A DNA stretch of 64,000 nt from Slackia piriformis YIT 12062 (GTDB lineage: Bacteria > Actinomycetota > Coriobacteriia > Coriobacteriales > Eggerthellaceae). How positions within the stretch are numbered: position 1 is the stretch's first letter; each line of letters opens with the position of its first letter. A program made the translations under genes and the position numbers. The stretch spans positions 312,501 through 376,500 of the forward strand of contig NZ_JH815198.1 of NCBI RefSeq assembly GCF_000296445.1, written 5' to 3'. Below, one piece after another: positions 1 through 64,000 of the stretch. The notes below the pieces were generated by a model. That model saw only the letters and a list, made by a program, of their open reading frames with translations, was not told the origin of the DNA and made no database searches.

Positions 1-29
1 GAAAGCGAGTGGTCGTGGAGTGCGAAAAG

Positions 30-2723
30 ATGAGGCAAAACCCTGACGACTTGCTTCGTCGTATCAAGATGGACGAGGCAAGCGCGGATGAGACGCAGGG
101 TCGCCTGAAAATATTTTTCGGGTATGCCGCAGGCGTTGGCAAAACGTACGCGATGCTGGATGCTGCACATGATGCCCTTGCACAGGGGTTTGACGTGGTG
201 GTGGGCTATGTCGAGCCTCACCAGCGCCCGGCGACGTCTGCATTGCTTGAAGGATTGGAAAGCATTCCTTCTGCCATGGTGCAGCATAAAGGGATAGTGT
301 TGCGCGAATTCGACCTTGATGCCGCGTTGGAGCGCCGCCCTCAAATTGTTCTGGTCGACGAGCTTGCCCATACCAATGCCGACGGATGCCGCCATAAAAA
401 ACGCTATCAGGATGTCGAAGAACTGCTGCGTGCGGGCATTAACGTGTACACCACCATGAACGTTCAGCATTTGGAGAGCTTGAACGACAAGGTGGCGGCT
501 ATTACCCAGGTTCCCGTTCACGAGCGCGTTCCCGACCGTGTCTTTGATCGGGCCGCTTCGGTCGAGCTGATAGACATCGAGCCCGAGGAGCTGATCGAGC
601 GCCTGAACGCTGGCAAGATTTACAAGACCGACCAAGCAAGGCGGGCGTTGTCGCATTTTTTCACCAAGAAGAATCTGGCGGCGTTGCGGGAGATAGCCCT
701 GCGTCGCACGGCCGACCGTCTGAATCGCAACTCCTACGCCTCCGGTCTTGGCGCGGGTGAGGATGTCTTGCTGTACGTGAGCGAGCGCCCCGGTGACGTG
801 CGCGCCATCCGTGCTGCTGCGAATATGGCCCAGACGTATCATGGAAACCTGGTCGCGCTGGTGGTCGAATCTTCCGCAGGAGGACGTGCGTTGGGTGCGG
901 AGGAGGAAAGGGCGCTGCGTTCGAACGTGGCGCTAGCCGAGGAGCTTGGCGCGCATGTCGTCACCGTCCAGGGCGACGATCCCGCCGTCCAGATCGCGCA
1001 ATACGTCCCTGCGGCGGGAATCGACCGCGTGGTTTTGGGATCTTCGGGAAACGAAGGACGCTATTTCGGCTTCGGCGAGACGATGGCGAAGCGCTTGATG
1101 CGTTTAGCCTCGGGTCTTTGCGTTTCCGTCGTCCCCGATGCCAGCGCGGCGCATCGCGTCACGGCGGTACAATCGCCTATTTTGCGTTTTTCATTACGCG
1201 ATGTCTGGATTGCTTTGGCTGCAACTGTTGTCTCGTGCTTGGTAGGCTTCGGCGCGTTTCAGACGGAGTTCGGCTCGCCGGTGGTGCCGATGCTCTTTTT
1301 GCTCTCTATTGTGATTTTCGCGCGCTTCGCCGACACGGTGACGTATAGCTTGGCGGCGGCTCTTGTCGGCATGTTCGCGTATAACTTCTTCTTCACGTAT
1401 CCGCGCTTCACGTTGATGGCGAACGGCTTAAGCTATCCGCTCGTCTTTGCCTGCCTGGCTATGGGGGGTTTCGCCATTTCTCTTTTGACTGTGCGGATGA
1501 AGACGCAATCCGTGCAGGCGGTGCGTAGGGTATACCGCACCGAGGTCTTGATTGACACGAGTCGTCGTCTTCGCCGTGCAACGACGGTCAACGAATGTCT
1601 TGCCATTGCGGCAAATCAGGTTATCAAGCTTTTGAACAGGCCTGTTGCCATGTACGATGCAGACGGTCAGGCGCGTTTGGGCGAACTGGCCGTTTTCGAC
1701 CTGCCGGGAACGGAGGGAGAGTCGTCCGGTATGGCCGACGAACGCGAGCGTGCAGTGGCCGCATGGGTGGCCGCCAATGACGAGCGGGCGGGTGCGACGA
1801 CGAGCACGCTGATGGATTCGAAATGCCTGTACTTGCCGATTCACGGCAAAGACCGTGTGCATGGGGTTGCGGGCATCTTAATCGCGGACGAGGGGGAAAT
1901 CGGGTCGTTCGAAAAAAACCTGCTCGTGGCCATTTTGGAAGAGGTCGGGCAGACCATGGAGCGCATCAGACTTTTCCAAGAGGCCCAGGAGATGAAGGTG
2001 AAAGCGGAAACGGAATCGTTGCGGTCGAAACTGCTGCGTTCGGTGAGCCACGACCTGCGTACGCCTTTGACTAGTATTTCGGGAAATGCCGAGGTCTTGA
2101 TGGAGGGCGGCGACCGCATCGATTTCTCCCGGCGCCTTGCGCTGTACCGCGATATTCGCGAGGATTCGTTGTGGCTGGTCGATTTGGTGGAGAATCTGCT
2201 CGCGGTCACGAGGGCGGAGGAGGGCAGGCTCGATTTAAACATTCAAGCCGAGGTTGTCTCCGACGTGATGGAGGAGGCGGTGCGCCATTGCGAGCGGCAT
2301 GCCGACGCTCATGCGATTCGTATCGATTCCGAAGGAGAACTGCTGCTTGCGAGCATGGATGCTCGCTTGATCGTGCAGGTTCTGGTCAATTTGATAAACA
2401 ATGCGGTGAATTACACGCCTGCGGAAAGCACGGTTGTTCTTTCCGCGCACAAGCATGGTTCGTGGATTCGCATAGATGTGGCGGACAACGGCCTCGGCAT
2501 CGTAGACGAGGAGAAATCGTACGTTTTCGACATGTTTTACAATGGTTCGCACGAACGCGGCGACCATCGTCGTGGCATGGGGTTAGGCCTTGCGTTGTGC
2601 AAGTCTATCGTCGAGGCCCACGGCGGCCGCATTGGCGTGAGAGACGCGTGCCCGCATGGCTGCATATTCTGGTTCACGCTGCCGGCGCTTGACATGACAT
2701 CTACGCTCGGTTTGAAACGCTAG
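30..2723 (+). CDS. kdpD: KdpD osmosensitive K+ channel sensor histidine kinase
   Basis: Membrane histidine kinase that senses potassium limitation or turgor and phosphorylates KdpE to induce the Kdp K+ ATPase (family knowledge). The protein is about 897 aa, the usual KdpD length. Order seen: N-terminal KdpD domain with a Walker A (GYAAGVGKT, about residues 31-39) and LVDELAHTN, a Usp-like domain (about 240-370), a cluster of about four membrane segments (about 390-490), a GAF-like region, then HisKA (SVSHDLRTP, His about 674) and an ATPase domain with N and G boxes (NNAVNYT, DNGLGI, GMGLGLAL). A GTG at 9 is open in the same frame, but ATG at 30 follows GGAG at 17-20 with 9 nt spacing, so I prefer it. 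kdpE lies 55 nt downstream; kdpFABC, if present, lies before the window. Confidence 0.95.
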   Translation: MRQNPDDLLRRIKMDEASADETQGRLKIFFGYAAGVGKTYAMLDAAHDALAQGFDVVVGYVEPHQRPATSALLEGLESIPSAMVQHKGIVLREFDLDAALERRPQIVLVDELAHTNADGCRHKKRYQDVEELLRAGINVYTTMNVQHLESLNDKVAAITQVPVHERVPDRVFDRAASVELIDIEPEELIERLNAGKIYKTDQARRALSHFFTKKNLAALREIALRRTADRLNRNSYASGLGAGEDVLLYVSERPGDVRAIRAAANMAQTYHGNLVALVVESSAGGRALGAEEERALRSNVALAEELGAHVVTVQGDDPAVQIAQYVPAAGIDRVVLGSSGNEGRYFGFGETMAKRLMRLASGLCVSVVPDASAAHRVTAVQSPILRFSLRDVWIALAATVVSCLVGFGAFQTEFGSPVVPMLFLLSIVIFARFADTVTYSLAAALVGMFAYNFFFTYPRFTLMANGLSYPLVFACLAMGGFAISLLTVRMKTQSVQAVRRVYRTEVLIDTSRRLRRATTVNECLAIAANQVIKLLNRPVAMYDADGQARLGELAVFDLPGTEGESSGMADERERAVAAWVAANDERAGATTSTLMDSKCLYLPIHGKDRVHGVAGILIADEGEIGSFEKNLLVAILEEVGQTMERIRLFQEAQEMKVKAETESLRSKLLRSVSHDLRTPLTSISGNAEVLMEGGDRIDFSRRLALYRDIREDSLWLVDLVENLLAVTRAEEGRLDLNIQAEVVSDVMEEAVRHCERHADAHAIRIDSEGELLLASMDARLIVQVLVNLINNAVNYTPAESTVVLSAHKHGSWIRIDVADNGLGIVDEEKSYVFDMFYNGSHERGDHRRGMGLGLALCKSIVEAHGGRIGVRDACPHGCIFWFTLPALDMTSTLGLKR

Positions 2724-2778
2724 TCATGCAGAGCTTGCCGACGGCGCGGGGCCTGCCATTCGAAGGAGGGAATGCGAT

Positions 2779-3564
2779 ATGGCCGAGGGAACAGGCAATG
2801 GGCGCTTTGTCATCTTGGTGGTCGAAGACGACGCCGCTGTACGCAACTTGCTTACGATGACTCTTGACCTGCAGGGTTATCGCGTGGAATATGCCGATCG
2901 CGGCTCGGCGGGATTGATGGCGGCGGCGTCGCTCAATCCCGATCTGCTCATTTTAGACCTCGGCTTACCAGATATGGACGGTTCCGAAGTCATTGGAAAG
3001 ATTCGGTCCTGGTCGGATGTTCCTATCCTGGTGGTATCTGCCCGCCTCGAGGATGCCGACAAGGTTGCTGCACTTGATGCCGGCGCGGACGATTATATCG
3101 TCAAGCCATTTTCGGTCGACGAACTGCTTGCGCGCATTCGCGTGGCGCTTCGTCGCGTTGAGCGTACGGGTTATTCGGCATCCGAGGAGTCATGTGTGTA
3201 CGACAACGGCGGGCTGCACATCGATTTCGCTGCGGCATGCGTGACGCTTGACGGCGAAGAAGTCCATCTGACGCCGATGGAATACAAGCTGCTGTGTGTC
3301 CTTGCACGCAATACGGGCAAGGTGCTTACGCATAATTACATCTTAAAAGAAGTCTGGGGCTCGGCCCTTGCGTCCGATATGGCGAGCCTGCGCGTGTTCA
3401 TGGCGACATTGCGTAAAAAGATAGAGTTCGATCCGTCTCATCCTCGCTATGTTCAGACCCATGTCGGCATTGGATATCGCATGATGAAGGTCGATGCGGA
3501 CGAAGGCTTCGAAGACTGCGTGAAAGCCCCCGCTTCTGATATTGGGGCAAGCGAGTTGCCTTGA
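2779..3564 (+). CDS. kdpE: KdpE response regulator
   Basis: OmpR/PhoB-family response regulator, 261 aa, the expected partner of KdpD and activator of kdp transcription. The receiver domain starts with ILVVEDDAAVRNLL, carries the phospho-acceptor Asp about residue 60 in ILDLGLPDMDG, and the Lys in DDYIVKPFSVDEL. The C-terminal winged helix is visible as LTPMEYKLLCVLARN and GIGYRM. The start is set by GGAGGG about 7 nt before the ATG. The last 25 or so residues run past the usual end of the winged helix and look unstructured. Co-transcribed with kdpD, and convergent with the AGCS symporter. Confidence 0.93.
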   Translation: MAEGTGNGRFVILVVEDDAAVRNLLTMTLDLQGYRVEYADRGSAGLMAAASLNPDLLILDLGLPDMDGSEVIGKIRSWSDVPILVVSARLEDADKVAALDAGADDYIVKPFSVDELLARIRVALRRVERTGYSASEESCVYDNGGLHIDFAAACVTLDGEEVHLTPMEYKLLCVLARNTGKVLTHNYILKEVWGSALASDMASLRVFMATLRKKIEFDPSHPRYVQTHVGIGYRMMKVDADEGFEDCVKAPASDIGASELP

Positions 3565-3622
3565 CGGATAGAGAGTCGTGCGGTCACGAGGTGCGGGAGA
3601 GGGGCGTGCCCGGCAGAGAAAA

Positions 3623-3652
3623 ACGCCCGCGCATAATGAATTGCGCGGGCGT
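3623..3652 (-). terminator. Intrinsic terminator of the AGCS symporter gene
   Basis: Perfect 11-bp stem ACGCCCGCGCA / TGCGCGGGCGT (3623-3633 with 3642-3652) and an 8-nt loop. Read on the minus strand it is followed by TTTTTCTC, a U-tract; read on the plus strand it is not. It therefore most likely ends the minus-strand symporter transcript and only incidentally lies downstream of kdpE. Confidence 0.85.
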
Positions 3653-3679
3653 CTGATGGGGTCCTATGGTTTTCTCGGG

Positions 3680-5089
3680 CTATTCTGCCTGAGCGTCTTC
3701 TTTCTTGACGATCTCGCATTTTTCGCCGCGGGTCTTGGCGCACATGCTTACTGCGCCACCGAGAGCGATCAAAGCGATGGCATTCGGCAGAACCATGAGC
3801 TGGTTGAACATGTCTGCAAGCTCCCAGACCAGGTCGTTGGAAAGCAGCGATCCGGCGAAGATGAAGCACAGCGCGATGACCATGAAGACGGGGACTGCTT
3901 TTTTGCCGAACAGGTATTCCACGTTGAGCTTTGCAAAAAGGTTCCAGCTGATGATGGTGGAGAAGGCAAAGAATAGCAGGCAGATTGCCACGAACATTGC
4001 GCCGCCGCTTGCTCCGAAGAGTTCTCCGAAGGCGATCTGAGCCATGTTGGTCTTGTCGATTCCTTCATACATGCCCTGGGCCAAAGCACCGTCGCCCACA
4101 TAGAGCGTGATGATGGAGACAAGAGCGGTGATGGTGACGACGACGAAGGTGTCCACGAAAACGGCGATGATTGCGACAACGCCCTGCTCGTGGGGGTTTT
4201 TCACATTGGCCATAGCATGTGCATGCGGAGTGGATCCCATGCCCGCTTCGTTGGAGAACAGGCCGCGTTTAGCGCCCTGGGAGAGAGCGGCAATGATGCC
4301 GAAGGTCACGCCGCCGACGGAAGCCTGCGGGTTGAAGGCGCACTCGAAAATCAGCGCGAACGCTGCAGGCAGCTGACCGATGTTCGCGATGATGACGGCA
4401 AGACCGCCGACGAGGTAAATGATCGCCATGACGGGGACGAGCTTCTCGGTGACGGATGCGATGCGCGAAATGCCGCCGAGGAAGATGAAGCCGCCTACGA
4501 CGACGATCGCGAGGCCCATGATCCAGGTGGGAATGCCGAAAGCGGTGTTACAGGTGGATGCGATGGAGTTCGACTGGACCATGCAGCCCATGAAGCCGAG
4601 TGCCAAGATGATGGCGACGGCGAAGAAACCTGCGAGGAAGGTTCCGAACTTGCCCGTGAATGCGGTCTTGATGTAGTAGACAGGACCGCCGTGTACCGTG
4701 CCGTCGGGATCGACTCGACGGGTCTTTTGTGCAAGGACGGCTTCTGCATAGTTGGTTGCCATGCCCAAGAAGGCGATGAGCCACATCCAGAAAATAGCGC
4801 CCGGGCCGCCGACGAGGATGGCGCCGCATGCGCCGACGATATTACCCGTGCCGACCTGCGCAGCAATGGCGGTGGCCAACGCCTGGAACGAGCTCATGCC
4901 GCTTTTTTGCTTGCCGCCTTTGAGGGAGAACGTGCCGAAAAGCCTTCTCACGCCTTCGCCGAAGCAGCGAACCTGCACGAAGCGCGTGCGAATGGTGAAA
5001 AACAGACCCGTACCGATCAAGAGAATGATCAGAACGTAGTTAGAAAGATACGAGTTGATAGTTTGGACTACGGTAAGCAATGCGTCCAC
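3680..5089 (-). CDS. Alanine/glycine:cation symporter (AGCS family)
   Basis: Sodium- or proton-coupled uptake carrier for alanine or glycine, 469 aa, normal for the AGCS (TC 2.A.25) family, with about ten membrane spans. Characteristic blocks are GTGNIVGACGAILVGGPGA, WMWLIAFLGMATNYAE, and GLFSNEAGMGSTPHAHA. Start is GTG at 5089-5087, with AAGGAGG 7 nt upstream. The leader holds a glycine riboswitch aptamer (5169-5270), which points to glycine as substrate or at least signal. A hairpin sits just upstream of the Shine-Dalgarno. A terminator follows at 3623-3652, so the gene is probably monocistronic. The glycine link is inferred from the riboswitch; the fold and family are clear from the sequence. 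Confidence 0.92.
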   Translation of the reverse strand: MDALLTVVQTINSYLSNYVLIILLIGTGLFFTIRTRFVQVRCFGEGVRRLFGTFSLKGGKQKSGMSSFQALATAIAAQVGTGNIVGACGAILVGGPGAIFWMWLIAFLGMATNYAEAVLAQKTRRVDPDGTVHGGPVYYIKTAFTGKFGTFLAGFFAVAIILALGFMGCMVQSNSIASTCNTAFGIPTWIMGLAIVVVGGFIFLGGISRIASVTEKLVPVMAIIYLVGGLAVIIANIGQLPAAFALIFECAFNPQASVGGVTFGIIAALSQGAKRGLFSNEAGMGSTPHAHAMANVKNPHEQGVVAIIAVFVDTFVVVTITALVSIITLYVGDGALAQGMYEGIDKTNMAQIAFGELFGASGGAMFVAICLLFFAFSTIISWNLFAKLNVEYLFGKKAVPVFMVIALCFIFAGSLLSNDLVWELADMFNQLMVLPNAIALIALGGAVSMCAKTRGEKCEIVKKEDAQAE

Positions 5090-5104
5090 GTAACGACCTC
5101 CTTC

Positions 5105-5123
5105 AGGCTTGCCGGAGAAGCCT
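5105..5123 (-). promoter_or_regulatory. Hairpin next to the symporter ribosome binding site
   Basis: On the minus strand AGGCTT-CTCCGGC-AAGCCT forms a 6-bp stem ending two nucleotides before the AAGGAGG of the symporter gene. It lies between the glycine aptamer and the start codon, so it is a plausible part of the expression platform, exposing or hiding the ribosome binding site. No transcription terminator with a U-tract is visible in this leader. Confidence 0.45.
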
Positions 5124-5168
5124 CGGGAGAACGAAACGAGTCAGCTGAATGAAGTCAGAAAACCGCAT

Positions 5169-5270
5169 CTCTGTCCTTTTGCCTGAGAGATTCGGCAATC
5201 GGGGCGGCGTGGCAGCGCCTTGCACCCGATGGCCTTGCACCGTCGGCACTCATTTAAGAGTTCTCCAGAG
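5169..5270 (-). promoter_or_regulatory. Glycine riboswitch (gcvT-type aptamer)
   Basis: The minus strand reads CTCTGGAGAAC, then TGCCGACGGTGCAAG, then ATCTCTCAGGCAAAAGG and ACAGAG. These are the conserved blocks of the glycine aptamer, including the CTCAGGCAAAAGGACAGAG signature. CTCTG at the 5' end pairs with CAGAG at the 3' end as P1. Only one complete aptamer is visible; upstream sequence to about 5340 lacks a second copy of the signature, so this looks like a singlet riboswitch. It sits about 80 nt before an AGCS symporter, a common context for this class. Confidence 0.9.
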
Positions 5271-5410
5271 GTTTCTCCACTTCCGGTTTCACGTGCGATC
5301 CCGAAAGTTTCATCGAAATGGTATGGGGCGAATTATCGTACTAAAGTGTTGGAGTGCGCAAGGGCAAATGGGGATTTTTTGCGAAAGTGCAGGTCGGTAG
5401 GCGAGAAAAT

Positions 5411-5448
5411 GCGCCGTTCACCCGCTATCAACAAAGCGAACGGTGCGA
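5411..5448 (-). terminator. Possible weak terminator of corA
   Basis: GCGCCGTTC and GAACGGTGC form a 9-bp stem with one G-T pair and an 18-nt loop. On the minus strand it is followed by ATTTTC, a weak U-tract. It lies about 110 nt after the corA stop and before the riboswitch leader. The large loop makes the call tentative. Confidence 0.35.
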
Positions 5449-5559
5449 AAGCAGCCGTTATCGGCAAAAAAGCGATTGAAATATCGGGCGCTGTCGACCG
5501 AGCCGCCATGCGGACTTTGGCTGCTTCGAGCTGTTGCGAAGTGCGACGTTGGAGACGCG

Positions 5560-6501
5560 CTAGAACCATTTGAGACGCTTGAGCACCACGAGGATGGCGA
5601 CGAGGAGAATGGCCGTGATTCCCGTGACGATGGCGAATCCATATGGAGAGTCGGATAGAGGAATTCCTTCAAGGTTCATGCCGAACACGCCGCCGATGAC
5701 CGTAGGAACACAGAGCACCAGCGTCAACGACGCGACCAGCTGCATGGTGTGGTTCAGGTCGTAATCCATCATCAGCCCGAAATGATTGATCGTCGAGTCA
5801 AGAATCTCGGAATAGATTTTCGTTGTCTCGAGCGCCTGGCGGTTCTCAATCATGACGTCGTCGAAAAGGTCGATGATTTCGGGGTTGTGCAGAGTCAGCA
5901 CGTAGCGGCGGTAGCGTTCGAAGACGGTGTCGTTCGTGGTGAGGGAGGTTTTGATGTACACGAACGATGCATCGAGGGCGTAGAGCTCCTCGAGCTCTTT
6001 GCGCGTCGCCTTCTCGGTGGAGTGCGAAAGGTTCATGCGGCGTCGGTTCAGGGCGCGTAGGGAGGCGAAGTACGCTTCCGACGAGGCAAGCAAGATGTCG
6101 CTCGTGAAGCCCTTGATGTTGTCTGTGGGATGCAGGTTGCGCTGCCGTGACTTGAGGATGGAGATGAGGGGGACGCGATACACCGAACAGACGGAGATGA
6201 CGTGGTCCGCCGTTTCGAAGATGCCGATAGGGATGGTGGTGTAGCGCTTTTCTCCGGACGTCTTATCGTGGACGGGGGTGTCCACGATGAACATGGTGTA
6301 GACGTCGTTGTGCTCGATGCGGGAGACCTCTTCGAGGTCGAGGGGAGCGCAGACGTCGTCTTCCTCAATGCCGAAACGTTGCGTTATCTGTGAAAGCTCT
6401 TCGGGGGCTGGTTCAAAGAGCGCAATCCAGCAACCGGGCTTTTCTTCGTCCAGTTTAACGAGAGAGCGAGTCTGTTCGTCGGTGCAGAAGTATTCGATCA
6501 T
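5560..6501 (-). CDS. corA: CorA-type magnesium/cobalt transporter
   Basis: Divalent cation channel of the CorA family, 313 aa, typical length. A long soluble N-terminal region (residues 1 to about 250) with coiled-coil-like helices is followed by two C-terminal membrane spans. The signature GMN loop is present as VFGMNLEGIP between them, and the protein ends with a basic tail (VVLKRLKWF), as expected for CorA. The ATG at 6501 follows a GAGG-like site. Alone on its strand, with an upstream gap of about 210 nt to the purF terminator. The exact ion cannot be told from sequence. Confidence 0.93.
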   Translation of the reverse strand: MIEYFCTDEQTRSLVKLDEEKPGCWIALFEPAPEELSQITQRFGIEEDDVCAPLDLEEVSRIEHNDVYTMFIVDTPVHDKTSGEKRYTTIPIGIFETADHVISVCSVYRVPLISILKSRQRNLHPTDNIKGFTSDILLASSEAYFASLRALNRRRMNLSHSTEKATRKELEELYALDASFVYIKTSLTTNDTVFERYRRYVLTLHNPEIIDLFDDVMIENRQALETTKIYSEILDSTINHFGLMMDYDLNHTMQLVASLTLVLCVPTVIGGVFGMNLEGIPLSDSPYGFAIVTGITAILLVAILVVLKRLKWF

Positions 6502-6714
6502 GTGCGCTCCTCTCGTGCGGGCGTTTCAAGATATTGCACCATCATAGGCGAAGCGACGCCTCGAGGGGTCTGACGTCTTTTGCGCTTCCGTGGAATTTGC
6601 AAGAGCTTGACAGCGGGACTCGCGCTTGTCGCAAGCCTTGCCCTGTTTGACCAGGGTTCAGGGTGCGTATGCCTTGCGCTTGATGAAACGGCTCACAGGT
6701 TGCGTTGCATGAAA

Positions 6715-6739
6715 AAAGCCCCGACGGCGTCGGGGCTTT
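6715..6739 (-). terminator. Intrinsic terminator of the PurF-like gene
   Basis: AAAGCCCCGAC and GTCGGGGCTTT form a perfect 11-bp stem with a GGC loop. On the minus strand the stem runs into TTTTTT, a strong U-tract, 20 nt after the stop codon of the PurF-like gene. Confidence 0.92.
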
Positions 6740-6759
6740 GAAAAGTTCGGGAAACGTGG

Positions 6760-8184
6760 CTATTCTTTGCCGGTCCAGCAGTAGGTGCAGATTTTGGATG
6801 GGTCGATGCCGATGCCTTCGAGCATGCCGTCGAGGGATTGGTATCCCAGGGAGTCGAAGCCGAGTTTCTCGCAGATCGTGCGCAGCATGCATTTGCCGCG
6901 TTCGGTGGAGGAGTCGGCGTATTCCTCGAGATGCTTCTGGCCTTCGTCACCCTCGAGCTCTTGAATGACACGGCGGGAAATCAGGTCCATTTCGGATTTG
7001 CTGCTCGAGAAGCTCAGATATTTGCAGCTGAACATAATGGGCGGGCAGGCGGAGCGCATGTGCACTTCTTTGGCGCCGGCGCCGTAGAGGAAATCGACCG
7101 TTTCGCGCAGCTGCGTGCCGCGGACAATGGAATCGTCCACGAGCAGAAGCTTCTTGTCGGCGATCAGCTCGGGCACGGGGACCTGCTTCATCTTGGCAAC
7201 GCGGTTGCGTACCTCCTGGTTGGAAGGCATGAAGGAGCGTGCCCAGGTGGGAGTGTACTTGATGAAGGGGCGCGCGAAAGGCGTTTTGCTCTCGGTTGCA
7301 TAGCCTATGCCGTGGGGCACGCCCGAATCAGGCACGCCGGCAACGTAGTCGACGTCGGGAAGCGTTCCTGCCTTGGCTTCGTCGCGTGCCATGATGGCGC
7401 CGTTGCGGTAGCGAACCACTTCGACATTCTGCCCTTCGTAATTCGAATTGGGATAGCCGTAGTAGGTCCACAGGAAGGCGCAGATTTTCATGTCGTTGCC
7501 CGCGGGGGATATGGTCTCGTAGGAATCGGCGTTCACGCGCACGATTTCGCCGGGACCGAGCTCGTATTCGTCATCGTAATCGAGCTTATGATACGGGAAG
7601 GACTCGAAGGAAATGCAGTGGCCTTTTTCGTTCTTGCCGATCAAGACGGGGAGACGGCCGACCTTATCGCGCGCTGCGATGATGTCGCCTTCGTCGGTCA
7701 TGATGAGCAGGGTGAGCGATCCGTCGATGACCTCCTGGGCGAACTTAATGCCTTCGACGAAGCTGTCCTTCTGGTTGATGAGGGCGGCAACGAGCTCGGT
7801 GTTGTTCACTTTGCCCGAACTCATGGCCATGAACTGCTTTCCGCCGGCGGAGAAGCATTCTTCGATGAGCTGTTCCGCGTTGTTGATGATGCCTACCGTC
7901 GTAATGCCAAAAGTGCCGAGGTGCGAGCGTACCAAAAGCGGTTGCGGATCGGTGTCGCTGATGCAACCGATGCCGCTGCATCCGTGGAAGCTTTGCAGGT
8001 CGTCTTCGAATTTCGTTCGAAACGGCGTGTTTTCAATCGAATGGATTTCGCGCTGGAATCCGGTTTCGGTGTCGAAGAAAATCATGCCTGCACGGCGTGT
8101 TCCCAGATGGGAGTGGTAATCGACGCCGAAGAACACATCAAGAACCACATCGTCGTGGGATGCAGCTCCGAAGAATCCGCCCAT
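6760..8184 (-). CDS. Amidophosphoribosyltransferase-like protein lacking the catalytic Cys
   Basis: 474 aa, full PurF length: N-terminal class II glutamine amidotransferase (Ntn) domain (about 1-230) and C-terminal phosphoribosyltransferase domain with the PRPP loop LLLVDDSIVRGTQ (about 345-360). PurF normally starts Met-Cys-Gly, with Cys1 as the nucleophile freed by Met or propeptide removal. Here the frame starts M-G-G-F-F-G, so the nucleophile is Gly. Other glutaminase landmarks (HLGTRRAG, RSHLGTFGI) remain. Cysteines resembling the PurF Fe-S ligands are present (KICAFLW, CMLRTIC, CTYCW). I recall similar MGGFFG-type PurF paralogues in anaerobes, but cannot verify this here. It could be an ammonia-using transferase, a regulatory paralogue, or a different PRPP enzyme; I do not assign canonical purF. 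ATG at 8184 follows GAAAGG. Confidence 0.8.
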   Translation of the reverse strand: MGGFFGAASHDDVVLDVFFGVDYHSHLGTRRAGMIFFDTETGFQREIHSIENTPFRTKFEDDLQSFHGCSGIGCISDTDPQPLLVRSHLGTFGITTVGIINNAEQLIEECFSAGGKQFMAMSSGKVNNTELVAALINQKDSFVEGIKFAQEVIDGSLTLLIMTDEGDIIAARDKVGRLPVLIGKNEKGHCISFESFPYHKLDYDDEYELGPGEIVRVNADSYETISPAGNDMKICAFLWTYYGYPNSNYEGQNVEVVRYRNGAIMARDEAKAGTLPDVDYVAGVPDSGVPHGIGYATESKTPFARPFIKYTPTWARSFMPSNQEVRNRVAKMKQVPVPELIADKKLLLVDDSIVRGTQLRETVDFLYGAGAKEVHMRSACPPIMFSCKYLSFSSSKSEMDLISRRVIQELEGDEGQKHLEEYADSSTERGKCMLRTICEKLGFDSLGYQSLDGMLEGIGIDPSKICTYCWTGKE

Positions 8185-8335
8185 TGTGCACCTTTCGTCA
8201 TTGGGTAACGGTTAAAAAAACCAGTATAAGGCTCCGTGCGGCGCCGCGCGACTCGGCCAAGGTTCCTCATAGCATTTTTCCAGAATGGAAACAAAAGAAG
8301 AAAGAGCGAGGGCGAATCGCACGGCGGGCGGCGGC

Positions 8336-10540
8336 TTACTTCTTCAGAAGCGGAGTGATAGATCCCGGCGCCAGCAAGGTGATGCGGTTCGTGGCGCGGG
8401 AGATGCTGGTGTACAGGCGATTGCGGTCGATGCGGTTGTCTCCGAACACCTCCTCGCGGGCATCGGGGATGATGACGTGGTCGAATTCGAGGCCTTTGGC
8501 GAATTCGAGCGTCATGATCATGACTCCGCTTGCGGGCAGCGTGGCGTTGTCGTCGATGAGGGCGATCGCTTCGTCTCCGAGCAAAGAGGCAATGCGGCGG
8601 GCCCCTGCTCGGTCGTTTGCGATGACGGCTGCAAGTCCGCGGCCTTCGTGCTCGATGCCCTCGCGCGCCTGCGAGACGACGCGTGCGAGCTCGGATTCAT
8701 ACGTTTCTCGGTCGGGGCATTCCAGCAGGTCGGGAGCTATGTCGTCGCGCTGGATGGAGGAGACGCGCATACGGTCGTCGTGGGGCATAAGACCCGAGAA
8801 CAGGTCGGTGATCTGGGGGGATGAGCGATAGCTTGTCATGAGGCGGCATTCCTGCACGCTTTCGCCGCTTGCCTCGAAGACGGCGCGAATTTCTTCGAAC
8901 GTCGACGTGTGGTTGCCGATCGCCTGATTCTCATCGCCCAAAAGCAAGAAATGCGCTCGGCGGAAATAACGTCGAAGAACGACGAGCTGAGCGGTGGTGT
9001 AATCCTGCACTTCGTCGACCATGACGTACTTCGCGTTCGGATTGCTCAGACCCGTACATGCCATTTTGAGGTAGGCCCACTCCACGGGAAGCAGCCCTTC
9101 TTTTCCGAGAAGGCGCATGCCTATACGGTCGATGCGAAGCCATTCGTCGCGCTCGACGATGTCGAAGGCGCGCGCATAGCGGTCGTTGAGGTAGGTGAGC
9201 GCAAGCTCTCGCGCCTCGTTTTCGTTTTGGGGCTCAATGGTTTCGTGGAAGATGCGCACCTGCTCCTGGATGGATAGCTGGAGCATCTCGTTTTGCGCGC
9301 GCTCGGTTGCCGCCATCTGCTTGAGCCTGCTGGACAGTCGCTTATGCAGCTCTTCACGCATGAGCGTGACCAGATGGGGGCCTGCCGGTATGCGCTTGAA
9401 CTTATCGGCCATTTGGCGGATTTGCCCAGCAGAGAGCAGCTGGGTTCCTTCGCAGACGATGTCTTTGAAATCGTTGGGGTCGAAAACGAGTTCGGCGACG
9501 GCATTGTCGATGCGCTGCAGCGATTCAAGGGAGATGTCGGCTCGCCCGCGGCTTCGGTCGGCGGGCATGATGGTTGCCATGAACTCGTTGAAGGTCATGG
9601 TTTCGGGATTGCTTTCCCCAAGGTCGGGAAGGACGTTTTCGATATAGCGGCTGAAAACCGGGTTCGGCGTGATCAGAAAGACGTCTTCGGGCCTGAGGCT
9701 TTCACGCTGCCGATAGAACAGATAGGCGATGCGCTGCATAAGGACCGATGTCTTGCCGCTTCCGGCGATGCCATTGACAAGCAGCACGGGGACGTCTTCG
9801 TGGCGGATGACCTGGTTCTGCTCTTTTTGAATGGTAGCCGTGATGGCCTTCATCTGGGATGTGCGCTCCTGGGAAAGCGACGCGAGAAGCATGGCGTCCT
9901 GGATGGCTACCGTGGTGTCGAAGTATGCGTTCAGGGTGTCCTTTGCGATGTCGAACTGGCGACGCAGCTTGAGGTCGACTTTGATGGTGCGGCCGTTTGC
10001 GACATAGGAAGTGGGACCGTTTTCCTGGTTGTAATAGGTTTCAGCCACGGGCGAACGCCAGTCCACCACCAGGCGCTTATAGTTCTCGTCAGACATGCCG
10101 GCGTTGCCTATGTAGAGGTCTTTCGGGGCGTCTCCCGGTTTGTACTGCAGAGAGACTTTCGCGAAGTACGGCTGCTCGAGCAGCAGGCGTGTTTTCTCGA
10201 GGTTCTGGAGGTTGAGTTCCTGCGTGGCGTTGCACAGGTCGATGTTTTTATTGGCGGTGGCGTATTCCGCGTAAGTCTCGAAGGCCTCGCCCATGCTGGC
10301 GAAGTTGCCCGTGAGCTCGTCTGCGAGCATCTCCTTGTCGGCGGCCACTTCGGCATCGAGCTTTTTGATTTTCGCTGCGAAGGAGGCGGCCATTTTAACG
10401 AGCGTTTCGTAGGTTCGGCTCAGATGCTCCTGCTCCTGCGCGAAGACGGGATCTTCTTCCCGGTCGAGCTCGGTTTGCTTCTGCGGGTCTTCGTCGGGGT
10501 TATTCGTTGAAAGGCGGGGTTGCGAAGGGTCGGTGAACAC
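8336..10540 (-). CDS. helD: HelD-like UvrD-family helicase (RNA polymerase-associated)
   Basis: Superfamily I ATPase of the HelD/DNA helicase IV group, 734 aa. In Gram-positive bacteria HelD removes stalled RNA polymerase from nucleic acid. Visible: an N-terminal charged helical arm (about 1-110), Walker A in GIAGSGKTSVLMQRI (about 260), Walker B VDEVQDYTTAQ, motif LLLGDENQAI, and a C-terminal motif FAKGLEFDHVIIPDA followed by LYTSISRATNRITLL. Start is GTG with AAGGAG 7 nt upstream. It precedes the PurF-like gene by 151 nt on the same strand. The long gap with no overlap suggests separate expression, though read-through is possible. Confidence 0.88.
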   Translation of the reverse strand: MFTDPSQPRLSTNNPDEDPQKQTELDREEDPVFAQEQEHLSRTYETLVKMAASFAAKIKKLDAEVAADKEMLADELTGNFASMGEAFETYAEYATANKNIDLCNATQELNLQNLEKTRLLLEQPYFAKVSLQYKPGDAPKDLYIGNAGMSDENYKRLVVDWRSPVAETYYNQENGPTSYVANGRTIKVDLKLRRQFDIAKDTLNAYFDTTVAIQDAMLLASLSQERTSQMKAITATIQKEQNQVIRHEDVPVLLVNGIAGSGKTSVLMQRIAYLFYRQRESLRPEDVFLITPNPVFSRYIENVLPDLGESNPETMTFNEFMATIMPADRSRGRADISLESLQRIDNAVAELVFDPNDFKDIVCEGTQLLSAGQIRQMADKFKRIPAGPHLVTLMREELHKRLSSRLKQMAATERAQNEMLQLSIQEQVRIFHETIEPQNENEARELALTYLNDRYARAFDIVERDEWLRIDRIGMRLLGKEGLLPVEWAYLKMACTGLSNPNAKYVMVDEVQDYTTAQLVVLRRYFRRAHFLLLGDENQAIGNHTSTFEEIRAVFEASGESVQECRLMTSYRSSPQITDLFSGLMPHDDRMRVSSIQRDDIAPDLLECPDRETYESELARVVSQAREGIEHEGRGLAAVIANDRAGARRIASLLGDEAIALIDDNATLPASGVMIMTLEFAKGLEFDHVIIPDAREEVFGDNRIDRNRLYTSISRATNRITLLAPGSITPLLKK

Positions 10541-10636
10541 GGTTTCTCCTTAGCGGGCGGTGCGAATTGTCACGCCGGCGCTATGCCGGCGGATTAAGCT
10601 TGATCTCTTCGTTGGTACAATGACAGAAAGTGTTGC

Positions 10637-10642
10637 ATTATA
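10637..10642 (-). promoter_or_regulatory. Possible -10 element of helD
   Basis: The minus strand reads TATAAT here, about 97 nt before the helD start, in the divergent gap with the Ski2-like helicase. I see no good -35 hexamer at 16-18 nt, so this is only a candidate. Confidence 0.3.
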
Positions 10643-10821
10643 AAGCGGCGAAGGCGATTCCGCACGAGAATTGCGCTTGCCGATTCGGGCGGGCTTGGGT
10701 TCGCGCCTTCCAAGCTTGAGAATCGAGCCCCCTTTTGACATCGGGGACGTATTTCGAAACGATTGGGATATATTGAAGGCGAATTCAAAGACGCTGACGA
10801 ATGACGGATGGGAGAGCCTGC

Positions 10822-13542
10822 ATGGATCATGGTGCTGCAGATGAGCGAGTCGGCTTCGAGCGCTCGAAGGACGCTGACGGGGCGCTCGGGGAAAACGAGG
10901 CGGCGGAAAACGACGCGATGCGTTTCGGATCGCTTGGCGCACTTGTTCCGGATGCGGTGTATGACCGCTATTGGAGCTGGGGCTCTGACGAAGGCTCCGA
11001 GGGCTTCGATGCATCGGACTGCGAATCTGAAGAGTGCATAGCGTCGGAGGAGCCTCTTCCTACGGCGGATGAAGCGTTCGAGCTGTTTCTTGGCTGGGTT
11101 GCCGACCGCAGCATAGAGCCGTGGCCTCATCAGGAAGAAGCTCTGATGAGCCTCATGGTGGGCGATCATGTCATTTTGGGGACGCCTACCGGATCGGGTA
11201 AATCGCTGGTGGCGCTAGGTCTGCATTTCATGGCGCTGTGCACCGGCAAGGTGTCGTATTACACCGCGCCTATCAAGGCTCTTGTCAGCGAGAAGTTTTT
11301 CTATCTTGTCGATGTGCTGGGCAGGGAAAACGTCGGCATGATTACGGGCGATGTGTCCATCAATCCGTACGCTCCGGTCGTATGCTGCACGGCCGAGATT
11401 CTCGCGAACCAGGCGTTGCGCGAGGGGGAACGCGCCGATATCGGCTGCGTGGCTATGGACGAGTTTCACTTCTACGGAGACCCTCAGCGCGGCTGGGCGT
11501 GGCAGGTTCCTTTGCTGACGCTTCCGCATACGCAGTTCTTGCTGATGAGCGCAACGCTTGGCGACGTCTCCGTTATTGCCGAATCCCTCAAGGCCCATAC
11601 GGATGCGGATGTCGATATCATCGCTGATGCTCCGCGCCCGGTGCCGCTTTCTTACGAATACGTGAAAACGCCGATCGAAGGCACGGTTGAGCTTGCCATA
11701 CGCGCTGCCGAAACGCCGCTTTACATCGTGCATTTTTCACAAGATGCTGCGCTCGATACCGCGCAGTCCTTGGCAAGCTACGGCGTTGCAACGAAAGAGC
11801 AGCGCGAGGCCATCAAGAACGCCATCAAGGGAACGCGCTTCACCACGGCGTTTGGCAAGACGCTTCAGCGTCTTTTGGGGTGCGGCGTGGGCGTGCATCA
11901 TGCGGGCATGCTGCCGCGTTATCGCCTTCTGATGGAGAAGCTTGCGCAGCAGGGGCTGCTTCCGGTCATCTGCGGTACCGATACACTGGGTGTGGGTATC
12001 AACGTGCCCATCCATACGGTCATTCTGACGGCTCTTACGAAATTCGACGGCTTCAAGATGCGCCGTTTGCGCGCCCGCGAGTTTCATCAGATAGCCGGTC
12101 GTGCCGGCCGCTCGGGGTTCGATACCGAAGGCATGGTCATAGCCGAAGCGCCTGAGCACGAGATCGAAAACGCTAAGGCCCTGCAAAAAGCTGGCGGCGA
12201 TCCGAAGAAAGAGCGCAAAATCAAGAAGAAAAAGCCGCCTGAGGGTTTTGTGAATTGGAATGAAGACACGTTTGCCAAGCTTATCGACGCGGCGCCCGAG
12301 ACGTTGAAGCCGCGCATGCGCATTACGCATTCCATGGTGCTCGCCGTGGTTTCGCAAGGGGGAGACGCCTGGGCGCGCGTGCGCAAGCTCATCGACGATT
12401 CGGCGCAGACGCCTGAGGAAAAGGTGAAGCTGTACGAACGGGCCGATGAAGTGTTCATGACGCTTATCGATGCCGACGTGGTGGAGAAAGTCGAGTGTGA
12501 AGACGGCTCCGTGGAATATCGCGCCACGATGAATCTGCCGGATGATTTCGCGCTCGACCAGCCGCTTTCCCCGTTTTTGCTTGCGGCGCTCGAGCTGCTT
12601 GATCCCGAGAGCGAAACGTATACCATGGACTTGATTTCCATGGTGGAAGCCACGTTGGAAGACCCGCGCCAAGTGCTGCGTGCGCAAGAGCGCAAAGCAC
12701 GCGAGAAGGCTATGGCGGAGATGAAGGCTGACGGCGTGGACTACGAAGAGCGTCTCGACCGCATCGGTGACGTTACGTATCCCAAGCCGCTGGAAGAGAT
12801 GCTCGATGCGGCATTCGTCCAGTACTGCGAGGCGGTGCCGTGGGCGCGCGACTATCAGCTTGCGCCGAAATCCGTGCTGCGCGACATGCTGGAGACGGCT
12901 TCGGACTTCAAAGAGTATGTGGCTCGTTACGGCATCGCACGCAGCGAAGGCACGTTCTTGCGCTATCTATCCGATGCGTATCGCGTGCTCGACCGCACCG
13001 TTCCTTTCGACAAGCGCGACGATCGGCTGAAAGACATCATTTCATGGCTTGGCCTGGTGGTTCGCTCGGTCGACTCCAGCTTGGTCGACGAATGGGAGGC
13101 TGCAGGCGCGGTGGAAGATACTGCGCCGCCGACCGAAGCGGATGCCGTGGTGCGCGACCGCCGCGGCCTCACGGTGCTCGTGCGCAACGCGCTGTTCCGC
13201 CGTGTGCGCCTTGCCGCTGCGGACAAGGTAGAAGAGCTGGCGGATGTGGATATGGAGTGGGGCTTCGGCGTACGAAAGTGGCAAGAAGCGCTCGATGCGT
13301 TTTATGAGGCGCATGAAGAGATTCTCCTGGACGCCGATGCGCGCTCGAGCGCGTACCTCGTCATCGACGAAGCCGACGAGCGTGCGAACCACGTCTGGCA
13401 CGTACGTCAGATTTTCCATGATGCGGATGGCGATAGCGATTTCAGCATTGCCGCCGATGTCGACCTCGATGCCACGCAGGATGCGGGCGAGGTCGTATTC
13501 TCCAACTATCGCGTCGGGTTTACCGAGGACATTCTGGATTAA
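10822..13542 (+). CDS. Ski2/Mtr4-like DEAD/DEAH-box RNA helicase (actinobacterial HelY type)
   Basis: Superfamily II helicase, about 906 aa. Walker A GTPTGSGKS (about residue 120), the DExH-type Walker B as MDEFHFYGD, motif III LMSATLGD, and motif VI HQIAGRAGRSGFD are all present. The long C-terminal region after about residue 480 matches the extra domain of actinobacterial Ski2-like helicases (DUF3516 type, from memory). The acidic N-terminal 70 residues look disordered. ATG at 10801 is in frame, but ATG at 10822 has GGGAG 7 nt upstream and is preferred. Divergent from helD. A response regulator gene follows after 48 nt and may share the transcript. Confidence 0.88.
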   Translation: MDHGAADERVGFERSKDADGALGENEAAENDAMRFGSLGALVPDAVYDRYWSWGSDEGSEGFDASDCESEECIASEEPLPTADEAFELFLGWVADRSIEPWPHQEEALMSLMVGDHVILGTPTGSGKSLVALGLHFMALCTGKVSYYTAPIKALVSEKFFYLVDVLGRENVGMITGDVSINPYAPVVCCTAEILANQALREGERADIGCVAMDEFHFYGDPQRGWAWQVPLLTLPHTQFLLMSATLGDVSVIAESLKAHTDADVDIIADAPRPVPLSYEYVKTPIEGTVELAIRAAETPLYIVHFSQDAALDTAQSLASYGVATKEQREAIKNAIKGTRFTTAFGKTLQRLLGCGVGVHHAGMLPRYRLLMEKLAQQGLLPVICGTDTLGVGINVPIHTVILTALTKFDGFKMRRLRAREFHQIAGRAGRSGFDTEGMVIAEAPEHEIENAKALQKAGGDPKKERKIKKKKPPEGFVNWNEDTFAKLIDAAPETLKPRMRITHSMVLAVVSQGGDAWARVRKLIDDSAQTPEEKVKLYERADEVFMTLIDADVVEKVECEDGSVEYRATMNLPDDFALDQPLSPFLLAALELLDPESETYTMDLISMVEATLEDPRQVLRAQERKAREKAMAEMKADGVDYEERLDRIGDVTYPKPLEEMLDAAFVQYCEAVPWARDYQLAPKSVLRDMLETASDFKEYVARYGIARSEGTFLRYLSDAYRVLDRTVPFDKRDDRLKDIISWLGLVVRSVDSSLVDEWEAAGAVEDTAPPTEADAVVRDRRGLTVLVRNALFRRVRLAAADKVEELADVDMEWGFGVRKWQEALDAFYEAHEEILLDADARSSAYLVIDEADERANHVWHVRQIFHDADGDSDFSIAADVDLDATQDAGEVVFSNYRVGFTEDILD

Positions 13543-13590
13543 TGGGCATGAAGGCTACTCGGCCGTCTTGCGTCGGAAGGGCGTGCGTCT

Positions 13591-14343
13591 ATGAATAACG
13601 GTAGGGAAGAAAACGACAAACCGGCAAAGGCGGCGCGCGGCCCGTTCGCGGGCGCGCGCGTTCTTGTCGTTGAAGACGATCTTTCTATCAGTGATGTGAT
13701 TTCCTCGGCGCTTGCCCAGGACGGCTATGTGTGCACATGCGCGTATTCGGGCACCGAAGCGCGTATGATTCTCGAAAGCGGGAGTTCGTTCGACATCGTC
13801 TTGTGCGATTTGATGCTTCCGGGGCTTTCGGGGGAAGAGCTGATTGCCCGCATTCGCGAGCGCTGCGACGTTCCTATCCTCGTCGCCTCGGCGAAAGGGG
13901 AAGCATCCGACCGCGTGGCCCTTTTGCGTATGGGGGCGGACGACTACGTGGTCAAGCCTTTCGATTTGGACGAATTGCTGGCGCGCATCGAGGCGTTGCT
14001 GCGTCGTTCTGCGGCGTTTCGGCAGCCGACCTCAACCGATCGCTCGATGTCGTTTAGGCAGTGGGTCGTAGACGAGGAGTCGCGCGAGTTTACCGCGGCG
14101 GGCGTCCCCGTGCGTCTGACGCGCACCGAGTTCGACATCGTGTGCGCGCTCGTTCGGCATCCGAAGAAGGTCTACACGAAGCGCGAGCTGTTCGAGATAG
14201 TGCGCAACGAAGAAGCGCTTTCGGACGAAAAGACCATCAACACGCACGTTTCCAACATCCGTGCCAAGTTGAAAGGGACGGGTACGGAGGGCTATATAGA
14301 GACCGTCTGGGGCATAGGGTTCAAGCTTTCCGAGGACGATTAA
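13591..14343 (+). CDS. OmpR/PhoB-family response regulator
   Basis: DNA-binding response regulator, 250 aa, with a basic 20-residue N-terminal extension before the receiver domain. Receiver: RVLVVEDDLSISDVI, phospho-acceptor Asp73 in LCDLMLPG, Lys in YVVKPFDLDEL. Winged helix: LTRTEFDIVCALVRHP and VWGIGFKL. It heads a module of ABC ATPase, ABC permease and histidine kinase, the layout used to sense and resist membrane-active peptides or lantibiotics. The partner kinase is presumably the gene at 16327. The Met start has only a weak upstream site (GGAAGG 18 nt away), so the start could be slightly different. Confidence 0.9.
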   Translation: MNNGREENDKPAKAARGPFAGARVLVVEDDLSISDVISSALAQDGYVCTCAYSGTEARMILESGSSFDIVLCDLMLPGLSGEELIARIRERCDVPILVASAKGEASDRVALLRMGADDYVVKPFDLDELLARIEALLRRSAAFRQPTSTDRSMSFRQWVVDEESREFTAAGVPVRLTRTEFDIVCALVRHPKKVYTKRELFEIVRNEEALSDEKTINTHVSNIRAKLKGTGTEGYIETVWGIGFKLSEDD

Positions 14344-14448
14344 TCGCGTCGGTCTTTTCTTATATCTTTCTTGATCTTTGGCGGAAAGTTTCTCAAAACT
14401 CGCTCGGTATTCTCGAAAGCGTCGAAATGTCGAGGAAAGGAGACTCGC

Positions 14449-15432
14449 ATGAACGCGATCGAGACCGTCGGCCTGACGAAGGCCTTCGGCGAAAAACATG
14501 CAGTCGATGCGCTTGACCTGACGGTGAAGCGCGGGGAGATATACGGATTCGTGGGCCGCAACGGCGCCGGGAAGTCTACGGTTATGAAGATGCTGGCCGG
14601 TCTTGTGCTGCCTACGTCGGGCGAGATCGCCTTGCTCGGAGAGCATCAGAAGCCGGGCTGTACAAGCAGACGAATGGGTGCGCTTATCGAGGAGCCAGGC
14701 GTGTTGCGTTCTCTTACCGGGCTGGAAAACGTCGCCTGTCGCGCGATGTCTCTCGGCGTGGTGGATGCGGAGCGCGTAGCGGCGGAAACGCTTCAGGAGG
14801 TTGGTCTTGCCGATGCGGCCCATAAGCGTGTGAAGTCGTATTCGCTCGGCATGAAGCAGAGGCTGGGCTTGGCGCTCGCTTTGGTGGGTTCTCCCGATTT
14901 GCTTTTGCTCGACGAGCCTTTCAACGGGCTTGATCCGCAAGGCGTGCGTTCGGTGCGCGATCTGATCGTGTCGCTTGTGCGCGACAGGGGCGTGACGGTT
15001 TTCGTGAGCTCGCACGTGCTCGACCAGCTCGAACGCATGGTGACGCGCTATGGCGTGGTGCGCGAAGGCCGCCTGGTGAAAGAACTCTCCACCGAAGAGG
15101 TGGAGCAGGCGTGCGCCGACCACGTTCTCATTCGCTGCGCGGCGCCCCAGTTCGCGCTTTCCGTTCTGCAGGACGCGCTTCCCGAAGGGCGTTTCGTCAT
15201 GCTTGAAGACGATGCCATTCGCGCGCAGAACATCACGTCGGAGGAAGCGGGAAGAGCGCTTGCAGGCTCGGGTATCGTAATCAGCGAGCTTTCTGTTTCC
15301 CACCGCGACATCGAAGAGCTTTTCATCGGTCTTATGGGCGAAGAGGGCAGCGCCGAATCGCAGAAGGCGAACGGGGCCTTGCTCAAGCGCAGGCGTGCCG
15401 AGAAAGGGGGGTGGTCGCCGTGCTTAGCATGA
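14449..15432 (+). CDS. ABC transporter ATP-binding protein (peptide/lantibiotic-type)
   Basis: ATPase subunit, about 327 aa, with Walker A GRNGAGKST, Q-loop region, signature SLGMKQRLGLA, Walker B LLLLDEPFNGLD and the H-loop His in VFVSSHVLDQLERM. The MKQR-type signature is usual for drug and peptide exporters of the BcrA/LanF group. ATG at 14449 has GAAAGGAG 6 nt before it; an in-frame TTG further up has none. The 3' end overlaps the permease gene by 13 nt, implying translational coupling. It works with the permease at 15420 as an exporter or peptide-removal unit controlled by the flanking two-component system. Confidence 0.92.
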   Translation: MNAIETVGLTKAFGEKHAVDALDLTVKRGEIYGFVGRNGAGKSTVMKMLAGLVLPTSGEIALLGEHQKPGCTSRRMGALIEEPGVLRSLTGLENVACRAMSLGVVDAERVAAETLQEVGLADAAHKRVKSYSLGMKQRLGLALALVGSPDLLLLDEPFNGLDPQGVRSVRDLIVSLVRDRGVTVFVSSHVLDQLERMVTRYGVVREGRLVKELSTEEVEQACADHVLIRCAAPQFALSVLQDALPEGRFVMLEDDAIRAQNITSEEAGRALAGSGIVISELSVSHRDIEELFIGLMGEEGSAESQKANGALLKRRRAEKGGWSPCLA

Positions 15433-16205
15433 TGAAAGCCCTGGCGTACTACCTTCGCGGCTCCCGCATGATGCTCGCGTTCGTGCTCGTTTTCGTGTTT
15501 TGCTGCTCCGTCGAAGCCATTGCTGTCTGGATGCATTTCAATGTGCCTTGGTTTGCTGAATTGGGTGTTGTCGTGGGGGTTTACGACGGCGTGCCTTCGC
15601 TTATGGTATGGGGCTCGTCTTTTGTGGCGGGGTCGTTTTTAGCCATGGCCCATGCGATCTTCATGGCTGCGATTACGTCGGAGCTTTTCAAACGCGGATA
15701 CGTGAAAAACCTTATCCAGGCGAAAGGAGGCCGTGCAACGCTGGCGCTGTCGCTTGTGGCGTGGTGCGTATTGAGCGCGTCTGTCGCCACGTTGATGGGT
15801 GTTGCGGTGACAGAGCTTGGGACTCGCCTGGCGGGATGCGCGCCCGCTCTGCCCTCGCTGGCTGATTTTCTGCAGTGGTTCATCCAGGTGACATTGTGCG
15901 TGTCCGCCTACTCCGTCCTGACCGTTATGGCGGTTCTTCTTACCAAAAGCGAAGTAGCCGGCATGGTGATCGCGATATCGCTCGGTGCCGGCGGTGTTGA
16001 AAATATTCTGCGGCTGCTGCTTGCTAACATACCCGGCCTTGCGCCGGCGCTTCGCGACTGCCTTGACGGGTATCTTGCGGCGGATTTGAGCATGCTGGGT
16101 TCGGGCGCCATATGCGATCCGTTTTCCTACGTGCAGTCAATCGCTACCATTGCGGTTGCGACGGCGCTTTGCGTCGCGGTGGCGAAAAAACGAAGTTTTG
16201 CCTGA
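15420..16205 (+). CDS. ABC-2 type membrane permease
   Basis: Hydrophobic protein, about 261 aa, with about six membrane spans, partner of the ATPase before it. Three in-frame starts lie close together (GTG 15411, GTG 15420, ATG 15429). AGAAAGGGGGG ends at 15411, so GTG 15420 has the best spacing. Sequence similarity is too weak by eye to name a substrate; the LanE/LanG or BcrB class is likely from context. A hairpin resembling a terminator follows at 16230, before the kinase gene. Confidence 0.8.
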   Translation: MLSMMKALAYYLRGSRMMLAFVLVFVFCCSVEAIAVWMHFNVPWFAELGVVVGVYDGVPSLMVWGSSFVAGSFLAMAHAIFMAAITSELFKRGYVKNLIQAKGGRATLALSLVAWCVLSASVATLMGVAVTELGTRLAGCAPALPSLADFLQWFIQVTLCVSAYSVLTVMAVLLTKSEVAGMVIAISLGAGGVENILRLLLANIPGLAPALRDCLDGYLAADLSMLGSGAICDPFSYVQSIATIAVATALCVAVAKKRSFA

Positions 16206-16229
16206 TAGAAGCACAGCATGGACTTATAG

Positions 16230-16268
16230 GGCGCGAACGGCGGGAAAAGAGCTGTTCGCGCCGTTTTC
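16230..16268 (+). terminator. Terminator or attenuator between permease and kinase genes
   Basis: GGCGCGAAC (16230-16238) pairs perfectly with GTTCGCGCC (16254-16262), followed by GTTTTCC. It lies 25 nt after the permease stop and about 60 nt before the kinase start. It could end most transcripts and keep kinase levels low relative to the transporter. Confidence 0.7.
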
Positions 16269-16326
16269 CGTGAAGCGGGTCTTGGCCGGGCCTTATCAAT
16301 GAGGTTGCTAGAAGGAAGGGGCTTTC

Positions 16327-17232
16327 GTGGTTGCTTGGGGTGTTGCGCTTGCCGCCATGTTGGCGTCGTTCGTGCTTGCCTTCGTTGCCGTGAGCTACGA
16401 GCGCGAGCTGCGCTCTATGGCGAGTTTCTTGGAGAAACGCGAGCGCGGCAGCAACGAGCGTGTTTCAGTGGATTTTTCTACGCGGGGTATTGCCGGCATT
16501 GCGCGGGCGATAAACGAAGAGCTGGATGCGCAGCGCGACGCGCACATTGCCCAGGAGGCTCACCGTGCGGCATTTCGTCAGGACCTCGCCTCGCTTTCCC
16601 ACGATATCCGCACGCCTCTTGCGGGAGCCCAGGGGTATTTGCAGCTGCACGACCGCGCGGAAAGCGAAACGGAGCGTCGCCGCTGCCTGTCCGAGGCCGC
16701 ATCGCGCCTGGCGGCCATGAGAAAGCTCACCGATACGCTCTTCGATTATTCGAAGGCGCTCGACGAAAGCGCGCCGCTGGCTCTTTCGAACGTGCGGGCG
16801 TGCGACGTTCTGGCCGATGTTTTAGCGGGCATGTATCCGCAGTTTCTTGAGCGGGGATGGGCGCCCGAGTTGCATATCGAAGACGAAGAAGTGCTTATCG
16901 AGGCCAACGCCGAGGCGTTGGCGCGCGTGTTTTCCAACGTGCTGACGAATGCCGTTCGCTATGGGACGGATGCGCCGTGCATCGTGCAGCGAAACGGCGT
17001 TTTCGTCGTGAAAAACAACGTGTCCGATTCGTCTTCGATCGACCCGGCGCGGCTTTTCGACCGGTTTTACCGGGCGGACACGGCGCGCGGCGGCGGTGGG
17101 TCGGGTCTCGGCCTGGCGATTGTCGCGCAGCTGTGCTCGCGCATGGGAGGCTCGGCATCGGCGCGGATCGAAGGCGACGTGCTCGAGATTGAGTTGGCGT
17201 TCAAAGCGGCGCCGGGCGCTTCGGCGGCGTGA
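16327..17232 (+). CDS. Sensor histidine kinase of the peptide-response module
   Basis: Small membrane kinase, 301 aa. One clear N-terminal hydrophobic segment (about residues 3-25) is followed by a short linker, a DHp domain with the phospho-acceptor His92 in SLSHDIRTPLAG, and a compact ATPase domain with the N box SNVLTNAVRYG and G boxes GGGGSGLGLAIV. No extracellular sensor domain is visible, as in intramembrane-sensing kinases that read the state of a partner ABC transporter. GTG start with GAAGGAAGGGG just upstream. Presumed partner of the regulator at 13591. The preceding terminator-like hairpin implies partial read-through or a separate promoter. Confidence 0.88.
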   Translation: MVAWGVALAAMLASFVLAFVAVSYERELRSMASFLEKRERGSNERVSVDFSTRGIAGIARAINEELDAQRDAHIAQEAHRAAFRQDLASLSHDIRTPLAGAQGYLQLHDRAESETERRRCLSEAASRLAAMRKLTDTLFDYSKALDESAPLALSNVRACDVLADVLAGMYPQFLERGWAPELHIEDEEVLIEANAEALARVFSNVLTNAVRYGTDAPCIVQRNGVFVVKNNVSDSSSIDPARLFDRFYRADTARGGGGSGLGLAIVAQLCSRMGGSASARIEGDVLEIELAFKAAPGASAA

Positions 17233-17413
17233 TACTGGGTCGGTGCCGGATCATCGCCAACGCGAAATCTGACATGAGACATTCCGTGCTGCATGGATGC
17301 GAGACGGGAATGGCGATTGTGTAACAGTTCCTTTGCGGGCTTTTCTCTTTTTCAAATGATATAGAATCGCTTTGCTGTACAAATGTTGATTATTCTTTGC
17401 AAAGGAGATGCGA

Positions 17414-20032
17414 GTGGGTAACGTTTTGCGCGTGTTCTGGCGCGATGTAAAACGCATCGCGAAGGTGCCGCCGGCGTGGCTTGTCGTGGTATTCCTTATT
17501 GTTCTTCCCTCGATCTACACCTGGTTCAACGTCATAGGGTTTTGGAACCCGTACGAGAATACGGGCAATATGCGCGTATGCGTGGTAAACGAGGACAAAA
17601 GCGTCGAAGACGAAACGCTCGGGCACCTCGATCTTGGCGCGCAGATCATAGGCGAGCTGGAGAACAACGACCAGCTGGGATGGTCTTTCGTCGACCGCGA
17701 AGAGGCCATGCGGGAGGTCGAATCGGGAGAGGCCTATGCCGCCATTGTCATTCCCGAAGATTTCAGTGCCGATATGACAACCATTCTTTCGGGCGATTTC
17801 CAGCGTCCCCAGATCGAGTATTACGTCAACGAGAAGCTCGGTCCCGTTGCGCCCAAGATAACCGATACGGGAGCGACGACGCTGGACACAACGGTCAACG
17901 ACGCCTTCGTGTCTACGGTAAGCGCCACGGTCGCTTCGACGATCGACGAGAAGCTGGCCGAATCGAAAGGCGACCTCGAGACGGCGAAGGGCAGCGCGGT
18001 TTCCAAGCTCGAGCAGGGCAGCGCCGGCGTGGCTGATGCGCGCGAGGCCCTTTCGAATTTGGCCACGTCAGCAGACGAGGCCATCGGGAAAGTCGACCTT
18101 GCGAAGCAGTCGCTTTCCGACGCGAAAAACGCCGCGGTGCTTCTTTCGAGCGGTCTTGGCCAGGCGTCGGCCATTACGGGAGAGGTGAACACCGGACTCG
18201 TCACGTTCTCGACGAGCATGGGCACGGTACTCGACCACGGATCGACGCTTCTTTCCCAAACATCGTCGCAGACGAACTCGGCAATAGGGCAGACCGCGAA
18301 CGGCATCGTGGCGGCCGCGGGCAGCGTTGACGCCGCTCTTGAGCGCGGCCAGGCGGTCGTGCAGGAAAATGCTCAGATCATAGGGGTGCTGCGGACGCTT
18401 CAGCAGAACCTTCCCGACGGGGAGGGCAAGCAGGCCATCGGCAACGTCATATCCGATCTCGAGACGAAGAATGCGCAGTCGCAGCAGACCTTGGACGGTC
18501 TTGCCACGCTTTCTTCCGACACGTCGGCTCTGGCCACGTCGGTTTCCGACGCTTCCGGGTCGGTGGATACGGCCGTCCAGCAGACGCTTGGAGCCGTTGA
18601 CGGGTATCGCTCTACGCTTTCGACGACCACGATTCCTGCTATAAGCTCTGGGCTGGGCGATATGGGGACGGCCGCGAACGGCTTGAGTACGACGGTGTCC
18701 AATCAGGTCCTGCTCATCGATCAGACGAGCGCGGTGCTCGACGATTTGAAGACGACGCTTGGGCTTTCGGCCGATGCGTTGCGCCAGACCGACGAACTGC
18801 TCTCGGGCCTTCAAGGCGACCTCGACACCATGAAGACCGACCTTGCCGCGCTCGGAACCTCCGACGCGCTCGGCGATCTTGTGGGCGAGGACGGCATAGA
18901 CTCCGAGAAAATAGCCGACTTCATGCTTTCCCCCACGCAGGTTGAGACCGAAGAGCTCTATCCGTTGAACGCCTACGGTTCAGCTATGGCGCCTTTGTTC
19001 ATCAACCTCACGTTGTGGATCGGCGTGTTCATGCTGATGGTTATTATGCGCATCGAGGTAGACGACGAGTCCGTTAGAAACCTCAGCATCACGCAACGGT
19101 TCTTCGGCCGCTGGCTTCTCCTTGCCATCATGGTGTCTTTGCAGGCGATCGTGTGCTGCGCGGGATGCTTGTTCATAGGGGTGCAGACGACAAATGCGCC
19201 GGCGTTCTTCCTGACGGCCGTTCTTTGCTCGCTCGCGTATTTGAGTATTCAATACACGCTGTCTACCACGCTTCAGCATGTGGGCAAGGCCCTGTGCGTC
19301 ATCCTCGTGTTCGTGCAGATACCCGGGGCGACGGGCCTGTATCCGATCGAGATGACCCCGAGTTTCTTCCAGGCGGTCTATCCGCTCTTCCCGTTCACGT
19401 ACGGCATTGGCGCCATGCGCGAGACGATTAGCGGATTCTACGACGGCGCCTGGATGCACGATGCGGGAATCTTGCTGCTGTTCCTCGTGGTGTTTTTGGC
19501 AATCGGCGCGCTGGCGCGTCCGTACCTTACCAACCTCAACCATCTGTTCGCGCGCCAGATCGAAGAGAGCGACATCGTCAACGGCGAGCCCGTGCAGTTG
19601 CCCGAGCGTCGCTTCAAGATGGCGGAACTTCTTCGCGTGCTTGCCGATAGGGCGGAATATCGTTCTTTGATAGCGGCTCGAGCGGCGCGATTCATGCGTA
19701 TGTATCCGAAGTTCAAAATGGGAGCTATTGTCGTCGGCGTCTTGGTGCCCGTGGTGGTGACCGTCATCTTCGCCCTGACGGAGACGGAGAAGGTTGTCAT
19801 GCTGACGGGGTGGCTCATTTGGCTTGTCGTGATAATTGCCGCCCTGATTATCGTCGAGTTCATCAGGGACAATATCAGACGCCAGGCTTCGCTTGAATCC
19901 ATGAGCGATGAAGAAGTTCGCACGCTGTATTCCCAGCGCAATAGCGTCGGGGAGACGTGTCGCGCTGAGGCGGCCCACGCGCAGGAGGCTGGATGGGCTT
20001 CGCACGTATCGGAGAAAGGAGGCAGGCGATGA
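17414..20032 (+). CDS. YhgE/Pip family membrane protein, first of a pair
   Basis: Large membrane protein, about 872 aa, of the YhgE/Pip (phage infection protein, ABC-2-like) family. Visible: a single membrane span near the N terminus (VVVFLIVLPSIYTWFNV), an extracellular stretch of about 450 residues rich in Ser/Thr/Ala/Asp with helical heptad character, then about six C-terminal membrane spans from about residue 520. GTG at 17414 sits 6 nt after AAAGGAG; the ATG at 17408 would touch the Shine-Dalgarno. Its stop overlaps the start of the second YhgE gene by 4 nt (ATGA). Family members are linked to phage adsorption and secretion accessory roles; the exact function here is unknown. A further hydrophobic hairpin near residues 770-820 extends it beyond its partner. 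Confidence 0.85.
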   Translation: MGNVLRVFWRDVKRIAKVPPAWLVVVFLIVLPSIYTWFNVIGFWNPYENTGNMRVCVVNEDKSVEDETLGHLDLGAQIIGELENNDQLGWSFVDREEAMREVESGEAYAAIVIPEDFSADMTTILSGDFQRPQIEYYVNEKLGPVAPKITDTGATTLDTTVNDAFVSTVSATVASTIDEKLAESKGDLETAKGSAVSKLEQGSAGVADAREALSNLATSADEAIGKVDLAKQSLSDAKNAAVLLSSGLGQASAITGEVNTGLVTFSTSMGTVLDHGSTLLSQTSSQTNSAIGQTANGIVAAAGSVDAALERGQAVVQENAQIIGVLRTLQQNLPDGEGKQAIGNVISDLETKNAQSQQTLDGLATLSSDTSALATSVSDASGSVDTAVQQTLGAVDGYRSTLSTTTIPAISSGLGDMGTAANGLSTTVSNQVLLIDQTSAVLDDLKTTLGLSADALRQTDELLSGLQGDLDTMKTDLAALGTSDALGDLVGEDGIDSEKIADFMLSPTQVETEELYPLNAYGSAMAPLFINLTLWIGVFMLMVIMRIEVDDESVRNLSITQRFFGRWLLLAIMVSLQAIVCCAGCLFIGVQTTNAPAFFLTAVLCSLAYLSIQYTLSTTLQHVGKALCVILVFVQIPGATGLYPIEMTPSFFQAVYPLFPFTYGIGAMRETISGFYDGAWMHDAGILLLFLVVFLAIGALARPYLTNLNHLFARQIEESDIVNGEPVQLPERRFKMAELLRVLADRAEYRSLIAARAARFMRMYPKFKMGAIVVGVLVPVVVTVIFALTETEKVVMLTGWLIWLVVIIAALIIVEFIRDNIRRQASLESMSDEEVRTLYSQRNSVGETCRAEAAHAQEAGWASHVSEKGGRR

Positions 20033-22212
20033 GGAATATATGGCGTCTTTTCACGGGCGATGTGAAGCGTATCGGCCGCAATGTGGTTACGGTCATCATC
20101 GCGCTCGGCCTGGTGCTGATTCCGTCTCTGTTTTCCTGGTACAACATGATTGCGTGCTGGAGTGTTTTCGATAACACGGGGAATTTGAAGGTGGCCGTCG
20201 CCAACGTGGACGAAGGGTATAAAAGCGACCTTGTTCCGATCGAGGTGAACATCGGCGACCAGGTGGTGTCAGCATTGCGGGCGAACGACCAGCTTCAGTG
20301 GGTGATCACTGACGAAGACGACGCGATCGACGGCGCCAGGTCTGGGCGCTATTACGCGGCCGTGGTCATTCCGAAAAGCTTCAGCCGGGACATGATGACG
20401 TTTTATTCGGACGACGTCGAGCATGCCAAAATCACCTATTATTCCAACGAGAAGAAGAACGCTATTGCCCCGAAGGTCACCGACCAGGGAGCCGACCAGG
20501 TATCGGCGCAAGTGAACCAGCTTTTTGCGAAAACGCTTTCAGAAGCGGCTCTGGGTATTTCCTCCAGCCTTCTGGAATACGCCGACACGGCCGACCTCGA
20601 TGGAACCATCGCCAAGCTGAGTGCCCATGTTTCAGAGGCGGGCGAACGAATGGCTAAGGGCTCTTCGCTTCTGACCACGTATTCCTCGGTTCTTGGGTCG
20701 GCTCAGTCGCTCATTGGCAATTCTTCATCTTTGCTGACGCAGGTGGGTGCTTCTGCAGATGAGGTGTCGGCTTCCGTCGACAGCGCAAAGCAGGCGGCCG
20801 GTACGGTGACGTCTGCCATGGACGATTCTGTTTCGGCGCTTTCGACGGCGCTTGATCAGAGTGCGACAAGCTATGGAGCCGTGTCTGATTCGGTCGATGC
20901 GGCGTTCGATTCCGCAGCGGCACTTTCGGGCGATTCGGCCGCGCAGCTTCGAGCGGCGGGTGGCAACGTTGACGCGCAAGTGCAGGATTACAAGGCTCTT
21001 GTGTCCCAGCTCGAACAGCTAAAGGGAAACCTTCCCGAGGAGAACCATTCGCTTATTGATACGCTCATTACGCGCTTGAACGCTTCGATCGCGCTGCAAG
21101 AGCAGCTCAGGGACTCTCTGTATTCCGCCGCGGATTCGGTAGAGACGGGAAGCGCGGACACGCAGGCAAAGCGAGAAGAGATTAAATCCCTTGCCGCGCA
21201 GGCGAAGGAAAGCCTCGGCGGCGTGAAGTCTGATTACGATTCCAGCCTGAAGCCGAAGTTGACCGAGCTGGGAACCACGATCGCCGATGCGGGCGCTTCG
21301 CTCTCGTCGGTTGCGGGGTTGCTTGATTCTGCCGAATCCGACCTGTCGGGCGCGGCCGATTCTGTGTCTCAAAAACTTGGGGCGACGAAGCAGAAGCTTG
21401 AGAATGCAGCGGGAGACCTCTCGGCTTCCGCTGAGAAGCTGACCCAGATGGGCCAGGATATCAATGCGGCGCTTTCTTCGGGCGATCCTCAGGCTTTGCG
21501 CGATGTCATCGGGTCCGACCCGAGCGTGCTTGCCTCGGCGCTTTCCGCTCCAGTGGAACTTGACCGCCATGCCATCTACCCGGTGGATAATTTCGGGTCG
21601 GCCATGTCGCCTCTGTATACCACCTTGGCCTTATGGATCGGCGCCTTGCTCATGATGGTGACGCTGAAGGTCAACCCGTCACAGCGTACGGTGCGCGAGC
21701 TTGATAACCCGACGCCGCAGCAGCTGTTCATCGGTCGCTTCGGCGTAGTGGCGCTGCTTTCGCTTCTCCAGAGCACGCTGATGGGATTGGGCAATTTGTT
21801 CTTCCTGGACGTCCAGGCGAACAACCCGTTCCTCTACATGTTGTGTTTCTGGGTGTCCGGGCTGGTGTTCGCCTTCATCATCTACACCCTGGTGGTGTCC
21901 TTCGCCAATTTCGGCAAGGCGCTGAGCGTGTTTTTGCTGGTCATTCAAGTTTCTGGCGGCGGCGGAAGCTATCCTTTGCAGCTTTTACCCGCGTTCGTGC
22001 AGAATCTGAGCCCGTATCTGCCTATCACGCATGCGGTCGATGCGATGCGCGCTGCGATGTTCGGCGTGTACAACGGCGATTTTTGGATGCATCTGGGCGT
22101 GCTGCTGCTCTTCACCGTGCCGTTCATCATTCTTGGCTTGGTGCTGCGCAACCCGTTCATCAAAATTGTCTCGAAGTTCGTAGAGAAGGTTGAAAGCACG
22201 AAGGTCATGTAG
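20029..22212 (+). CDS. YhgE/Pip family membrane protein, second of a pair
   Basis: About 727 aa, same architecture as the preceding gene: N-terminal span (LVLIPSLFSWYNMIACWSVF), long helical Ser/Ala/Asp-rich extracellular region, then about six C-terminal spans. The two share the start pattern of FTGDVKRI versus FWRDVKRI, followed by a W-N-P/S-x-NTGNL/M block. ATG 20029 follows AAAGGAGG and overlaps the upstream stop, so the pair is translationally coupled and may form a heteromer. A perfect bidirectional terminator follows at 22261. Confidence 0.85.
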   Translation: MRNIWRLFTGDVKRIGRNVVTVIIALGLVLIPSLFSWYNMIACWSVFDNTGNLKVAVANVDEGYKSDLVPIEVNIGDQVVSALRANDQLQWVITDEDDAIDGARSGRYYAAVVIPKSFSRDMMTFYSDDVEHAKITYYSNEKKNAIAPKVTDQGADQVSAQVNQLFAKTLSEAALGISSSLLEYADTADLDGTIAKLSAHVSEAGERMAKGSSLLTTYSSVLGSAQSLIGNSSSLLTQVGASADEVSASVDSAKQAAGTVTSAMDDSVSALSTALDQSATSYGAVSDSVDAAFDSAAALSGDSAAQLRAAGGNVDAQVQDYKALVSQLEQLKGNLPEENHSLIDTLITRLNASIALQEQLRDSLYSAADSVETGSADTQAKREEIKSLAAQAKESLGGVKSDYDSSLKPKLTELGTTIADAGASLSSVAGLLDSAESDLSGAADSVSQKLGATKQKLENAAGDLSASAEKLTQMGQDINAALSSGDPQALRDVIGSDPSVLASALSAPVELDRHAIYPVDNFGSAMSPLYTTLALWIGALLMMVTLKVNPSQRTVRELDNPTPQQLFIGRFGVVALLSLLQSTLMGLGNLFFLDVQANNPFLYMLCFWVSGLVFAFIIYTLVVSFANFGKALSVFLLVIQVSGGGGSYPLQLLPAFVQNLSPYLPITHAVDAMRAAMFGVYNGDFWMHLGVLLLFTVPFIILGLVLRNPFIKIVSKFVEKVESTKVM

Positions 22213-22260
22213 CTGCGCTCGGACGTTGCGATCGCCGCCTCATGAGTCTTCTGGATATGA

Positions 22261-22300
22261 AGGAAGCCCCCTTCGATGGTATCATCGAAGGGGGCTTCCT
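22261..22300. terminator. Bidirectional terminator between YhgE pair and adenine deaminase
   Basis: Perfect 18-bp inverted repeat with a GTAT loop: AGGAAGCCCCCTTCGATG (22261-22278) and its complement at 22283-22300. The plus strand continues CTTTCTATT, so it ends the YhgE operon. The minus strand is less U-rich, but the stem is strong enough to serve the convergent ade gene, whose stop is only 5 nt away. Confidence 0.93.
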
Positions 22301-22304
22301 CTTT

Positions 22305-24122
22305 CTATTCCTCCACCACCAGGGGGACAAACTCGAATTTCAGGCAGTCGACGAGTCCTCTGTTCGTCAGGCGAAGCTCCGGTATGCAGGCCAGAGGAAG
22401 CAGAGCCATGGTCATGAAGGGGGATACCATGGTGCAGCCCATGTTTTCCCACGCTCGTTCGAGTCCGTCGACCTCGAGGGCCACTTCTTCGAGCGGTTTG
22501 TCACTCATGAGCCCCGCAATGGGCAGTTTCACCAGCCCGAGGACCTTGCCGTCGCGTACGGCCACTGCTCCGCCTCCGCATTCGATAAGCGTGTTGGCCG
22601 CAAGTGCCATGTCTTCATCGTTGCTTCCTACGACGAGCAGATTATGCGCATCGTGCGCAACGGTCTGGGCGAGCGCGCCGGTGATGCCGAATCCCGATAC
22701 GAAGCCGCATCCGCGCGTTCCTGTTTCGTGATGGCGTTCGAAGACGAAGGCCTTGAGGACGTCTTGATCGGGACTGCTCTCGAGAAGGCCGTTTTGGAGG
22801 GGGACCGTGCGGCGGGTTTCGCGGTCGTCCACGCGGCCGCTTGCCATTTCTATGACGCGCACGCACGCCGAATCGCCTTCGAGCGCATTGCCGTGCGTAT
22901 CCACGGCAGGGATGGCAAAGGATTGCGGCGTGATTTCATGCCCGATACGAACGGTATTCGTCATCCATGCGGGGTAGTCGTAGGCGGGAGCATCGAACGT
23001 CGCTGTGCCGTCGAGCGCAGCGACGTTTCCGTCGATCATGGTGAGGGATACGTTGAAGTCGGTCAGGTTGTCGAAAAGAACCAGATCGGCGCATTTTCCC
23101 GGCGCAATAGATCCGAGCTCGTGGTCCATATGGAAGCAGGTTGCGGTGTTGATGGTCGCCATCTGCAAAGCGACAAGCGGGTCGATTCCTTCCTCGACGG
23201 CGCGGCGCAGGATATGGTCGATATGTCCGGCGCTTGCGAGGGTGTTCGGGTGAGTATCGTCGGAAACCAGGCAGCAAAGGCGCGTATCCAGCCCGGTTTC
23301 CTTGATGGCGTGCGCGAGCCTGGACAAGTCGCGCCATGCGGAGCCTTCGCGGAACTGGGCGTACATGCCAAGACGAATTTTAGCGAGCGCATCTTCGGGG
23401 CGGGTTGACTCGTGGCAGCAGCGAACTCCGCTGGAAATGTAAGCGTTGAGGCCTCGGTCGGTTTCCGGGACGGAATAATGGCCGGTCACGCATCCGTCGG
23501 CTTTCAGGGTGGCGGCAATTTCCTCGAGAGGCTGGTCTGCTCCGGCCAAAACCCCCGGAAAGTTCATCATCTCGCCGAGGCCCACGACGCAATCCCACGC
23601 CATGGTTTCTGCCACGTCGTCAGCGTTGATGCTACTTCCCGTATCCTCAAACCCCGGCACGGCGGGAACGCATGACGGCGTGGTGACCATCGCCTTAAGC
23701 GGCGTGCGGCGTACGTCTTTTACCATCTCTTCGACGCCCTGCAGTCCCACGACGTTTGTCACTTCGTGGGGGTCCCAGTAAATGCCCACGGTTCCGTGCG
23801 CTATGACAGCGCGGGCGTACTGTGCGGCGCCCATCATAGAAGATTCGACATGGATATGGCCGTCGAGAAATCCGGGAGAAAGATACGCTCCGGCCGCATC
23901 GATGATTTTTGTCGATGAGCCGATGCAGTGGCTGGCGTTTCCGACGTAGGCAATGCGGCCGCATGCGACAGCGACATCCGTGCCTTCCTGTATTTCGCGC
24001 GTGTTTACATTGACGAGCTTTGCGTTTCGTATGACCGTTTCGGCGGGTTCATATCCCTGGGCAACGGCGATGAGCGTTTTGCTGCACTCCCAAAGCGCGG
24101 TCTTGCAGAATCGGTTGATCAT
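22305..24122 (-). CDS. ade: Adenine deaminase
   Basis: Metal-dependent amidohydrolase converting adenine to hypoxanthine and ammonia in purine salvage or catabolism. 605 aa, typical of AdeC. Motifs: PGFLDGHIHVESSMM (metal-binding HxH), HGTVGIYWDPHEVTNVVG, GHYSVPE, CLVSDDTH (late catalytic Asp) and IAPGKCADLVLFDNL. ATG at 24122 has GGAG about 6 nt before. A perfect GC-rich hairpin (24143-24185) lies in its leader. It lies 95 nt downstream of a small membrane protein gene on the same strand. Confidence 0.94.
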   Translation of the reverse strand: MINRFCKTALWECSKTLIAVAQGYEPAETVIRNAKLVNVNTREIQEGTDVAVACGRIAYVGNASHCIGSSTKIIDAAGAYLSPGFLDGHIHVESSMMGAAQYARAVIAHGTVGIYWDPHEVTNVVGLQGVEEMVKDVRRTPLKAMVTTPSCVPAVPGFEDTGSSINADDVAETMAWDCVVGLGEMMNFPGVLAGADQPLEEIAATLKADGCVTGHYSVPETDRGLNAYISSGVRCCHESTRPEDALAKIRLGMYAQFREGSAWRDLSRLAHAIKETGLDTRLCCLVSDDTHPNTLASAGHIDHILRRAVEEGIDPLVALQMATINTATCFHMDHELGSIAPGKCADLVLFDNLTDFNVSLTMIDGNVAALDGTATFDAPAYDYPAWMTNTVRIGHEITPQSFAIPAVDTHGNALEGDSACVRVIEMASGRVDDRETRRTVPLQNGLLESSPDQDVLKAFVFERHHETGTRGCGFVSGFGITGALAQTVAHDAHNLLVVGSNDEDMALAANTLIECGGGAVAVRDGKVLGLVKLPIAGLMSDKPLEEVALEVDGLERAWENMGCTMVSPFMTMALLPLACIPELRLTNRGLVDCLKFEFVPLVVEE

Positions 24123-24142
24123 CTTGGCTCCAAACTCTTCAG

Positions 24143-24185
24143 GCCGTTCGCGCGAACGCGGGAAGGACGCGTTCGCGCGAACGGC
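24143..24185. terminator. Perfect 18-bp GC-rich hairpin before ade
   Basis: Arm 24143-24160 (GCCGTTCGCGCGAACGCG) is fully complementary to 24168-24185 with a 7-nt loop; each arm also contains the palindrome TTCGCGCGAA. There is no U-tract on either strand. It may end the small upstream gene, or be a structural leader of ade. I call it a terminator only tentatively. Confidence 0.5.
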
Positions 24186-24217
24186 ATTGCGTGCAAGGCG
24201 ACCGGCGGCGAAGCAAG

Positions 24218-24391
24218 CTAGCCGATGATGCGCATGATGACGAACAGCAGCGCCGCTATGGCAATCGCCGCGAGAAACAGGGGAACGTTCGACCCTTTCT
24301 CCTTTTTCGGAGCGCCGGGCCGCTTGGGGGAAGCGCTCGCGCGGGGGTAATCTTTGTCGTATTCGAAATCATGAGTGTCAGCGTGCTTCAT
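24218..24391 (-). CDS. Small single-span membrane protein, unknown function
   Basis: 57 aa. Residues 1-35 are polar and basic (KHADTHDFEYDKDYPR, then SPKRPGAPKKEKGS), and one hydrophobic segment forms the C terminus (LFLAAIAIAALLFVIMRIIG). It resembles a tail-anchored protein. The frame is open further upstream, but the ATG at 24391 has GAAGGAG upstream with good spacing. I do not recognise a family. It lies between a TDT transporter and adenine deaminase, on the same strand as both. Confidence 0.6.
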   Translation of the reverse strand: MKHADTHDFEYDKDYPRASASPKRPGAPKKEKGSNVPLFLAAIAIAALLFVIMRIIG

Positions 24392-24589
24392 GAATTGCGC
24401 TCCTTCGCAGGAAATGATTTCTTGCAGTGTACGCGATGGAGCGTTCGCGAGAAAAAGCTCGATGATTTCTTCGCAGAGAATGCGGCAGAAGGCGGGCGGG
24501 GCATGAGCGACGCGCCGATGTTTCTTGCGCCCCGAAGGACGGGTTTGCTTCGGGCAAAACGGGGCGTATCGTTCTCGTGCGCAACGAAA

Positions 24590-24617
24590 AAACGCGCCGA
24601 TTACCATCGGCGCGTTT
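24590..24617 (-). terminator. Intrinsic terminator of the TDT transporter gene
   Basis: AAACGCGCCGAT (24590-24601) and ATCGGCGCGTTT (24606-24617) form a perfect 12-bp stem with a TACC loop. The minus strand continues in TTTTTT, a clear U-tract, 22 nt after the transporter stop codon. Confidence 0.92.
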
Positions 24618-24639
24618 CAGGGGGACGGGGATTCGGCTT

Positions 24640-25614
24640 CTATTCGACGCAATCGAGCGCGGACGCGGCAGACACGGGCTTGTGTGCTATTTCGTAGCGG
24701 GCGACCCGTACGAATTCTGCGATATAGCGGACGAAGACGTAAAGAACCATGACGCATGCCAGAACGACTTCCGCATAGGCGAGCAGGTGAAGCACGGCGG
24801 GAAACGCGGCGCCGGAATTCGCCAGCAGCGTGAGGGTGCGATCGAGAGCGGTTGCGGTGATGACGAAGGGGAAGGTCATGGCCGCATAGCTGGGGTAGAA
24901 CTTCAGGCGAAGGAAGTGGGGAAGGCGCGCAAGCACCACGACGAGTAGCACCTGGGCAAGCACCGCCAGTGCGCAGACGAATGCTGCGTTGGGGGTCGGC
25001 TCGACGGCGAGGTATCCGGCGAGCGAAAGGCTCATGGGAGCGGTGTAGATGCAGAACAGAGGACGGGCTCCTTCTTCGACCGGATGCTTGATGTAGCGTG
25101 CAGTGACCAGGACTAAAAGCGCGATGTAGGCAACGAAGCCGAACCAGAAGATGAACTGTCCGAGGGTTTCGAGCCCGTAGGTGGGCGAAGAGACGGAAGC
25201 AACGACGATGCCTACGTAGCAGATGAAATACGTGGGATAGACGTTTTTAAGCTGGAATTGCATCAGGTGGCGCATCGTGAACCAGACGATGAGCACGGCA
25301 TGGAGCAGAACAGCTACGCTCCAGACGAGGAGCGCCGGTACGTAGGCGAAGGGGGCGACGTACGTGGTCAGTTGCATCAAGGCCATCAGAAAGGTGGCGC
25401 TCACGCTTGCAAGGATGGGGTTGTCGAAATCCTTTCGAACGGACGATGCGTCCACGAAAAGACGGCCGAGCAGAAGAGAAAGCATCAGTGCGGCGCTTAT
25501 GCCGCAGGCTATGTATGCAGCCATGGAAAACTGCTTCAGCAAAATACCGAGTGCGGCAAGGCCGAGCGCAACGCCGCCGGTGGGAATGGGCACTTTTGCC
25601 AGGAATTCACGCAT
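24640..25614 (-). CDS. TDT/SLAC1-family transporter (TehA-like)
   Basis: Membrane protein, 324 aa, with about ten spans. The N-terminal block PIPTGGVALGLAALG and the overall hydropathy fit the tellurite-resistance/dicarboxylate transporter (TDT) family, which carries anions such as C4-dicarboxylates or sulfite. No substrate can be read from the sequence. ATG at 25614 follows AAAGGAG. A LysR-type gene is divergent, with a T-N11-A dyad between them, so substrate-dependent induction by that regulator is likely. Confidence 0.82.
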   Translation of the reverse strand: MREFLAKVPIPTGGVALGLAALGILLKQFSMAAYIACGISAALMLSLLLGRLFVDASSVRKDFDNPILASVSATFLMALMQLTTYVAPFAYVPALLVWSVAVLLHAVLIVWFTMRHLMQFQLKNVYPTYFICYVGIVVASVSSPTYGLETLGQFIFWFGFVAYIALLVLVTARYIKHPVEEGARPLFCIYTAPMSLSLAGYLAVEPTPNAAFVCALAVLAQVLLVVVLARLPHFLRLKFYPSYAAMTFPFVITATALDRTLTLLANSGAAFPAVLHLLAYAEVVLACVMVLYVFVRYIAEFVRVARYEIAHKPVSAASALDCVE

Positions 25615-25739
25615 GAAAGACTCCTTTGCTTCGGGTCGTTTTCGATTCGCGGTCTTAAACGTTTTCCAGGTTCCTGTTTTCTGCGCGACCTATGGTGCGC
25701 CTTCTATTCGATAAAGTAAACTAATGAAAAATTATGATG

Positions 25740-25758
25740 CCATTATCTCAACTTATGG
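25740..25758. promoter_or_regulatory. Candidate LysR-type operator (T-N11-A box)
   Basis: CCAT-N11-ATGG, an inverted repeat containing the T-N11-A core favoured by LysR-type regulators. It lies in the divergent gap between the TDT transporter (start 25614) and the LysR gene (start 25844), about 85 nt before the regulator. Confidence 0.5.
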
Positions 25759-25843
25759 TAATGCCGTATCGATCGGGGCAGGCGGCTTGCTTAGCAACTA
25801 TGGGCGCCGCCAAGGCCGCAAAGACGAAGGAGGGAGAGGCGCG

Positions 25844-26743
25844 ATGCTTGATTTTCGCGTGAAGACGTTTTTGTCCGTATGCCGTCTGCTGAACTATACC
25901 CATGCGGCTCGCGAGCTGAATCTCACCCAGTCGGCGGTGTCCCAGCATATGGCCGCTCTGGAGAGGCATTATGGCGCGAAGCTTGTATCGTTTGAAGGCA
26001 AAAGCATGAGCCTCACGGAGGAAGGCATGGAGCTGCAGCGTGTGTTCCAGTCGCTTGCGCACGATGAGCTGCTTCTTGAGCGCCGTATTCGGGCGATTTC
26101 CTCCCAAAGCGCCCTTCGGCTGAACGTGGGGGCAACGCTTACGGCGGGCGAATATTTGGTCGCTCCTCCGTTGGCGCGCTATATGGCGGCGCATCCCGAG
26201 ATGAAGGCCTCGATCGTTTCTCGTAGTACGGCCGAGCTGCTCGACCTCATGGCAAAAGGGGAGATAGACTGCGCATTCGTGGAGGGCTTCTTCGAGAAAA
26301 GCGAGCTTTCCTGGGATGTGTTGTGCGTGCAGGAGCTTGTGTGCGTGTGCTCTCCGAACTCTTCGTTGGCGTCAAGGACGTGCAGCATGGAAGAGGTGCT
26401 CTCGGCGCCGCTCATCGTGCGAGAGCGCGAATCCGGATCGCGGGCTGTGCTTGAACACGCGCTTCATCAGCGCAATTACGGCATCGATTCGTTTGCCGAG
26501 GTTATGGAGGCATCGAGCATCAACATGATTAAGTCGTTTGTCGAAGAGGGGTTGGGCATCTCGTTCGTCTACGATGCGGCTGTGCGCTCGGATATACGCA
26601 AAGGAAGGTTGGGCGAAGTCTTTATCAGGGGGGTTTCCATCCAGCACGATATTTCGTTCATTCGCCCGAAAGGCAGTCGTTTCGAGGAAACGTTCCATGC
26701 TTTGTTCGAGGGCGTCAAAGAGGAATTCGACCGGCTTGCGTGA
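25844..26743 (+). CDS. LysR-family transcriptional regulator
   Basis: 299 aa, standard length. N-terminal winged helix-turn-helix (LDFRVKTFLSVCRLLNYTHA, then ARELNLTQSAVSQHMAALE) and a C-terminal effector-binding domain of periplasmic-binding-protein type. The frame is open to 25724, but ATG 25844 has GGAGGGAGAG upstream and starts exactly at the helix-turn-helix. Divergent from the TDT transporter, which is its probable target; nadA follows downstream after about 180 nt and seems separately controlled. Confidence 0.9.
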   Translation: MLDFRVKTFLSVCRLLNYTHAARELNLTQSAVSQHMAALERHYGAKLVSFEGKSMSLTEEGMELQRVFQSLAHDELLLERRIRAISSQSALRLNVGATLTAGEYLVAPPLARYMAAHPEMKASIVSRSTAELLDLMAKGEIDCAFVEGFFEKSELSWDVLCVQELVCVCSPNSSLASRTCSMEEVLSAPLIVRERESGSRAVLEHALHQRNYGIDSFAEVMEASSINMIKSFVEEGLGISFVYDAAVRSDIRKGRLGEVFIRGVSIQHDISFIRPKGSRFEETFHALFEGVKEEFDRLA

Positions 26744-26787
26744 GTGAGCACTCCCCATTTCTTCTATGTGCTTTCGTCAGAAATGCT

Positions 26788-26811
26788 TGTCTTGTCATCT
26801 GTCTTGTCAGA
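26788..26811 (+). promoter_or_regulatory. Candidate operator of the nad operon (tandem repeats)
   Basis: TGTCTTGTCA occurs twice, 26788-26797 and 26800-26809, with 2 nt between, so the repeat period is 12 nt. The second copy is flanked by TCTG and CAGA as a small inverted repeat. It lies about 115-140 nt before nadA, in the only upstream gap of an operon that encodes its own repressor, NiaR. Binding by NiaR is inferred. Confidence 0.5.
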
Positions 26812-26924
26812 TAAACGAATGCAAAGTGTAGGTCAATCGAAGACAACGTGAACGCGGCGTGCCCGGACGGATCGCGTAAGCGCAGGTGTGCCGAAAGCGG
26901 CATATGGCTCCGGTGTAGGGGGGC

Positions 26925-27872
26925 ATGGAAGGAAGCAACGTGGACAAGCAAACGCTCGCATCGGAGATACGAGAGCTCAAGAAGCAGAGGAACGCGGTTA
27001 TTCTCGCGCATTACTACACATCGCCTGAAGTGCAGGATGCGGCCGATTACGTGGGCGATTCGTTCGGTCTTTCCAAAATGGCGGCAGAGCTCGATTGCGA
27101 TACGTTGGTGTTTTGCGGCGTGCGTTTCATGGGGGAGAGCGCGAAGCTGCTCAGCCCGGAGAAGACGGTTCTGCTTCCCGCTCCCGAAGCCGATTGCCCT
27201 ATGGCCCATATGGTTGAAGACGGGTTTATCGAGCGCCTTCGCGAAACCTACGATGATCTTGCGGTGGTGTGCTACGTCAACTCCACGGCGCGCATCAAAG
27301 CGCTTTCCGACGTGTGCGTGACGTCTTCGAATGCGCTCGCGGTCGTGTCCTCTCTGCCCGAACGTACCATCGCGTTCGTCCCCGATCGTCACTTGGGAAG
27401 GTATATCGCGGAAATGCTTCCGGAGAAGCGTTTCATTTTGAATCCTGGCTGTTGCCCCGTACACGATGCCATGCTCGCGGAGGAAATCAAAGCCCTGAAA
27501 GCGCAGCACCCCGAGGCGAAGGTGCTTGTGCACCCCGAATGCAACGAGGCGGTCATGGCCTTGGCGGACTATGCCGGATCGACGGCGGGTATTATCGACT
27601 ATGCCGTTTGCGACGAGGCCAAAGAATACATCATAGGAACCGTCGGCGGCGTGCTTCACCAGATAGAGCGCAAGACCGAAGGAAGCGGGAAGCGGTTCTT
27701 CCTTCCCGCCACGAAGCCAACCTGCGCCGATATGGACCTGGTAACGCTTGAAAATGTGCGCGACTGCTTGGCTGCCGGCGCAGGTAGCGTGTACGAAGTG
27801 GCGCCTGCGCCCGATCGGGAGAAAGTGCGCGCTCGCGCCTCGCTGGTTCGCATGCTTGAGCTTTCCGAATAA
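26925..27872 (+). CDS. nadA: Quinolinate synthase NadA
   Basis: Condenses iminoaspartate with dihydroxyacetone phosphate to quinolinate, using a 4Fe-4S cluster. 315 aa, the short NadA form. Blocks: AVILAHYYTSPEVQDAADYVGDS, FCGVRFMGE, ADCPMAHM, CYVNSTARIKALSDVCVTSSNA, GCCPVHDAM and HPECNEAVMALADYAGST. Three cluster-type cysteines lie in ADCPM, the GCCPVH/HPEC area and KPTCADMD. A GTG at 26940 in the same frame has GGAAGG 7 nt before it and may be the true start (310 aa). First gene of nadA-nadB-nadC-niaR; the gap to nadB is 9 nt. Confidence 0.95.
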   Translation: MEGSNVDKQTLASEIRELKKQRNAVILAHYYTSPEVQDAADYVGDSFGLSKMAAELDCDTLVFCGVRFMGESAKLLSPEKTVLLPAPEADCPMAHMVEDGFIERLRETYDDLAVVCYVNSTARIKALSDVCVTSSNALAVVSSLPERTIAFVPDRHLGRYIAEMLPEKRFILNPGCCPVHDAMLAEEIKALKAQHPEAKVLVHPECNEAVMALADYAGSTAGIIDYAVCDEAKEYIIGTVGGVLHQIERKTEGSGKRFFLPATKPTCADMDLVTLENVRDCLAAGAGSVYEVAPAPDREKVRARASLVRMLELSE

Positions 27873-27881
27873 GGAGGACCG

Positions 27882-29204
27882 GTGGTTTCGAAGAAAAACG
27901 CTGGCGTTTCCGAAGAGGCCGGCGCAGGGCTTGAGCTCGCCGGCGCCGCTTCGGGTTCCTGCGAGCGTTTCGACGTGGTAATTGTCGGCTGCGGGTCGAG
28001 TGGCCTGTATACGGCGCTCAACCTTCCTGCGGAGATGAGCGTGCTCGTGCTTACGAAGACAGAGGCGAAGCGTTGCGATTCCATGCTTGCGCAGGGAGGA
28101 ATTTGCGTCTTGCTCGACGAAGACGACTACGATTCTTTTTACGAAGACACCATGCGCGCCGGCCATTATGAGAACCGCCCCGAAAGCGTGGACATCATGA
28201 TTCGTTCAAGCCGTGCCGTCATTGAGTCCCTTATCGACCTGGGCGTTGCCTTCGAGCGCACGCCCAAAGGCGATTTGGCCTACACGCGCGAGGGCGGCCA
28301 TACGCGCGCCCGCATCTGCTACCACGCGGACACGACGGGCCAAGAGATCACGCAGGCTCTGCTTTCGGCGGTCGAGGAGCTTTCCAATGCTGAAATTCGC
28401 GAGCATACGTGCGTGGTCGACCTTGTCGAGGAGGACGGTGCATGCGCCGGCGTGGTGGTCGAAGGCGAAAACGGCGTGCGTTCCGTCGTCCGGTCTTCGT
28501 TCGTTGTCTTCGCTACGGGCGGAATAGGCGGCCTGTACGAGCACTCGACCAATTACCCCGAGATCACGGGGGATGCGTGCCGTATAGCGCGCGATCGCGG
28601 CATAGAGCTCGAGCATATGGACTATGTGCAGATTCATCCGACAAGTCTTTATACCGGTCGCCCCGGTCGGGCCTTTCTCATATCCGAGTCGGCGCGCGGA
28701 GAGGGCGCGGTGCTGCTTAACGCCGCTGGCGAGCGCTTTACCGACGAGCTCCAGCCGCGAGACGTGGTGTCCGCCGCGATCTTTTCCATGATGGAGGAGG
28801 AAGGTTCCAGCCATGTGTGGCTTTCGTTTGCTCCCGTGCCCGAAAAGACGGTGACCGAGCACTTCAAGGCCATTCGCGAGGAGTGCGCAAAGGAGGGCTA
28901 CGATATCTTGAAAGAGCCCATTCCCGTGGTTCCCGCCCAGCATTATTTCATGGGCGGCATTCACGTGGATGCGTGGTCGCGCACGAGCATGCCGCATCTG
29001 TTCGCCGTAGGGGAAACCAGCTGCAACGGCGTGCACGGCAAGAACAGATTGGCCAGCAACAGCCTGCTCGAGGCGCTTGTTTTCGCGCAGCGGGCGGCGA
29101 AAGAGATAGAAAAGGAAGCGGACGGGCTGCAAGAAACGATTGGAGCGGACGGACCGCAAAGGGTGCGCGAAGCAAGCGAATCGCGCATAGGGAGGAACGG
29201 ATGA
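27882..29204 (+). CDS. nadB: L-aspartate oxidase NadB (short form)
   Basis: FAD enzyme that oxidises L-aspartate to iminoaspartate, the partner of NadA. 440 aa, shorter than the usual 510-540, because the C-terminal helical domain of long NadB is missing. Core motifs are intact: FAD-binding VVIVGCGSSGLYTAL, MLAQGGICVLL, FATGGIGGLYEHSTN, MDYVQIHPTSLY, GERFTDELQPRDVV, and GKNRLASNSLLEALVFA. The succinate dehydrogenase/fumarate reductase fold is shared. GTG start with AAGGAGG upstream. The stop overlaps the nadC start (ATGA). In anaerobes fumarate rather than oxygen is the likely acceptor. Confidence 0.93.
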   Translation: MVSKKNAGVSEEAGAGLELAGAASGSCERFDVVIVGCGSSGLYTALNLPAEMSVLVLTKTEAKRCDSMLAQGGICVLLDEDDYDSFYEDTMRAGHYENRPESVDIMIRSSRAVIESLIDLGVAFERTPKGDLAYTREGGHTRARICYHADTTGQEITQALLSAVEELSNAEIREHTCVVDLVEEDGACAGVVVEGENGVRSVVRSSFVVFATGGIGGLYEHSTNYPEITGDACRIARDRGIELEHMDYVQIHPTSLYTGRPGRAFLISESARGEGAVLLNAAGERFTDELQPRDVVSAAIFSMMEEEGSSHVWLSFAPVPEKTVTEHFKAIREECAKEGYDILKEPIPVVPAQHYFMGGIHVDAWSRTSMPHLFAVGETSCNGVHGKNRLASNSLLEALVFAQRAAKEIEKEADGLQETIGADGPQRVREASESRIGRNG

Positions 29205-30079
29205 GCTCACTTTCGCTGCATTTCCTCATTGACGAACACATCAAGCATGCCCTTGCCGAGGACATGAACGCGGGAGATATCAGCACGGATTGCGTCATGC
29301 CGAGTGCATGTGTCGGCCGTGCGCAGCTTCTGTGCAAACAGGACGGCATCATCGCGGGCCTGGACGTGTTTGCTCGCGTGTTTGAGATCCTTGATTCCGA
29401 TGTGCGCTTTGAAGCGTGCGTTTCGGACGGGGATGCCGTTTGCAAAGGCCAGCTTCTCGGCGTGGTGCGTGGGGATGTGCGCGCGATTCTTTCAGGAGAG
29501 CGCACGGCGCTCAACTATCTGCAGCGCATGAGCGGTATAGCGACGTATACGAACAAAGTGGCGAAACTTCTCGAAGGCAGCGCCACGACGCTGGTTGATA
29601 CGCGCAAGACCACGCCGGGGATGCGCCTGTTCGAAAAGGAGGCCGCTCGTCTGGGGGGCGCGGTCAACCATCGCTACAACCTGACCGACGGGGTCATGCT
29701 TAAGGACAACCATATTGCGGCGGCGGGGGGAATCACGAAGGCGGTGGCCTGTGCTCGTGCGAGAGCGCCGTTCGTCCGCAAGATAGAGGTGGAGACGGAA
29801 ACGCTCGAACAGGTGCAAGAGGCGCTTGACGCCGGCGCCGACATCATCATGCTCGACAACATGGACCGCGAGACGATGGCTGCGGCCGTCGCGCTCATCG
29901 GCGGCCGCGCCCAGACCGAGTGTTCGGGCAATATCACCTTGGAAAATGTCGCATCTATAGCCTGCTTGGGTGTCGATTTCGTCTCATGCGGGACCTTGAC
30001 CCATTCCGCCGGCATTCTCGATTTGAGCCTGAAGAATCTGACGGTCGATGGCGTTTCGGATGAGGGGGAGCTGCGATGA
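29201..30079 (+). CDS. nadC: Nicotinate-nucleotide pyrophosphorylase NadC
   Basis: Quinolinate phosphoribosyltransferase making nicotinate mononucleotide from quinolinate and PRPP, the third step of de novo NAD synthesis here. 292 aa, full length. Motifs: ALAEDMNAGDISTD, SGERTALNYLQRMSGIAT, DTRKTTPGMRLFEKEA, GGAVNHRYNL, LKDNHIAAAGG, EVETETLEQVQEAL, MLDNM and GTLTHSAGILDLSLK. Start overlaps the nadB stop by 4 nt, and its stop overlaps the niaR start by 4 nt, so all three are translationally coupled. Compare the ModD-like paralogue at 59286. Confidence 0.96.
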   Translation: MSSLSLHFLIDEHIKHALAEDMNAGDISTDCVMPSACVGRAQLLCKQDGIIAGLDVFARVFEILDSDVRFEACVSDGDAVCKGQLLGVVRGDVRAILSGERTALNYLQRMSGIATYTNKVAKLLEGSATTLVDTRKTTPGMRLFEKEAARLGGAVNHRYNLTDGVMLKDNHIAAAGGITKAVACARARAPFVRKIEVETETLEQVQEALDAGADIIMLDNMDRETMAAAVALIGGRAQTECSGNITLENVASIACLGVDFVSCGTLTHSAGILDLSLKNLTVDGVSDEGELR

Positions 30080-30624
30080 AGGGCGAAGAGCGCAGGGCGT
30101 TTCTTTTGAAGTCTCTGCAAGAAGCGCACGGCCCTTTGACGGGGTCCGATCTTGCGAGCATGTCCGGCGTGAGCCGTCAGGTTATCGTGCAGGATATAGC
30201 GCTGCTTCGGGGGCAAGGCGTCGATATAACGGCGACGCGGTCGGGCTATGCGCTGCCGTCGTCTTTCGACGGAGGGGAGGTTCGCCTGGTGAAGGTGCGT
30301 CATGCGCCCGAGCAGGCGGAAGAGGAGATGCTTGCGGTTGTCAACTTGGGCGGCGCGCTGCTCGATGTCGCGGTGAACCATCGCGCGTACGGAAAGCTCA
30401 CGGCGACGCTCGATGTCAGGAGCCGGCGCGATGTGGCGCGTTTCATGGAAGACATTCGTTCGGGAAAGTCTTCGCCTCTATGCGCCGTGACGTCGGGGTA
30501 TCACTTTCATCATATTGCCGCCTACGGCCCAGATGCTTCTTGCGTTCTTGACGAAATAGAGAAGGTTTTAGGCGAAAAGGGATTTCTTGCAGAGATGCTG
30601 CCTTACGAGGTGGGACAAATATAA
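30076..30624 (+). CDS. niaR: NiaR (YrxA)-type niacin-responsive repressor
   Basis: 182 aa. N-terminal helix-turn-helix (LTGSDLASMSGVSRQVIVQD) and a C-terminal 3H domain with the three conserved histidine positions (VNHRAYG and GYHFHHI). Family members bind nicotinate and repress NAD synthesis or niacin uptake genes. It is the last gene of the nad operon, coupled to nadC by an ATGA overlap, which gives an autoregulatory loop: nicotinate availability shuts off de novo synthesis and its own repressor. The candidate operator is the tandem repeat at 26788. Confidence 0.92.
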   Translation: MKGEERRAFLLKSLQEAHGPLTGSDLASMSGVSRQVIVQDIALLRGQGVDITATRSGYALPSSFDGGEVRLVKVRHAPEQAEEEMLAVVNLGGALLDVAVNHRAYGKLTATLDVRSRRDVARFMEDIRSGKSSPLCAVTSGYHFHHIAAYGPDASCVLDEIEKVLGEKGFLAEMLPYEVGQI

Positions 30625-30751
30625 GAGTCGAGCCGATTGATTCCTTTCTTTATTTGCGCCGGTTCTTTTACGGCCCTTCTGGACGAGCATGCTAGAATAG
30701 CGCGTTGTTTTGTCCGCGGCTCGGCCGCATCGTGTATATAAGGGAGGGATT

Positions 30752-32098
30752 GTGCAAGAATCCAACAGCCGCCGATCAACGGGACTGAGCCGTGCTCAGA
30801 TGCTTATGCTCGGCGGAATGCTCTTTTCCATGTTCTTCGGAGCAGGCAACCTCATCCTGCCTCCGCTTCTCGGCCTTCAGGCGGGAACCGACGCCGTCTT
30901 CGGCATGGTCGGTTTCCTTATCGCGGGCATCGGCCTTCCGGTGCTCGGCATTATCGCGGTGGCGCTGGTGGGCGATATCCGTCAGCTCGCGGGCCGCGTT
31001 CATCCCGTATTCGCCTCGGTTTTCATCGCCTTGGTGTATTTGACTATCGGCCCGTTTTTGGCAATTCCTCGCACGTCTTCGACGGCGTACGAAATGGTCA
31101 AGCCGCTTATTCCGCAAGGCGGGGATTCCCTTGTCGTGGTGGCATTGTTCTCGGTCATCTTTTTCGCCGTGGCTTTCGCTTTGGCGATCCGTCCCGGCAT
31201 GCTTTCTCGCATTCTGGGCAGGTTCTGCGCTCCTGCGCTTATCGTCTTGATTGCGCTCGTCGTTGGTGCGGCGCTGTTCGGGGGTTTGGGAGATACTCCT
31301 GCGCCGGTAGCCCCGTATGACGAAAACGCCGTGTCGGGGGGCTTCCTCGTGGGCTATCAGACCATGGACCTGCTTGCGGCTCTGTGCTTCGGCATCGTCG
31401 TGGCCACTAATGTAAGGGCTCAGGGTGTGACGGAGTCGGGCAAGGTTGCCGGCTCTATTTCGGCGGCGGGCGTCATTGCCGGTATTTTGATGGCGCTGGT
31501 CTATTGCGGACTGGCGTTCGTGGGCGTTGCCATGGCTCCCTCCATGCCCGATGCGGCCAACGGCGCCGAGATTCTTGCCGCTTCGGCTGCGTTGCATTTC
31601 GGAGAAGCCGGTTCTGTCATTGTTGCGGCCATCTTCCTTCTAGCCTGCCTCAATGTGTGCACGGGTCTTATCTCCTGCTGCGCTGAGTATTTCTCCGAAG
31701 TGTTCCCGCGCATTCCGTTGCCGGCATGGGCTGCGATTTTTGCCGTTTTCAGCTGCGGCGTCTCCCTGCTTGGCCTTGATGCGATTCTGGCGTTTTCGGG
31801 CCCGTTGCTCGGGGCTTTGTACCCGCCTGCTATCGTGCTCATGGCGTTCGGTCTCTTTCACGGTATCTGCGACAAATATCCGCGCATCTGGCCTTGGACG
31901 GTGTTTGCCACGGCTGCAGTAAGCGCCATCGCGGCTCTTCGCGACGCCTTCGTCCCCGATGCGTGGATTTTCCTCGATGCGCTTCCCGGCGCCGATCTTG
32001 GCTTGGGCTGGTTGACGGTGGCTCTTGTCGCCGCCATCGTCGGCGTGGTGCATTCGGTGCTGCAAAAACGCAAGGAGGCCGAGACGAAGGCCGAGTAG
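30752..32098 (+). CDS. brnQ: BrnQ branched-chain amino acid carrier
   Basis: LIVCS-family sodium-coupled importer of leucine, isoleucine and valine; about 448 aa, about 12 spans. Typical blocks: LGGMLFSMFFGAGNLILPPLLGLQAG and GPFLAIPRTSSTAYEM. GTG at 30752 has GGGAGG upstream; the ATG-type frame opens earlier at 30710 without a ribosome site. Followed by a strong terminator at 32178, so probably monocistronic. Confidence 0.92.
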   Translation: MQESNSRRSTGLSRAQMLMLGGMLFSMFFGAGNLILPPLLGLQAGTDAVFGMVGFLIAGIGLPVLGIIAVALVGDIRQLAGRVHPVFASVFIALVYLTIGPFLAIPRTSSTAYEMVKPLIPQGGDSLVVVALFSVIFFAVAFALAIRPGMLSRILGRFCAPALIVLIALVVGAALFGGLGDTPAPVAPYDENAVSGGFLVGYQTMDLLAALCFGIVVATNVRAQGVTESGKVAGSISAAGVIAGILMALVYCGLAFVGVAMAPSMPDAANGAEILAASAALHFGEAGSVIVAAIFLLACLNVCTGLISCCAEYFSEVFPRIPLPAWAAIFAVFSCGVSLLGLDAILAFSGPLLGALYPPAIVLMAFGLFHGICDKYPRIWPWTVFATAAVSAIAALRDAFVPDAWIFLDALPGADLGLGWLTVALVAAIVGVVHSVLQKRKEAETKAE

Positions 32099-32177
32099 CG
32101 CAAACCCATGGCGCAGGCTCGCTTTCGGAGTTGCGATGCGGTGATATGCGCGAATGGGTCTTTATTCTTGCTTTTCT

Positions 32178-32236
32178 CGCCCTCTTTTCTCCCCGTGTTC
32201 TAAGGCAGTGGGGAGAAAAGAGGGCGTTCTATTTTT
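32178..32236 (+). terminator. Strong intrinsic terminator after brnQ
   Basis: A perfect 17-bp stem, CGCCCTCTTTTCTCCCC (32178-32194) with 32210-32226, followed by TTCTATTTTTC. The rest of the gap 32237-32484 before the phosphate transporter shows no gene; it presumably holds that gene's promoter, but no clear -35/-10 pair stands out. Confidence 0.92.
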
Positions 32237-32484
32237 CAAGCAAGGCGTAGTTCGGTGAACGGTCATTCTTGTAAGGCAAATCCCCCTCCAGCCGAACTTT
32301 ACTTCGATTTTGCAGAAGCTCTAACACCTCACGGCAAAAAAGGCATAACCTTAATTTTCGTGTTCTGCAAACCTGAATTCGTGTGTTTCGCAGCATTTGG
32401 CAACGCGATTGTTTTCGGCCGAATCGTCGGCTCTCGGTCGGTCGCCTCGCCAAGGGCTCAATCGAAGGGGGATTAGGAAAATCC

Positions 32485-33642
32485 ATGGACATCGCAACAC
32501 TGGTCGTCGTGATTCTGGTCATCGCGACGGCGCTGATTTTCGATTTTACGAACGGATTTCATGACACGGCGAACGCCATGGCAACCTCCATTGCCACGGG
32601 CGCGCTGAAGCCGAAGACGGCGGTTATCGCCGCCGGTACGCTCAATCTGATTGGCGCGTTTCTTTCTACCGAGGTCGCAAAGACCATCTCGGGAGGCATC
32701 ATCAACGAGCAACAGGTGTTCATAGGTCCAGAATTCATATTCGCCGGCCTTGTAGGTGCCATTATCTGGAATCTTCTTACCTGGCTTGTCGGCCTGCCCT
32801 CCAGCTCTTCGCATGCTCTGTTCGGCGGTCTTGTGGGCGCTGTGATCGTGGGTGCTGGCGTAGAGGGCGTCAATTTCGGCGCGGTGGTTGCGAAGGTTCT
32901 CGTTCCGGCCCTGATTTCTCCTATTGTCGCTGGTCTGGCGGCGTTTATGGCGGTGAAGGTGATATTTGCCATCGTAAGAAAGCTCGATGAAAAACAGATC
33001 GAGTCAGGGTTTAGGCACGGGCAAACGGTTACGGCGTGTCTGGTTGCTCTTTCCCATGGTACAAATGATGCACAAAAGACCATGGGCATCATTACCTTGA
33101 CGCTCATTGCCGTCGGAGCCCAGGCTTCCGGCACCGGTCCTCAGCTTTGGGTTGTCGCCGTGTGCGGCCTGGCCATCGCCCTCGGTACGTATATGGGCGG
33201 CTGGCGCGTCATCCGCACGCTGGGCAAGGGACTGACCGAAATCAACACGCCTCAGGGATTTGCCGCCGAGGCCGCTTCCGCAACGACGATCCTTGCTTCG
33301 TCCCACCTGGGTTTCGCTCTTTCTACGACGCAGGTATGTTCCGGTTCCATCATCGGCTCCGGTCTCGGTAAAAAAGGCGGATCGGTGAATTGGAGCGTTG
33401 CCGGCCGTATGCTTATTGCGTGGCTCGTGACGTTTCCTGCGGCAGGACTCGTTGGGGCCGTGGCCTGCGCTATTGCGAAAACAGGTCTGGGCGGGACAAT
33501 CGCGGTGGCGCTTATTGCGGTTATCGTCGCCTTTATTATTTTCCGTCTTTCCAAGCGTAATCCGGTGAATTCCGCGAATGTGAACGAGCATTCCGAAGTT
33601 ACGATCAACGCGGCTTCGAATTCGTCCCACGCGGTCGCATAG
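32485..33642 (+). CDS. PiT-family inorganic phosphate transporter
   Basis: Low-affinity metal-phosphate:cation symporter, about 385 aa, about ten spans. Both inverted signature repeats are visible: FDFTNGFHDTANAMATSIATG near the N terminus and SHGTNDAQKTMGIITL in the middle, plus GLPSSSSHALFGGL. ATG 32485 follows AGGAAA and starts the first span correctly; the frame is open to 32383 without a plausible start. A small two-span protein follows at 33655, with 12 nt between, forming an operon. Confidence 0.92.
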   Translation: MDIATLVVVILVIATALIFDFTNGFHDTANAMATSIATGALKPKTAVIAAGTLNLIGAFLSTEVAKTISGGIINEQQVFIGPEFIFAGLVGAIIWNLLTWLVGLPSSSSHALFGGLVGAVIVGAGVEGVNFGAVVAKVLVPALISPIVAGLAAFMAVKVIFAIVRKLDEKQIESGFRHGQTVTACLVALSHGTNDAQKTMGIITLTLIAVGAQASGTGPQLWVVAVCGLAIALGTYMGGWRVIRTLGKGLTEINTPQGFAAEAASATTILASSHLGFALSTTQVCSGSIIGSGLGKKGGSVNWSVAGRMLIAWLVTFPAAGLVGAVACAIAKTGLGGTIAVALIAVIVAFIIFRLSKRNPVNSANVNEHSEVTINAASNSSHAVA

Positions 33643-33654
33643 GAGGAGATGACC

Positions 33655-33885
33655 ATGATTGCACACGAGATAGCTAATTTCATCACCGTGCTTGCAACAG
33701 CGGTGCTCATTGCATCCACCATCGGAGGATTGTACGCATCGGGGCTGCGCCTTTGGATAGCCGGCGAAGTCGATGCTGAGGGCAATGCCCATCTTCTGCA
33801 TCGTATAGGGTCGGTCGTTTGTTTCGCCGGCTGCGTCTTCATCGTCCTGTTTGCTCTTTGGCTTATGATTCCGATTTTCCACTAG
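33655..33885 (+). CDS. Small two-span membrane protein linked to the phosphate transporter
   Basis: 76 aa with two hydrophobic segments (about residues 8-28 and 49-72) joined by a short polar loop (AGEVDAEGNAHLLHR). ATG 33655 has AGGAGGAG 6 nt upstream; an ATG at 33649 would abut it. Twelve nucleotides downstream of the PiT gene, so it may be an accessory subunit or regulator of the transporter. I do not recognise a named family. Confidence 0.7.
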   Translation: MIAHEIANFITVLATAVLIASTIGGLYASGLRLWIAGEVDAEGNAHLLHRIGSVVCFAGCVFIVLFALWLMIPIFH

Positions 33886-33934
33886 GAGCATCGAGCGTCG
33901 AAATCGCGTGAAACAGAAGGGAAGTTCAATATCC

Positions 33935-34789
33935 ATGGCACGCATTCTCGTTGGTATTGACGGCAGTCCGCGCGGCGAGCGCGCGCTCGAATGGGCAGCG
34001 CGCAGAGCGGAGCGCGACGGGTCGAGCTTGACGCTCGTCACCGTTTCCGATCCGCGGCTTTTGCAGGGGGCCGGTTTGCTCGAGGCCGATGTGGAGGTTT
34101 TCGCCCAACAGCTTCTTTCCGAGGCGAAAGACTATGTGGCCCAAAACCATCCGTCCGTTGCAGCGGAGTCGGTCGTTGCGAAGGGCGCAGTAGTGGATGC
34201 CCTCGTTGAGCAGGCGCAAGGCCATGACCTGGTTGTCCTGGGGTCTCATCATGGGGCGACCGTGGGTGAGACGATCGGTGGGGCGAAGGGCCTGCGCGTT
34301 TCGGTTTGCCTCGATGTTCCTACCGTCATCGTTCCTGCCGATTGGCGCTTTGACGAAGAAGAGCACGGCGTTCTTGTAGGGTTCGATCCGGAAGGATTCG
34401 GCGAAGAGGCGCTTCGTTTCGGCATCGAAGAGGCGGTGGCTTTGGGGTGGCCGCTTCGCCTGGTGACCGCTTGGGGCCTGCCGGCGTGGATATCCCGTCC
34501 TGCCGAGATGATGGGAGGCGGCCTGTCTCCCATCGGGGAGCAGTATCAGAGCGCGCTTGACGAACGTGTCGAGAGAATTGCCGCGCAGCACAAAGGGCTT
34601 GAGGTTGTCGGCAAGGCTATCGAGGGGCCGTCTCCTTCCCGTGTGCTGATCGATGGTGCGAAGGAGAACGGGATGCTAGTCATGGGCACCCATTCGCGCA
34701 AGACCTTGGGACGTGCCGTGTTCGGCTCGGTCACGCACAGCGTGCTGCTCAATCTTGTTGTTCCTACGGTTATCGTTCCGCGCGGATAG
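33935..34789 (+). CDS. Tandem universal stress protein (two UspA domains)
   Basis: 284 aa with two Usp domains. Domain 1 starts MARILVGIDGSPRGERALEWA and ends VPTVIVPADW; domain 2 runs from about residue 140 (HGVLVGFDPEGFGEEALRFG) to VVPTVIVPRG. The ATP-binding-type loop is clear in domain 2 (GTHSRKTLGRAVFGSVTHS) and looser in domain 1 (GSHHGATVGETIGGAKG). ATG 33935 is preferred over the GTG at 33908 because it starts the domain. It follows the phosphate genes by 49 nt and is closed by a strong terminator. Confidence 0.88.
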   Translation: MARILVGIDGSPRGERALEWAARRAERDGSSLTLVTVSDPRLLQGAGLLEADVEVFAQQLLSEAKDYVAQNHPSVAAESVVAKGAVVDALVEQAQGHDLVVLGSHHGATVGETIGGAKGLRVSVCLDVPTVIVPADWRFDEEEHGVLVGFDPEGFGEEALRFGIEEAVALGWPLRLVTAWGLPAWISRPAEMMGGGLSPIGEQYQSALDERVERIAAQHKGLEVVGKAIEGPSPSRVLIDGAKENGMLVMGTHSRKTLGRAVFGSVTHSVLLNLVVPTVIVPRG

Positions 34790-34800
34790 CCTGAACATGA

Positions 34801-34839
34801 ACGCCTCCTCAGGTTCGGTGAGCCTGAGGAGGCGTTTTT
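34801..34839 (+). terminator. Intrinsic terminator after the universal stress gene
   Basis: ACGCCTCCTCAGG and CCTGAGGAGGCGT (34801-34813 with 34823-34835) form a perfect 13-bp stem followed by TTTT. It ends the phosphate/Usp transcript. Confidence 0.93.
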
Positions 34840-34947
34840 GATTATGGGGGCTTGTGCGGCGGTTATGCCGGGGGCTTGCGTGGCGTGCTAGGTGCCGCCC
34901 AGGGTTCGTGTGGCGTATGACCCTGCTCGGCGTATGCGTGCCCCGCG

Positions 34948-35367
34948 TTAGACCAGCTTGCCTTTGCAGTGGTCGATCATGTGTTGCACGATCTGCGCGG
35001 TCCAGTCGGTGAGGTCTTTCTTACGCGGAACAAGCGCGCCGTCGACCATTTCGTCATAGGCCACTTTGATGCGCTGATAGCGCGTGACCACGGATACCTC
35101 GTCGCGCGTCAGGCATCCCTCTTCGGTCTTGAAGGCGCCGAGACCTAGCAGAAGCTTCGGGTTGTACATGATCTGCGGATTCTCTTTTTCGTCGAGATAG
35201 GCGATGATTGCTTTTTCAGCGCCTATCTGGTTTGCAGCGAGGCATGCTGCGCTGTCAATGGATACGAGCGTGTCAAGCAGGTCCTGCGCAACGTCGGCGT
35301 CTTGTGCCGTTGCAGCGGCGCAAGGTCGGGAGAGCAGCGTTTCGTCGTGTACGAGTTCTTTAATCAT
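34948..35367 (-). CDS. Peptide deformylase-like protein lacking the catalytic Glu
   Basis: 139 aa with the three deformylase motifs in order: motif 1 CLAANQIG (about 42-49, family GxGLAAxQ), motif 2 EGCLT (83-87, with the metal-ligand Cys85), and motif 3 QHMIDH (128-133, family QHExDH). Metal ligands Cys85, His129 and His133 are all present, but the general-base Glu is Met130. Canonical activity is therefore doubtful. ATG 35367 has AGGAG upstream; an earlier ATG in frame has none. Paralogues of this short form are common in anaerobes as second deformylases; the Glu loss is the unusual feature. Confidence 0.82.
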   Translation of the reverse strand: MIKELVHDETLLSRPCAAATAQDADVAQDLLDTLVSIDSAACLAANQIGAEKAIIAYLDEKENPQIMYNPKLLLGLGAFKTEEGCLTRDEVSVVTRYQRIKVAYDEMVDGALVPRKKDLTDWTAQIVQHMIDHCKGKLV

Positions 35368-35495
35368 GGATGCTCCTGAGGGCGGCAACGCCGCAGATTG
35401 CCGATGTGGGGCATATGCGGCATTGCGATGGATACGAGATGCGATCGTCGAATCGCTTTCGCAGGCAATGGTACCATGAGGGACGGAGGTGCGGC

Positions 35496-36176
35496 ATGTT
35501 CAAAGAACTTGATATAGCAGGTAAGAAAATTCGCGTGTATCCAGCGAAAAAGCCCTATGCGCCGGCGGTGTATCTTAATGCAATCGAGTCAGATTGCTCT
35601 GACGTGCGTCGCCGTTGCTTTGACGAGGGATGTCCTGACTTTACGTTCGTCTCAGTGTCCGGTCTGCGCTGGAATGACGAATTGACGCCGTGGCCTCATG
35701 ACTGCATCACGCGTTCCGACGCGCCTTATGCAGGCGAGGCGCAAGGCTATCTCAGTGATTTGACGGAGAAGATCATGCCTGTCGTCGAACAGGAAATAGG
35801 AGGTAGGCCGCTCTATTCGGCGTTGGCGGGCTACTCGCTCGGCGGGCTTTTTGCGTTATGGGCTTCATTTCAGACCGATGCGTTTAGCAGGGTGGTCAGT
35901 GCATCGGGTTCTTTATGGTATCCGGGTTTTGTCGAATATGCTCACGCCCATCCATTCTCCAGCGCCTTGAGCTGCGTGTATTTGTCCCTCGGTAAAAAAG
36001 AGCATCGTACCCCCAACAGGCTTCTGCGCAACGTTCAGAGCAACACGCAGGATATTCTTGAATTGTGCCGCAACCGCGGTGTGCTTGCCAGGCTCGACAT
36101 GAACCCTGGGAATCACTTCCAAGATGTTCAGGAGAGGACGGCCAAGGGGATAGCCTGGGCTCTTCGACAGGGTTGA
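35496..36176 (+). CDS. Putative alpha/beta-hydrolase (esterase D-like)
   Basis: 226 aa. The nucleophile elbow GYSLGG (about residue 129) and a downstream block ASGSLWYPGF match the serine hydrolases of the esterase D/IroE-like group; a late His (GNHFQD, about 210) could complete the triad. No signal peptide. ATG 35496 has GGAGG 6 nt before it. Divergent from the deformylase-like gene and 131 nt upstream of the XRE-aminotransferase gene. The substrate is unknown. Confidence 0.75.
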   Translation: MFKELDIAGKKIRVYPAKKPYAPAVYLNAIESDCSDVRRRCFDEGCPDFTFVSVSGLRWNDELTPWPHDCITRSDAPYAGEAQGYLSDLTEKIMPVVEQEIGGRPLYSALAGYSLGGLFALWASFQTDAFSRVVSASGSLWYPGFVEYAHAHPFSSALSCVYLSLGKKEHRTPNRLLRNVQSNTQDILELCRNRGVLARLDMNPGNHFQDVQERTAKGIAWALRQG

Positions 36177-36221
36177 TTCCAGCGTACGGCCTTATTCGTG
36201 CCGCTCTCCGACGAAAAATAT

Positions 36222-36294
36222 AGAGTTCAATGTATATCTTGAGAAATTGAACTTAGGTGGCATAGAATTGAACCTGTTATTGAAATTGAACTCT
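36222..36294 (+). promoter_or_regulatory. Array of four TTGAAC operator half-sites
   Basis: One inverted and three direct copies of ATTGAAC(T/C): AGAGTTCAAT at 36222-36231, ATTGAACT at 36246-36253, ATTGAACC at 36267-36274 and ATTGAACTCT at 36285-36294. The outermost copies form a 10-bp perfect inverted repeat. The array lies just upstream of a gene with an N-terminal XRE DNA-binding domain and overlaps its predicted promoter, so autoregulation is the simplest reading. Confidence 0.75.
36239..36268 (+). promoter_or_regulatory. Predicted promoter of the XRE-aminotransferase gene
   Basis: TTGAGA (36239-36244), an 18-nt spacer, and TAGAAT (36263-36268), each one mismatch from the sigma-70 consensus. 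Operator copy 2 lies in the spacer and copy 3 overlaps the -10, so a bound regulator would block RNA polymerase. Confidence 0.65.
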
Positions 36295-36307
36295 CAAGGA
36301 GGCTTCT

Positions 36308-37957
36308 ATGCCAAACGGTTCATTTTCGGATAGGCTCAAACAGTCTATGGAGTCGGCAGGCATCAAGCAGGCCGATTTGATTCGTCTTGCCGAAAACCAA
36401 GGTAAGAAACTTGGGAAATCTCAGGTCAGTCAATATGTCTCAGGAAAAACCATTCCGCGTAAAGATGTGCTGGACGTCTTAGCTCTTGTTCTTGGCGTCG
36501 ATCGGGACTGGCTGCTCGGTGGAGTAGGGGAGCAGGAAACGGCCGGACGTTCGCAAGGTGTTGTCGCTCAAGGGCAGGAGACGCACGTTTGCACGAATGC
36601 AGCGTCAGACGCTCTTTCTGCCGAGTCTGATTTGCGGAAACGCCCATCCGACGCCATCCCGTCTTCGTCGCCGTCGTCTGATGGGATACATTTGCAGGAA
36701 GCCGTATTGCGTACAATCGATCAGAGGAGTACCGTCATGGGTATGCGTGAGTTCAAGAAATCATCCAAGCTCGACAACGTTTTGTACGACGTGCGCGGTC
36801 CGGTGGCTGACGAGGCCGCCCGCATGGAAGGCAATGGCCAGCATATTCTCAAATTGAACATCGGTAATCCCGCCCCCTTCGGGTTCCGCACGCCGTTCGA
36901 GGTGGTGCAGGACATGCGTCAGCAGCTTCCCGAATGCGAAGGCTACTCCGATTCGCGCGGCCTGTTCTCTGCACGTAAGGCCATCATGCAGTATGCCCAG
37001 ATTAAGCATATCCCCAACGTCGGCATGGACGACATCTACACGGGAAACGGCGTGTCGGAGCTGATCAACCTCTCCATGCAGGCTCTGCTCGATAGCGGGG
37101 ACGAGGTTCTCATTCCTTCGCCCGACTATCCTCTCTGGACGGCATGCGTCACGCTTTCGGGCGGCACACCTGTGCATTATATCTGCGACGAAGAGGCTGA
37201 ATGGTATCCCGATATTGCCGATATCGAGAGCAAGGTCACACCGCGTACCAAGGCTATCGTCATCATCAACCCGAACAACCCTACGGGTGCGGTGTATCCG
37301 CGCGAAGTGTTGCAGGAAATCGTCGAAGTGGCGCGTAGACACCAGCTCATTATTTTCTCCGACGAAATTTATGACCGTTTGTGCATGGACGGTGTCGAGC
37401 ACGTCTCCATTGCAGAACTTGCTCCCGACCTGCCGTGCGTGACGTTCAGCGGGCTTTCGAAATCGCACATGATCGCGGGCTATCGCATCGGGTGGATGAT
37501 TTTTTCGGGTGAGAAGAAATGCATCGAGGGTTTTATGCTGGGCGTCAACATGCTTTCCAACATGCGCCTGTGCTCCAATGTTCCTGCGCAGTCGATCGTT
37601 CAGACGGCGCTTGGCGGGCATCAGAGCGTTAAGGATTACGTCGTTCCAGGCGGGCGCGTGTACGAACAGCGCAATTTCGTATATGAGGCGTTGTGCAACA
37701 TGGAGGGCGTCTCGGTAGTGAAGCCCAAGGCGGCGTTTTACATCTTCCCCAAGCTTGACGTGAAGAAATTCGGCATTACCGACGATGAACAATTCGCGCT
37801 CGACCTGCTTCATCAGAAGAAGATTCTGATCACGCGCGGCGGTGGTTTCAACTGGCATAAGCCCGATCATTTCCGCATTGTGTATCTGCCGCGCATAGAG
37901 GTGCTATCCCAGGCTATGGAAGAGCTGGGAGATTTCCTGGAGCATTACCATCGGTAG
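36308..37957 (+). CDS. XRE transcription factor fused to AlaA-like aminotransferase
   Basis: 549 aa. Residues about 5-68 form an XRE/Cro helix-turn-helix (DRLKQSMESAGIKQADLIRL, then KSQVSQYVSGKTIPRKDVLD). A polar linker spans about 70-143. Residues 144-549 are a fold-type I PLP aminotransferase very close to E. coli AlaA as I remember it (SSKLDNVLYDVRGP, KLNIGNPAPFGF, GNGVSELINLSMQALL, IINPNNPTGAVY, SGLSKSHMIAGYRIGW with PLP Lys385, PGGRVYEQRN). AlaA makes alanine from pyruvate and glutamate. Start ATG follows AAGGAGG. A second in-frame ATG at 36737 with GAGGAG upstream begins exactly at the enzyme domain. Operators in the promoter suggest it represses itself. Architecture parallels MocR/PdxR but with XRE instead of GntR. 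Confidence 0.9.
   Translation: MPNGSFSDRLKQSMESAGIKQADLIRLAENQGKKLGKSQVSQYVSGKTIPRKDVLDVLALVLGVDRDWLLGGVGEQETAGRSQGVVAQGQETHVCTNAASDALSAESDLRKRPSDAIPSSSPSSDGIHLQEAVLRTIDQRSTVMGMREFKKSSKLDNVLYDVRGPVADEAARMEGNGQHILKLNIGNPAPFGFRTPFEVVQDMRQQLPECEGYSDSRGLFSARKAIMQYAQIKHIPNVGMDDIYTGNGVSELINLSMQALLDSGDEVLIPSPDYPLWTACVTLSGGTPVHYICDEEAEWYPDIADIESKVTPRTKAIVIINPNNPTGAVYPREVLQEIVEVARRHQLIIFSDEIYDRLCMDGVEHVSIAELAPDLPCVTFSGLSKSHMIAGYRIGWMIFSGEKKCIEGFMLGVNMLSNMRLCSNVPAQSIVQTALGGHQSVKDYVVPGGRVYEQRNFVYEALCNMEGVSVVKPKAAFYIFPKLDVKKFGITDDEQFALDLLHQKKILITRGGGFNWHKPDHFRIVYLPRIEVLSQAMEELGDFLEHYHR
36723..36739 (+). promoter_or_regulatory. Internal ribosome binding site and start within the fusion gene
   Basis: AGAGGAG at 36723-36729, 7 nt, then ATG at 36737, in frame with the fusion. 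It falls at the end of the linker and would give a 406-aa free aminotransferase with its PLP lysine at 242, near the position in stand-alone AlaA. Use in vivo is inferred. Confidence 0.45.
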
Positions 37958-38054
37958 TACTTCTGCTTGCTGTCGAATACTGTGCCGTCGGGCATTGTCT
38001 CTTTGATGTGTATTGAGCTGTTCGTTTCGTATGCGGCGGCTCGGCTGTAAAAAA

Positions 38055-38088
38055 GCCTCCCATTTCTCGTGTTCAAGGAATGGGAGGC
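38055..38088 (-). terminator. Terminator of the GMP synthase gene (possibly bidirectional)
   Basis: GCCTCCCATT and AATGGGAGGC form a perfect 10-bp stem with a 14-nt loop. The minus strand continues TTTTTTAC, a strong U-tract, 42 nt after the guaA stop. The plus strand continues GCTTTATT, so it may also end the aminotransferase transcript. Confidence 0.85.
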
Positions 38089-38130
38089 GCTTTATTGCAG
38101 CGGGGTTTCGGTTCGTCGTTCTATGCGGCG

Positions 38131-39114
38131 TTACTCGAACTCGATGGTGCCGCAGGGCTTCGGGGTAAGGTCGTACAGAACGCGGCAGATGCCATCGACT
38201 TCGGAGGCAATACGGTCGCCAATCTTCTTGAGAAGCGTCCAATCAAGCTCAGGCACCTTGGCGGTCATGGCGTCCACGGTGTTGACCGCGCGGATAAACG
38301 CCGGCCACTCGTAGAGGCGCTTGTCGTCCTTCACGCCGGTGACGCGGAAGTCCGGCACGGAGACGAAGTACTGCCACACCTTGCCCTCAAGGCCGGCATT
38401 GGCAAACTCCTCGCGCAGGATGGCGTCGGCCTCACGCAGGGCCTCCAGGCGATCGCGGGTGATGGCGCCGAGGCAGCGAACACCCAGACCGGGACCCGGG
38501 AAAGGCTGGCGCTCGACCATGTTCTCGGGCAGGCCGAGCTCGCGGCCGATGACGCGCACTTCGTCTTTGAAGAGCAGCTTGACGGGTTCGCAGAGTTCGA
38601 ACTGCAGGTCGTCAGGCAGGCCGCCTACGTTGTGGTGTGCCTTCACGCCGTCGGACTCGAGGATGTCGGGATAGATGGTGCCCTGTGCGAGGAAGCTGAC
38701 GCTGTCTCCGACCTTGCGGGCTTCCTCTTCGAACACGCGGATGAACTCGGCGCCGATGATCTTGCGCTTGGCCTCGGGTTCGGCCACGCCGTCGAGCAGG
38801 TTGAGGAAGCGATCGGTGGCGTCGACGTAGACGAGGTTGGCGTCGAGCTGGTTCTTGAAGACGTCTACAACCTGTTCGCTTTCGCCCTTGCGCATAAGGC
38901 CGTGGTTCACGTGGACGCAGATGAGCTGCTTGCCGATGGCCTTGATGAGCAGCGCCGCGACTACGGAGGAGTCAACGCCGCCGGAAAGTGCCAAAAGTAC
39001 GTTTTTGTCGCCAACCTGGGCGCGGACCTCTTCGACCTTCTCATTGATGAAAGCCTGGGCAAGTTCGGGCGTGGTGATGCGCTCCATGTCTTCGGGACGC
39101 TTGTTCGGATCCAT
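38131..39114 (-). CDS. guaA: GMP synthase, ATP pyrophosphatase subunit only
   Basis: Catalyses amination of XMP to GMP, using ATP. 327 aa covering only the ATP-pyrophosphatase (SGGVDSS, about 44-50) and C-terminal dimerisation domains (QPFPGPGLGVRCLG, TPKPCGTIEFE). The class I glutamine amidotransferase domain that normally forms the first 200 residues of bacterial GuaA (about 515 aa) is absent. ATG 39114 follows AAAGGAG, so the short start is real; upstream sequence in this frame has no amidotransferase motif. Either a separate glutaminase subunit is encoded elsewhere, as in archaea, or free ammonia is used. Confidence 0.9.
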   Translation of the reverse strand: MDPNKRPEDMERITTPELAQAFINEKVEEVRAQVGDKNVLLALSGGVDSSVVAALLIKAIGKQLICVHVNHGLMRKGESEQVVDVFKNQLDANLVYVDATDRFLNLLDGVAEPEAKRKIIGAEFIRVFEEEARKVGDSVSFLAQGTIYPDILESDGVKAHHNVGGLPDDLQFELCEPVKLLFKDEVRVIGRELGLPENMVERQPFPGPGLGVRCLGAITRDRLEALREADAILREEFANAGLEGKVWQYFVSVPDFRVTGVKDDKRLYEWPAFIRAVNTVDAMTAKVPELDWTLLKKIGDRIASEVDGICRVLYDLTPKPCGTIEFE

Positions 39115-39305
39115 CCGAGCTCCTTTCGGTGTTATGAACGCATGCGTGGTGCACGCTGCGTCGTCTTTTGCGAGCGCTGCGAGCGGTTTGGCAGCGCAGC
39201 TCAATAGTATGTGCGTATTGTACCGACTGCATGACGAGGGTAGCGAAGAAACCGAAGGGAAATGCAACGATATCCATACGTTGTGCGCAATGGCGGCCGA
39301 AGAGG

Positions 39306-39782
39306 CTACGCTTCCTTGCCGATCTCGATCAGAATGTCGATCGTCATCTCGAGGCCGTCGAGAATGCAGAGGTCGCATCCGCGAAGAGGAGCCTCGCCTT
39401 CGACATTCTTGATTTCCTCGCAGATGGTCGATCCGACGCGGGTGCGGAAGTTTTCGACGAGTTTGCGGGCCCATACGTACGTGTCCTGCTTGCTGGTGGG
39501 GTCGTTTGAGCCGTTGCTGCATGCAAGCCCTATGATGACCTCTCCGCCGGAGATGGCACCGCACGTTTCCGTGAAGCCTCCCATGCCGCCGCCGAGCGCT
39601 TCGGTGGCGCGGAAGATAAGGTCTTCATCGGCTCCGACGAACGGAGCGAGCGTGCAGGCGACGCATTGGGCGCAGTTGAAATTGCGGCTGTGCATTGCAA
39701 GCGCACGGTCGGCGAGGGCCTTTCGGTCGAACGCCTCCTCGGTCCAGGATGTCTTGTCGAAAGCAGGGTCGGTCTGTGTCAT
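39306..39782 (-). CDS. C_GCAxxG_C_C family protein
   Basis: 158 aa, cysteine-rich. The pattern NCAQCV (about 37), a glycine-rich GGGMGGFTETCGAISGG segment, and late cysteines in STICEEI and RGCDLCILDGL fit the C_GCAxxG_C_C family (DVU_1555-like), common in anaerobes and thought to be redox or metal related. ATG 39782 has AAAGGAG upstream; an earlier in-frame ATG at 39815 lacks a site. It lies 191 nt upstream of guaA on the same strand and could be co-transcribed. Confidence 0.82.
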   Translation of the reverse strand: MTQTDPAFDKTSWTEEAFDRKALADRALAMHSRNFNCAQCVACTLAPFVGADEDLIFRATEALGGGMGGFTETCGAISGGEVIIGLACSNGSNDPTSKQDTYVWARKLVENFRTRVGSTICEEIKNVEGEAPLRGCDLCILDGLEMTIDILIEIGKEA

Positions 39783-39937
39783 GGGGTCTCCTTTCGAATG
39801 CCTTGGATGAATCATAGCCCAGGCGGCTGGACGCTCATAGCCCGCCTGGGCGATCGCTGACGTTTCAGGCGAGCGGTTGCTGGCGCGGCGTGAAGGCTTG
39901 ATTCATAGCTTTCACAACCAAATTCGTGAAAAATCAA

Positions 39938-39966
39938 TTGACAAATTCTATGGGGTAAAGTCTAAT
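39938..39966 (+). promoter_or_regulatory. Near-consensus promoter of the triple-Rid gene
   Basis: TTGACA (39938-39943), a 17-nt spacer and TCTAAT (39961-39966): perfect -35, one mismatch in -10, ideal spacing. A/T-rich sequence (GTGAAAAATCAA) lies just upstream, like an UP element. It predicts a leader of about 65 nt. It is the strongest promoter match I found in the window. Confidence 0.8.
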
Positions 39967-40039
39967 GCGCTTGCGAGAAAACAAGGGGAAAGTTTTCTCC
40001 GCAACCTTATTGAAGGGTGTCAACAGAAAGGGTATTGCC

Positions 40040-41305
40040 ATGGGCGATAACGTGGTATTGGCCAGGAACACTGAGAAGGCGCCGAAGTGCCCGATGTGCT
40101 CTCAGACCGTAGCGTTCTCTCATTACAACAACCTCTCGGCTCAGCTGCCTGTCGATCCTAAGACTGGCGCAATCGTCGCGGGCGGCGTCAAGGAGCAGGC
40201 TGATCAGTGCTTCCGCAACATCAAGGAAATCGTTGCGAGCATCGGTCACAACCTGAACGACGTCGTTCGCATCACCATCTTCGTCAAAGACATCATGGAT
40301 CTTGACGTTGTCGAGAAGGCTTACAAGTCCTTCTTCACCACCTACGTGCCCACCCGCACCGTCGTTGCCGTCAACGATCTGCCCATGGGCGCGCTCGTCC
40401 AGGTCGAGGCTCTCCTCACCAACGGCGAAGGCACCATTCCGAACGAGCCCCAGGCTGGCGACTTGCTCAAGTACGTCAACAACACCCACAATGCTCCGTT
40501 CGATGCGATGTCCAGCCAGTCTGTGGCATTCTCCCACTACAACAACATCACGGCGCAGCTGCCGATCGACCCCGTAAGCAACCAGGTCGTCATGGGTGGC
40601 GTCCAGGAGCAGACCGCTCAGTGCCTCAAGAACATCAAGGCTGTCCTCACCGCTATGGACGTTCCTTTCGATGACATCGTCAAGGTCAACGTCTTCTTGA
40701 AGGACCTCGGCGACGTTGAGGCCATGAACGAGATCTACAAGCGCTTCTTCCCCGATTCGGGCATTGCTCGCGCGGTCAACTACCTCCCGGCTCGTACCGT
40801 GGTTGAGGTTGCAGACCTGCCCATGCATGCGCTCGTTCAGATCGAGGCTGTGTGCTCTCACGGCGACGGCACGCCTCCGCAGGCTGTCGAGGACCGTCAC
40901 GGTCTGATTGTCGAGGCGAACAACATCGCGAATGCTCCTAAGGATGCGCTGTCTTCCCAGACCGTTGCATTCTCTCACTACAACAATATCTCCGCTCAGC
41001 TCGGCATCGATCCCGCAACGGGCGCTCTGGTCGAGGGCGGCGTGAAGGCCGAGACCGAGCAGTGCCTCAAGAACATCAAGGCCATCATCGAGAGCGTTGA
41101 CCATGTGATGGAAGACGCCGTCAAGGTCAACATCTTCGTGAAGGACATGGCTGACATGGACGCTGTCAACGAGGTCTATGCTCAGTTCTTCCCCGAGGGA
41201 GCCCCTGCTCGTCGTGTCGTCGGCGTTGCGAACCTCCCCATGGGCGCAGCCATCCAGATCGACGCCATCTTCGGCAACTTCGAAGGCACCCCGCCGATCG
41301 CTTAA
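40040..41305 (+). CDS. Three tandem RidA (YjgF/YER057c) domains in one chain
   Basis: 421 aa with three Rid domains, about 15-130, 155-275 and 300-418, each starting Q-(T/S)-V-A-F-S-H-Y-N-N-(L/I)-(S/T)-A-Q-L. RidA hydrolyses reactive enamines and imines such as 2-aminoacrylate released by PLP enzymes and works as a homotrimer with active sites between subunits. The catalytic Arg is kept in all three (R106, R252, R391, each in P-x-R-x-V-V). The partner acidic residue is E123, E269 and, in domain 3, D408. ATG 40040 follows AAAGGG. Codons are strongly biased to C-ending choices (AAC, AAG, ATC, GTC) unlike neighbours, matching a strong promoter and terminator: a highly expressed protein. Probably a single-chain pseudo-trimer. 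Confidence 0.93.
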   Translation: MGDNVVLARNTEKAPKCPMCSQTVAFSHYNNLSAQLPVDPKTGAIVAGGVKEQADQCFRNIKEIVASIGHNLNDVVRITIFVKDIMDLDVVEKAYKSFFTTYVPTRTVVAVNDLPMGALVQVEALLTNGEGTIPNEPQAGDLLKYVNNTHNAPFDAMSSQSVAFSHYNNITAQLPIDPVSNQVVMGGVQEQTAQCLKNIKAVLTAMDVPFDDIVKVNVFLKDLGDVEAMNEIYKRFFPDSGIARAVNYLPARTVVEVADLPMHALVQIEAVCSHGDGTPPQAVEDRHGLIVEANNIANAPKDALSSQTVAFSHYNNISAQLGIDPATGALVEGGVKAETEQCLKNIKAIIESVDHVMEDAVKVNIFVKDMADMDAVNEVYAQFFPEGAPARRVVGVANLPMGAAIQIDAIFGNFEGTPPIA

Positions 41306-41384
41306 TGCGGCAACGGCGTTTTCATGCCGGCATGCGCACCTTCCAGGAATAGAAGAGCGCTGCCCGTACATGGTCGCACGATGA

Positions 41385-41418
41385 AATGGAACGGGTTTCG
41401 ACCCGTTCCATTTTTTTT
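41385..41418 (+). terminator. Strong terminator of the triple-Rid gene
   Basis: AATGGAACGGGT, TTCG loop, ACCCGTTCCATT, then TTTTTT: a perfect 12-bp stem on an ultrastable UUCG tetraloop, 79 nt after the stop codon. Confidence 0.96.
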
Positions 41419-41578
41419 ATGCCGTGAGAATGGGGCGTTTGATGCCCCTGCTTTGCAAAGTTTTTTCGGCATGAACCCGAAAAAGGGAAAACTTCCGCCA
41501 ACGACGATTCTGAAGACGACTCCGTTTTTCTGTGATTGAGAAAAATGCCAGTTCAATATATTTCTATACAACGTAAAG

Positions 41579-41896
41579 TTACTGCTCTTCATGCGGATGC
41601 GAGGTAAGATGCCATCCGTTGCAGTGCGGGCATCGATAGCATTGCAGTCCTGTGGTGCCGTGCTCCGCGCATGAGGCGATGGCATCGAGCGCTTCGTAAC
41701 GAGAAGCGTAGCGGTTCTTTGACTCGCACGCTTTTTTACGCAGCGCCGCTTCTTTTTCTTGCGATCGACGGGCATTACGTTGCTCTTCGCGTGCGAAGAT
41801 GTCATCCATGCCGCCAAGGCTTGCTTTGAATTCGGCAGTCTCCTTAGCCCAGGCGGAACGCTTTTTGCTTCCCACGATAATGCTCGCTTTCTTCAA
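41579..41896 (-). CDS. Small zinc-ribbon-like protein
   Basis: 105 aa, basic, with a charged helical middle (DDIFAREEQRNARRSQEKE) and a C-terminal CxxC motif in CYRCPHCNGWHLTS, plus C57 and C76, suggesting a zinc ribbon. The frame begins with TTG at 41896, with a weak GGAAG site; an internal ATG at 41809 is an alternative giving 76 aa. It lies 54 nt after the rsmJ stop on the same strand, so it is probably the second gene of that operon. The YRCPxCxGWHLT pattern occurs in small proteins of unknown function that I recall from phage and actinobacterial genomes. Confidence 0.6.
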   Translation of the reverse strand: MKKASIIVGSKKRSAWAKETAEFKASLGGMDDIFAREEQRNARRSQEKEAALRKKACESKNRYASRYEALDAIASCAEHGTTGLQCYRCPHCNGWHLTSHPHEEQ

Positions 41897-41950
41897 CGGG
41901 GTTCTTCCATGGCGGCTGCGGCGCCTTGTTCTTCTTGTTCTCCGCGAAGG

Positions 41951-42724
41951 TTAATCAGTCTGCGGCGGAGGGACGATGCAATCATAGCGAACAGCTTTTC
42001 CGGCAAGGGAATAGCTCGGCTTTCTATCGGCGAGATGCGGCCCTTTGATGGGTCTTTTCACAATCACTTTGCGCGGATGTACGCTCAAGGCCGCTTCAAG
42101 GATTTCTTCCTGATTGCTGCATGGGCGCTCGAGATGATGGAGCAGCTGGAATTTCTTTTTCACGGCGGCGCTTTTGCTTCTTGCGGGAAACATAGGGTCG
42201 AGGTATACGATGTCGGGCATTTCGTCAGCCGAATCAGCCTCGGCCATGCGCTTCAACGCGCCGATGCTGTCTCCTTCGTGAAAATGCATTCGCTTCACGA
42301 TGCTGGCAAGTTCGGGGTGCGTCTTTGCTCGCTCGAGAGCATCCTGCAGAAGCGCAGCTATAACGGGATCGTTCTCGTACAGCGTGACGTCGAATCCTGC
42401 CGCGGCAAAAAGCAAAGAGTCCTCTCCGAAGCCCGCTGTGGCATCGAACGCCTTTGGGGAAGGAGCGCCTTTGAGCTTCGCCGCGCGAACCAGCATCTCG
42501 CCCTGTAGCTTGCCGGGGCGCAGACGGGGCAGCATGGAGACGAAATCGGCGCGCAAAACCATGCCGTCTCCAACGAGGGAAAGACCTTCTTCGCCAATGC
42601 GCAGCGCCAAGGGAGCCTGCAACGCCTCCGCCTCGTTGACCGTCAGTTCTGCATCGAGACGTTTGGCCAACGCTGCGGCTTGCGGGCGGTCTTGTTCGCG
42701 CGCGGCGAAGACGGTCACATTCAT
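41951..42724 (-). CDS. rsmJ: RsmJ-like 16S rRNA (guanine1516-N2)-methyltransferase
   Basis: SAM-dependent methyltransferase, 257 aa. The RsmJ pattern is clear: KAFDATAGFGEDSLLFAAAGFDVTLYE (SAM motif I), and the late block DIVYLDPMFPARSKSAAVKKK. RsmJ modifies G1516 of 16S rRNA in E. coli. ATG at 42724 with GGAG upstream. Followed by the small zinc-ribbon gene; preceded by the MFS gene 74 nt away on the same strand. Confidence 0.88.
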   Translation of the reverse strand: MNVTVFAAREQDRPQAAALAKRLDAELTVNEAEALQAPLALRIGEEGLSLVGDGMVLRADFVSMLPRLRPGKLQGEMLVRAAKLKGAPSPKAFDATAGFGEDSLLFAAAGFDVTLYENDPVIAALLQDALERAKTHPELASIVKRMHFHEGDSIGALKRMAEADSADEMPDIVYLDPMFPARSKSAAVKKKFQLLHHLERPCSNQEEILEAALSVHPRKVIVKRPIKGPHLADRKPSYSLAGKAVRYDCIVPPPQTD

Positions 42725-42798
42725 AATGGGCTCCTAACGATTCGGTTCTCCCATTATAAAGACAGCGGGGCGAAGAGAACGAGACGAAACGCCCTCGC

Positions 42799-44061
42799 TT
42801 AAGATTGCGCTGACTGTTCGCTTGTCTCTTGGGGTGGCTTGATGGCGAACGAAAGCGCAAGCGCTGCTGCGGCTACGGCCAAAAACGCCCAGAATGCGGG
42901 GCCGTAAGAGCCTGTCGAGGTTTGAAGCGTGGCAAGCACCAGCGGGCCCGCCGAGGCCGATGCGATCATCTGCAGCGTTGCGACGGCGTAGTTGATGCCG
43001 AAATACTTCGGGCCGAAGAAGCTGCTGCTGATAACGGCCATGGAGGCCATGTTGCCGCCGTACACAAGACCGAGGAGCATGAACCCTGCCACAATAAGCG
43101 GGAAGCTGCTGAGCATGACGGCCACGCCGCACAGAAGCATGGAAAGCGCGAAGCCGATGGATATCCACAGAAACGAGATGCGGTAGCCGAATTTGTCCCA
43201 CACAAGTCCGCAGAGCAGACGTCCGAATCCGTTGCACAGGGAGATGCCGCCCATGGCCGCCGTTGCCATCATGGCGCTTGCGGCGGCGTCCATTCCCGTT
43301 GCGGAGAGCACTTCCTCGGCGGCAGGAACCGCCTGGCTGATAAGGCCGAGGCCTCCGCTGCTCACGAGAATCAGCCAAAGAAACGCCAGCTGGAACGAAC
43401 GGGTCTTGATCATCTCGACGGCGGAGTAATCGCGCTTCTGCTCATGGGGCTGCGTGGCGTTCGATGCGCTCTGCACGCTTGCTGCGAATTCGGCAGGAGG
43501 CAGCTTCACGATGAGTGCGACGGCGAGCATGACAACGCCGAAAACGACGCCTAGAATCAAAAACGTGGTTTGCCACGAGAGCTTGCCGAGAAGAACCGTG
43601 ACCAGGGGGCTCAAAAGCATGGCGCCCATGCCGAAGCCCATGAGCATGCCGCCCGATGCGATGCCCTGCTTGTCCGGATACCATTTGACGGCGACGCTCA
43701 TGACGCAATCGGTGCCGACGCCCACGCCGAAGCCGACGATGATGCCGTAGGTGATGTAAATCCAGAGCAGCGTGGTGGTTTGCGCGGCGGCGATGAATCC
43801 GCCGGCGATGATAATCGCCGTTGCCACCATGACGATGCGAGGGCTGAAGCGTTGCTCGATGATGCCGGCAACGACCATGCCTACGCTGAAGGAAATCATG
43901 GAGAGTGTGAAAATGAGCGATGTCTGGGCTCGCTCCCAGCCGAAATCGGTCTCGATAGGCTCTACGAAAAGAGACCATGCGTAGATGAGGCCCATAAAAA
44001 GCAGCGCCACGAAAGCCGTGGCGATGTAGATGAAACGATGGTGCTTCCCCTGTGCAGCCAT
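42799..44061 (-). CDS. MFS transporter, oxalate/formate antiporter (OFA) type
   Basis: About 420 aa, 12 membrane spans. The N-terminal block FMGLIYAWSLFVEPIETDFGW, GFGVGVGTDCVMSVAVKWYPDKQGIASG and the middle basic loop fit the OFA subfamily of monocarboxylate or dicarboxylate antiporters. The substrate is not readable. GTG 44070 is in frame, but ATG 44061 has AGGGGAAGG at 8 nt. Downstream of tex on the same strand with a hairpin between. Confidence 0.85.
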   Translation of the reverse strand: MAAQGKHHRFIYIATAFVALLFMGLIYAWSLFVEPIETDFGWERAQTSLIFTLSMISFSVGMVVAGIIEQRFSPRIVMVATAIIIAGGFIAAAQTTTLLWIYITYGIIVGFGVGVGTDCVMSVAVKWYPDKQGIASGGMLMGFGMGAMLLSPLVTVLLGKLSWQTTFLILGVVFGVVMLAVALIVKLPPAEFAASVQSASNATQPHEQKRDYSAVEMIKTRSFQLAFLWLILVSSGGLGLISQAVPAAEEVLSATGMDAAASAMMATAAMGGISLCNGFGRLLCGLVWDKFGYRISFLWISIGFALSMLLCGVAVMLSSFPLIVAGFMLLGLVYGGNMASMAVISSSFFGPKYFGINYAVATLQMIASASAGPLVLATLQTSTGSYGPAFWAFLAVAAAALALSFAIKPPQETSEQSAQS

Positions 44062-44144
44062 AGTTGCCACCTTCCCCTCGGTTATTACGCATCTTGAGAG
44101 GATTCGTGGCGTTTGTCAATGCGGGCAGCCGTCTCCCATCGGGG

Positions 44145-44176
44145 CAGGGCCGCCTCGATTGCGCGAAGCGGCCCTG
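44145..44176 (-). terminator. Hairpin after tex, possible terminator
   Basis: CAGGGCCGC and GCGGCCCTG (44145-44153 with 44168-44176) form a perfect 9-bp GC-rich stem 7 nt after the tex stop. There is no U-tract on the minus strand, so termination efficiency is doubtful and read-through into the MFS gene is possible. Confidence 0.4.
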
Positions 44177-44182
44177 TAGCGG

Positions 44183-46333
44183 TTATTTTTCCTTCACCAT
44201 AGAGAGCGATATCTTGCCCCGCTCTTTGTCGATTTTCTCGATCCAGACGGTAACGGTGTCGCCGACGGAAACGACTTCGCTCGGATGCTTGACGAAGCGA
44301 TCCGACAGCTTGGATATGTGCACCAAGCCGTCCTGCTTCACGCCGATATCGACGAAGGCGCCGAAATCGACCACGTTGCGCACGGTGCCCGTCAGCTCCA
44401 TGCCGACGTTCAGGTCGTCGAGGCTCGTTACCGATTTGCTGAACACGACCTCGGGTGCATCATCGCGCGGATCGCGGCCGGGCTTTTCGAGTTCGGCGAC
44501 GATATCGCGTAGGGTGGGGACGCCGCATCCGAGTTCATCCGCCAAGGTTGCAACGTTTCCGATGCGCTTGGCGATATCCGGGACGCCTCCTGCGGAGAGA
44601 GCGGAGGGTTTGACGCCTGCGCGCTTGAGCAGCTCGGTTGCGATTGCGTAGCTTTCGGGATGGACGCTTGTGGCGTCAAGAGGGTTGGCGCCGTCCGAGA
44701 TGCGGAGGAATCCTGCGCAATTGAGGAACGCCTTAGGCCCGAGCTTGGGGACGTTCTTCAACTGCTTGCGATCGGTGAAGGCGCCGTTTTCCTCGCGGTA
44801 GACGACGATGTTTTTCGCGACGGCGGGCGAGATGCCTGAAACGTAGCCGAGCAGGCTTGCACTTGCGGTGTTCAGATCAACTCCGACGCGGTTCACGACG
44901 CGCTCCACCACATCGCCGAGCGCACGACCGAGCTCCGCCTGGTTCAGGTCGTGCTGGTATTGTCCCACGCCGATCGACTGGGGTGGAATTTTCACCAGTT
45001 CGGCCAGGGGGTCTTGCAGACGGCGCCCCAGGCTCATGGCTCCGCGCGTGGTTACGTCGAGGTCGGGGTATTCTTCGCTGGCGAGCTTGGACGCGGAATA
45101 CACCGATGCCCCCGCTTCGTTCACGATGGTGTAGCGCAGCTCGGCGGACGATTGCGCGATGAATCCCGACACTACCTCCTCGGTTTCGCGGCTTGCTGTG
45201 CCGTTGCCGATGACGATGGTGTTGATGCGGTGGCGTTTGACCAGGGAGTCGAGCGTTCTCTTCGTCCCTTCGATGTCACGGCGCGGAGGGGTGGGATAGA
45301 CCGTGGTGTAATCGAGCAGCTTGCCGAACTCGTCGAGTACGGCCACTTTGCAGCCCGTGCGGTATCCGGGGTCGAGCGCGATGATGCGCGCGCCTTTCAC
45401 GGGGCGCTGCTGAAGAAGGCTCTCGGTGTTTTTGGCGAAGACGCGTATGGCGTCGGCTTGCGCCCGTTCGGTAAGCTCGCTGCGCAGCTCGCGTTCGAGC
45501 GAAGGAGCTATGAGGCGTTTGTAGCTGTCCGCGATTGCCTCGTCGAGAGCCTCGGCGAAGACCCCGTTGTGTCGGACGATGCGACGGCCCAGTTGGTCAA
45601 TCGCGGCATCTTGGTCCGTGCGCACGCGAACGCGAAGCTTGCCTTCCTTTTCGCCTCGGTTGATGGCGAGCACGCGATGGTTCGGTATGCGCTGCGCGGA
45701 CTCGGAAAAATCGTAGTAGGGTTCGTAGACGCTCTTTTCCTCGCCGTCGGTGGCTTCCACGGCCATCGTTGCGGTCTTTTTCGTGAAGGCGCGCAGCGCG
45801 GCGGTATGTTCTGCGTCGTCCGCGATGACTTCGGCCACGATATCCTTGGCACCTTGCAGGGCCGCTTCGGCCGTGGCGAACCCCCCTTCGGCATCGACGA
45901 ATGCGGCGGCCGTTTCAAGAGCGCTTTTCCCTGTTCGCGCTTGAGTGAGAATGAGGTCGGCCAATGGTTCGAGCCCCGCTTCGCGCGCTTTCGATGCGCG
46001 GGTCGCTCGCTTCTTCTTGAAAGGCTTGTACAAGTCTTCCACGCGCTGCATAACGGTGGCGCCTTCGATGGATGCACGCAGCTCATCGGTGAGCTTTCCC
46101 TGCTCTTCAATGGAGTTGAGGATTTCGGCCTTGCGCGCTTCCAGGTTGCGAAGGTACGTCAGGCGTTCTTCGAGGGTTCGAAGCTGCGTATCGTCCAGGC
46201 CTCCTGTGGCCTCTTTGCGGTATCGGGCTATGAAGGGAATGGTGCTGCCTTCGTCTATCAGCTTGATGACAGATTCGATCTGTGCGGGGGAGACGGAAAG
46301 CTCCTGCGCGATGGTGCGGTTGATGTCCAGCAT
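44183..46333 (-). CDS. tex: Tex-family RNA-binding transcription accessory protein
   Basis: 716 aa, standard Tex length. Order seen: N-terminal helical domain (IAQELSVSPAQIESVIKLID), YqgF-like resolvase fold (IIALDPGYRTGCKVAVLDE), helix-hairpin-helix region (LNTASASLLGYVSGISPAVAKNIV), and a C-terminal S1 domain (GMELTGTVRNVVDFGAFVDI, then HISKLSDRFVKHP). Tex binds RNA and influences transcription and toxin expression in pathogens. ATG 46333 follows GGAG. Divergent from fbp, with 135 nt between. Confidence 0.95.
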   Translation of the reverse strand: MLDINRTIAQELSVSPAQIESVIKLIDEGSTIPFIARYRKEATGGLDDTQLRTLEERLTYLRNLEARKAEILNSIEEQGKLTDELRASIEGATVMQRVEDLYKPFKKKRATRASKAREAGLEPLADLILTQARTGKSALETAAAFVDAEGGFATAEAALQGAKDIVAEVIADDAEHTAALRAFTKKTATMAVEATDGEEKSVYEPYYDFSESAQRIPNHRVLAINRGEKEGKLRVRVRTDQDAAIDQLGRRIVRHNGVFAEALDEAIADSYKRLIAPSLERELRSELTERAQADAIRVFAKNTESLLQQRPVKGARIIALDPGYRTGCKVAVLDEFGKLLDYTTVYPTPPRRDIEGTKRTLDSLVKRHRINTIVIGNGTASRETEEVVSGFIAQSSAELRYTIVNEAGASVYSASKLASEEYPDLDVTTRGAMSLGRRLQDPLAELVKIPPQSIGVGQYQHDLNQAELGRALGDVVERVVNRVGVDLNTASASLLGYVSGISPAVAKNIVVYREENGAFTDRKQLKNVPKLGPKAFLNCAGFLRISDGANPLDATSVHPESYAIATELLKRAGVKPSALSAGGVPDIAKRIGNVATLADELGCGVPTLRDIVAELEKPGRDPRDDAPEVVFSKSVTSLDDLNVGMELTGTVRNVVDFGAFVDIGVKQDGLVHISKLSDRFVKHPSEVVSVGDTVTVWIEKIDKERGKISLSMVKEK

Positions 46334-46431
46334 ATATGCTCCGGCTTCTCTTGGTGCCTGCGCCGTTTGGCTTTTGCATGCGCCGCTTGGCAGCGTCTCG
46401 GGCGACGTTGCCTATACGGCGGTACCATAGA

Positions 46432-46447
46432 ATAGAACGTGTTCTAT
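46432..46447. promoter_or_regulatory. Perfect palindrome in front of fbp, candidate operator
   Basis: ATAGAAC-GT-GTTCTAT, 7-bp perfect arms and a 2-nt centre, 22 nt before the fbp ATG and overlapping a TAGAAT hexamer (46428-46433) that could be a -10. Probably a repressor site for fbp and perhaps tex. Confidence 0.5.
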
Positions 46448-46468
46448 CCGAGCTGAAGGAGATGCGCA

Positions 46469-48421
46469 ATGGATACAGCGGAAAAGCGGTATTTAGAGCT
46501 TCTTTCCCGATCGTTTCCCTCTGCCGCGAAGGCGTCGGCGGAAATCATCAATCTAAGCGCCGTGCTGAATCTTCCAAAGGGAACCGAGTTTTTCGCTTCC
46601 GACATCCATGGGGAATACGAAGCCTTCTCGCACATTCTCCGCAACGGGTCGGGCTCTATTCGCCTGAAAATAGAGGACGTATTCGGCGATACGCTGAGCG
46701 CGGAGGAGAAGCGCTCGCTGGCCTCGCTAATCTATTATCCTCGCGAGCGCATGGAGCTGGTGTTGTCCCAGGTGGAAGACCATGAGAAATGGTTTGCGAC
46801 TGTGCTTCCCCAACTGGTGTCTGTCTGCAAGCGCTCCGCCCAGAAGTACACGCGGTCGAAGGTTCGCCGCGCACTTCCTGAGGATTTCGCCTACATCATT
46901 GAAGAGCTGATGACCGAAGACCGCTACGGCGTGGACAAGCAGGCCTATTACGCGGCCATCATCCATGCGGTGATCGGGACGAATCGCGGCGCTGCCCTCA
47001 TCGAAGCACTCTGTCTTTTAATCCAGCGCCTGGTGATCGACCATCTGCACATTGTCGGCGACATCTACGACCGCGGCCCGTATCCGCATACCATCATGGA
47101 TACGCTCATGGACTATCATTCGCTCGATATCCAATGGGGCAACCACGACATCGTCTGGATGGGCGCGTCTCTCGGCCAGCGCGGCTGTATTGCCCATGTG
47201 GTTCGCAATTGCGCGCGATACGGCAACCTCTCCATTCTCGAGGACGCCTACGGCATTAACATCCTGCCGCTTGCATCGTTCGCGCAGACCGCTTACGCGG
47301 ACGACCCCTGTGTGGCGTTCGGTCTGAAGGGCAACCCCGGCCTTTCCGCGCAGGAGACGGAGCTCAACGTCAAAATCCAGAAAGCCATGGCCATCATCCA
47401 GTTCAAAGTGGAGGCGCAGCTTATTGATGAAAACCCCGGATTCGGGCTTGAAGACCGCAAGCTTTTGCACAAAATCGATTTTGACAAAGGCACGGTTGTT
47501 GTCGACGGCATTGAATACGAACTGACCGACACTGTGTTTCCCACGGTCGACCCGGACGACCCGTATCGCTTGACCCCCGAAGAGGAGGAGGTCATGCAGC
47601 GCCTTGAGCAGGCGTTCGTGAACTGCGAAAAGCTCCAGCGCCATATGCGGTTCTTCCTTGAGGCGGGAAGTCTGTACAAGGTTCACAACGGCAACCTGCT
47701 TTTCCATGCGTGCGTGCCGCTTAACGCTGACGGGTCCCTCATGGAGACGGAGGTCTTTGGAGAGAAATACAAGGGCCGTGCGCTTTACGACGTCATGGAG
47801 CGCTATGTGCGCGCGGGATTTTTCGATTCCAATCCCGAAATGCGCAAACGCGGACGAGACCTCATGTGGTACATGTGGCTTGGCCAGGGATCTCCGTTGT
47901 TTGCGAAGAGCAAGATGGCGACGTTCGAGCTGTATCTGATCGCCGACAAAGCTGCTCGCAAAGAGGTGAAGAATCCGTTTTATACGTTCTTGAACGATGA
48001 AGCCGTGATGGCGGGCATTTTCGAGGATTTCGGGCTCGACCCCAAAACGTCGCGCATCATATGCGGTCATGTGCCGGTGAAGGTGAAAGACGGCGAAGAC
48101 CCGGTGAAGTGCGGCGGGCGCGTGCTGACCATCGACGGCGGCTTCTCGAAAGCCTATCAGCCCACCACGGGTATTGCGGGATACACGCTCATTTCCAATT
48201 CCTACGACATCATCCTGGCGGCGCACGAGCCGTTGGAGTCGACGAAGGCTGCCGTGGCGAAAGAGCTCGACATATTCTCTTCTACGCGCGTGGTCGAAAG
48301 CATGAAGAAGCGCACGCTAGTCGCCGATACCGACAAGGGCAAAGAGCTTAAAGCCCAAATTGCCGATTTGGGTGCGCTGCTTGAAGCCTATCGCCATGGA
48401 GAAATAGCCGAGAAGGAATAG
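46469..48421 (+). CDS. fbp: Fructose-1,6-bisphosphatase, class III
   Basis: Gluconeogenic phosphatase, 650 aa, the length of the class III (Firmicutes-type) enzyme. Metallophosphatase signatures: FFASDIHGEYEAF, VGDIYDRGPYPHTIMDT, IQWGNHDIVWMGA and a late GHVPVK. The N-terminal block RYLELLSRSFPSAAKASAEI is typical. ATG 46469 follows GAAGGAGA. Preceded by a palindrome that may be a carbon-source operator. Two hairpins follow before the convergent CDF gene. Confidence 0.95.
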   Translation: MDTAEKRYLELLSRSFPSAAKASAEIINLSAVLNLPKGTEFFASDIHGEYEAFSHILRNGSGSIRLKIEDVFGDTLSAEEKRSLASLIYYPRERMELVLSQVEDHEKWFATVLPQLVSVCKRSAQKYTRSKVRRALPEDFAYIIEELMTEDRYGVDKQAYYAAIIHAVIGTNRGAALIEALCLLIQRLVIDHLHIVGDIYDRGPYPHTIMDTLMDYHSLDIQWGNHDIVWMGASLGQRGCIAHVVRNCARYGNLSILEDAYGINILPLASFAQTAYADDPCVAFGLKGNPGLSAQETELNVKIQKAMAIIQFKVEAQLIDENPGFGLEDRKLLHKIDFDKGTVVVDGIEYELTDTVFPTVDPDDPYRLTPEEEEVMQRLEQAFVNCEKLQRHMRFFLEAGSLYKVHNGNLLFHACVPLNADGSLMETEVFGEKYKGRALYDVMERYVRAGFFDSNPEMRKRGRDLMWYMWLGQGSPLFAKSKMATFELYLIADKAARKEVKNPFYTFLNDEAVMAGIFEDFGLDPKTSRIICGHVPVKVKDGEDPVKCGGRVLTIDGGFSKAYQPTTGIAGYTLISNSYDIILAAHEPLESTKAAVAKELDIFSSTRVVESMKKRTLVADTDKGKELKAQIADLGALLEAYRHGEIAEKE

Positions 48422-48530
48422 CTGTCGTAGAGGTGGTTTTGCCGATGCCGCAAACCTTCTTGTCGCGTGAAGGCGAGGAGAGATAGGCAGCGAATGCGAA
48501 TGGGCGCCGTTCGTTTGAACGGTTTCTCAG

Positions 48531-48573
48531 GCGGGGGTGCGGTTCTCGATGAGCCGCACCCCGCTCTTTATTT
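48531..48573 (+). terminator. Terminator of fbp
   Basis: GCGGGGGTGCGG pairs with CCGCACCCCGC (48531-48542 with 48554-48564, one bulge), followed by TCTTTATTT. A second small hairpin (CCGTTC-GTTT-GAACGG, 48508-48523) precedes it. The tail overlaps the stop codon of the convergent CDF gene. Confidence 0.75.
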
Positions 48574-49743
48574 CGACGATGCGAAGCTGTCGTCCACGGT
48601 TATCTTACAAACGGCGTGCGGCTCGCGCTCTTGCACGATTTCGGATACGCGGCGCACGAGCTCTTCGTTGCCGAGGGCGAGGCCGGGCGGTCTGAGCACG
48701 TCGAAGATGACGTTGGTATGCGTAGGGCCGGGAACGATGCGCAGGTCGTGGATGATTAGGCGCGGGTCTATGCGTCGGATGTTTTCCATGATCCATCTGC
48801 GCAGATTGCCGACGGCCTCATCCGATGTGACGATGGGGTCGTAATGCAAGACGAGAAGGATGTTTTCCTCTTCGCGAAACGCCTCTTCTATGTTGTCGAT
48901 GATGTCGTGGCTTTTGAGCGGGTCCATTTCGGCGGCCATCTCCACGTGGGCGCTTGCGAAGCGTCGGCCGGGACCGTAATCGTGGACGATGAGGTCGTGC
49001 GTGTCGAGCACTCCGGGATAGCTGGTTATCTTGCGGTAGATATGCTGGACGAATTCGGGGTCGGGAGCTTTTCCGAGCAGGGGGTCTATCGTATCGCGGA
49101 CAAGTTCGGCGCCGCTGTAGATAATGAAGGCGCCTACGGCGAGGCCCGCCCAGCCGTCGAGGTTGATGCCGAGGAATTCGGAGGCAAGGGTGGCGGCGAG
49201 CACGGCGGCGGTCGCTATGACGTCGTTGCGCGAGTCGGCGGCGGTGGCCATGAGCGTGCTTGAGTTGATTCGCGCGCCGATGCGTTTGTTGAACAGGGCC
49301 ATCCAAAGTTTCACGAGGATGGAAAGTGCAAGAACCGCCACGATGGCGATGCTGAATTCAACGGGTTCGGGCGAGAGTATCTTCTCGAACGAGGAGCGAA
49401 CAAGCTCTACGCCGATGATGAGGATGAGCACGGCGACGGCAAGGCCCGAGAGATACTCGAAGCGTCCGTGGCCGTAGGGGTGCTCGGCATCCGCCGGCTT
49501 GCTAGCGAGCTTGAAGCCGAGAAGCGAGATGATGTTGCTCGATGCGTCGGAGAGGTTGTTGAGCGCGTCGGCCACGATCGCCACCGACCCCGCGACGGCT
49601 CCTATGGTGCCTTTTGCCGCGCAAAGGACGATGTTGCACACGATGCAGACAATGCTTGCGAACGTACCATATGCCGTGCGGACACGGGGGTTTTCCACGT
49701 CATCGTGGTTTTTGACGAATTTTCTAACGAGCCATTCGGTCAT
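48568..49743 (-). CDS. Cation diffusion facilitator (CDF) transporter
   Basis: Divalent metal efflux antiporter, 391 aa, six spans plus a cytoplasmic domain. Metal-site motifs: DALNNLSDASSNIISLLG (span 2) and ATAADSRNDVIAT (span 5), each with a conserved Asp/Asn pair, and HPYGHGRFEYL. The C-terminal domain (from about residue 225) has HDLIVHDYGPGRRFASAHVEM. Metal specificity (Zn, Mn, Fe) cannot be decided. ATG 49743 with GAGGTT upstream. Lone gene, convergent with fbp. Confidence 0.93.
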   Translation of the reverse strand: MTEWLVRKFVKNHDDVENPRVRTAYGTFASIVCIVCNIVLCAAKGTIGAVAGSVAIVADALNNLSDASSNIISLLGFKLASKPADAEHPYGHGRFEYLSGLAVAVLILIIGVELVRSSFEKILSPEPVEFSIAIVAVLALSILVKLWMALFNKRIGARINSSTLMATAADSRNDVIATAAVLAATLASEFLGINLDGWAGLAVGAFIIYSGAELVRDTIDPLLGKAPDPEFVQHIYRKITSYPGVLDTHDLIVHDYGPGRRFASAHVEMAAEMDPLKSHDIIDNIEEAFREEENILLVLHYDPIVTSDEAVGNLRRWIMENIRRIDPRLIIHDLRIVPGPTHTNVIFDVLRPPGLALGNEELVRRVSEIVQEREPHAVCKITVDDSFASSK

Positions 49744-49814
49744 GAGAACCTCTTTGTTTCAAGTGAATTATCACACTATAGCCCAATTCGCGTGGTGCCG
49801 TGCGCGTACATAAA

Positions 49815-49846
49815 CGAAGCGACCTGCGCAGTGACGGGTCGCTTCG
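49815..49846 (-). terminator. Intrinsic terminator of nhaC
   Basis: CGAAGCGACC and GGTCGCTTCG form a perfect 10-bp stem; the minus strand then reads TTTATG. It lies 28 nt after the nhaC stop codon. Confidence 0.8.
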
Positions 49847-49874
49847 GTCGATTCAGTGGTGGATAGGCTATGTT

Positions 49875-51413
49875 CTAGGCTTCGGCCGCTTCTTTGTTGA
49901 AAGGCTCGAGGTCTTTGACGCTTTTTCCGATTTTCTTCTTCAAAACGATCAGCACGCCTATGGTGAGCGCGGCGCCAAGCGGTAGGCAGATGAAGGCGTT
50001 CTGCACGAAGCCTGCAATGACGAACATCACGAAAGAGACGCAAGCCATAGTGATGACGTAGGGCAGCTGCGTGGAGACGTGCTCGACATGGAGCATGTTC
50101 GCGCCAGCGGACGACATGACCGTGGTGTCGGAAATGGGCGAGCAGTGGTCGCCTGCGACAGCGCCTGCCAAGCATGCGGAGATGCCGATGATCAGCAGGG
50201 TGGGGTCGTTGGCGAAAATCGGCATCACGATGGGAATCAGGATGCCGAAGGTACCCCAGCTGGTACCCGTGGAAAAGCCCAGGAAGACGGCAACTAGGAA
50301 GATGACGGCGGGCAGTAGGTTGAACAGCCCCGGAGCGGCTCCTTCGACCAAGCCGGCGACGAACACGTCGGCGCCCAGAAGCGACGTCATGTTTTTCAGG
50401 GTGACGGCGAAGGTGAGCACCAAAATGGCGGGAACCATGGCGTTGAAGCCTGCAACGAACGCCTCGGAAGCGGTCTTCAGGTTGAGCACGCGACGGGCGA
50501 TCAGGTACAGGAAGGTGAAGGTGACGGCAATCAGGGAACCCCACGGAAGAGCCGCGAAGGCGTCGGTGTTGCCGAAGGCCTCGATGACGTTGCCGTTGGC
50601 GTCGCCGCCGAAGAAGCCGCCCACGTAAAGCATAGCGCCGATGCAGCAGACGATCAGCACAAGGATGGGAAGCAGCATATCCCACAAGCTTGCCTTCGGA
50701 TTGCCGACGGGTTTTTCTTCCTCGAGGGAGCCGAGCCTACCGTCGCGATAGGCTTCGAGTTCAGCTTTCGCCATCGGGCCATAGTCGAAGTTCAGGAAGA
50801 TGAGGCCGATCACGAAGACGATCATGAGCAGCGAATAGAAGTTAAACGGAATGGCCTGGATGAACAGCTCGATGCCGTTGACGCCAAGGTCTTGCGCAAC
50901 GCCGGAAACGGCGGCAGCCCAGGAAGAGACCGGTGCAATCATGCAGATGGGTGCAGCGGTTGCGTCAATAATGAAAGCGAGCTTTGCGCGGGAGACGTTC
51001 TTGCTGTCGGTAAGCGGGCGCATGACGGAGCCTACGGTCAGGCAGTTGAAGTAGTCGTCCACGAAGATGAGGCAGCCCAGGATGAAGGCGGAAATCTGCA
51101 CGCCGACGCGAGATTTCACATGGGTGCCTGCCCAGCGGCCGAACGCCGCGGCGCCGCCGGCTGTGTTGACCAAGGCGACGAGCATGCCAAGCACGACAAG
51201 GAAGATGAAGATGCCGGCGTTATCGGCGACGGCGGGCACGAGTCCCTCGCCGACAATGGTATCGAGCGTGGTCACGGGATTGAATCCTGCGACGAGCAGG
51301 GCGCCCATGACGATGCCGACGAACAAAGATACGTACACTTCTTTGGTGACGAGCGCCAAGACGATGGCGATGATTGCCGGAGCGAGAGCCCAGGCTGAGT
51401 TGACGAATTCCAC
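49875..51413 (-). CDS. NhaC-family Na+/H+ antiporter
   Basis: About 512 aa, about 12 spans. The NhaC-superfamily block GCLIFVDDYFNCLTVGSVMRPLTD is clear, as are FSTGTSWGTFGILIP and AGDHCSPISDTTVMSSAGA. Members exchange sodium for protons or carry amino or organic acids; the substrate is not certain. The frame is open to 51467, but GTG 51413 has AAAGGA 6 nt before it and starts the real N terminus. The C terminus is soluble and basic. The upstream region is the one long gene-free stretch in this window. Confidence 0.87.
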   Translation of the reverse strand: MEFVNSAWALAPAIIAIVLALVTKEVYVSLFVGIVMGALLVAGFNPVTTLDTIVGEGLVPAVADNAGIFIFLVVLGMLVALVNTAGGAAAFGRWAGTHVKSRVGVQISAFILGCLIFVDDYFNCLTVGSVMRPLTDSKNVSRAKLAFIIDATAAPICMIAPVSSWAAAVSGVAQDLGVNGIELFIQAIPFNFYSLLMIVFVIGLIFLNFDYGPMAKAELEAYRDGRLGSLEEEKPVGNPKASLWDMLLPILVLIVCCIGAMLYVGGFFGGDANGNVIEAFGNTDAFAALPWGSLIAVTFTFLYLIARRVLNLKTASEAFVAGFNAMVPAILVLTFAVTLKNMTSLLGADVFVAGLVEGAAPGLFNLLPAVIFLVAVFLGFSTGTSWGTFGILIPIVMPIFANDPTLLIIGISACLAGAVAGDHCSPISDTTVMSSAGANMLHVEHVSTQLPYVITMACVSFVMFVIAGFVQNAFICLPLGAALTIGVLIVLKKKIGKSVKDLEPFNKEAAEA

Positions 51414-51706
51414 GTCCGTTCCTTTCTGCATCAAGCTTGGGACATGGTTGGGCGTCAAAAAAAGCAAGCCTTTTTAGGCGTGCGTTGGCTCTCGACCATG
51501 GCAGCTCTCCGCGTTGTGCGACAGTGCGCAGCGTGTTTCGCTGCGCCCCAGGATCGACCGGTGAGGCTTCGGCCGTCCTTCGGCGCCGTTCCCTTTCGCC
51601 TTGCGCTTGCCTCAGCATGGATGCAAGGTTACTGATGAAAGGCGCACCTCTACCTGGTCGCGTATAATATCAGATTTTTCGTGCAGTTGCTCAAAAACGC
51701 GCGAGC

Positions 51707-51783
51707 GGTCGCTTTGGGCGCGCCTAGCGACCCCGGAGAGCTCCAGACTCCCGGCGATTCCGGCGACTTCTGGAAGCTCCGGG
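51707..51783. other. Two adjacent stable hairpins, possible structured RNA
   Basis: Hairpin 1: GGTCGCT (51707-51713) with AGCGACC (51726-51732). Hairpin 2: CCCGGAG (51732-51738) with CTCCGGG (51777-51783), continued inward by TCCAGA (51742-51747) with TCTGGA (51769-51774) and an inner CCGG/CCGG pair. No coding frame explains it. Strand is unknown. Confidence 0.5.
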
Positions 51784-51855
51784 TCCTGGCGGCCCCGGCG
51801 ACCGTGCGCCGTCGAGCTCTGACAATCCCCGGGTACCGAGCCTTGCGCGCATCCA

Positions 51856-51917
51856 ATCCATGCTATTTCGTGCGTTTTTGACACGGCAAATGCACGTAAC
51901 GACGAAATAGTATGGGT
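51856..51917 (+). repeat. 62-nt dispersed repeat element, copy 1
   Basis: Begins ATCCATGCTATTTCGT and ends ACGAAATAGTATGGGT, which are near-perfect inverted termini (two transitions in 16 nt). The interior carries GTTTTTGACA. Same length and ends as copy 2 at 52012, which lies in opposite orientation 94 nt away. Confidence 0.8.
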
Positions 51918-52011
51918 CAAGCTCGAAGCGAGGAGCGTTCGTTGCAGTAGCAAGCCTGTGACCAGGGGTTTCTTAGACTCGCCAGCACTGTCTTTCTGAG
52001 TGCTCGGCGAA

Positions 52012-52073
52012 ATCCATACTATTTCGTAGAAAGTGGCAAACGGGCTGTCAAAAACTGCTTAAATAGCATGGAT
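52012..52073 (-). repeat. 62-nt dispersed repeat element, copy 2 (inverted)
   Basis: On the minus strand it begins ATCCATGCTATTT, contains GTTTTTGACA at the same offset as copy 1, and ends ACGAAATAGTATGGAT. Exactly 62 nt, like copy 1, while about 20 central positions differ, so ends and spacing are conserved but the core is free to vary. Confidence 0.8.
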
Positions 52074-52081
52074 GGGGCGTA

Positions 52082-52260
52082 TCGATAGTGTGTGCGAGCG
52101 AGATAACGGCGTGGTACACGTGTGGGGCACGTGTCGATTGCATGCATGGGCGTCGATGGTGTGGATGGACGTGTCGATAGCGTGCATGGACACGTTGATG
52201 GCGTGTGCGGGCGCGATAGCGCGGCGCGCATGGGCGGCGGGCGCGCCGATAGCACGTGCG
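52082..52260. repeat. Degenerate tandem repeat, unit about 18-21 nt
   Basis: The phrase (T/G/C)CGAT(A/G/T)G followed by CGTGCATGGAC-like sequence recurs starting near 52082, 52134, 52153, 52174, 52195, 52213 and 52246. Spacing in the central part is 19, 21, 21 and 18 nt. The copies are diverged. It is rich in purine-pyrimidine alternation (GTGTGCG, GCGCGC). Confidence 0.6.
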
Positions 52261-52441
52261 GGCATGTGGGTGTATTGGCGGCATGGATAGGCGTGCTGCC
52301 AACGCGCATGGGCGTGCGCGCCTTTGTTGACGAGCGTTTTTTCGCGCATGGCGCACCGCTGCTGCGCCGAGGATTCTCGCTTCTTTCGAGGGCTTGCGTT
52401 GCGGGGCGATTTCTATCGGGGCAAGGCGATGCTCGGTTCGG

Positions 52442-53185
52442 TTACGCTTCGGGGTCGAACCGCCAGATGGAGAAATGCTGCGGGCAGTCATAGACGTGAA
52501 ACGAACGCCCCGTGGCGGTTCGGTACGACTGAAATTCGCCCTGGCGAAGGAGACTCCAGCCGCTTCTTCCAATATAGGAATAGGTCTCTCCGTTGTCGGA
52601 CATGTGGACAAGCGTGAGCGACCGGCGTGCTTCCGCCTCGATTTTCATGATGAACTGCATGAGCACGTTGGTGTCGAAGGGGTTGAAAAGATACACGTGC
52701 GTGAAGGCGGCAAGCGGCATTTCGAGCGCATTGCCGCAAAGCACGTCGACGTTTTCGAAGCGTCGGGTCCAGGCGCGAGCGTATTCGGCGATATCGGGGT
52801 CGAGCTCTATGCCCGTGGCTTTCCCGGGAAGGCCTGATTGAACGAAGAACGACAGGACGCGCCCCGTGCCGCATCCGACGTCGAGAAGGTGCGAATCGTC
52901 GAAGAATTCCAGGTCGGAAAAGAGGCTCTCCAAGATGAAATACGGAGTTGGGGTGGGGTCGTGGGCGCCTTGCCTTGAAAAGCGCGTCGTTCCGGGCTCG
53001 GCGAGCGAGCGGCCGCACAGGGCGATGTCTCGCTGCTTGTCCGCGGCGAAAAGCTGGTCTTTGTTGGAGATGTCGAGGCGTTTTGAAGAGGTGGTTCGAT
53101 TATGCATGGCTGGCGTTTGCGACCCTCTTTCCCGTTCGGTCTTTGTTGCGGCCACCAGTGTAGCCGTCCGGCCTTCAAAAGTCAT
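52442..53185 (-). CDS. Class I SAM-dependent methyltransferase, substrate unknown
   Basis: 247 aa. SAM motif I is LLDVGCGTGRVLSFF (about 100-114), followed by motif II acidic residue in TGIELDPDIAEYA and a motif IV-like YLFNPFDTNV. The C-terminal half has no recognised specificity region. The start is uncertain: ATG 53185 and ATG 53107 both lack a good Shine-Dalgarno; the shorter form (about 221 aa) fits the conserved part better. Downstream of ybaN-like gene on the same strand. Confidence 0.78.
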   Translation of the reverse strand: MTFEGRTATLVAATKTERERGSQTPAMHNRTTSSKRLDISNKDQLFAADKQRDIALCGRSLAEPGTTRFSRQGAHDPTPTPYFILESLFSDLEFFDDSHLLDVGCGTGRVLSFFVQSGLPGKATGIELDPDIAEYARAWTRRFENVDVLCGNALEMPLAAFTHVYLFNPFDTNVLMQFIMKIEAEARRSLTLVHMSDNGETYSYIGRSGWSLLRQGEFQSYRTATGRSFHVYDCPQHFSIWRFDPEA

Positions 53186-53205
53186 GGCAAGGGGGCTGTT
53201 CGGGG

Positions 53206-53589
53206 CTAGCGGTTTGCTGCCAGCGTTTTGATGCGCACGGTGAAGTACCAGATATGGAACGCCCAGACGGCGGCGAGGACGAGTTGGGCGGCAAGAAGGC
53301 CTTGCATCATGAAGCAGCCTGTTCCCATGAACAGGGTGAGGCTTGTCATAACCGCGAGTTTGTTTCTAAGCGTGAGGGCTTTTGTTCTGACGAACGGCTC
53401 GAGGTGCTTGCGATGCAGACTTGTTTTCTGGAACCAGCGATGCAAGCGGTTGGAGCCGCGTGCAAAGCAGAAGAGCGTTGCGAGGTAAAGGGGAACGGTA
53501 GGAAGCACCGGCAGGACAAGACCTATCGTGCTCAGCGAGAGGCGGGCGCATCCGAGGGTGATCAAGCCGCAGCTTTTCGCTCGTTTCAT
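53206..53589 (-). CDS. YbaN/DUF454-family inner membrane protein
   Basis: 127 aa with about three to four spans. The block GLVLPVLPTVPLYLATLFCFARGSNR, then a basic loop (LHRWFQKTSLHRKHLEPFV), identifies the YbaN (DUF454) family, of unknown function and often beside haem, iron or cytochrome genes. ATG 53589 follows AAAGGA. Divergent from the CydDC-like gene, sharing the nested palindrome at 53634-53676. Confidence 0.85.
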   Translation of the reverse strand: MKRAKSCGLITLGCARLSLSTIGLVLPVLPTVPLYLATLFCFARGSNRLHRWFQKTSLHRKHLEPFVRTKALTLRNKLAVMTSLTLFMGTGCFMMQGLLAAQLVLAAVWAFHIWYFTVRIKTLAANR

Positions 53590-53633
53590 TCGATTCCTTT
53601 CGAATAGACGACAAGTTCTGGTTTGTTTTCTTA

Positions 53634-53676
53634 AAAGTTAGCCCATGGTAATAATATGTTACACTAAGCTAACTTT
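53634..53676. promoter_or_regulatory. Nested palindromes between ybaN-like and cydDC-like genes
   Basis: Outer perfect 9-bp arms AAAGTTAGC (53634-53642) and GCTAACTTT (53668-53676), and inside them GTAA-N7-TTAC (53649-53663). It sits 38 nt before the CydDC-like ATG and 45 nt from the ybaN-like ATG, so one regulator could control both. A TetR-like or redox regulator is possible; none is adjacent. Confidence 0.6.
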
Positions 53677-53713
53677 GATGCCGTTATTCGTCAATACCGT
53701 TTTAAGGAGATCG

Positions 53714-56700
53714 ATGTTCGACAAACGACTGCTTGCGCTCGTGGATGGATCGGGGCGCATGATTGCCGCTATCGTCGGCTTGAAATGGCTTGCCCTCGTG
53801 GCCAATATCGTGGTTTTCGTATCCCTTGGATTGTTTATCCAGCAAGCTTTGGCGGAAGCCTACGTTATCCCCTCGGCCGCCCCCGATGTTCTGGCTGGGC
53901 TTGGGCTGTCCGGTCAAACCCTTCTTTTCCTGTGCGTCGCGAGCATCGTCGTTCGCGTCGCGACCTCCATCGCTGCACAGCGTGTGGGCGCCGAGGTTTC
54001 CGGCAGGGCGAAAAAGCTCATCCGCGGCAAGGTGTACGACAAGCTCGTCAAAATGGGGCCCTCGTACACGGAGCACGTCGCGAGCAGCCAGGTCGTGCAG
54101 ATAGGCGTCGAAGGGGTCGAACAGCTCGAGGTGTATTTCGGCTCGTACCTCCCGCAGTTTTTCTATGCGCTTCTTGCGCCTCTTACGCTGTTTGTCTTTC
54201 TCGCGCCTTTTTCTTTTTCTGCCGCGCTTGCGCTGCTCGTGTGCGTGCCTCTTATTCCCGTCTCTATAGTGATGTTTCAGAAAATGGCGAAACGGGTCAT
54301 GCGAAGCTACTGGGGGAGTTATCTTGATCTGGGCGGAAGCTTCCTCGAGAATATCCAGGGCCTTACCACGCTCAAAATCTATCAGGCTGACGAAGCTCGT
54401 CATGAGCTGATGAACGAACAGGCCGAGGGCTTTCGCCGCGCAACGATGCGCGTGCTTCGCCTGCAGTTGAACTCCATCACGATCATGGACGTGCTGGCAT
54501 ACGGCGGCGCGGCGGTGGGCATATGCCTGGCGTTGCACCAGTTCCTCCATGGTAATTTGAGTTTTGCCGCCGCGTTCTCCATCGTATTCCTTTCTGCCGA
54601 GTTCTTCCTGCCCATGCGCGCCCTCGGGTCTCTTTTCCACACAGCCATGAACGGCATGGCGGCGGCGGACAGGATGTTCGATCTGCTGGGAATCGAAGAG
54701 CCCGAAGAAGGAGGCGTAAGCCTTGCAGGGCGTACGCCCCAAATCCGCTGCGAAAAGCTCTCGTATTCCTACGACGGTACGCGCAAGATTCTCGACAGCG
54801 TGGATTTTCGCGTCAAGGCGGGGCAGCTTGTCGCCGTTGTGGGAGAAAGCGGATCGGGCAAATCCACGCTTGCGGGCGTGCTCGCCGGCCGCAACGCCCG
54901 TTTCGAAGGAGACGTTCAGGTGTGCGACGTGCCGCTTCAAAAGGCCGATCGCGCTTCCTTGGCGCAAACGCTCACTTCGGTCGAGTTCGATGGCGTGCTG
55001 TTCAAAGGCACGCTTCGGGATAACCTGCTCATGGGCAATCCGCACGCTTCCGACGAAGAGGCCAGGCGGGTTCTTGTTGAGGTGGGCGCTTGGGATTTCG
55101 TGCAGGCGAAAGGCGGCCTCGACATGCACGTGGCCGAGGGCGCGTCTAATCTTTCGGGCGGCCAGCGCCAGCGCATCTGCCTGGCGCGCGCCTTGCTCCA
55201 CGATGCGGAAATCTACGTGTTCGACGAAGTGACTTCGAGCATTGACGCGCAAAGCGAGGCCGCCATTCTTCGGGTAATTTATGACCTGGCCGAGCGCGGG
55301 AAGACGGTCGTGATGATCTCCCACCGTTTGAGCAGCGTGGAACGGGCCGATGCGATTTATGTGATGCAGGACGGCCGCGTTGTGCAGCATGGCCCTCATA
55401 TGCAGCTCATGGAAGAGGGCGGCGTGTATCGCCGTATGGTTGAGCAGCAGCGCGAGCTCGAGCGCTTTGCTCAGGACAAGGGCGTTGGTGACGTGCCCTT
55501 TTGCGACGATGCGCCCGTGCACCGCGAGTTGGACTGTGAAGCGCCCGTGCACCGTGAGCCGAATCTCGAAGCGTGTGCTTCCTGTTCTTCGGCGGCGAAG
55601 GAGAACGCCCGCGGCATGTCGGCTTTGGGCGTCGTTTCTCGCATAATCGGGCTTATCGCGCCTCTTGCTCCGTTCATGGCTTTGGCGGTGCTGCTTGGCG
55701 TGGCGGGGTTCGTTGCCTCGATGCTCGGCACGGTCATAGGCGCATGGGGCATGGGCCTTGCGTTCGCCGGGGTCGATACGGTCTTTCCTGCGCTTGCGGC
55801 AGGCATAGCCGTCGCATCGCTTTTGCGCGGCCCGCTTCATTACGGCGAGCAGATCTGCAACCACTACATCGCCTTCAAGCTGTTGGCGCTTATTCGCGAC
55901 AAGGTGTTCGCGGCGCTTCGCCGCCTTGCCCCGGCGAAACTCGAAGGACGAGACAAGGGCGATCTGATGTCGCTCGTCACTGCGGATATCGAGCTGCTTG
56001 AGGTGTTCTACGCACATACCGTCTCTCCCGTTCTGATAGCAGCGGTGATGGCCGCAGGGATGGCGGTTGCGCTTGGACTCCAGTCGCTGTGGCTCGCCGT
56101 GCTCGCGGTGGCGCTTTATGCGGCAATAGCTCTGGTCGTTCCTTTTGCGGGGTCTCGCCTGTGTTCGAGGCTGGGCCGCGAGCAACGCGATTCCGTCGGA
56201 TCTATGAACGCCTTCATGCTTGAAAGCCTGCGAGGGATTAACGAGACGATCCAATACGGATGCCAGGCGTCGCGCGCCGAAATGCTGGATGCGCGCATGG
56301 ACGCATTGCGTGCGATCAGCGTGAAGCTGCGCATGAGGAGCGCCGTGAGCGATGCGATGACCGACGTGCTGGTTATCGGGGGGGATGTGGCATGCGCCCT
56401 GGTCGGATGTGCCCTTCTTGCCGCAGGCGCGATCGATGCGCCGCAGTTCATGATTGCCCAGGCGCTTCTGATGTCGGGGTTTGGGCCGTTCATCGCCGTT
56501 TCGAGGCTAGGAACCACGCTGCAGCAGACGCTGGCGTCGGGCGAGCGTGTGATAGGGCTTGTCGACGAGGCCCCTCAGACCGAGGAAGTGCGCGACGGCG
56601 TTGTGCTGAATGGCTTCCATGGCGCCCAGACGAACAATGTTACGTTCGGGTATGGCGAAAAGCCGGTGTTCGAGAACGTGACGATGCGCGTGGCGCCGGG

Positions 56701-57253
56701 CAGCATCGTTCAGATTCGCGGCCGAAGCGGCACGGGCAAGTCGACGCTGTGCAAATTGCTGATGAGATTTTGGGATCCGAAGCAGGGCTTCGTGGCGATA
56801 AACGGGCAGGACGTAAAGCGGGTGAACACGAGCTCGCTGCGCGCCACGCAGTCCTATATGACGCAAGATACGCATTTGTTCGCAGGAACGCTTCGCGATA
56901 ACATCGCCCTGGTCAAGCCGGGTGCGACGGATGAGGAGATTCTCGAAGCGTGCCGCAAGGCCGACATCGACGAGCTTATAGCGCGCCTTCCGGACGGGCT
57001 CGATACGCAAGCGGGGGAGCTAGGGTCTGCGCTTTCGAGCGGCGAGCGCCAGCGCATCGGCTTGGCGCGCGTCTTTTTGCACGATGCGCCTTTCGTGCTG
57101 CTGGACGAACCGACGTCGAATCTCGACAGCCTGAGCGAAGCCCGGGTGCTCAACGCCCTTCATTGCCATCGTGAAGGCAAGATCATGGTGCTCGTGAGCC
57201 ACCGCGCCTCCACGTCGTCTTTGGCAGACGAATGCTACATGCTCGAGCGCTAG
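53714..57253 (+). CDS. cydDC: Fused CydDC-like ABC exporter (two permease-ATPase halves)
   Basis: 1179 aa: two complete ABC exporter half-units in one chain. Half 1 has six spans (about 20-330), Walker A GESGSGKST, signature NLSGGQRQR and Walker B EIYVFDEVTS. Half 2 starts about residue 645 with six spans, Walker A GRSGTGKST, a less usual signature ALSSGERQR and Walker B FVLLDEPTS. The CydD-type block GPSYTEHVASSQVVQIGVEGVEQLE supports a CydDC role, exporting thiols such as cysteine or glutathione for cytochrome bd assembly. A linker at about 590-640 has a near-repeat (PVHREL, PVHREP). ATG 53714 follows AAGGAGA. Convergent with sulP; both stops share CTAG. Confidence 0.87.
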   Translation: MFDKRLLALVDGSGRMIAAIVGLKWLALVANIVVFVSLGLFIQQALAEAYVIPSAAPDVLAGLGLSGQTLLFLCVASIVVRVATSIAAQRVGAEVSGRAKKLIRGKVYDKLVKMGPSYTEHVASSQVVQIGVEGVEQLEVYFGSYLPQFFYALLAPLTLFVFLAPFSFSAALALLVCVPLIPVSIVMFQKMAKRVMRSYWGSYLDLGGSFLENIQGLTTLKIYQADEARHELMNEQAEGFRRATMRVLRLQLNSITIMDVLAYGGAAVGICLALHQFLHGNLSFAAAFSIVFLSAEFFLPMRALGSLFHTAMNGMAAADRMFDLLGIEEPEEGGVSLAGRTPQIRCEKLSYSYDGTRKILDSVDFRVKAGQLVAVVGESGSGKSTLAGVLAGRNARFEGDVQVCDVPLQKADRASLAQTLTSVEFDGVLFKGTLRDNLLMGNPHASDEEARRVLVEVGAWDFVQAKGGLDMHVAEGASNLSGGQRQRICLARALLHDAEIYVFDEVTSSIDAQSEAAILRVIYDLAERGKTVVMISHRLSSVERADAIYVMQDGRVVQHGPHMQLMEEGGVYRRMVEQQRELERFAQDKGVGDVPFCDDAPVHRELDCEAPVHREPNLEACASCSSAAKENARGMSALGVVSRIIGLIAPLAPFMALAVLLGVAGFVASMLGTVIGAWGMGLAFAGVDTVFPALAAGIAVASLLRGPLHYGEQICNHYIAFKLLALIRDKVFAALRRLAPAKLEGRDKGDLMSLVTADIELLEVFYAHTVSPVLIAAVMAAGMAVALGLQSLWLAVLAVALYAAIALVVPFAGSRLCSRLGREQRDSVGSMNAFMLESLRGINETIQYGCQASRAEMLDARMDALRAISVKLRMRSAVSDAMTDVLVIGGDVACALVGCALLAAGAIDAPQFMIAQALLMSGFGPFIAVSRLGTTLQQTLASGERVIGLVDEAPQTEEVRDGVVLNGFHGAQTNNVTFGYGEKPVFENVTMRVAPGSIVQIRGRSGTGKSTLCKLLMRFWDPKQGFVAINGQDVKRVNTSSLRATQSYMTQDTHLFAGTLRDNIALVKPGATDEEILEACRKADIDELIARLPDGLDTQAGELGSALSSGERQRIGLARVFLHDAPFVLLDEPTSNLDSLSEARVLNALHCHREGKIMVLVSHRASTSSLADECYMLER

Positions 57254-58932
57254 GACTTCGCCTGCTTTTCCTTGTCGAGGAGCTCGCGGGCGAAAGCGAT
57301 GGCGTCATCGATGTTGGCGCGGAAGTGGTTTTCGCCCACCAGGTCCACGAAGCCGGCGCGGCGCATAGTTTTCATGGGCTGCTCGTTGGCGTGGGAAAAG
57401 ATCAGGCTCACGCCGTTTTCGTGGCAATAGCCGTAGAGGTTCTCAAGCGCGTTCATGCCCGACGAATCAAGCGAAGGCACGCCGCGCATGCGGATGATCA
57501 GGTACTTCGTGAACTCCTTGACCGAAATATCGGCGATCTGGTCGGTCATGCCGAAGAACATCGGGCCGTTGATCTCGTACACGCGCACGCTCTTGGGCAG
57601 CTCGCGCAGGTGTGTGACCTCGGAGTTTTCGTCGCAATAATACTTCCAGCCTCTGACCTCGGTCTCTTCGCTCACCATCTTCATGAACAGAACCACGGTG
57701 ATCAGCATTCCTACGGCGATGGCGGCCACCAAGTCCACAATCACGGTCAAGGCGAAAGTGACCAGCAGCGTGGCGACTGCGCCGTGCGATGCCGTCTTGC
57801 ACAGATGGACGAAGTTGCGCCAGCCGGACATGTTGTAGGCAACATGCAGCAGGATGGCGGCGATGGTGGGCATGGGAATGTAGGCGGCGTATGGCATGAG
57901 GAACGCGAGCACCGCCAGGAGCACCAGCGCATGCGTCATGCCGGCGATGGGCGTGCGCCCGCCGTTTTTCACGTTGGCGGCGGTACGCGCGATGGCGCCG
58001 GTGGCGGGAATGCCTCCGAACAGGGCCGATGCGATATTGCCTGCGCCCTGGGCCACGAGCTCCATGTTGCAGCGGTGGTGGGAGCTGATCATAGAATCCG
58101 CCACGACGCAGGAGAGCAAGGACTCGATTGCCGCCAGGATGGCAATGGTGATGCCGTTGGCCAGCTGTTCACGGAACAGATCTACGCTGAGCACGGGGAT
58201 GTGGAATTCAGGGACGCCGGCGTTGACGGCGTAGAGGTCGCCGATGGTGTTGACGTTCATGTCGAGGCCGTTGACCAGGGCGATTCCCGCCACAAGGGCG
58301 ACAAGCGAGCTGGGGATGCGCTCGTTGATGTGCGGCCAGCCGAACAGGATGACCAGGCATACGACGCCTACGACGAGTGCTTCGACGTTGAAGGTTCCTG
58401 CGTTTGCAGCGATCGCCGAAAGCTTGTCAGCGGTGTCCACCGTGGGGGTTCCTTCGGGAAACGAAAGCCCCAGCAGGTCTTTAAGCTGGCCTATGAGCAG
58501 CGTCACGGCAATACCGGCGGTGAATCCGGTGGTGATGGTGTAGGGGATGAAGCGGATGATGGCGCCCAGCTTGAACAGGCCCATGAGCACGAGCAGCACG
58601 CCGGCGATGATGGTGGCGGCCACAAGCCCTTCGAGCCCGTCGGTTGCCACGATGCCGGCCACGATGGCGGCGAAGGCGGCAGTGGGGCCCGATACGTTCA
58701 CACGGCTTCCGCCGAACAGTGCAATGACGAAGCCGGCCACGATGGCGGTGTAGAGACCCTGCTCGGGCCCGACGCCCGAAGCGATACCCAACGCGATGGA
58801 AAGCGGCAGTGCCACGATGGCGACCATGATGCCCGACACGATGTCTTTGGGAATCTGACGTTTCAGCTCGTCTTTGGGCGTGTGCTTGATGACGCTGAAC
58901 AGAATCGGCTTGATTTTGTCGCGTTGCTGCAT
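57250..58932 (-). CDS. SulP-family anion transporter with STAS domain
   Basis: 560 aa: membrane domain with about 12-14 spans (to about residue 430) and a C-terminal STAS domain (about 445-550) with SLDSSGMNALENLYGYC. Blocks ALPLSIALGIASGVGPEQGLYTAIVAGFV and VSGPTAAFAAIV are typical. Substrates in the family include sulfate, bicarbonate and molybdate. ATG 58932 follows AAAGGAG. Its stop codon overlaps that of the convergent CydDC-like gene. A ModD-like gene starts divergently 353 nt away, which may hint at molybdate, though weakly. Confidence 0.92.
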   Translation of the reverse strand: MQQRDKIKPILFSVIKHTPKDELKRQIPKDIVSGIMVAIVALPLSIALGIASGVGPEQGLYTAIVAGFVIALFGGSRVNVSGPTAAFAAIVAGIVATDGLEGLVAATIIAGVLLVLMGLFKLGAIIRFIPYTITTGFTAGIAVTLLIGQLKDLLGLSFPEGTPTVDTADKLSAIAANAGTFNVEALVVGVVCLVILFGWPHINERIPSSLVALVAGIALVNGLDMNVNTIGDLYAVNAGVPEFHIPVLSVDLFREQLANGITIAILAAIESLLSCVVADSMISSHHRCNMELVAQGAGNIASALFGGIPATGAIARTAANVKNGGRTPIAGMTHALVLLAVLAFLMPYAAYIPMPTIAAILLHVAYNMSGWRNFVHLCKTASHGAVATLLVTFALTVIVDLVAAIAVGMLITVVLFMKMVSEETEVRGWKYYCDENSEVTHLRELPKSVRVYEINGPMFFGMTDQIADISVKEFTKYLIIRMRGVPSLDSSGMNALENLYGYCHENGVSLIFSHANEQPMKTMRRAGFVDLVGENHFRANIDDAIAFARELLDKEKQAKS

Positions 58933-59285
58933 GGGACTCCTTTGCCGTGTGGTTCAAAACGCGATGGCGAAGCCTTTTCGCGGCATCGGCGAAAACGGCA
59001 AAGCCCTTCCGGCACGCATGCGGGAAGGCGTTCATGTGTTCGGTTGTTGCGATTGCGAGACGATATTCGATAGATTTCGAGACGCGGAAGTGCAACATTG
59101 TACGCCTGTGCAGTGATAGAGCCTTTTGGAAAGTAGGTATTCACGACAAAGACACGCACGACCCGGGAGAACTCGGGCAGAGCGCTTGGCGCTCGTCGTC
59201 TCTCGTGCGCAATGCTGCGCTGCGACTCGAAAGAACGTACAATGGTTCGACATGAGGCGGAAAGAGCGAAGAAAGGCGGACGGCC
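58933..59285. other. Divergent intergenic region between sulP and modD-like genes
   Basis: No gene is credible here. I see a TACAAT at 59237-59242 that could be a -10 for the ModD-like gene, and TTGCAC with TATCGA 17 nt apart on the minus strand for sulP. Neither pair is convincing. No strong palindrome was found. Confidence 0.5.
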
Positions 59286-60185
59286 ATGGTTACCTTGTCC
59301 GACGAACGAATCGACCGAATCATCGCCGAGGACGTTCCGTACCTCGATTTGACGAGCCATGTGCTTGGGATAGGGGACGAGTTCGGAGAGATGGAATATT
59401 TCACGCGTGAGACGTGCGTGCTTGCGGGCGTCGAGGTCGCTGAGCGCATTGCGGCCAAGCTCGGATGCGAAGTGGCGAAAGAGGCGTGCTCGGGAGATCG
59501 CCTCGAGGCGGGGCAGTCTTTCATGACGGTGCGCGGATCCGCCGCCCAGCTGCATCAGGCTTGGAAGGTGTGCCTGAACGTATTCGACCATCTTTCGGCC
59601 GTGGCCACGAAGACGCGAGCCATGGTGGACGCAGTGCATGGGGTCAACCCCGCGTGCGAAGTGCTGACCACGCGCAAAAGCATGCCGGGCGTGAAAGATC
59701 TGCTCATCGAGGCGGTTGTTGCCGGCGGGGCGTATCCGCACAGACTCGGCCTTTCCGAGACCGTGCTGGTGTTCGACCATCACCTCACGTTTTTCGGCGG
59801 GTTCGACGCCTTCGTCGAGCAGTTGCCGTCCATCCGTCCGCGTTGCGTAGAGAAAAAGCTTTTCGTGGAAGTTGACGCCCAGCGTGCGATAGCGCTTGCG
59901 CGCGTGAACGCCGAAAGCGCCCGAGCCTGCGCGAAATCGGAAGGCGCTATTCCGTGGACTGGCGTGGATGGGGTCCAAGTAGACAAGCTTTCCGTCCAAG
60001 AGCTTTCCGAATTAGTGAAAGAGCTGCGTTCGATCGATCCTCGCCTGACCATTATCGGGGCAGGGGGAATCAATCCCGGTAACGCCGCCGACTATGCCGC
60101 AACGGGCGTAGACGGCCTTGCCACCACGGCGCCGTATACCGCAAAGCCCATCGATATGAGCGTGCGTATGCGCATGGCGGAATAG
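59286..60185 (+). CDS. ModD-like NadC paralogue
   Basis: 299 aa, quinolinate phosphoribosyltransferase fold, but clearly different from NadC at 29201. The opening LSDERIDRIIAEDVPYLDLTSHVLGIGDEFGEMEYFTRE and DTRK replaced by TTRKSMPGVKDL match ModD, a protein of unclear function often near molybdate or alkane metabolism genes. GGAYPHRLGLSETVLVF and GAGGINPGNAADYAATGVD are retained PRTase features. ATG 59286 has AAAGG about 10 nt upstream. No molybdate transporter of the ModABC type is in the window; the nearest carrier is a divergent SulP protein. Confidence 0.82.
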   Translation: MVTLSDERIDRIIAEDVPYLDLTSHVLGIGDEFGEMEYFTRETCVLAGVEVAERIAAKLGCEVAKEACSGDRLEAGQSFMTVRGSAAQLHQAWKVCLNVFDHLSAVATKTRAMVDAVHGVNPACEVLTTRKSMPGVKDLLIEAVVAGGAYPHRLGLSETVLVFDHHLTFFGGFDAFVEQLPSIRPRCVEKKLFVEVDAQRAIALARVNAESARACAKSEGAIPWTGVDGVQVDKLSVQELSELVKELRSIDPRLTIIGAGGINPGNAADYAATGVDGLATTAPYTAKPIDMSVRMRMAE

Positions 60186-60355
60186 GACGCATGCGCACGC
60201 TTGGTGTCGGGGACAAAACAAATGCTGCGACACCGTTCACAAATCGGCCCAAGTCGATACACTGTGGTTTGCGAGAATACACAGAACGGGAAGACTGTTC
60301 TCCATATTCCGTCGTTTTGTAAAAACCTGCGATTTTTCAGAGAGGTGCAAGCCGC

Positions 60356-61291
60356 ATGATCCGCGTGATAACCGACTCCACTTCGTCGATTCCCCGTTCT
60401 TTGAGGGAGGAGCACGGCATCGAGCTTTTCAGCCTTTTCGTCAACCATGACGGAAAAGAGTACAAGGAAAGCAGCATGGACCTCGACGAATTCTATGCGG
60501 ACATTTACGAAATGGCGGATAACATTCCCACCTCAAGCCAGCCTGCTTTGTCGGAAATCGAACGCGTCTTCGAGGACGCGGCCAAAGCGGGGGACGACGT
60601 TTTGGGCGTGTTTCTGAGCAGCAAGATGTCGGGCACGTTCGAAAGCGTCGTACGCGCCGCGAAAGGCGCTGTGGAGAGACATGCGTCATTCCGCTTTGCC
60701 GTCGTAGACAGCCTTACCAACTGCATGGAGCTGGGGTGGCCGGTTGTCTCTGCGGCCAAGGCGGCGGCATCGGGCATGGGCCTGCACGAATGCGCCCAGC
60801 ATGTGTGCGAGCGCGTGCGGAGCACCCGTTTCATTTTCGCCCCCGAGTCGCTTCGTTTCCTTGAAAAGGGCGGCCGAATCGGCAGAGCGTCGGCGCTGCT
60901 TGGAAACGCTTTGCGCATCTCGCCCATTCTTACCGTGAAAGATGGCGTGGCGTCGACGTACGCGAAGGTTCGTACGCAGAAAAAGGCCATGGATAAGATG
61001 GTGGGAATCCTCAGGCAGGATATGGAGGAACATGGCCTGAGGAATATTGCCGTGCACTATATCGGGTCGAAACAGCCCGCTGAGGAATGGGCGCGCGACG
61101 TAATCCGCCCGCTCATCGGCCGAGATGTGGCCGTGGTTCCTGCGAGCCCAGTTATCGGCGTGCATGTGGGTCCTGCCGTGGGCATTGCATACGAGTGCGA
61201 CAAGCCCATGGCTGACAAGTTCACATCCGTATTTCCCGAAGTCGTTTCGTCGGATGCGGGAATCGAGCGTTTGGGCGCGGCTGCGCTGTAG
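60356..61291 (+). CDS. DegV-family fatty-acid-binding protein
   Basis: 311 aa. The DegV N-terminal block IRVITDSTSSIPRSLREEHGIE, then NIPTSSQPALSEIERVFEDA, LGVFLSSKMSGTFESVV, DSLTNCMELGWPV and a late GPAVGIAYE fit the family. Members (FakB) bind fatty acids for the FakA kinase that feeds exogenous fatty acids into phospholipids. ATG 60356 follows AGAGG. No fakA-like gene is in the window. Confidence 0.92.
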   Translation: MIRVITDSTSSIPRSLREEHGIELFSLFVNHDGKEYKESSMDLDEFYADIYEMADNIPTSSQPALSEIERVFEDAAKAGDDVLGVFLSSKMSGTFESVVRAAKGAVERHASFRFAVVDSLTNCMELGWPVVSAAKAAASGMGLHECAQHVCERVRSTRFIFAPESLRFLEKGGRIGRASALLGNALRISPILTVKDGVASTYAKVRTQKKAMDKMVGILRQDMEEHGLRNIAVHYIGSKQPAEEWARDVIRPLIGRDVAVVPASPVIGVHVGPAVGIAYECDKPMADKFTSVFPEVVSSDAGIERLGAAAL

Positions 61292-61309
61292 CGTTCGCGT
61301 CGCTTCAAG

Positions 61310-61351
61310 GCAAGGCCCGTCGTCGATGCGGTAATCGGCGGCGGGCCTTGC
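61310..61351. terminator. Shared hairpin between convergent degV and cysK
   Basis: Arms 61310-61327 and 61334-61351 (GCAAGGCCCG and CGGGCCTTGC at the base, with G-T pairs above) form an 18-bp stem and a short loop. U-tracts are weak on both strands, so it is a plausible but not strong bidirectional terminator. Confidence 0.55.
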
Positions 61352-61367
61352 TGCGTTTGCGCAGGGT

Positions 61368-62285
<918 letters not shown>

Positions 62286-62438
62286 GGGAATGCCTTCCTG
62301 GGTTCGTATGCGAAATCCGATGCACGACGTGCGTCCGCAGCGTGCTGTGCGTGCGGCCGCAGCGCGATGCGCCGTCTTGCGGCATCGTCTTGTGGCGAGC
62401 AATGCGCTATTGCGCGCCGCCGTTGCGTACGGGAGCCG

Positions 62439-62855
62439 TTAGTCGACGCTTGGTTCAAGGTCCAGCGCGTCTTCGAGGGTGATGCCGCGCAGGTAGGATG
62501 TCACGGCGTGTTCCAGGCCCTTCCAAACGCGCTGGGTGCTACATCGCATGCTCAAGGGGCAGTCGAACGATCCTTCGAGGCAATCGAGCAGATACAGATC
62601 TCCCTCGGTTGCCTGGACGATTTCGTCTAAGGTTATCTCACGGGCGGGGCGGGCGATTGCATAGCCGCCCGTCGCTCCGCGGGTGACGGTGATAAGCCCT
62701 GCCTCCGACAGAGGGGCGACAACCTGCTCCAGGTACTTCTTCGAGATGAGCTGACGCTCGGCGATTTTTTTCATGGGTATGCGGCCTTCGGATTCGTGTT
62801 CGGCCAAATCGATCATGAAGCGAAGCGCGTAGCGTGTTTTCGTTGCGATCCTCAT
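62439..62855 (-). CDS. Rrf2-family regulator (IscR/CymR-like)
   Basis: 138 aa. N-terminal winged helix (KTRYALRFMIDLAEHESEGR, LISKKYLEQVVAPLSEAGL, RGATGGYAIARP) and three cysteines in the pattern DCLEGSFDCPLSMRC, spaced 5 and 5 residues like IscR, so a 2Fe-2S cluster is possible. CymR lacks these Cys, which favours an IscR-type sensor. It lies between cysK (downstream, same strand, 153 nt) and a divergent cysteine desulfurase, and likely controls both. ATG 62855 follows AGGAAG. Confidence 0.9.
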   Translation of the reverse strand: MRIATKTRYALRFMIDLAEHESEGRIPMKKIAERQLISKKYLEQVVAPLSEAGLITVTRGATGGYAIARPAREITLDEIVQATEGDLYLLDCLEGSFDCPLSMRCSTQRVWKGLEHAVTSYLRGITLEDALDLEPSVD

Positions 62856-63018
62856 GTTCTTCCTGTTTCTGTGCGTAGCGTTTCATCTGCATCCATGCTT
62901 GCGGGAGAGGTGTTTTCGCACGAATCGCTTTTGCGCTGTCGCGATTGTCTTTCCGCCTGCATGCAGGGTGCAAATGTTGCCGCCCTGTTGCGTTCTTTTA
63001 AAAAGTCTAGCGATGTAC

Positions 63019-63046
63019 TTGACATTGAACAAGACGAACTTAGGAT
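63019..63046 (+). promoter_or_regulatory. Promoter of the cysteine desulfurase gene
   Basis: TTGACA (63019-63024), a 16-nt spacer, and TAGGAT (63041-63046). The -35 is perfect. It lies about 40 nt before the ATG and overlaps the first of the TAGG/CCTA half-sites. Confidence 0.75.
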
Positions 63047-63074
63047 AAAGCCTATTAAATTACTAGGATTTAAT
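63041..63074. promoter_or_regulatory. Candidate Rrf2 operator
   Basis: Two overlapping dyads: TAGG (63041-63044), CCTA (63051-63054) and TAGG (63064-63067), plus the perfect repeat ATTAAAT-N7-ATTTAAT (63054-63074). They cover the -10 and the ground before the ribosome site of the desulfurase, next to the divergent Rrf2 gene. Confidence 0.55.
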
Positions 63075-63086
63075 CTGGAGGTAACA

Positions 63087-64000
<914 letters not shown>

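Follow-up and report, generated by a model that had tools for sequence, protein, structure and literature searches.

A predicted self-regulating alanine aminotransferase gene in Slackia piriformis, with a CI-type DNA-binding head and a proposed nested start for the free enzyme

Trigger enzymes, which combine an enzyme with a sequence-specific regulator, are represented in Escherichia coli by PutA and BirA, where the enzyme and a DNA-binding domain share one chain; we know of no enzyme-only form produced from a nested start for either of them. PutA is described as binding only beside its own gene (PMC8249747). The MocR/PdxR/GabR proteins combine an N-terminal helix-turn-helix (HTH) with a domain resembling fold-type I aminotransferases (PMC5320631), and in the CI repressor of phage TP901-1 a flexible linker connects the DNA-binding head with an oligomerising part (PMC4941734). 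In CheA and infB/IF2, a Shine-Dalgarno (SD) sequence and a start codon inside the reading frame give rise to an N-terminally shortened protein (PMC11005335).

The gene analysed here lies in a 64,000-nucleotide stretch of the S. piriformis YIT 12062 genome (the window) and would, by analogy, resemble a PutA-type autoregulating trigger enzyme with a nested start in the style of CheA and IF2. Like PutA and BirA, it encodes an enzyme and a DNA-binding domain in one chain, and, as with PutA, its predicted sites lie mainly at its own gene; however, the enzyme families and DNA-binding folds are different ones. With MocR it shares a C-terminal class I aminotransferase-like domain (Pfam Aminotran_1_2 at residues 179–526, 176 bits against a cut-off of 19.7), whereas its head is of the XRE/CI and not the GntR type, its enzyme part, complete in its catalytic set, is close to a genuine AlaA, and it has a nested start. 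The likeness to TP901-1 CI consists of the related head, the AGTTCA core of the half-site and the flexible linker; but here an enzyme replaces the oligomerisation domain of CI, the gene is a cellular one outside any prophage switch, and the half-site spacing varies and differs from that of CI. Compared with the glutamate-pyruvate aminotransferase AlaA itself, there is an extra head and linker as well as an operator cluster of its own. Unlike the shortened CheA and IF2, the short product is predicted only, and it would part the enzyme from the DNA-binding head. No description of an XRE-AlaA protein was found among the open-licence PMC papers listed, as far as their titles and the beginnings of their abstracts tell. 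We propose, with a probability of roughly 80%, a self-regulating alanine aminotransferase gene, in which a CI-type head would act on its own TTGAAC sites and a nested start would supply short AlaA. The features on which this proposal is built are the following:

36225–36231, minus strand: predicted operator half-site 1, ATTGAAC on this strand, 5' of the -35; paired in inverted orientation with half-site 2 at 36245
36239–36268, plus strand: promoter-like site TTGAGA-18-TAGAAT, 10/12 matches, a consensus match only
36245–36252, plus strand: predicted operator half-site 2, AATTGAAC, within the promoter spacer (motif match)
36266–36273, plus strand: predicted operator half-site 3, AATTGAAC, overlapping the -10 (motif match)
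36284–36291, plus strand: predicted operator half-site 4, AATTGAAC, immediately 5' of the ribosome-binding site (motif match)
36296–36302, plus strand: SD sequence AAGGAGG of the long form, read from the sequence
36308–37957, plus strand: long form (HTH and AlaA, 549 aa, stop included), a single open frame with an ATG start
36323–36514, plus strand: XRE/CI-type HTH, residues 6–69 (Pfam match; nearest solved relative TP901-1 CI)
36725–36729, plus strand: internal SD core AGGAG, duplex energy -8.5, p 0.015 under a synonymous null
36737–37957, plus strand: proposed short form, AlaA alone, 406 aa, stop included, suggested by conservation
37460–37462, plus strand: codon of the PLP lysine (Lys385, from the alignment to E. 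coli AlaA); K in 207/207 enzyme domains

The first-pass annotation had read ORF 36308–37957 as an XRE-type DNA-binding head, distinct from the GntR type of MocR, fused to an enzyme domain with the catalytic set of AlaA, and this reading holds. HTH_31 (residues 6–67, 28.2 bits against 27) and HTH_3 (residues 11–69, 25.5 bits against 23) both exceed their Pfam cut-offs, if marginally, and the head is homologous to the DNA-binding domain of TP901-1 CI, its nearest solved relative (3zhm, E 6e-8), with the 434 repressor more distant. There is no GntR match, and membership in MocR, which would place a GntR-type winged helix at the N-terminus, was rejected. The best solved relative of the enzyme part is E. 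coli AlaA (4cvq), collinear over residues 146–549 with an E value of 4e-166; NNPTG is found at 323–327 and Lys385 within SGLSKS, the E. coli counterpart of which we take to be Lys240 in that protein's numbering. Fourteen positions at or near the active site, Lys385 included, were counted over 207 enzyme domains (156 fused and 51 unfused), the choice of residues counted as catalytic being our assumption, and all fourteen are identical in 156/156 fused proteins. Full-length collinear similarity and the complete catalytic set place the domain among the AlaA-type enzymes, and it is predicted to be an intact alanine aminotransferase. NCBIfam gave matches to 73 models, and not one of the 25 shown reached its curated cut-off, the best score being that of the alanine aminotransferase PRK08363 (348.8 against 534). 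No second close AlaA was found in the same genome (2.12 Mb, 98.85% complete), where the next match has 28% identity. One of the fourteen positions, M388 (37469–37471), three residues past the PLP lysine, is Met in 156/156 fused proteins, while the 51 unfused relatives have R, K, L, Y or M at this position (M in 11/51); this may be either a clade mark or a matter of function.

The search for the two-domain architecture across genomes, proposed in the earlier reading, yielded 156 distinct fused genes in Coriobacteriia and Lachnospiraceae. The possibility that the fused frame is an assembly artefact was thereby rejected, since the fusion repeats in independent assemblies, isolates included (Slackia faecicanis, S. 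equolifaciens, Olsenella An293 and Collinsella tanakaei). In a scan of named genomes, restricted to the best 80 of 200 confirmed stretches, the fused forms came from Slackia, other Eggerthellaceae, Atopobiaceae, Collinsella and many Lachnospiraceae; Streptococcus, Enterococcus, Vagococcus and some Clostridia had unfused ones. A close ortholog was present in 31 of the 61 genomes sampled up to the order, and the head was also matched in 29 of these 31 (the two without are L112 and L114). The Coriobacteriia sample gave a close ortholog in 153/296 genomes, with frames of at least 489 aa for 142 of the 150 matches listed, counted by eye, a length that alone is no proof of a head. The linker between head and enzyme has a length of 14–89 residues, as bounded by our script, and is variable and unalignable among relatives, except for its conserved end.

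In a tree of 72 enzyme domains, the fused forms split into two halves, one rich in Lachnospiraceae and one of Coriobacteriia, and a small number of unfused genes are nested within these. This tree and another of 90 domains both need 5 changes of head state, of which strongly supported branches force 3 in the former and just 1 in the latter. The simplest reading would be that the fusion arose once, that the head was lost in some cases, and that the gene was transferred between Coriobacteriia and Lachnospiraceae, the nested HTH-less genes being likely such losses. Three of these (L112, L235 and L256) have retained an SD and an ATG in the corresponding position and lack the operator cluster upstream, L112 having a single copy. 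No separate HTH gene or remnant was found within 1,100 nt upstream of 13 HTH-less genes in the three forward frames. Independent-pairs sign tests on the trees had 1 and 4 pairs, too few.

The four ATTGAAC half-sites of the window fall inside 67 bp and lie around the promoter-like site at 36239–36268, one of 2 such sites found in the region against 0.6 expected from shuffles. In a first set of 48 fused genes, the upstream 250 nt contained 198 TTGAAC/GTTCAA sites, that is 4.1 per gene against 0.21 in shuffles, with at least two sites in 46/48 genes and one each in L015 and L016; upstream of 45 unfused genes there were 2 sites in total, and at least two in 0/45. We then turned to a held-out set of 126 further loci not used in forming the idea, from which 13 duplicates were dropped and in which a profile built from the first set called 106 genes with and 7 without a head. 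The held-out genomes are related to those of the first set and no independent draws; in them, the 106 fused genes had 470 sites against 19.9 expected from shuffles and at least two in 106/106, and 0/7 genes without a head had any TTGAAC site, the upstream region of L226 being masked with N. After clustering at 85%, operator repeats remained in 39/40 genes with a head versus 0/18 without. The predicted operators thus track the head, which is strong indirect evidence for the DNA binding proposed in the earlier reading and would fit the regulatory side of a trigger enzyme.

The consensus of the half-site is AAATTGAACTT (201 sites). Among the 24 inverted pairs of 36–41 bp listed, 16 enclose a -10-like box, as judged by eye with a loose pattern, whereas the window's own inverted pair, of 28 bp, is outside this range and has no such -10 inside. 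A copy of AATTGAAC at 36852, within KLN codons of the enzyme, was considered as a coding-region operator and rejected as chance, given that most relatives use other codons. Copies of the operator also occur in linkers, with 18 sites in 11/50 genes of the first set against 2.1 expected from shuffles and 19 sites in 17/106 held-out genes against 3.3; they are seen in L095, L098, L102, L105, L106, L111 and others, some of them encoding EIEL-like peptides, and may perhaps serve as an internal promoter or a roadblock. No TTGAAC copy is present in the window's own linker.

The TTGAAC motif had been fixed before solved relatives of the head were searched for. The half-site consensus of TP901-1 CI is given as AGTTCAYR (PMC8516035), and its sites as AGTTCACG and an OL site that has AGTTCA at one end and TGAACT at the other (PMC7250872, PMC4941734). 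On its opposite strand, the predicted operator reads AAGTTCAATTT, so that an AGTTCA core is common to both. Of the 12 genomes in the genus, 10 have the fused gene, and all 10 carry paired ATTGAAC sites upstream of alaA; the 2 without it (one of these 83% complete) have no such pairs. Away from alaA there were six direct-pair matches in one genome (G005) and one convergent pair in each of two others (G007 and G004); those of G005 lie on contigs C18, C29, C47 and C68 (L138 and L140–L144) with a spacing of about 30 nt. In the window's own genome, TTGAAC pairs with a distance of 4–28 nt were seen at 18 separate places, of which 3 are at alaA, and at least one of the others (L119) sits between frames. 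A wider regulon was rejected there, as requiring ATTGAAC, in direct and convergent arrangements, leaves alaA alone. From its predicted sites, the own gene appears to be the main target, and perhaps the sole one in most genomes of the genus. Taken together, the operator clusters tied to the head, the pairs found in the genus mainly at alaA and the match to the CI core argue that the fused protein is very probably a dedicated autoregulator. The earlier reading had noticed neither this operator cluster, nor its near confinement in the genus to the own gene, nor the nested SD and start described next.

The linker terminates, where free AlaA begins, in a purine-rich SD and an ATG, so that the gene contains a conserved SD and start codon inside its frame. 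In the window, AGGAG at 36725–36729 lies 7 nt before the ATG at 36737 (Met144) and 13 nt before that at 36743 (Met146). An internal start codon is found in 151/156 fused genes and together with an SD energy of -5 or lower in 142/156, in a combined count whose start-codon search was slightly wider than that of the single sets. In the first set, the internal codon is ATG in 47/50 genes and GTG in L110, and the SD energy averages -8.0, where synonymous recodings give -4.5 and the remaining linker positions -3.9; taken singly, only 22/50 genes beat the synonymous-codon null at p<0.05. The held-out set gave ATG in 99 and GTG in 2 of 106 genes and a mean of -7.7 against -3.8 and -3.1, respectively, with 60/106 genes singly at p<0.05 and the internal SD the strongest site of the linker in 61/103. 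An SD of -7 or lower precedes 125/151 internal starts versus 254/2100 other in-frame ATGs of the same genes; at the more lenient measure of -5, the counts are 142/151 versus 591/2100.

Codon choice agrees with this picture. Arginine in the SD zone is written AGG in 20/24 cases versus 94/1458 elsewhere in the first set (p 8e-20), in 59/72 versus 159/3262 in the held-out set, and in 12/17 versus 83/1106 among 40 representatives at 85% (p 3e-10), this clustering being the only way in which the codon p-values take relatedness into account. The preference for GGA at glycine is weaker (18/31 versus 337/1820 in the first set, 8/26 versus 292/3777 in the held-out set, and 7/18 versus 224/1381 in the 85% representatives, p 0.02). 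The SD occurs in each of the three codon phases (phase 0 in 22, phase 1 in 5 and phase 2 in 21 of 48 genes), which points to selection at the level of nucleotides rather than amino acids. RNA folding at the internal start showed no excess (z +1.5), and nine of the 156 fused genes have the internal start codon with an SD weaker than -5. Thus, comparative evidence supports that the internal SD and start are under selection, and their retention at the linker end where AlaA begins suggests that the same mRNA probably yields short AlaA, one gene making a long repressor-enzyme and a short enzyme.

We then asked how such a gene would work. The long chains would dimerise via the enzyme, presenting two CI-type heads on flexible tethers, and the heads would occupy the TTGAAC half-sites at the promoter of alaA, with repression once the enzyme suffices as the most likely effect; the long flexible linkers could tolerate varied half-site spacing. 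The short chain would be a head-less supply of enzyme from the same mRNA, and short and long chains may form mixed dimers that bind DNA poorly. Actual initiation at the internal start, the dimers, the mixed dimers and any metabolite control are what we infer. A doubtful extension makes the gene a repressor with a built-in antagonist: short AlaA would pair with long, the one-headed mixed dimer would release the paired operator, and the ratio of the two starts on one mRNA, perhaps tuned by the PLP or alanine state of the active site that both forms share, would set the amount of a central metabolic enzyme. If this extension were true, Coriobacteriia and Lachnospiraceae would possess a one-gene homeostat that combines a phage-repressor head with an enzyme dimer.

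Self-regulation as proposed here is compatible with a plausible further step, the trigger-enzyme idea of the earlier reading, in which the PLP/PMP or substrate-bound state of the enzyme alters DNA binding such that alanine, glutamate or pyruvate status sets alaA. The enzyme and the DNA-binding head share one chain, the catalytic set is intact and the predicted operators are at the own promoter, all of which speaks for such gating; precedents are the enzyme-repressor PutA, which binds only between putA and putP (PMC8249747), and GabR of the MocR family, which is reported to respond to GABA. However, the freely varying linker gives no sign of a conserved interdomain contact, and a simple dose feedback works without any ligand, so we hold the ligand step only tentatively, at somewhat less than even odds. 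Operator sites around or downstream of a -10, or near the start codon, are usual for repressors. The variation of the sites in number, orientation and spacing across fused genes (59 ++, 48 -+, 31 +- and 14 -- neighbouring pairs) could be taken to mean that the head activates its own promoter or acts as an architectural clamp; nevertheless, the sites lie around and downstream of the -10-like boxes, the last one is at most 40 nt from the start codon in 34/49 genes, and TP901-1 CI, the nearest relative, is a repressor (PMC8516035, PMC7250872, PMC4941734), which makes activation or clamping very unlikely. Repression is the most likely mode, judging from site positions and from this relative.

The nested start could, on the other hand, be without a useful product, the protein being an autoregulator only and the internal SD and ATG either a relic from before the fusion or an SD-like pause for the folding of the head. 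SD-like stretches have been held to slow ribosomes, although this is disputed, and a pause requires no start codon; in addition, the internal Met is inside an MREFKKS run that is conserved as protein too, and the start codon is missing in 5/156 genes. Four of these five genes, though, also have an SD weaker than -5 (L261 keeps its SD), Met is rare in the rest of the linkers (35 of 5973 residues), and rare AGG codons are retained for the SD. The SD and start persist across phyla with a spacing typical of initiation, in spite of a linker with no other alignable sequence. We therefore consider it unlikely that the internal site yields nothing of use, and return to the self-regulating gene with two products as the preferred reading.

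Should this reading be true, the gene would encode a regulator based on an aminotransferase that was assembled, independently of MocR, with a phage-CI-type head and whose enzyme part was not reduced to a mere sensor; it would also be a simple case of a regulator and a free enzyme obtained from one gene via a nested ribosome-binding site. The close ortholog in about half of the Coriobacteriia genomes sampled would give it a bearing on the alanine supply of a common bacterial group, and annotation of the long frame alone would overlook the predicted free enzyme.

The neighbours of the fused gene in the window are an esterase-like gene, upstream and with the same orientation, and a GMP-synthase gene, downstream and on the opposite strand, so the fused gene is probably transcribed alone. 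GMP synthase makes up the C-terminal part of the frame at 38131–39564 (minus strand), which is adjoined by a C_GCAxxG_C_C redox-family protein at 39306–39815 (minus strand). RidA proteins, which protect PLP enzymes, usually form trimers of single-domain chains; the frame at 39965–41305 (plus strand) encodes three RidA/YjgF-type stretches (Ribonuc_L-PSP, 245.6 bits) in one protein of 446 aa, which has the look of a covalent triple.
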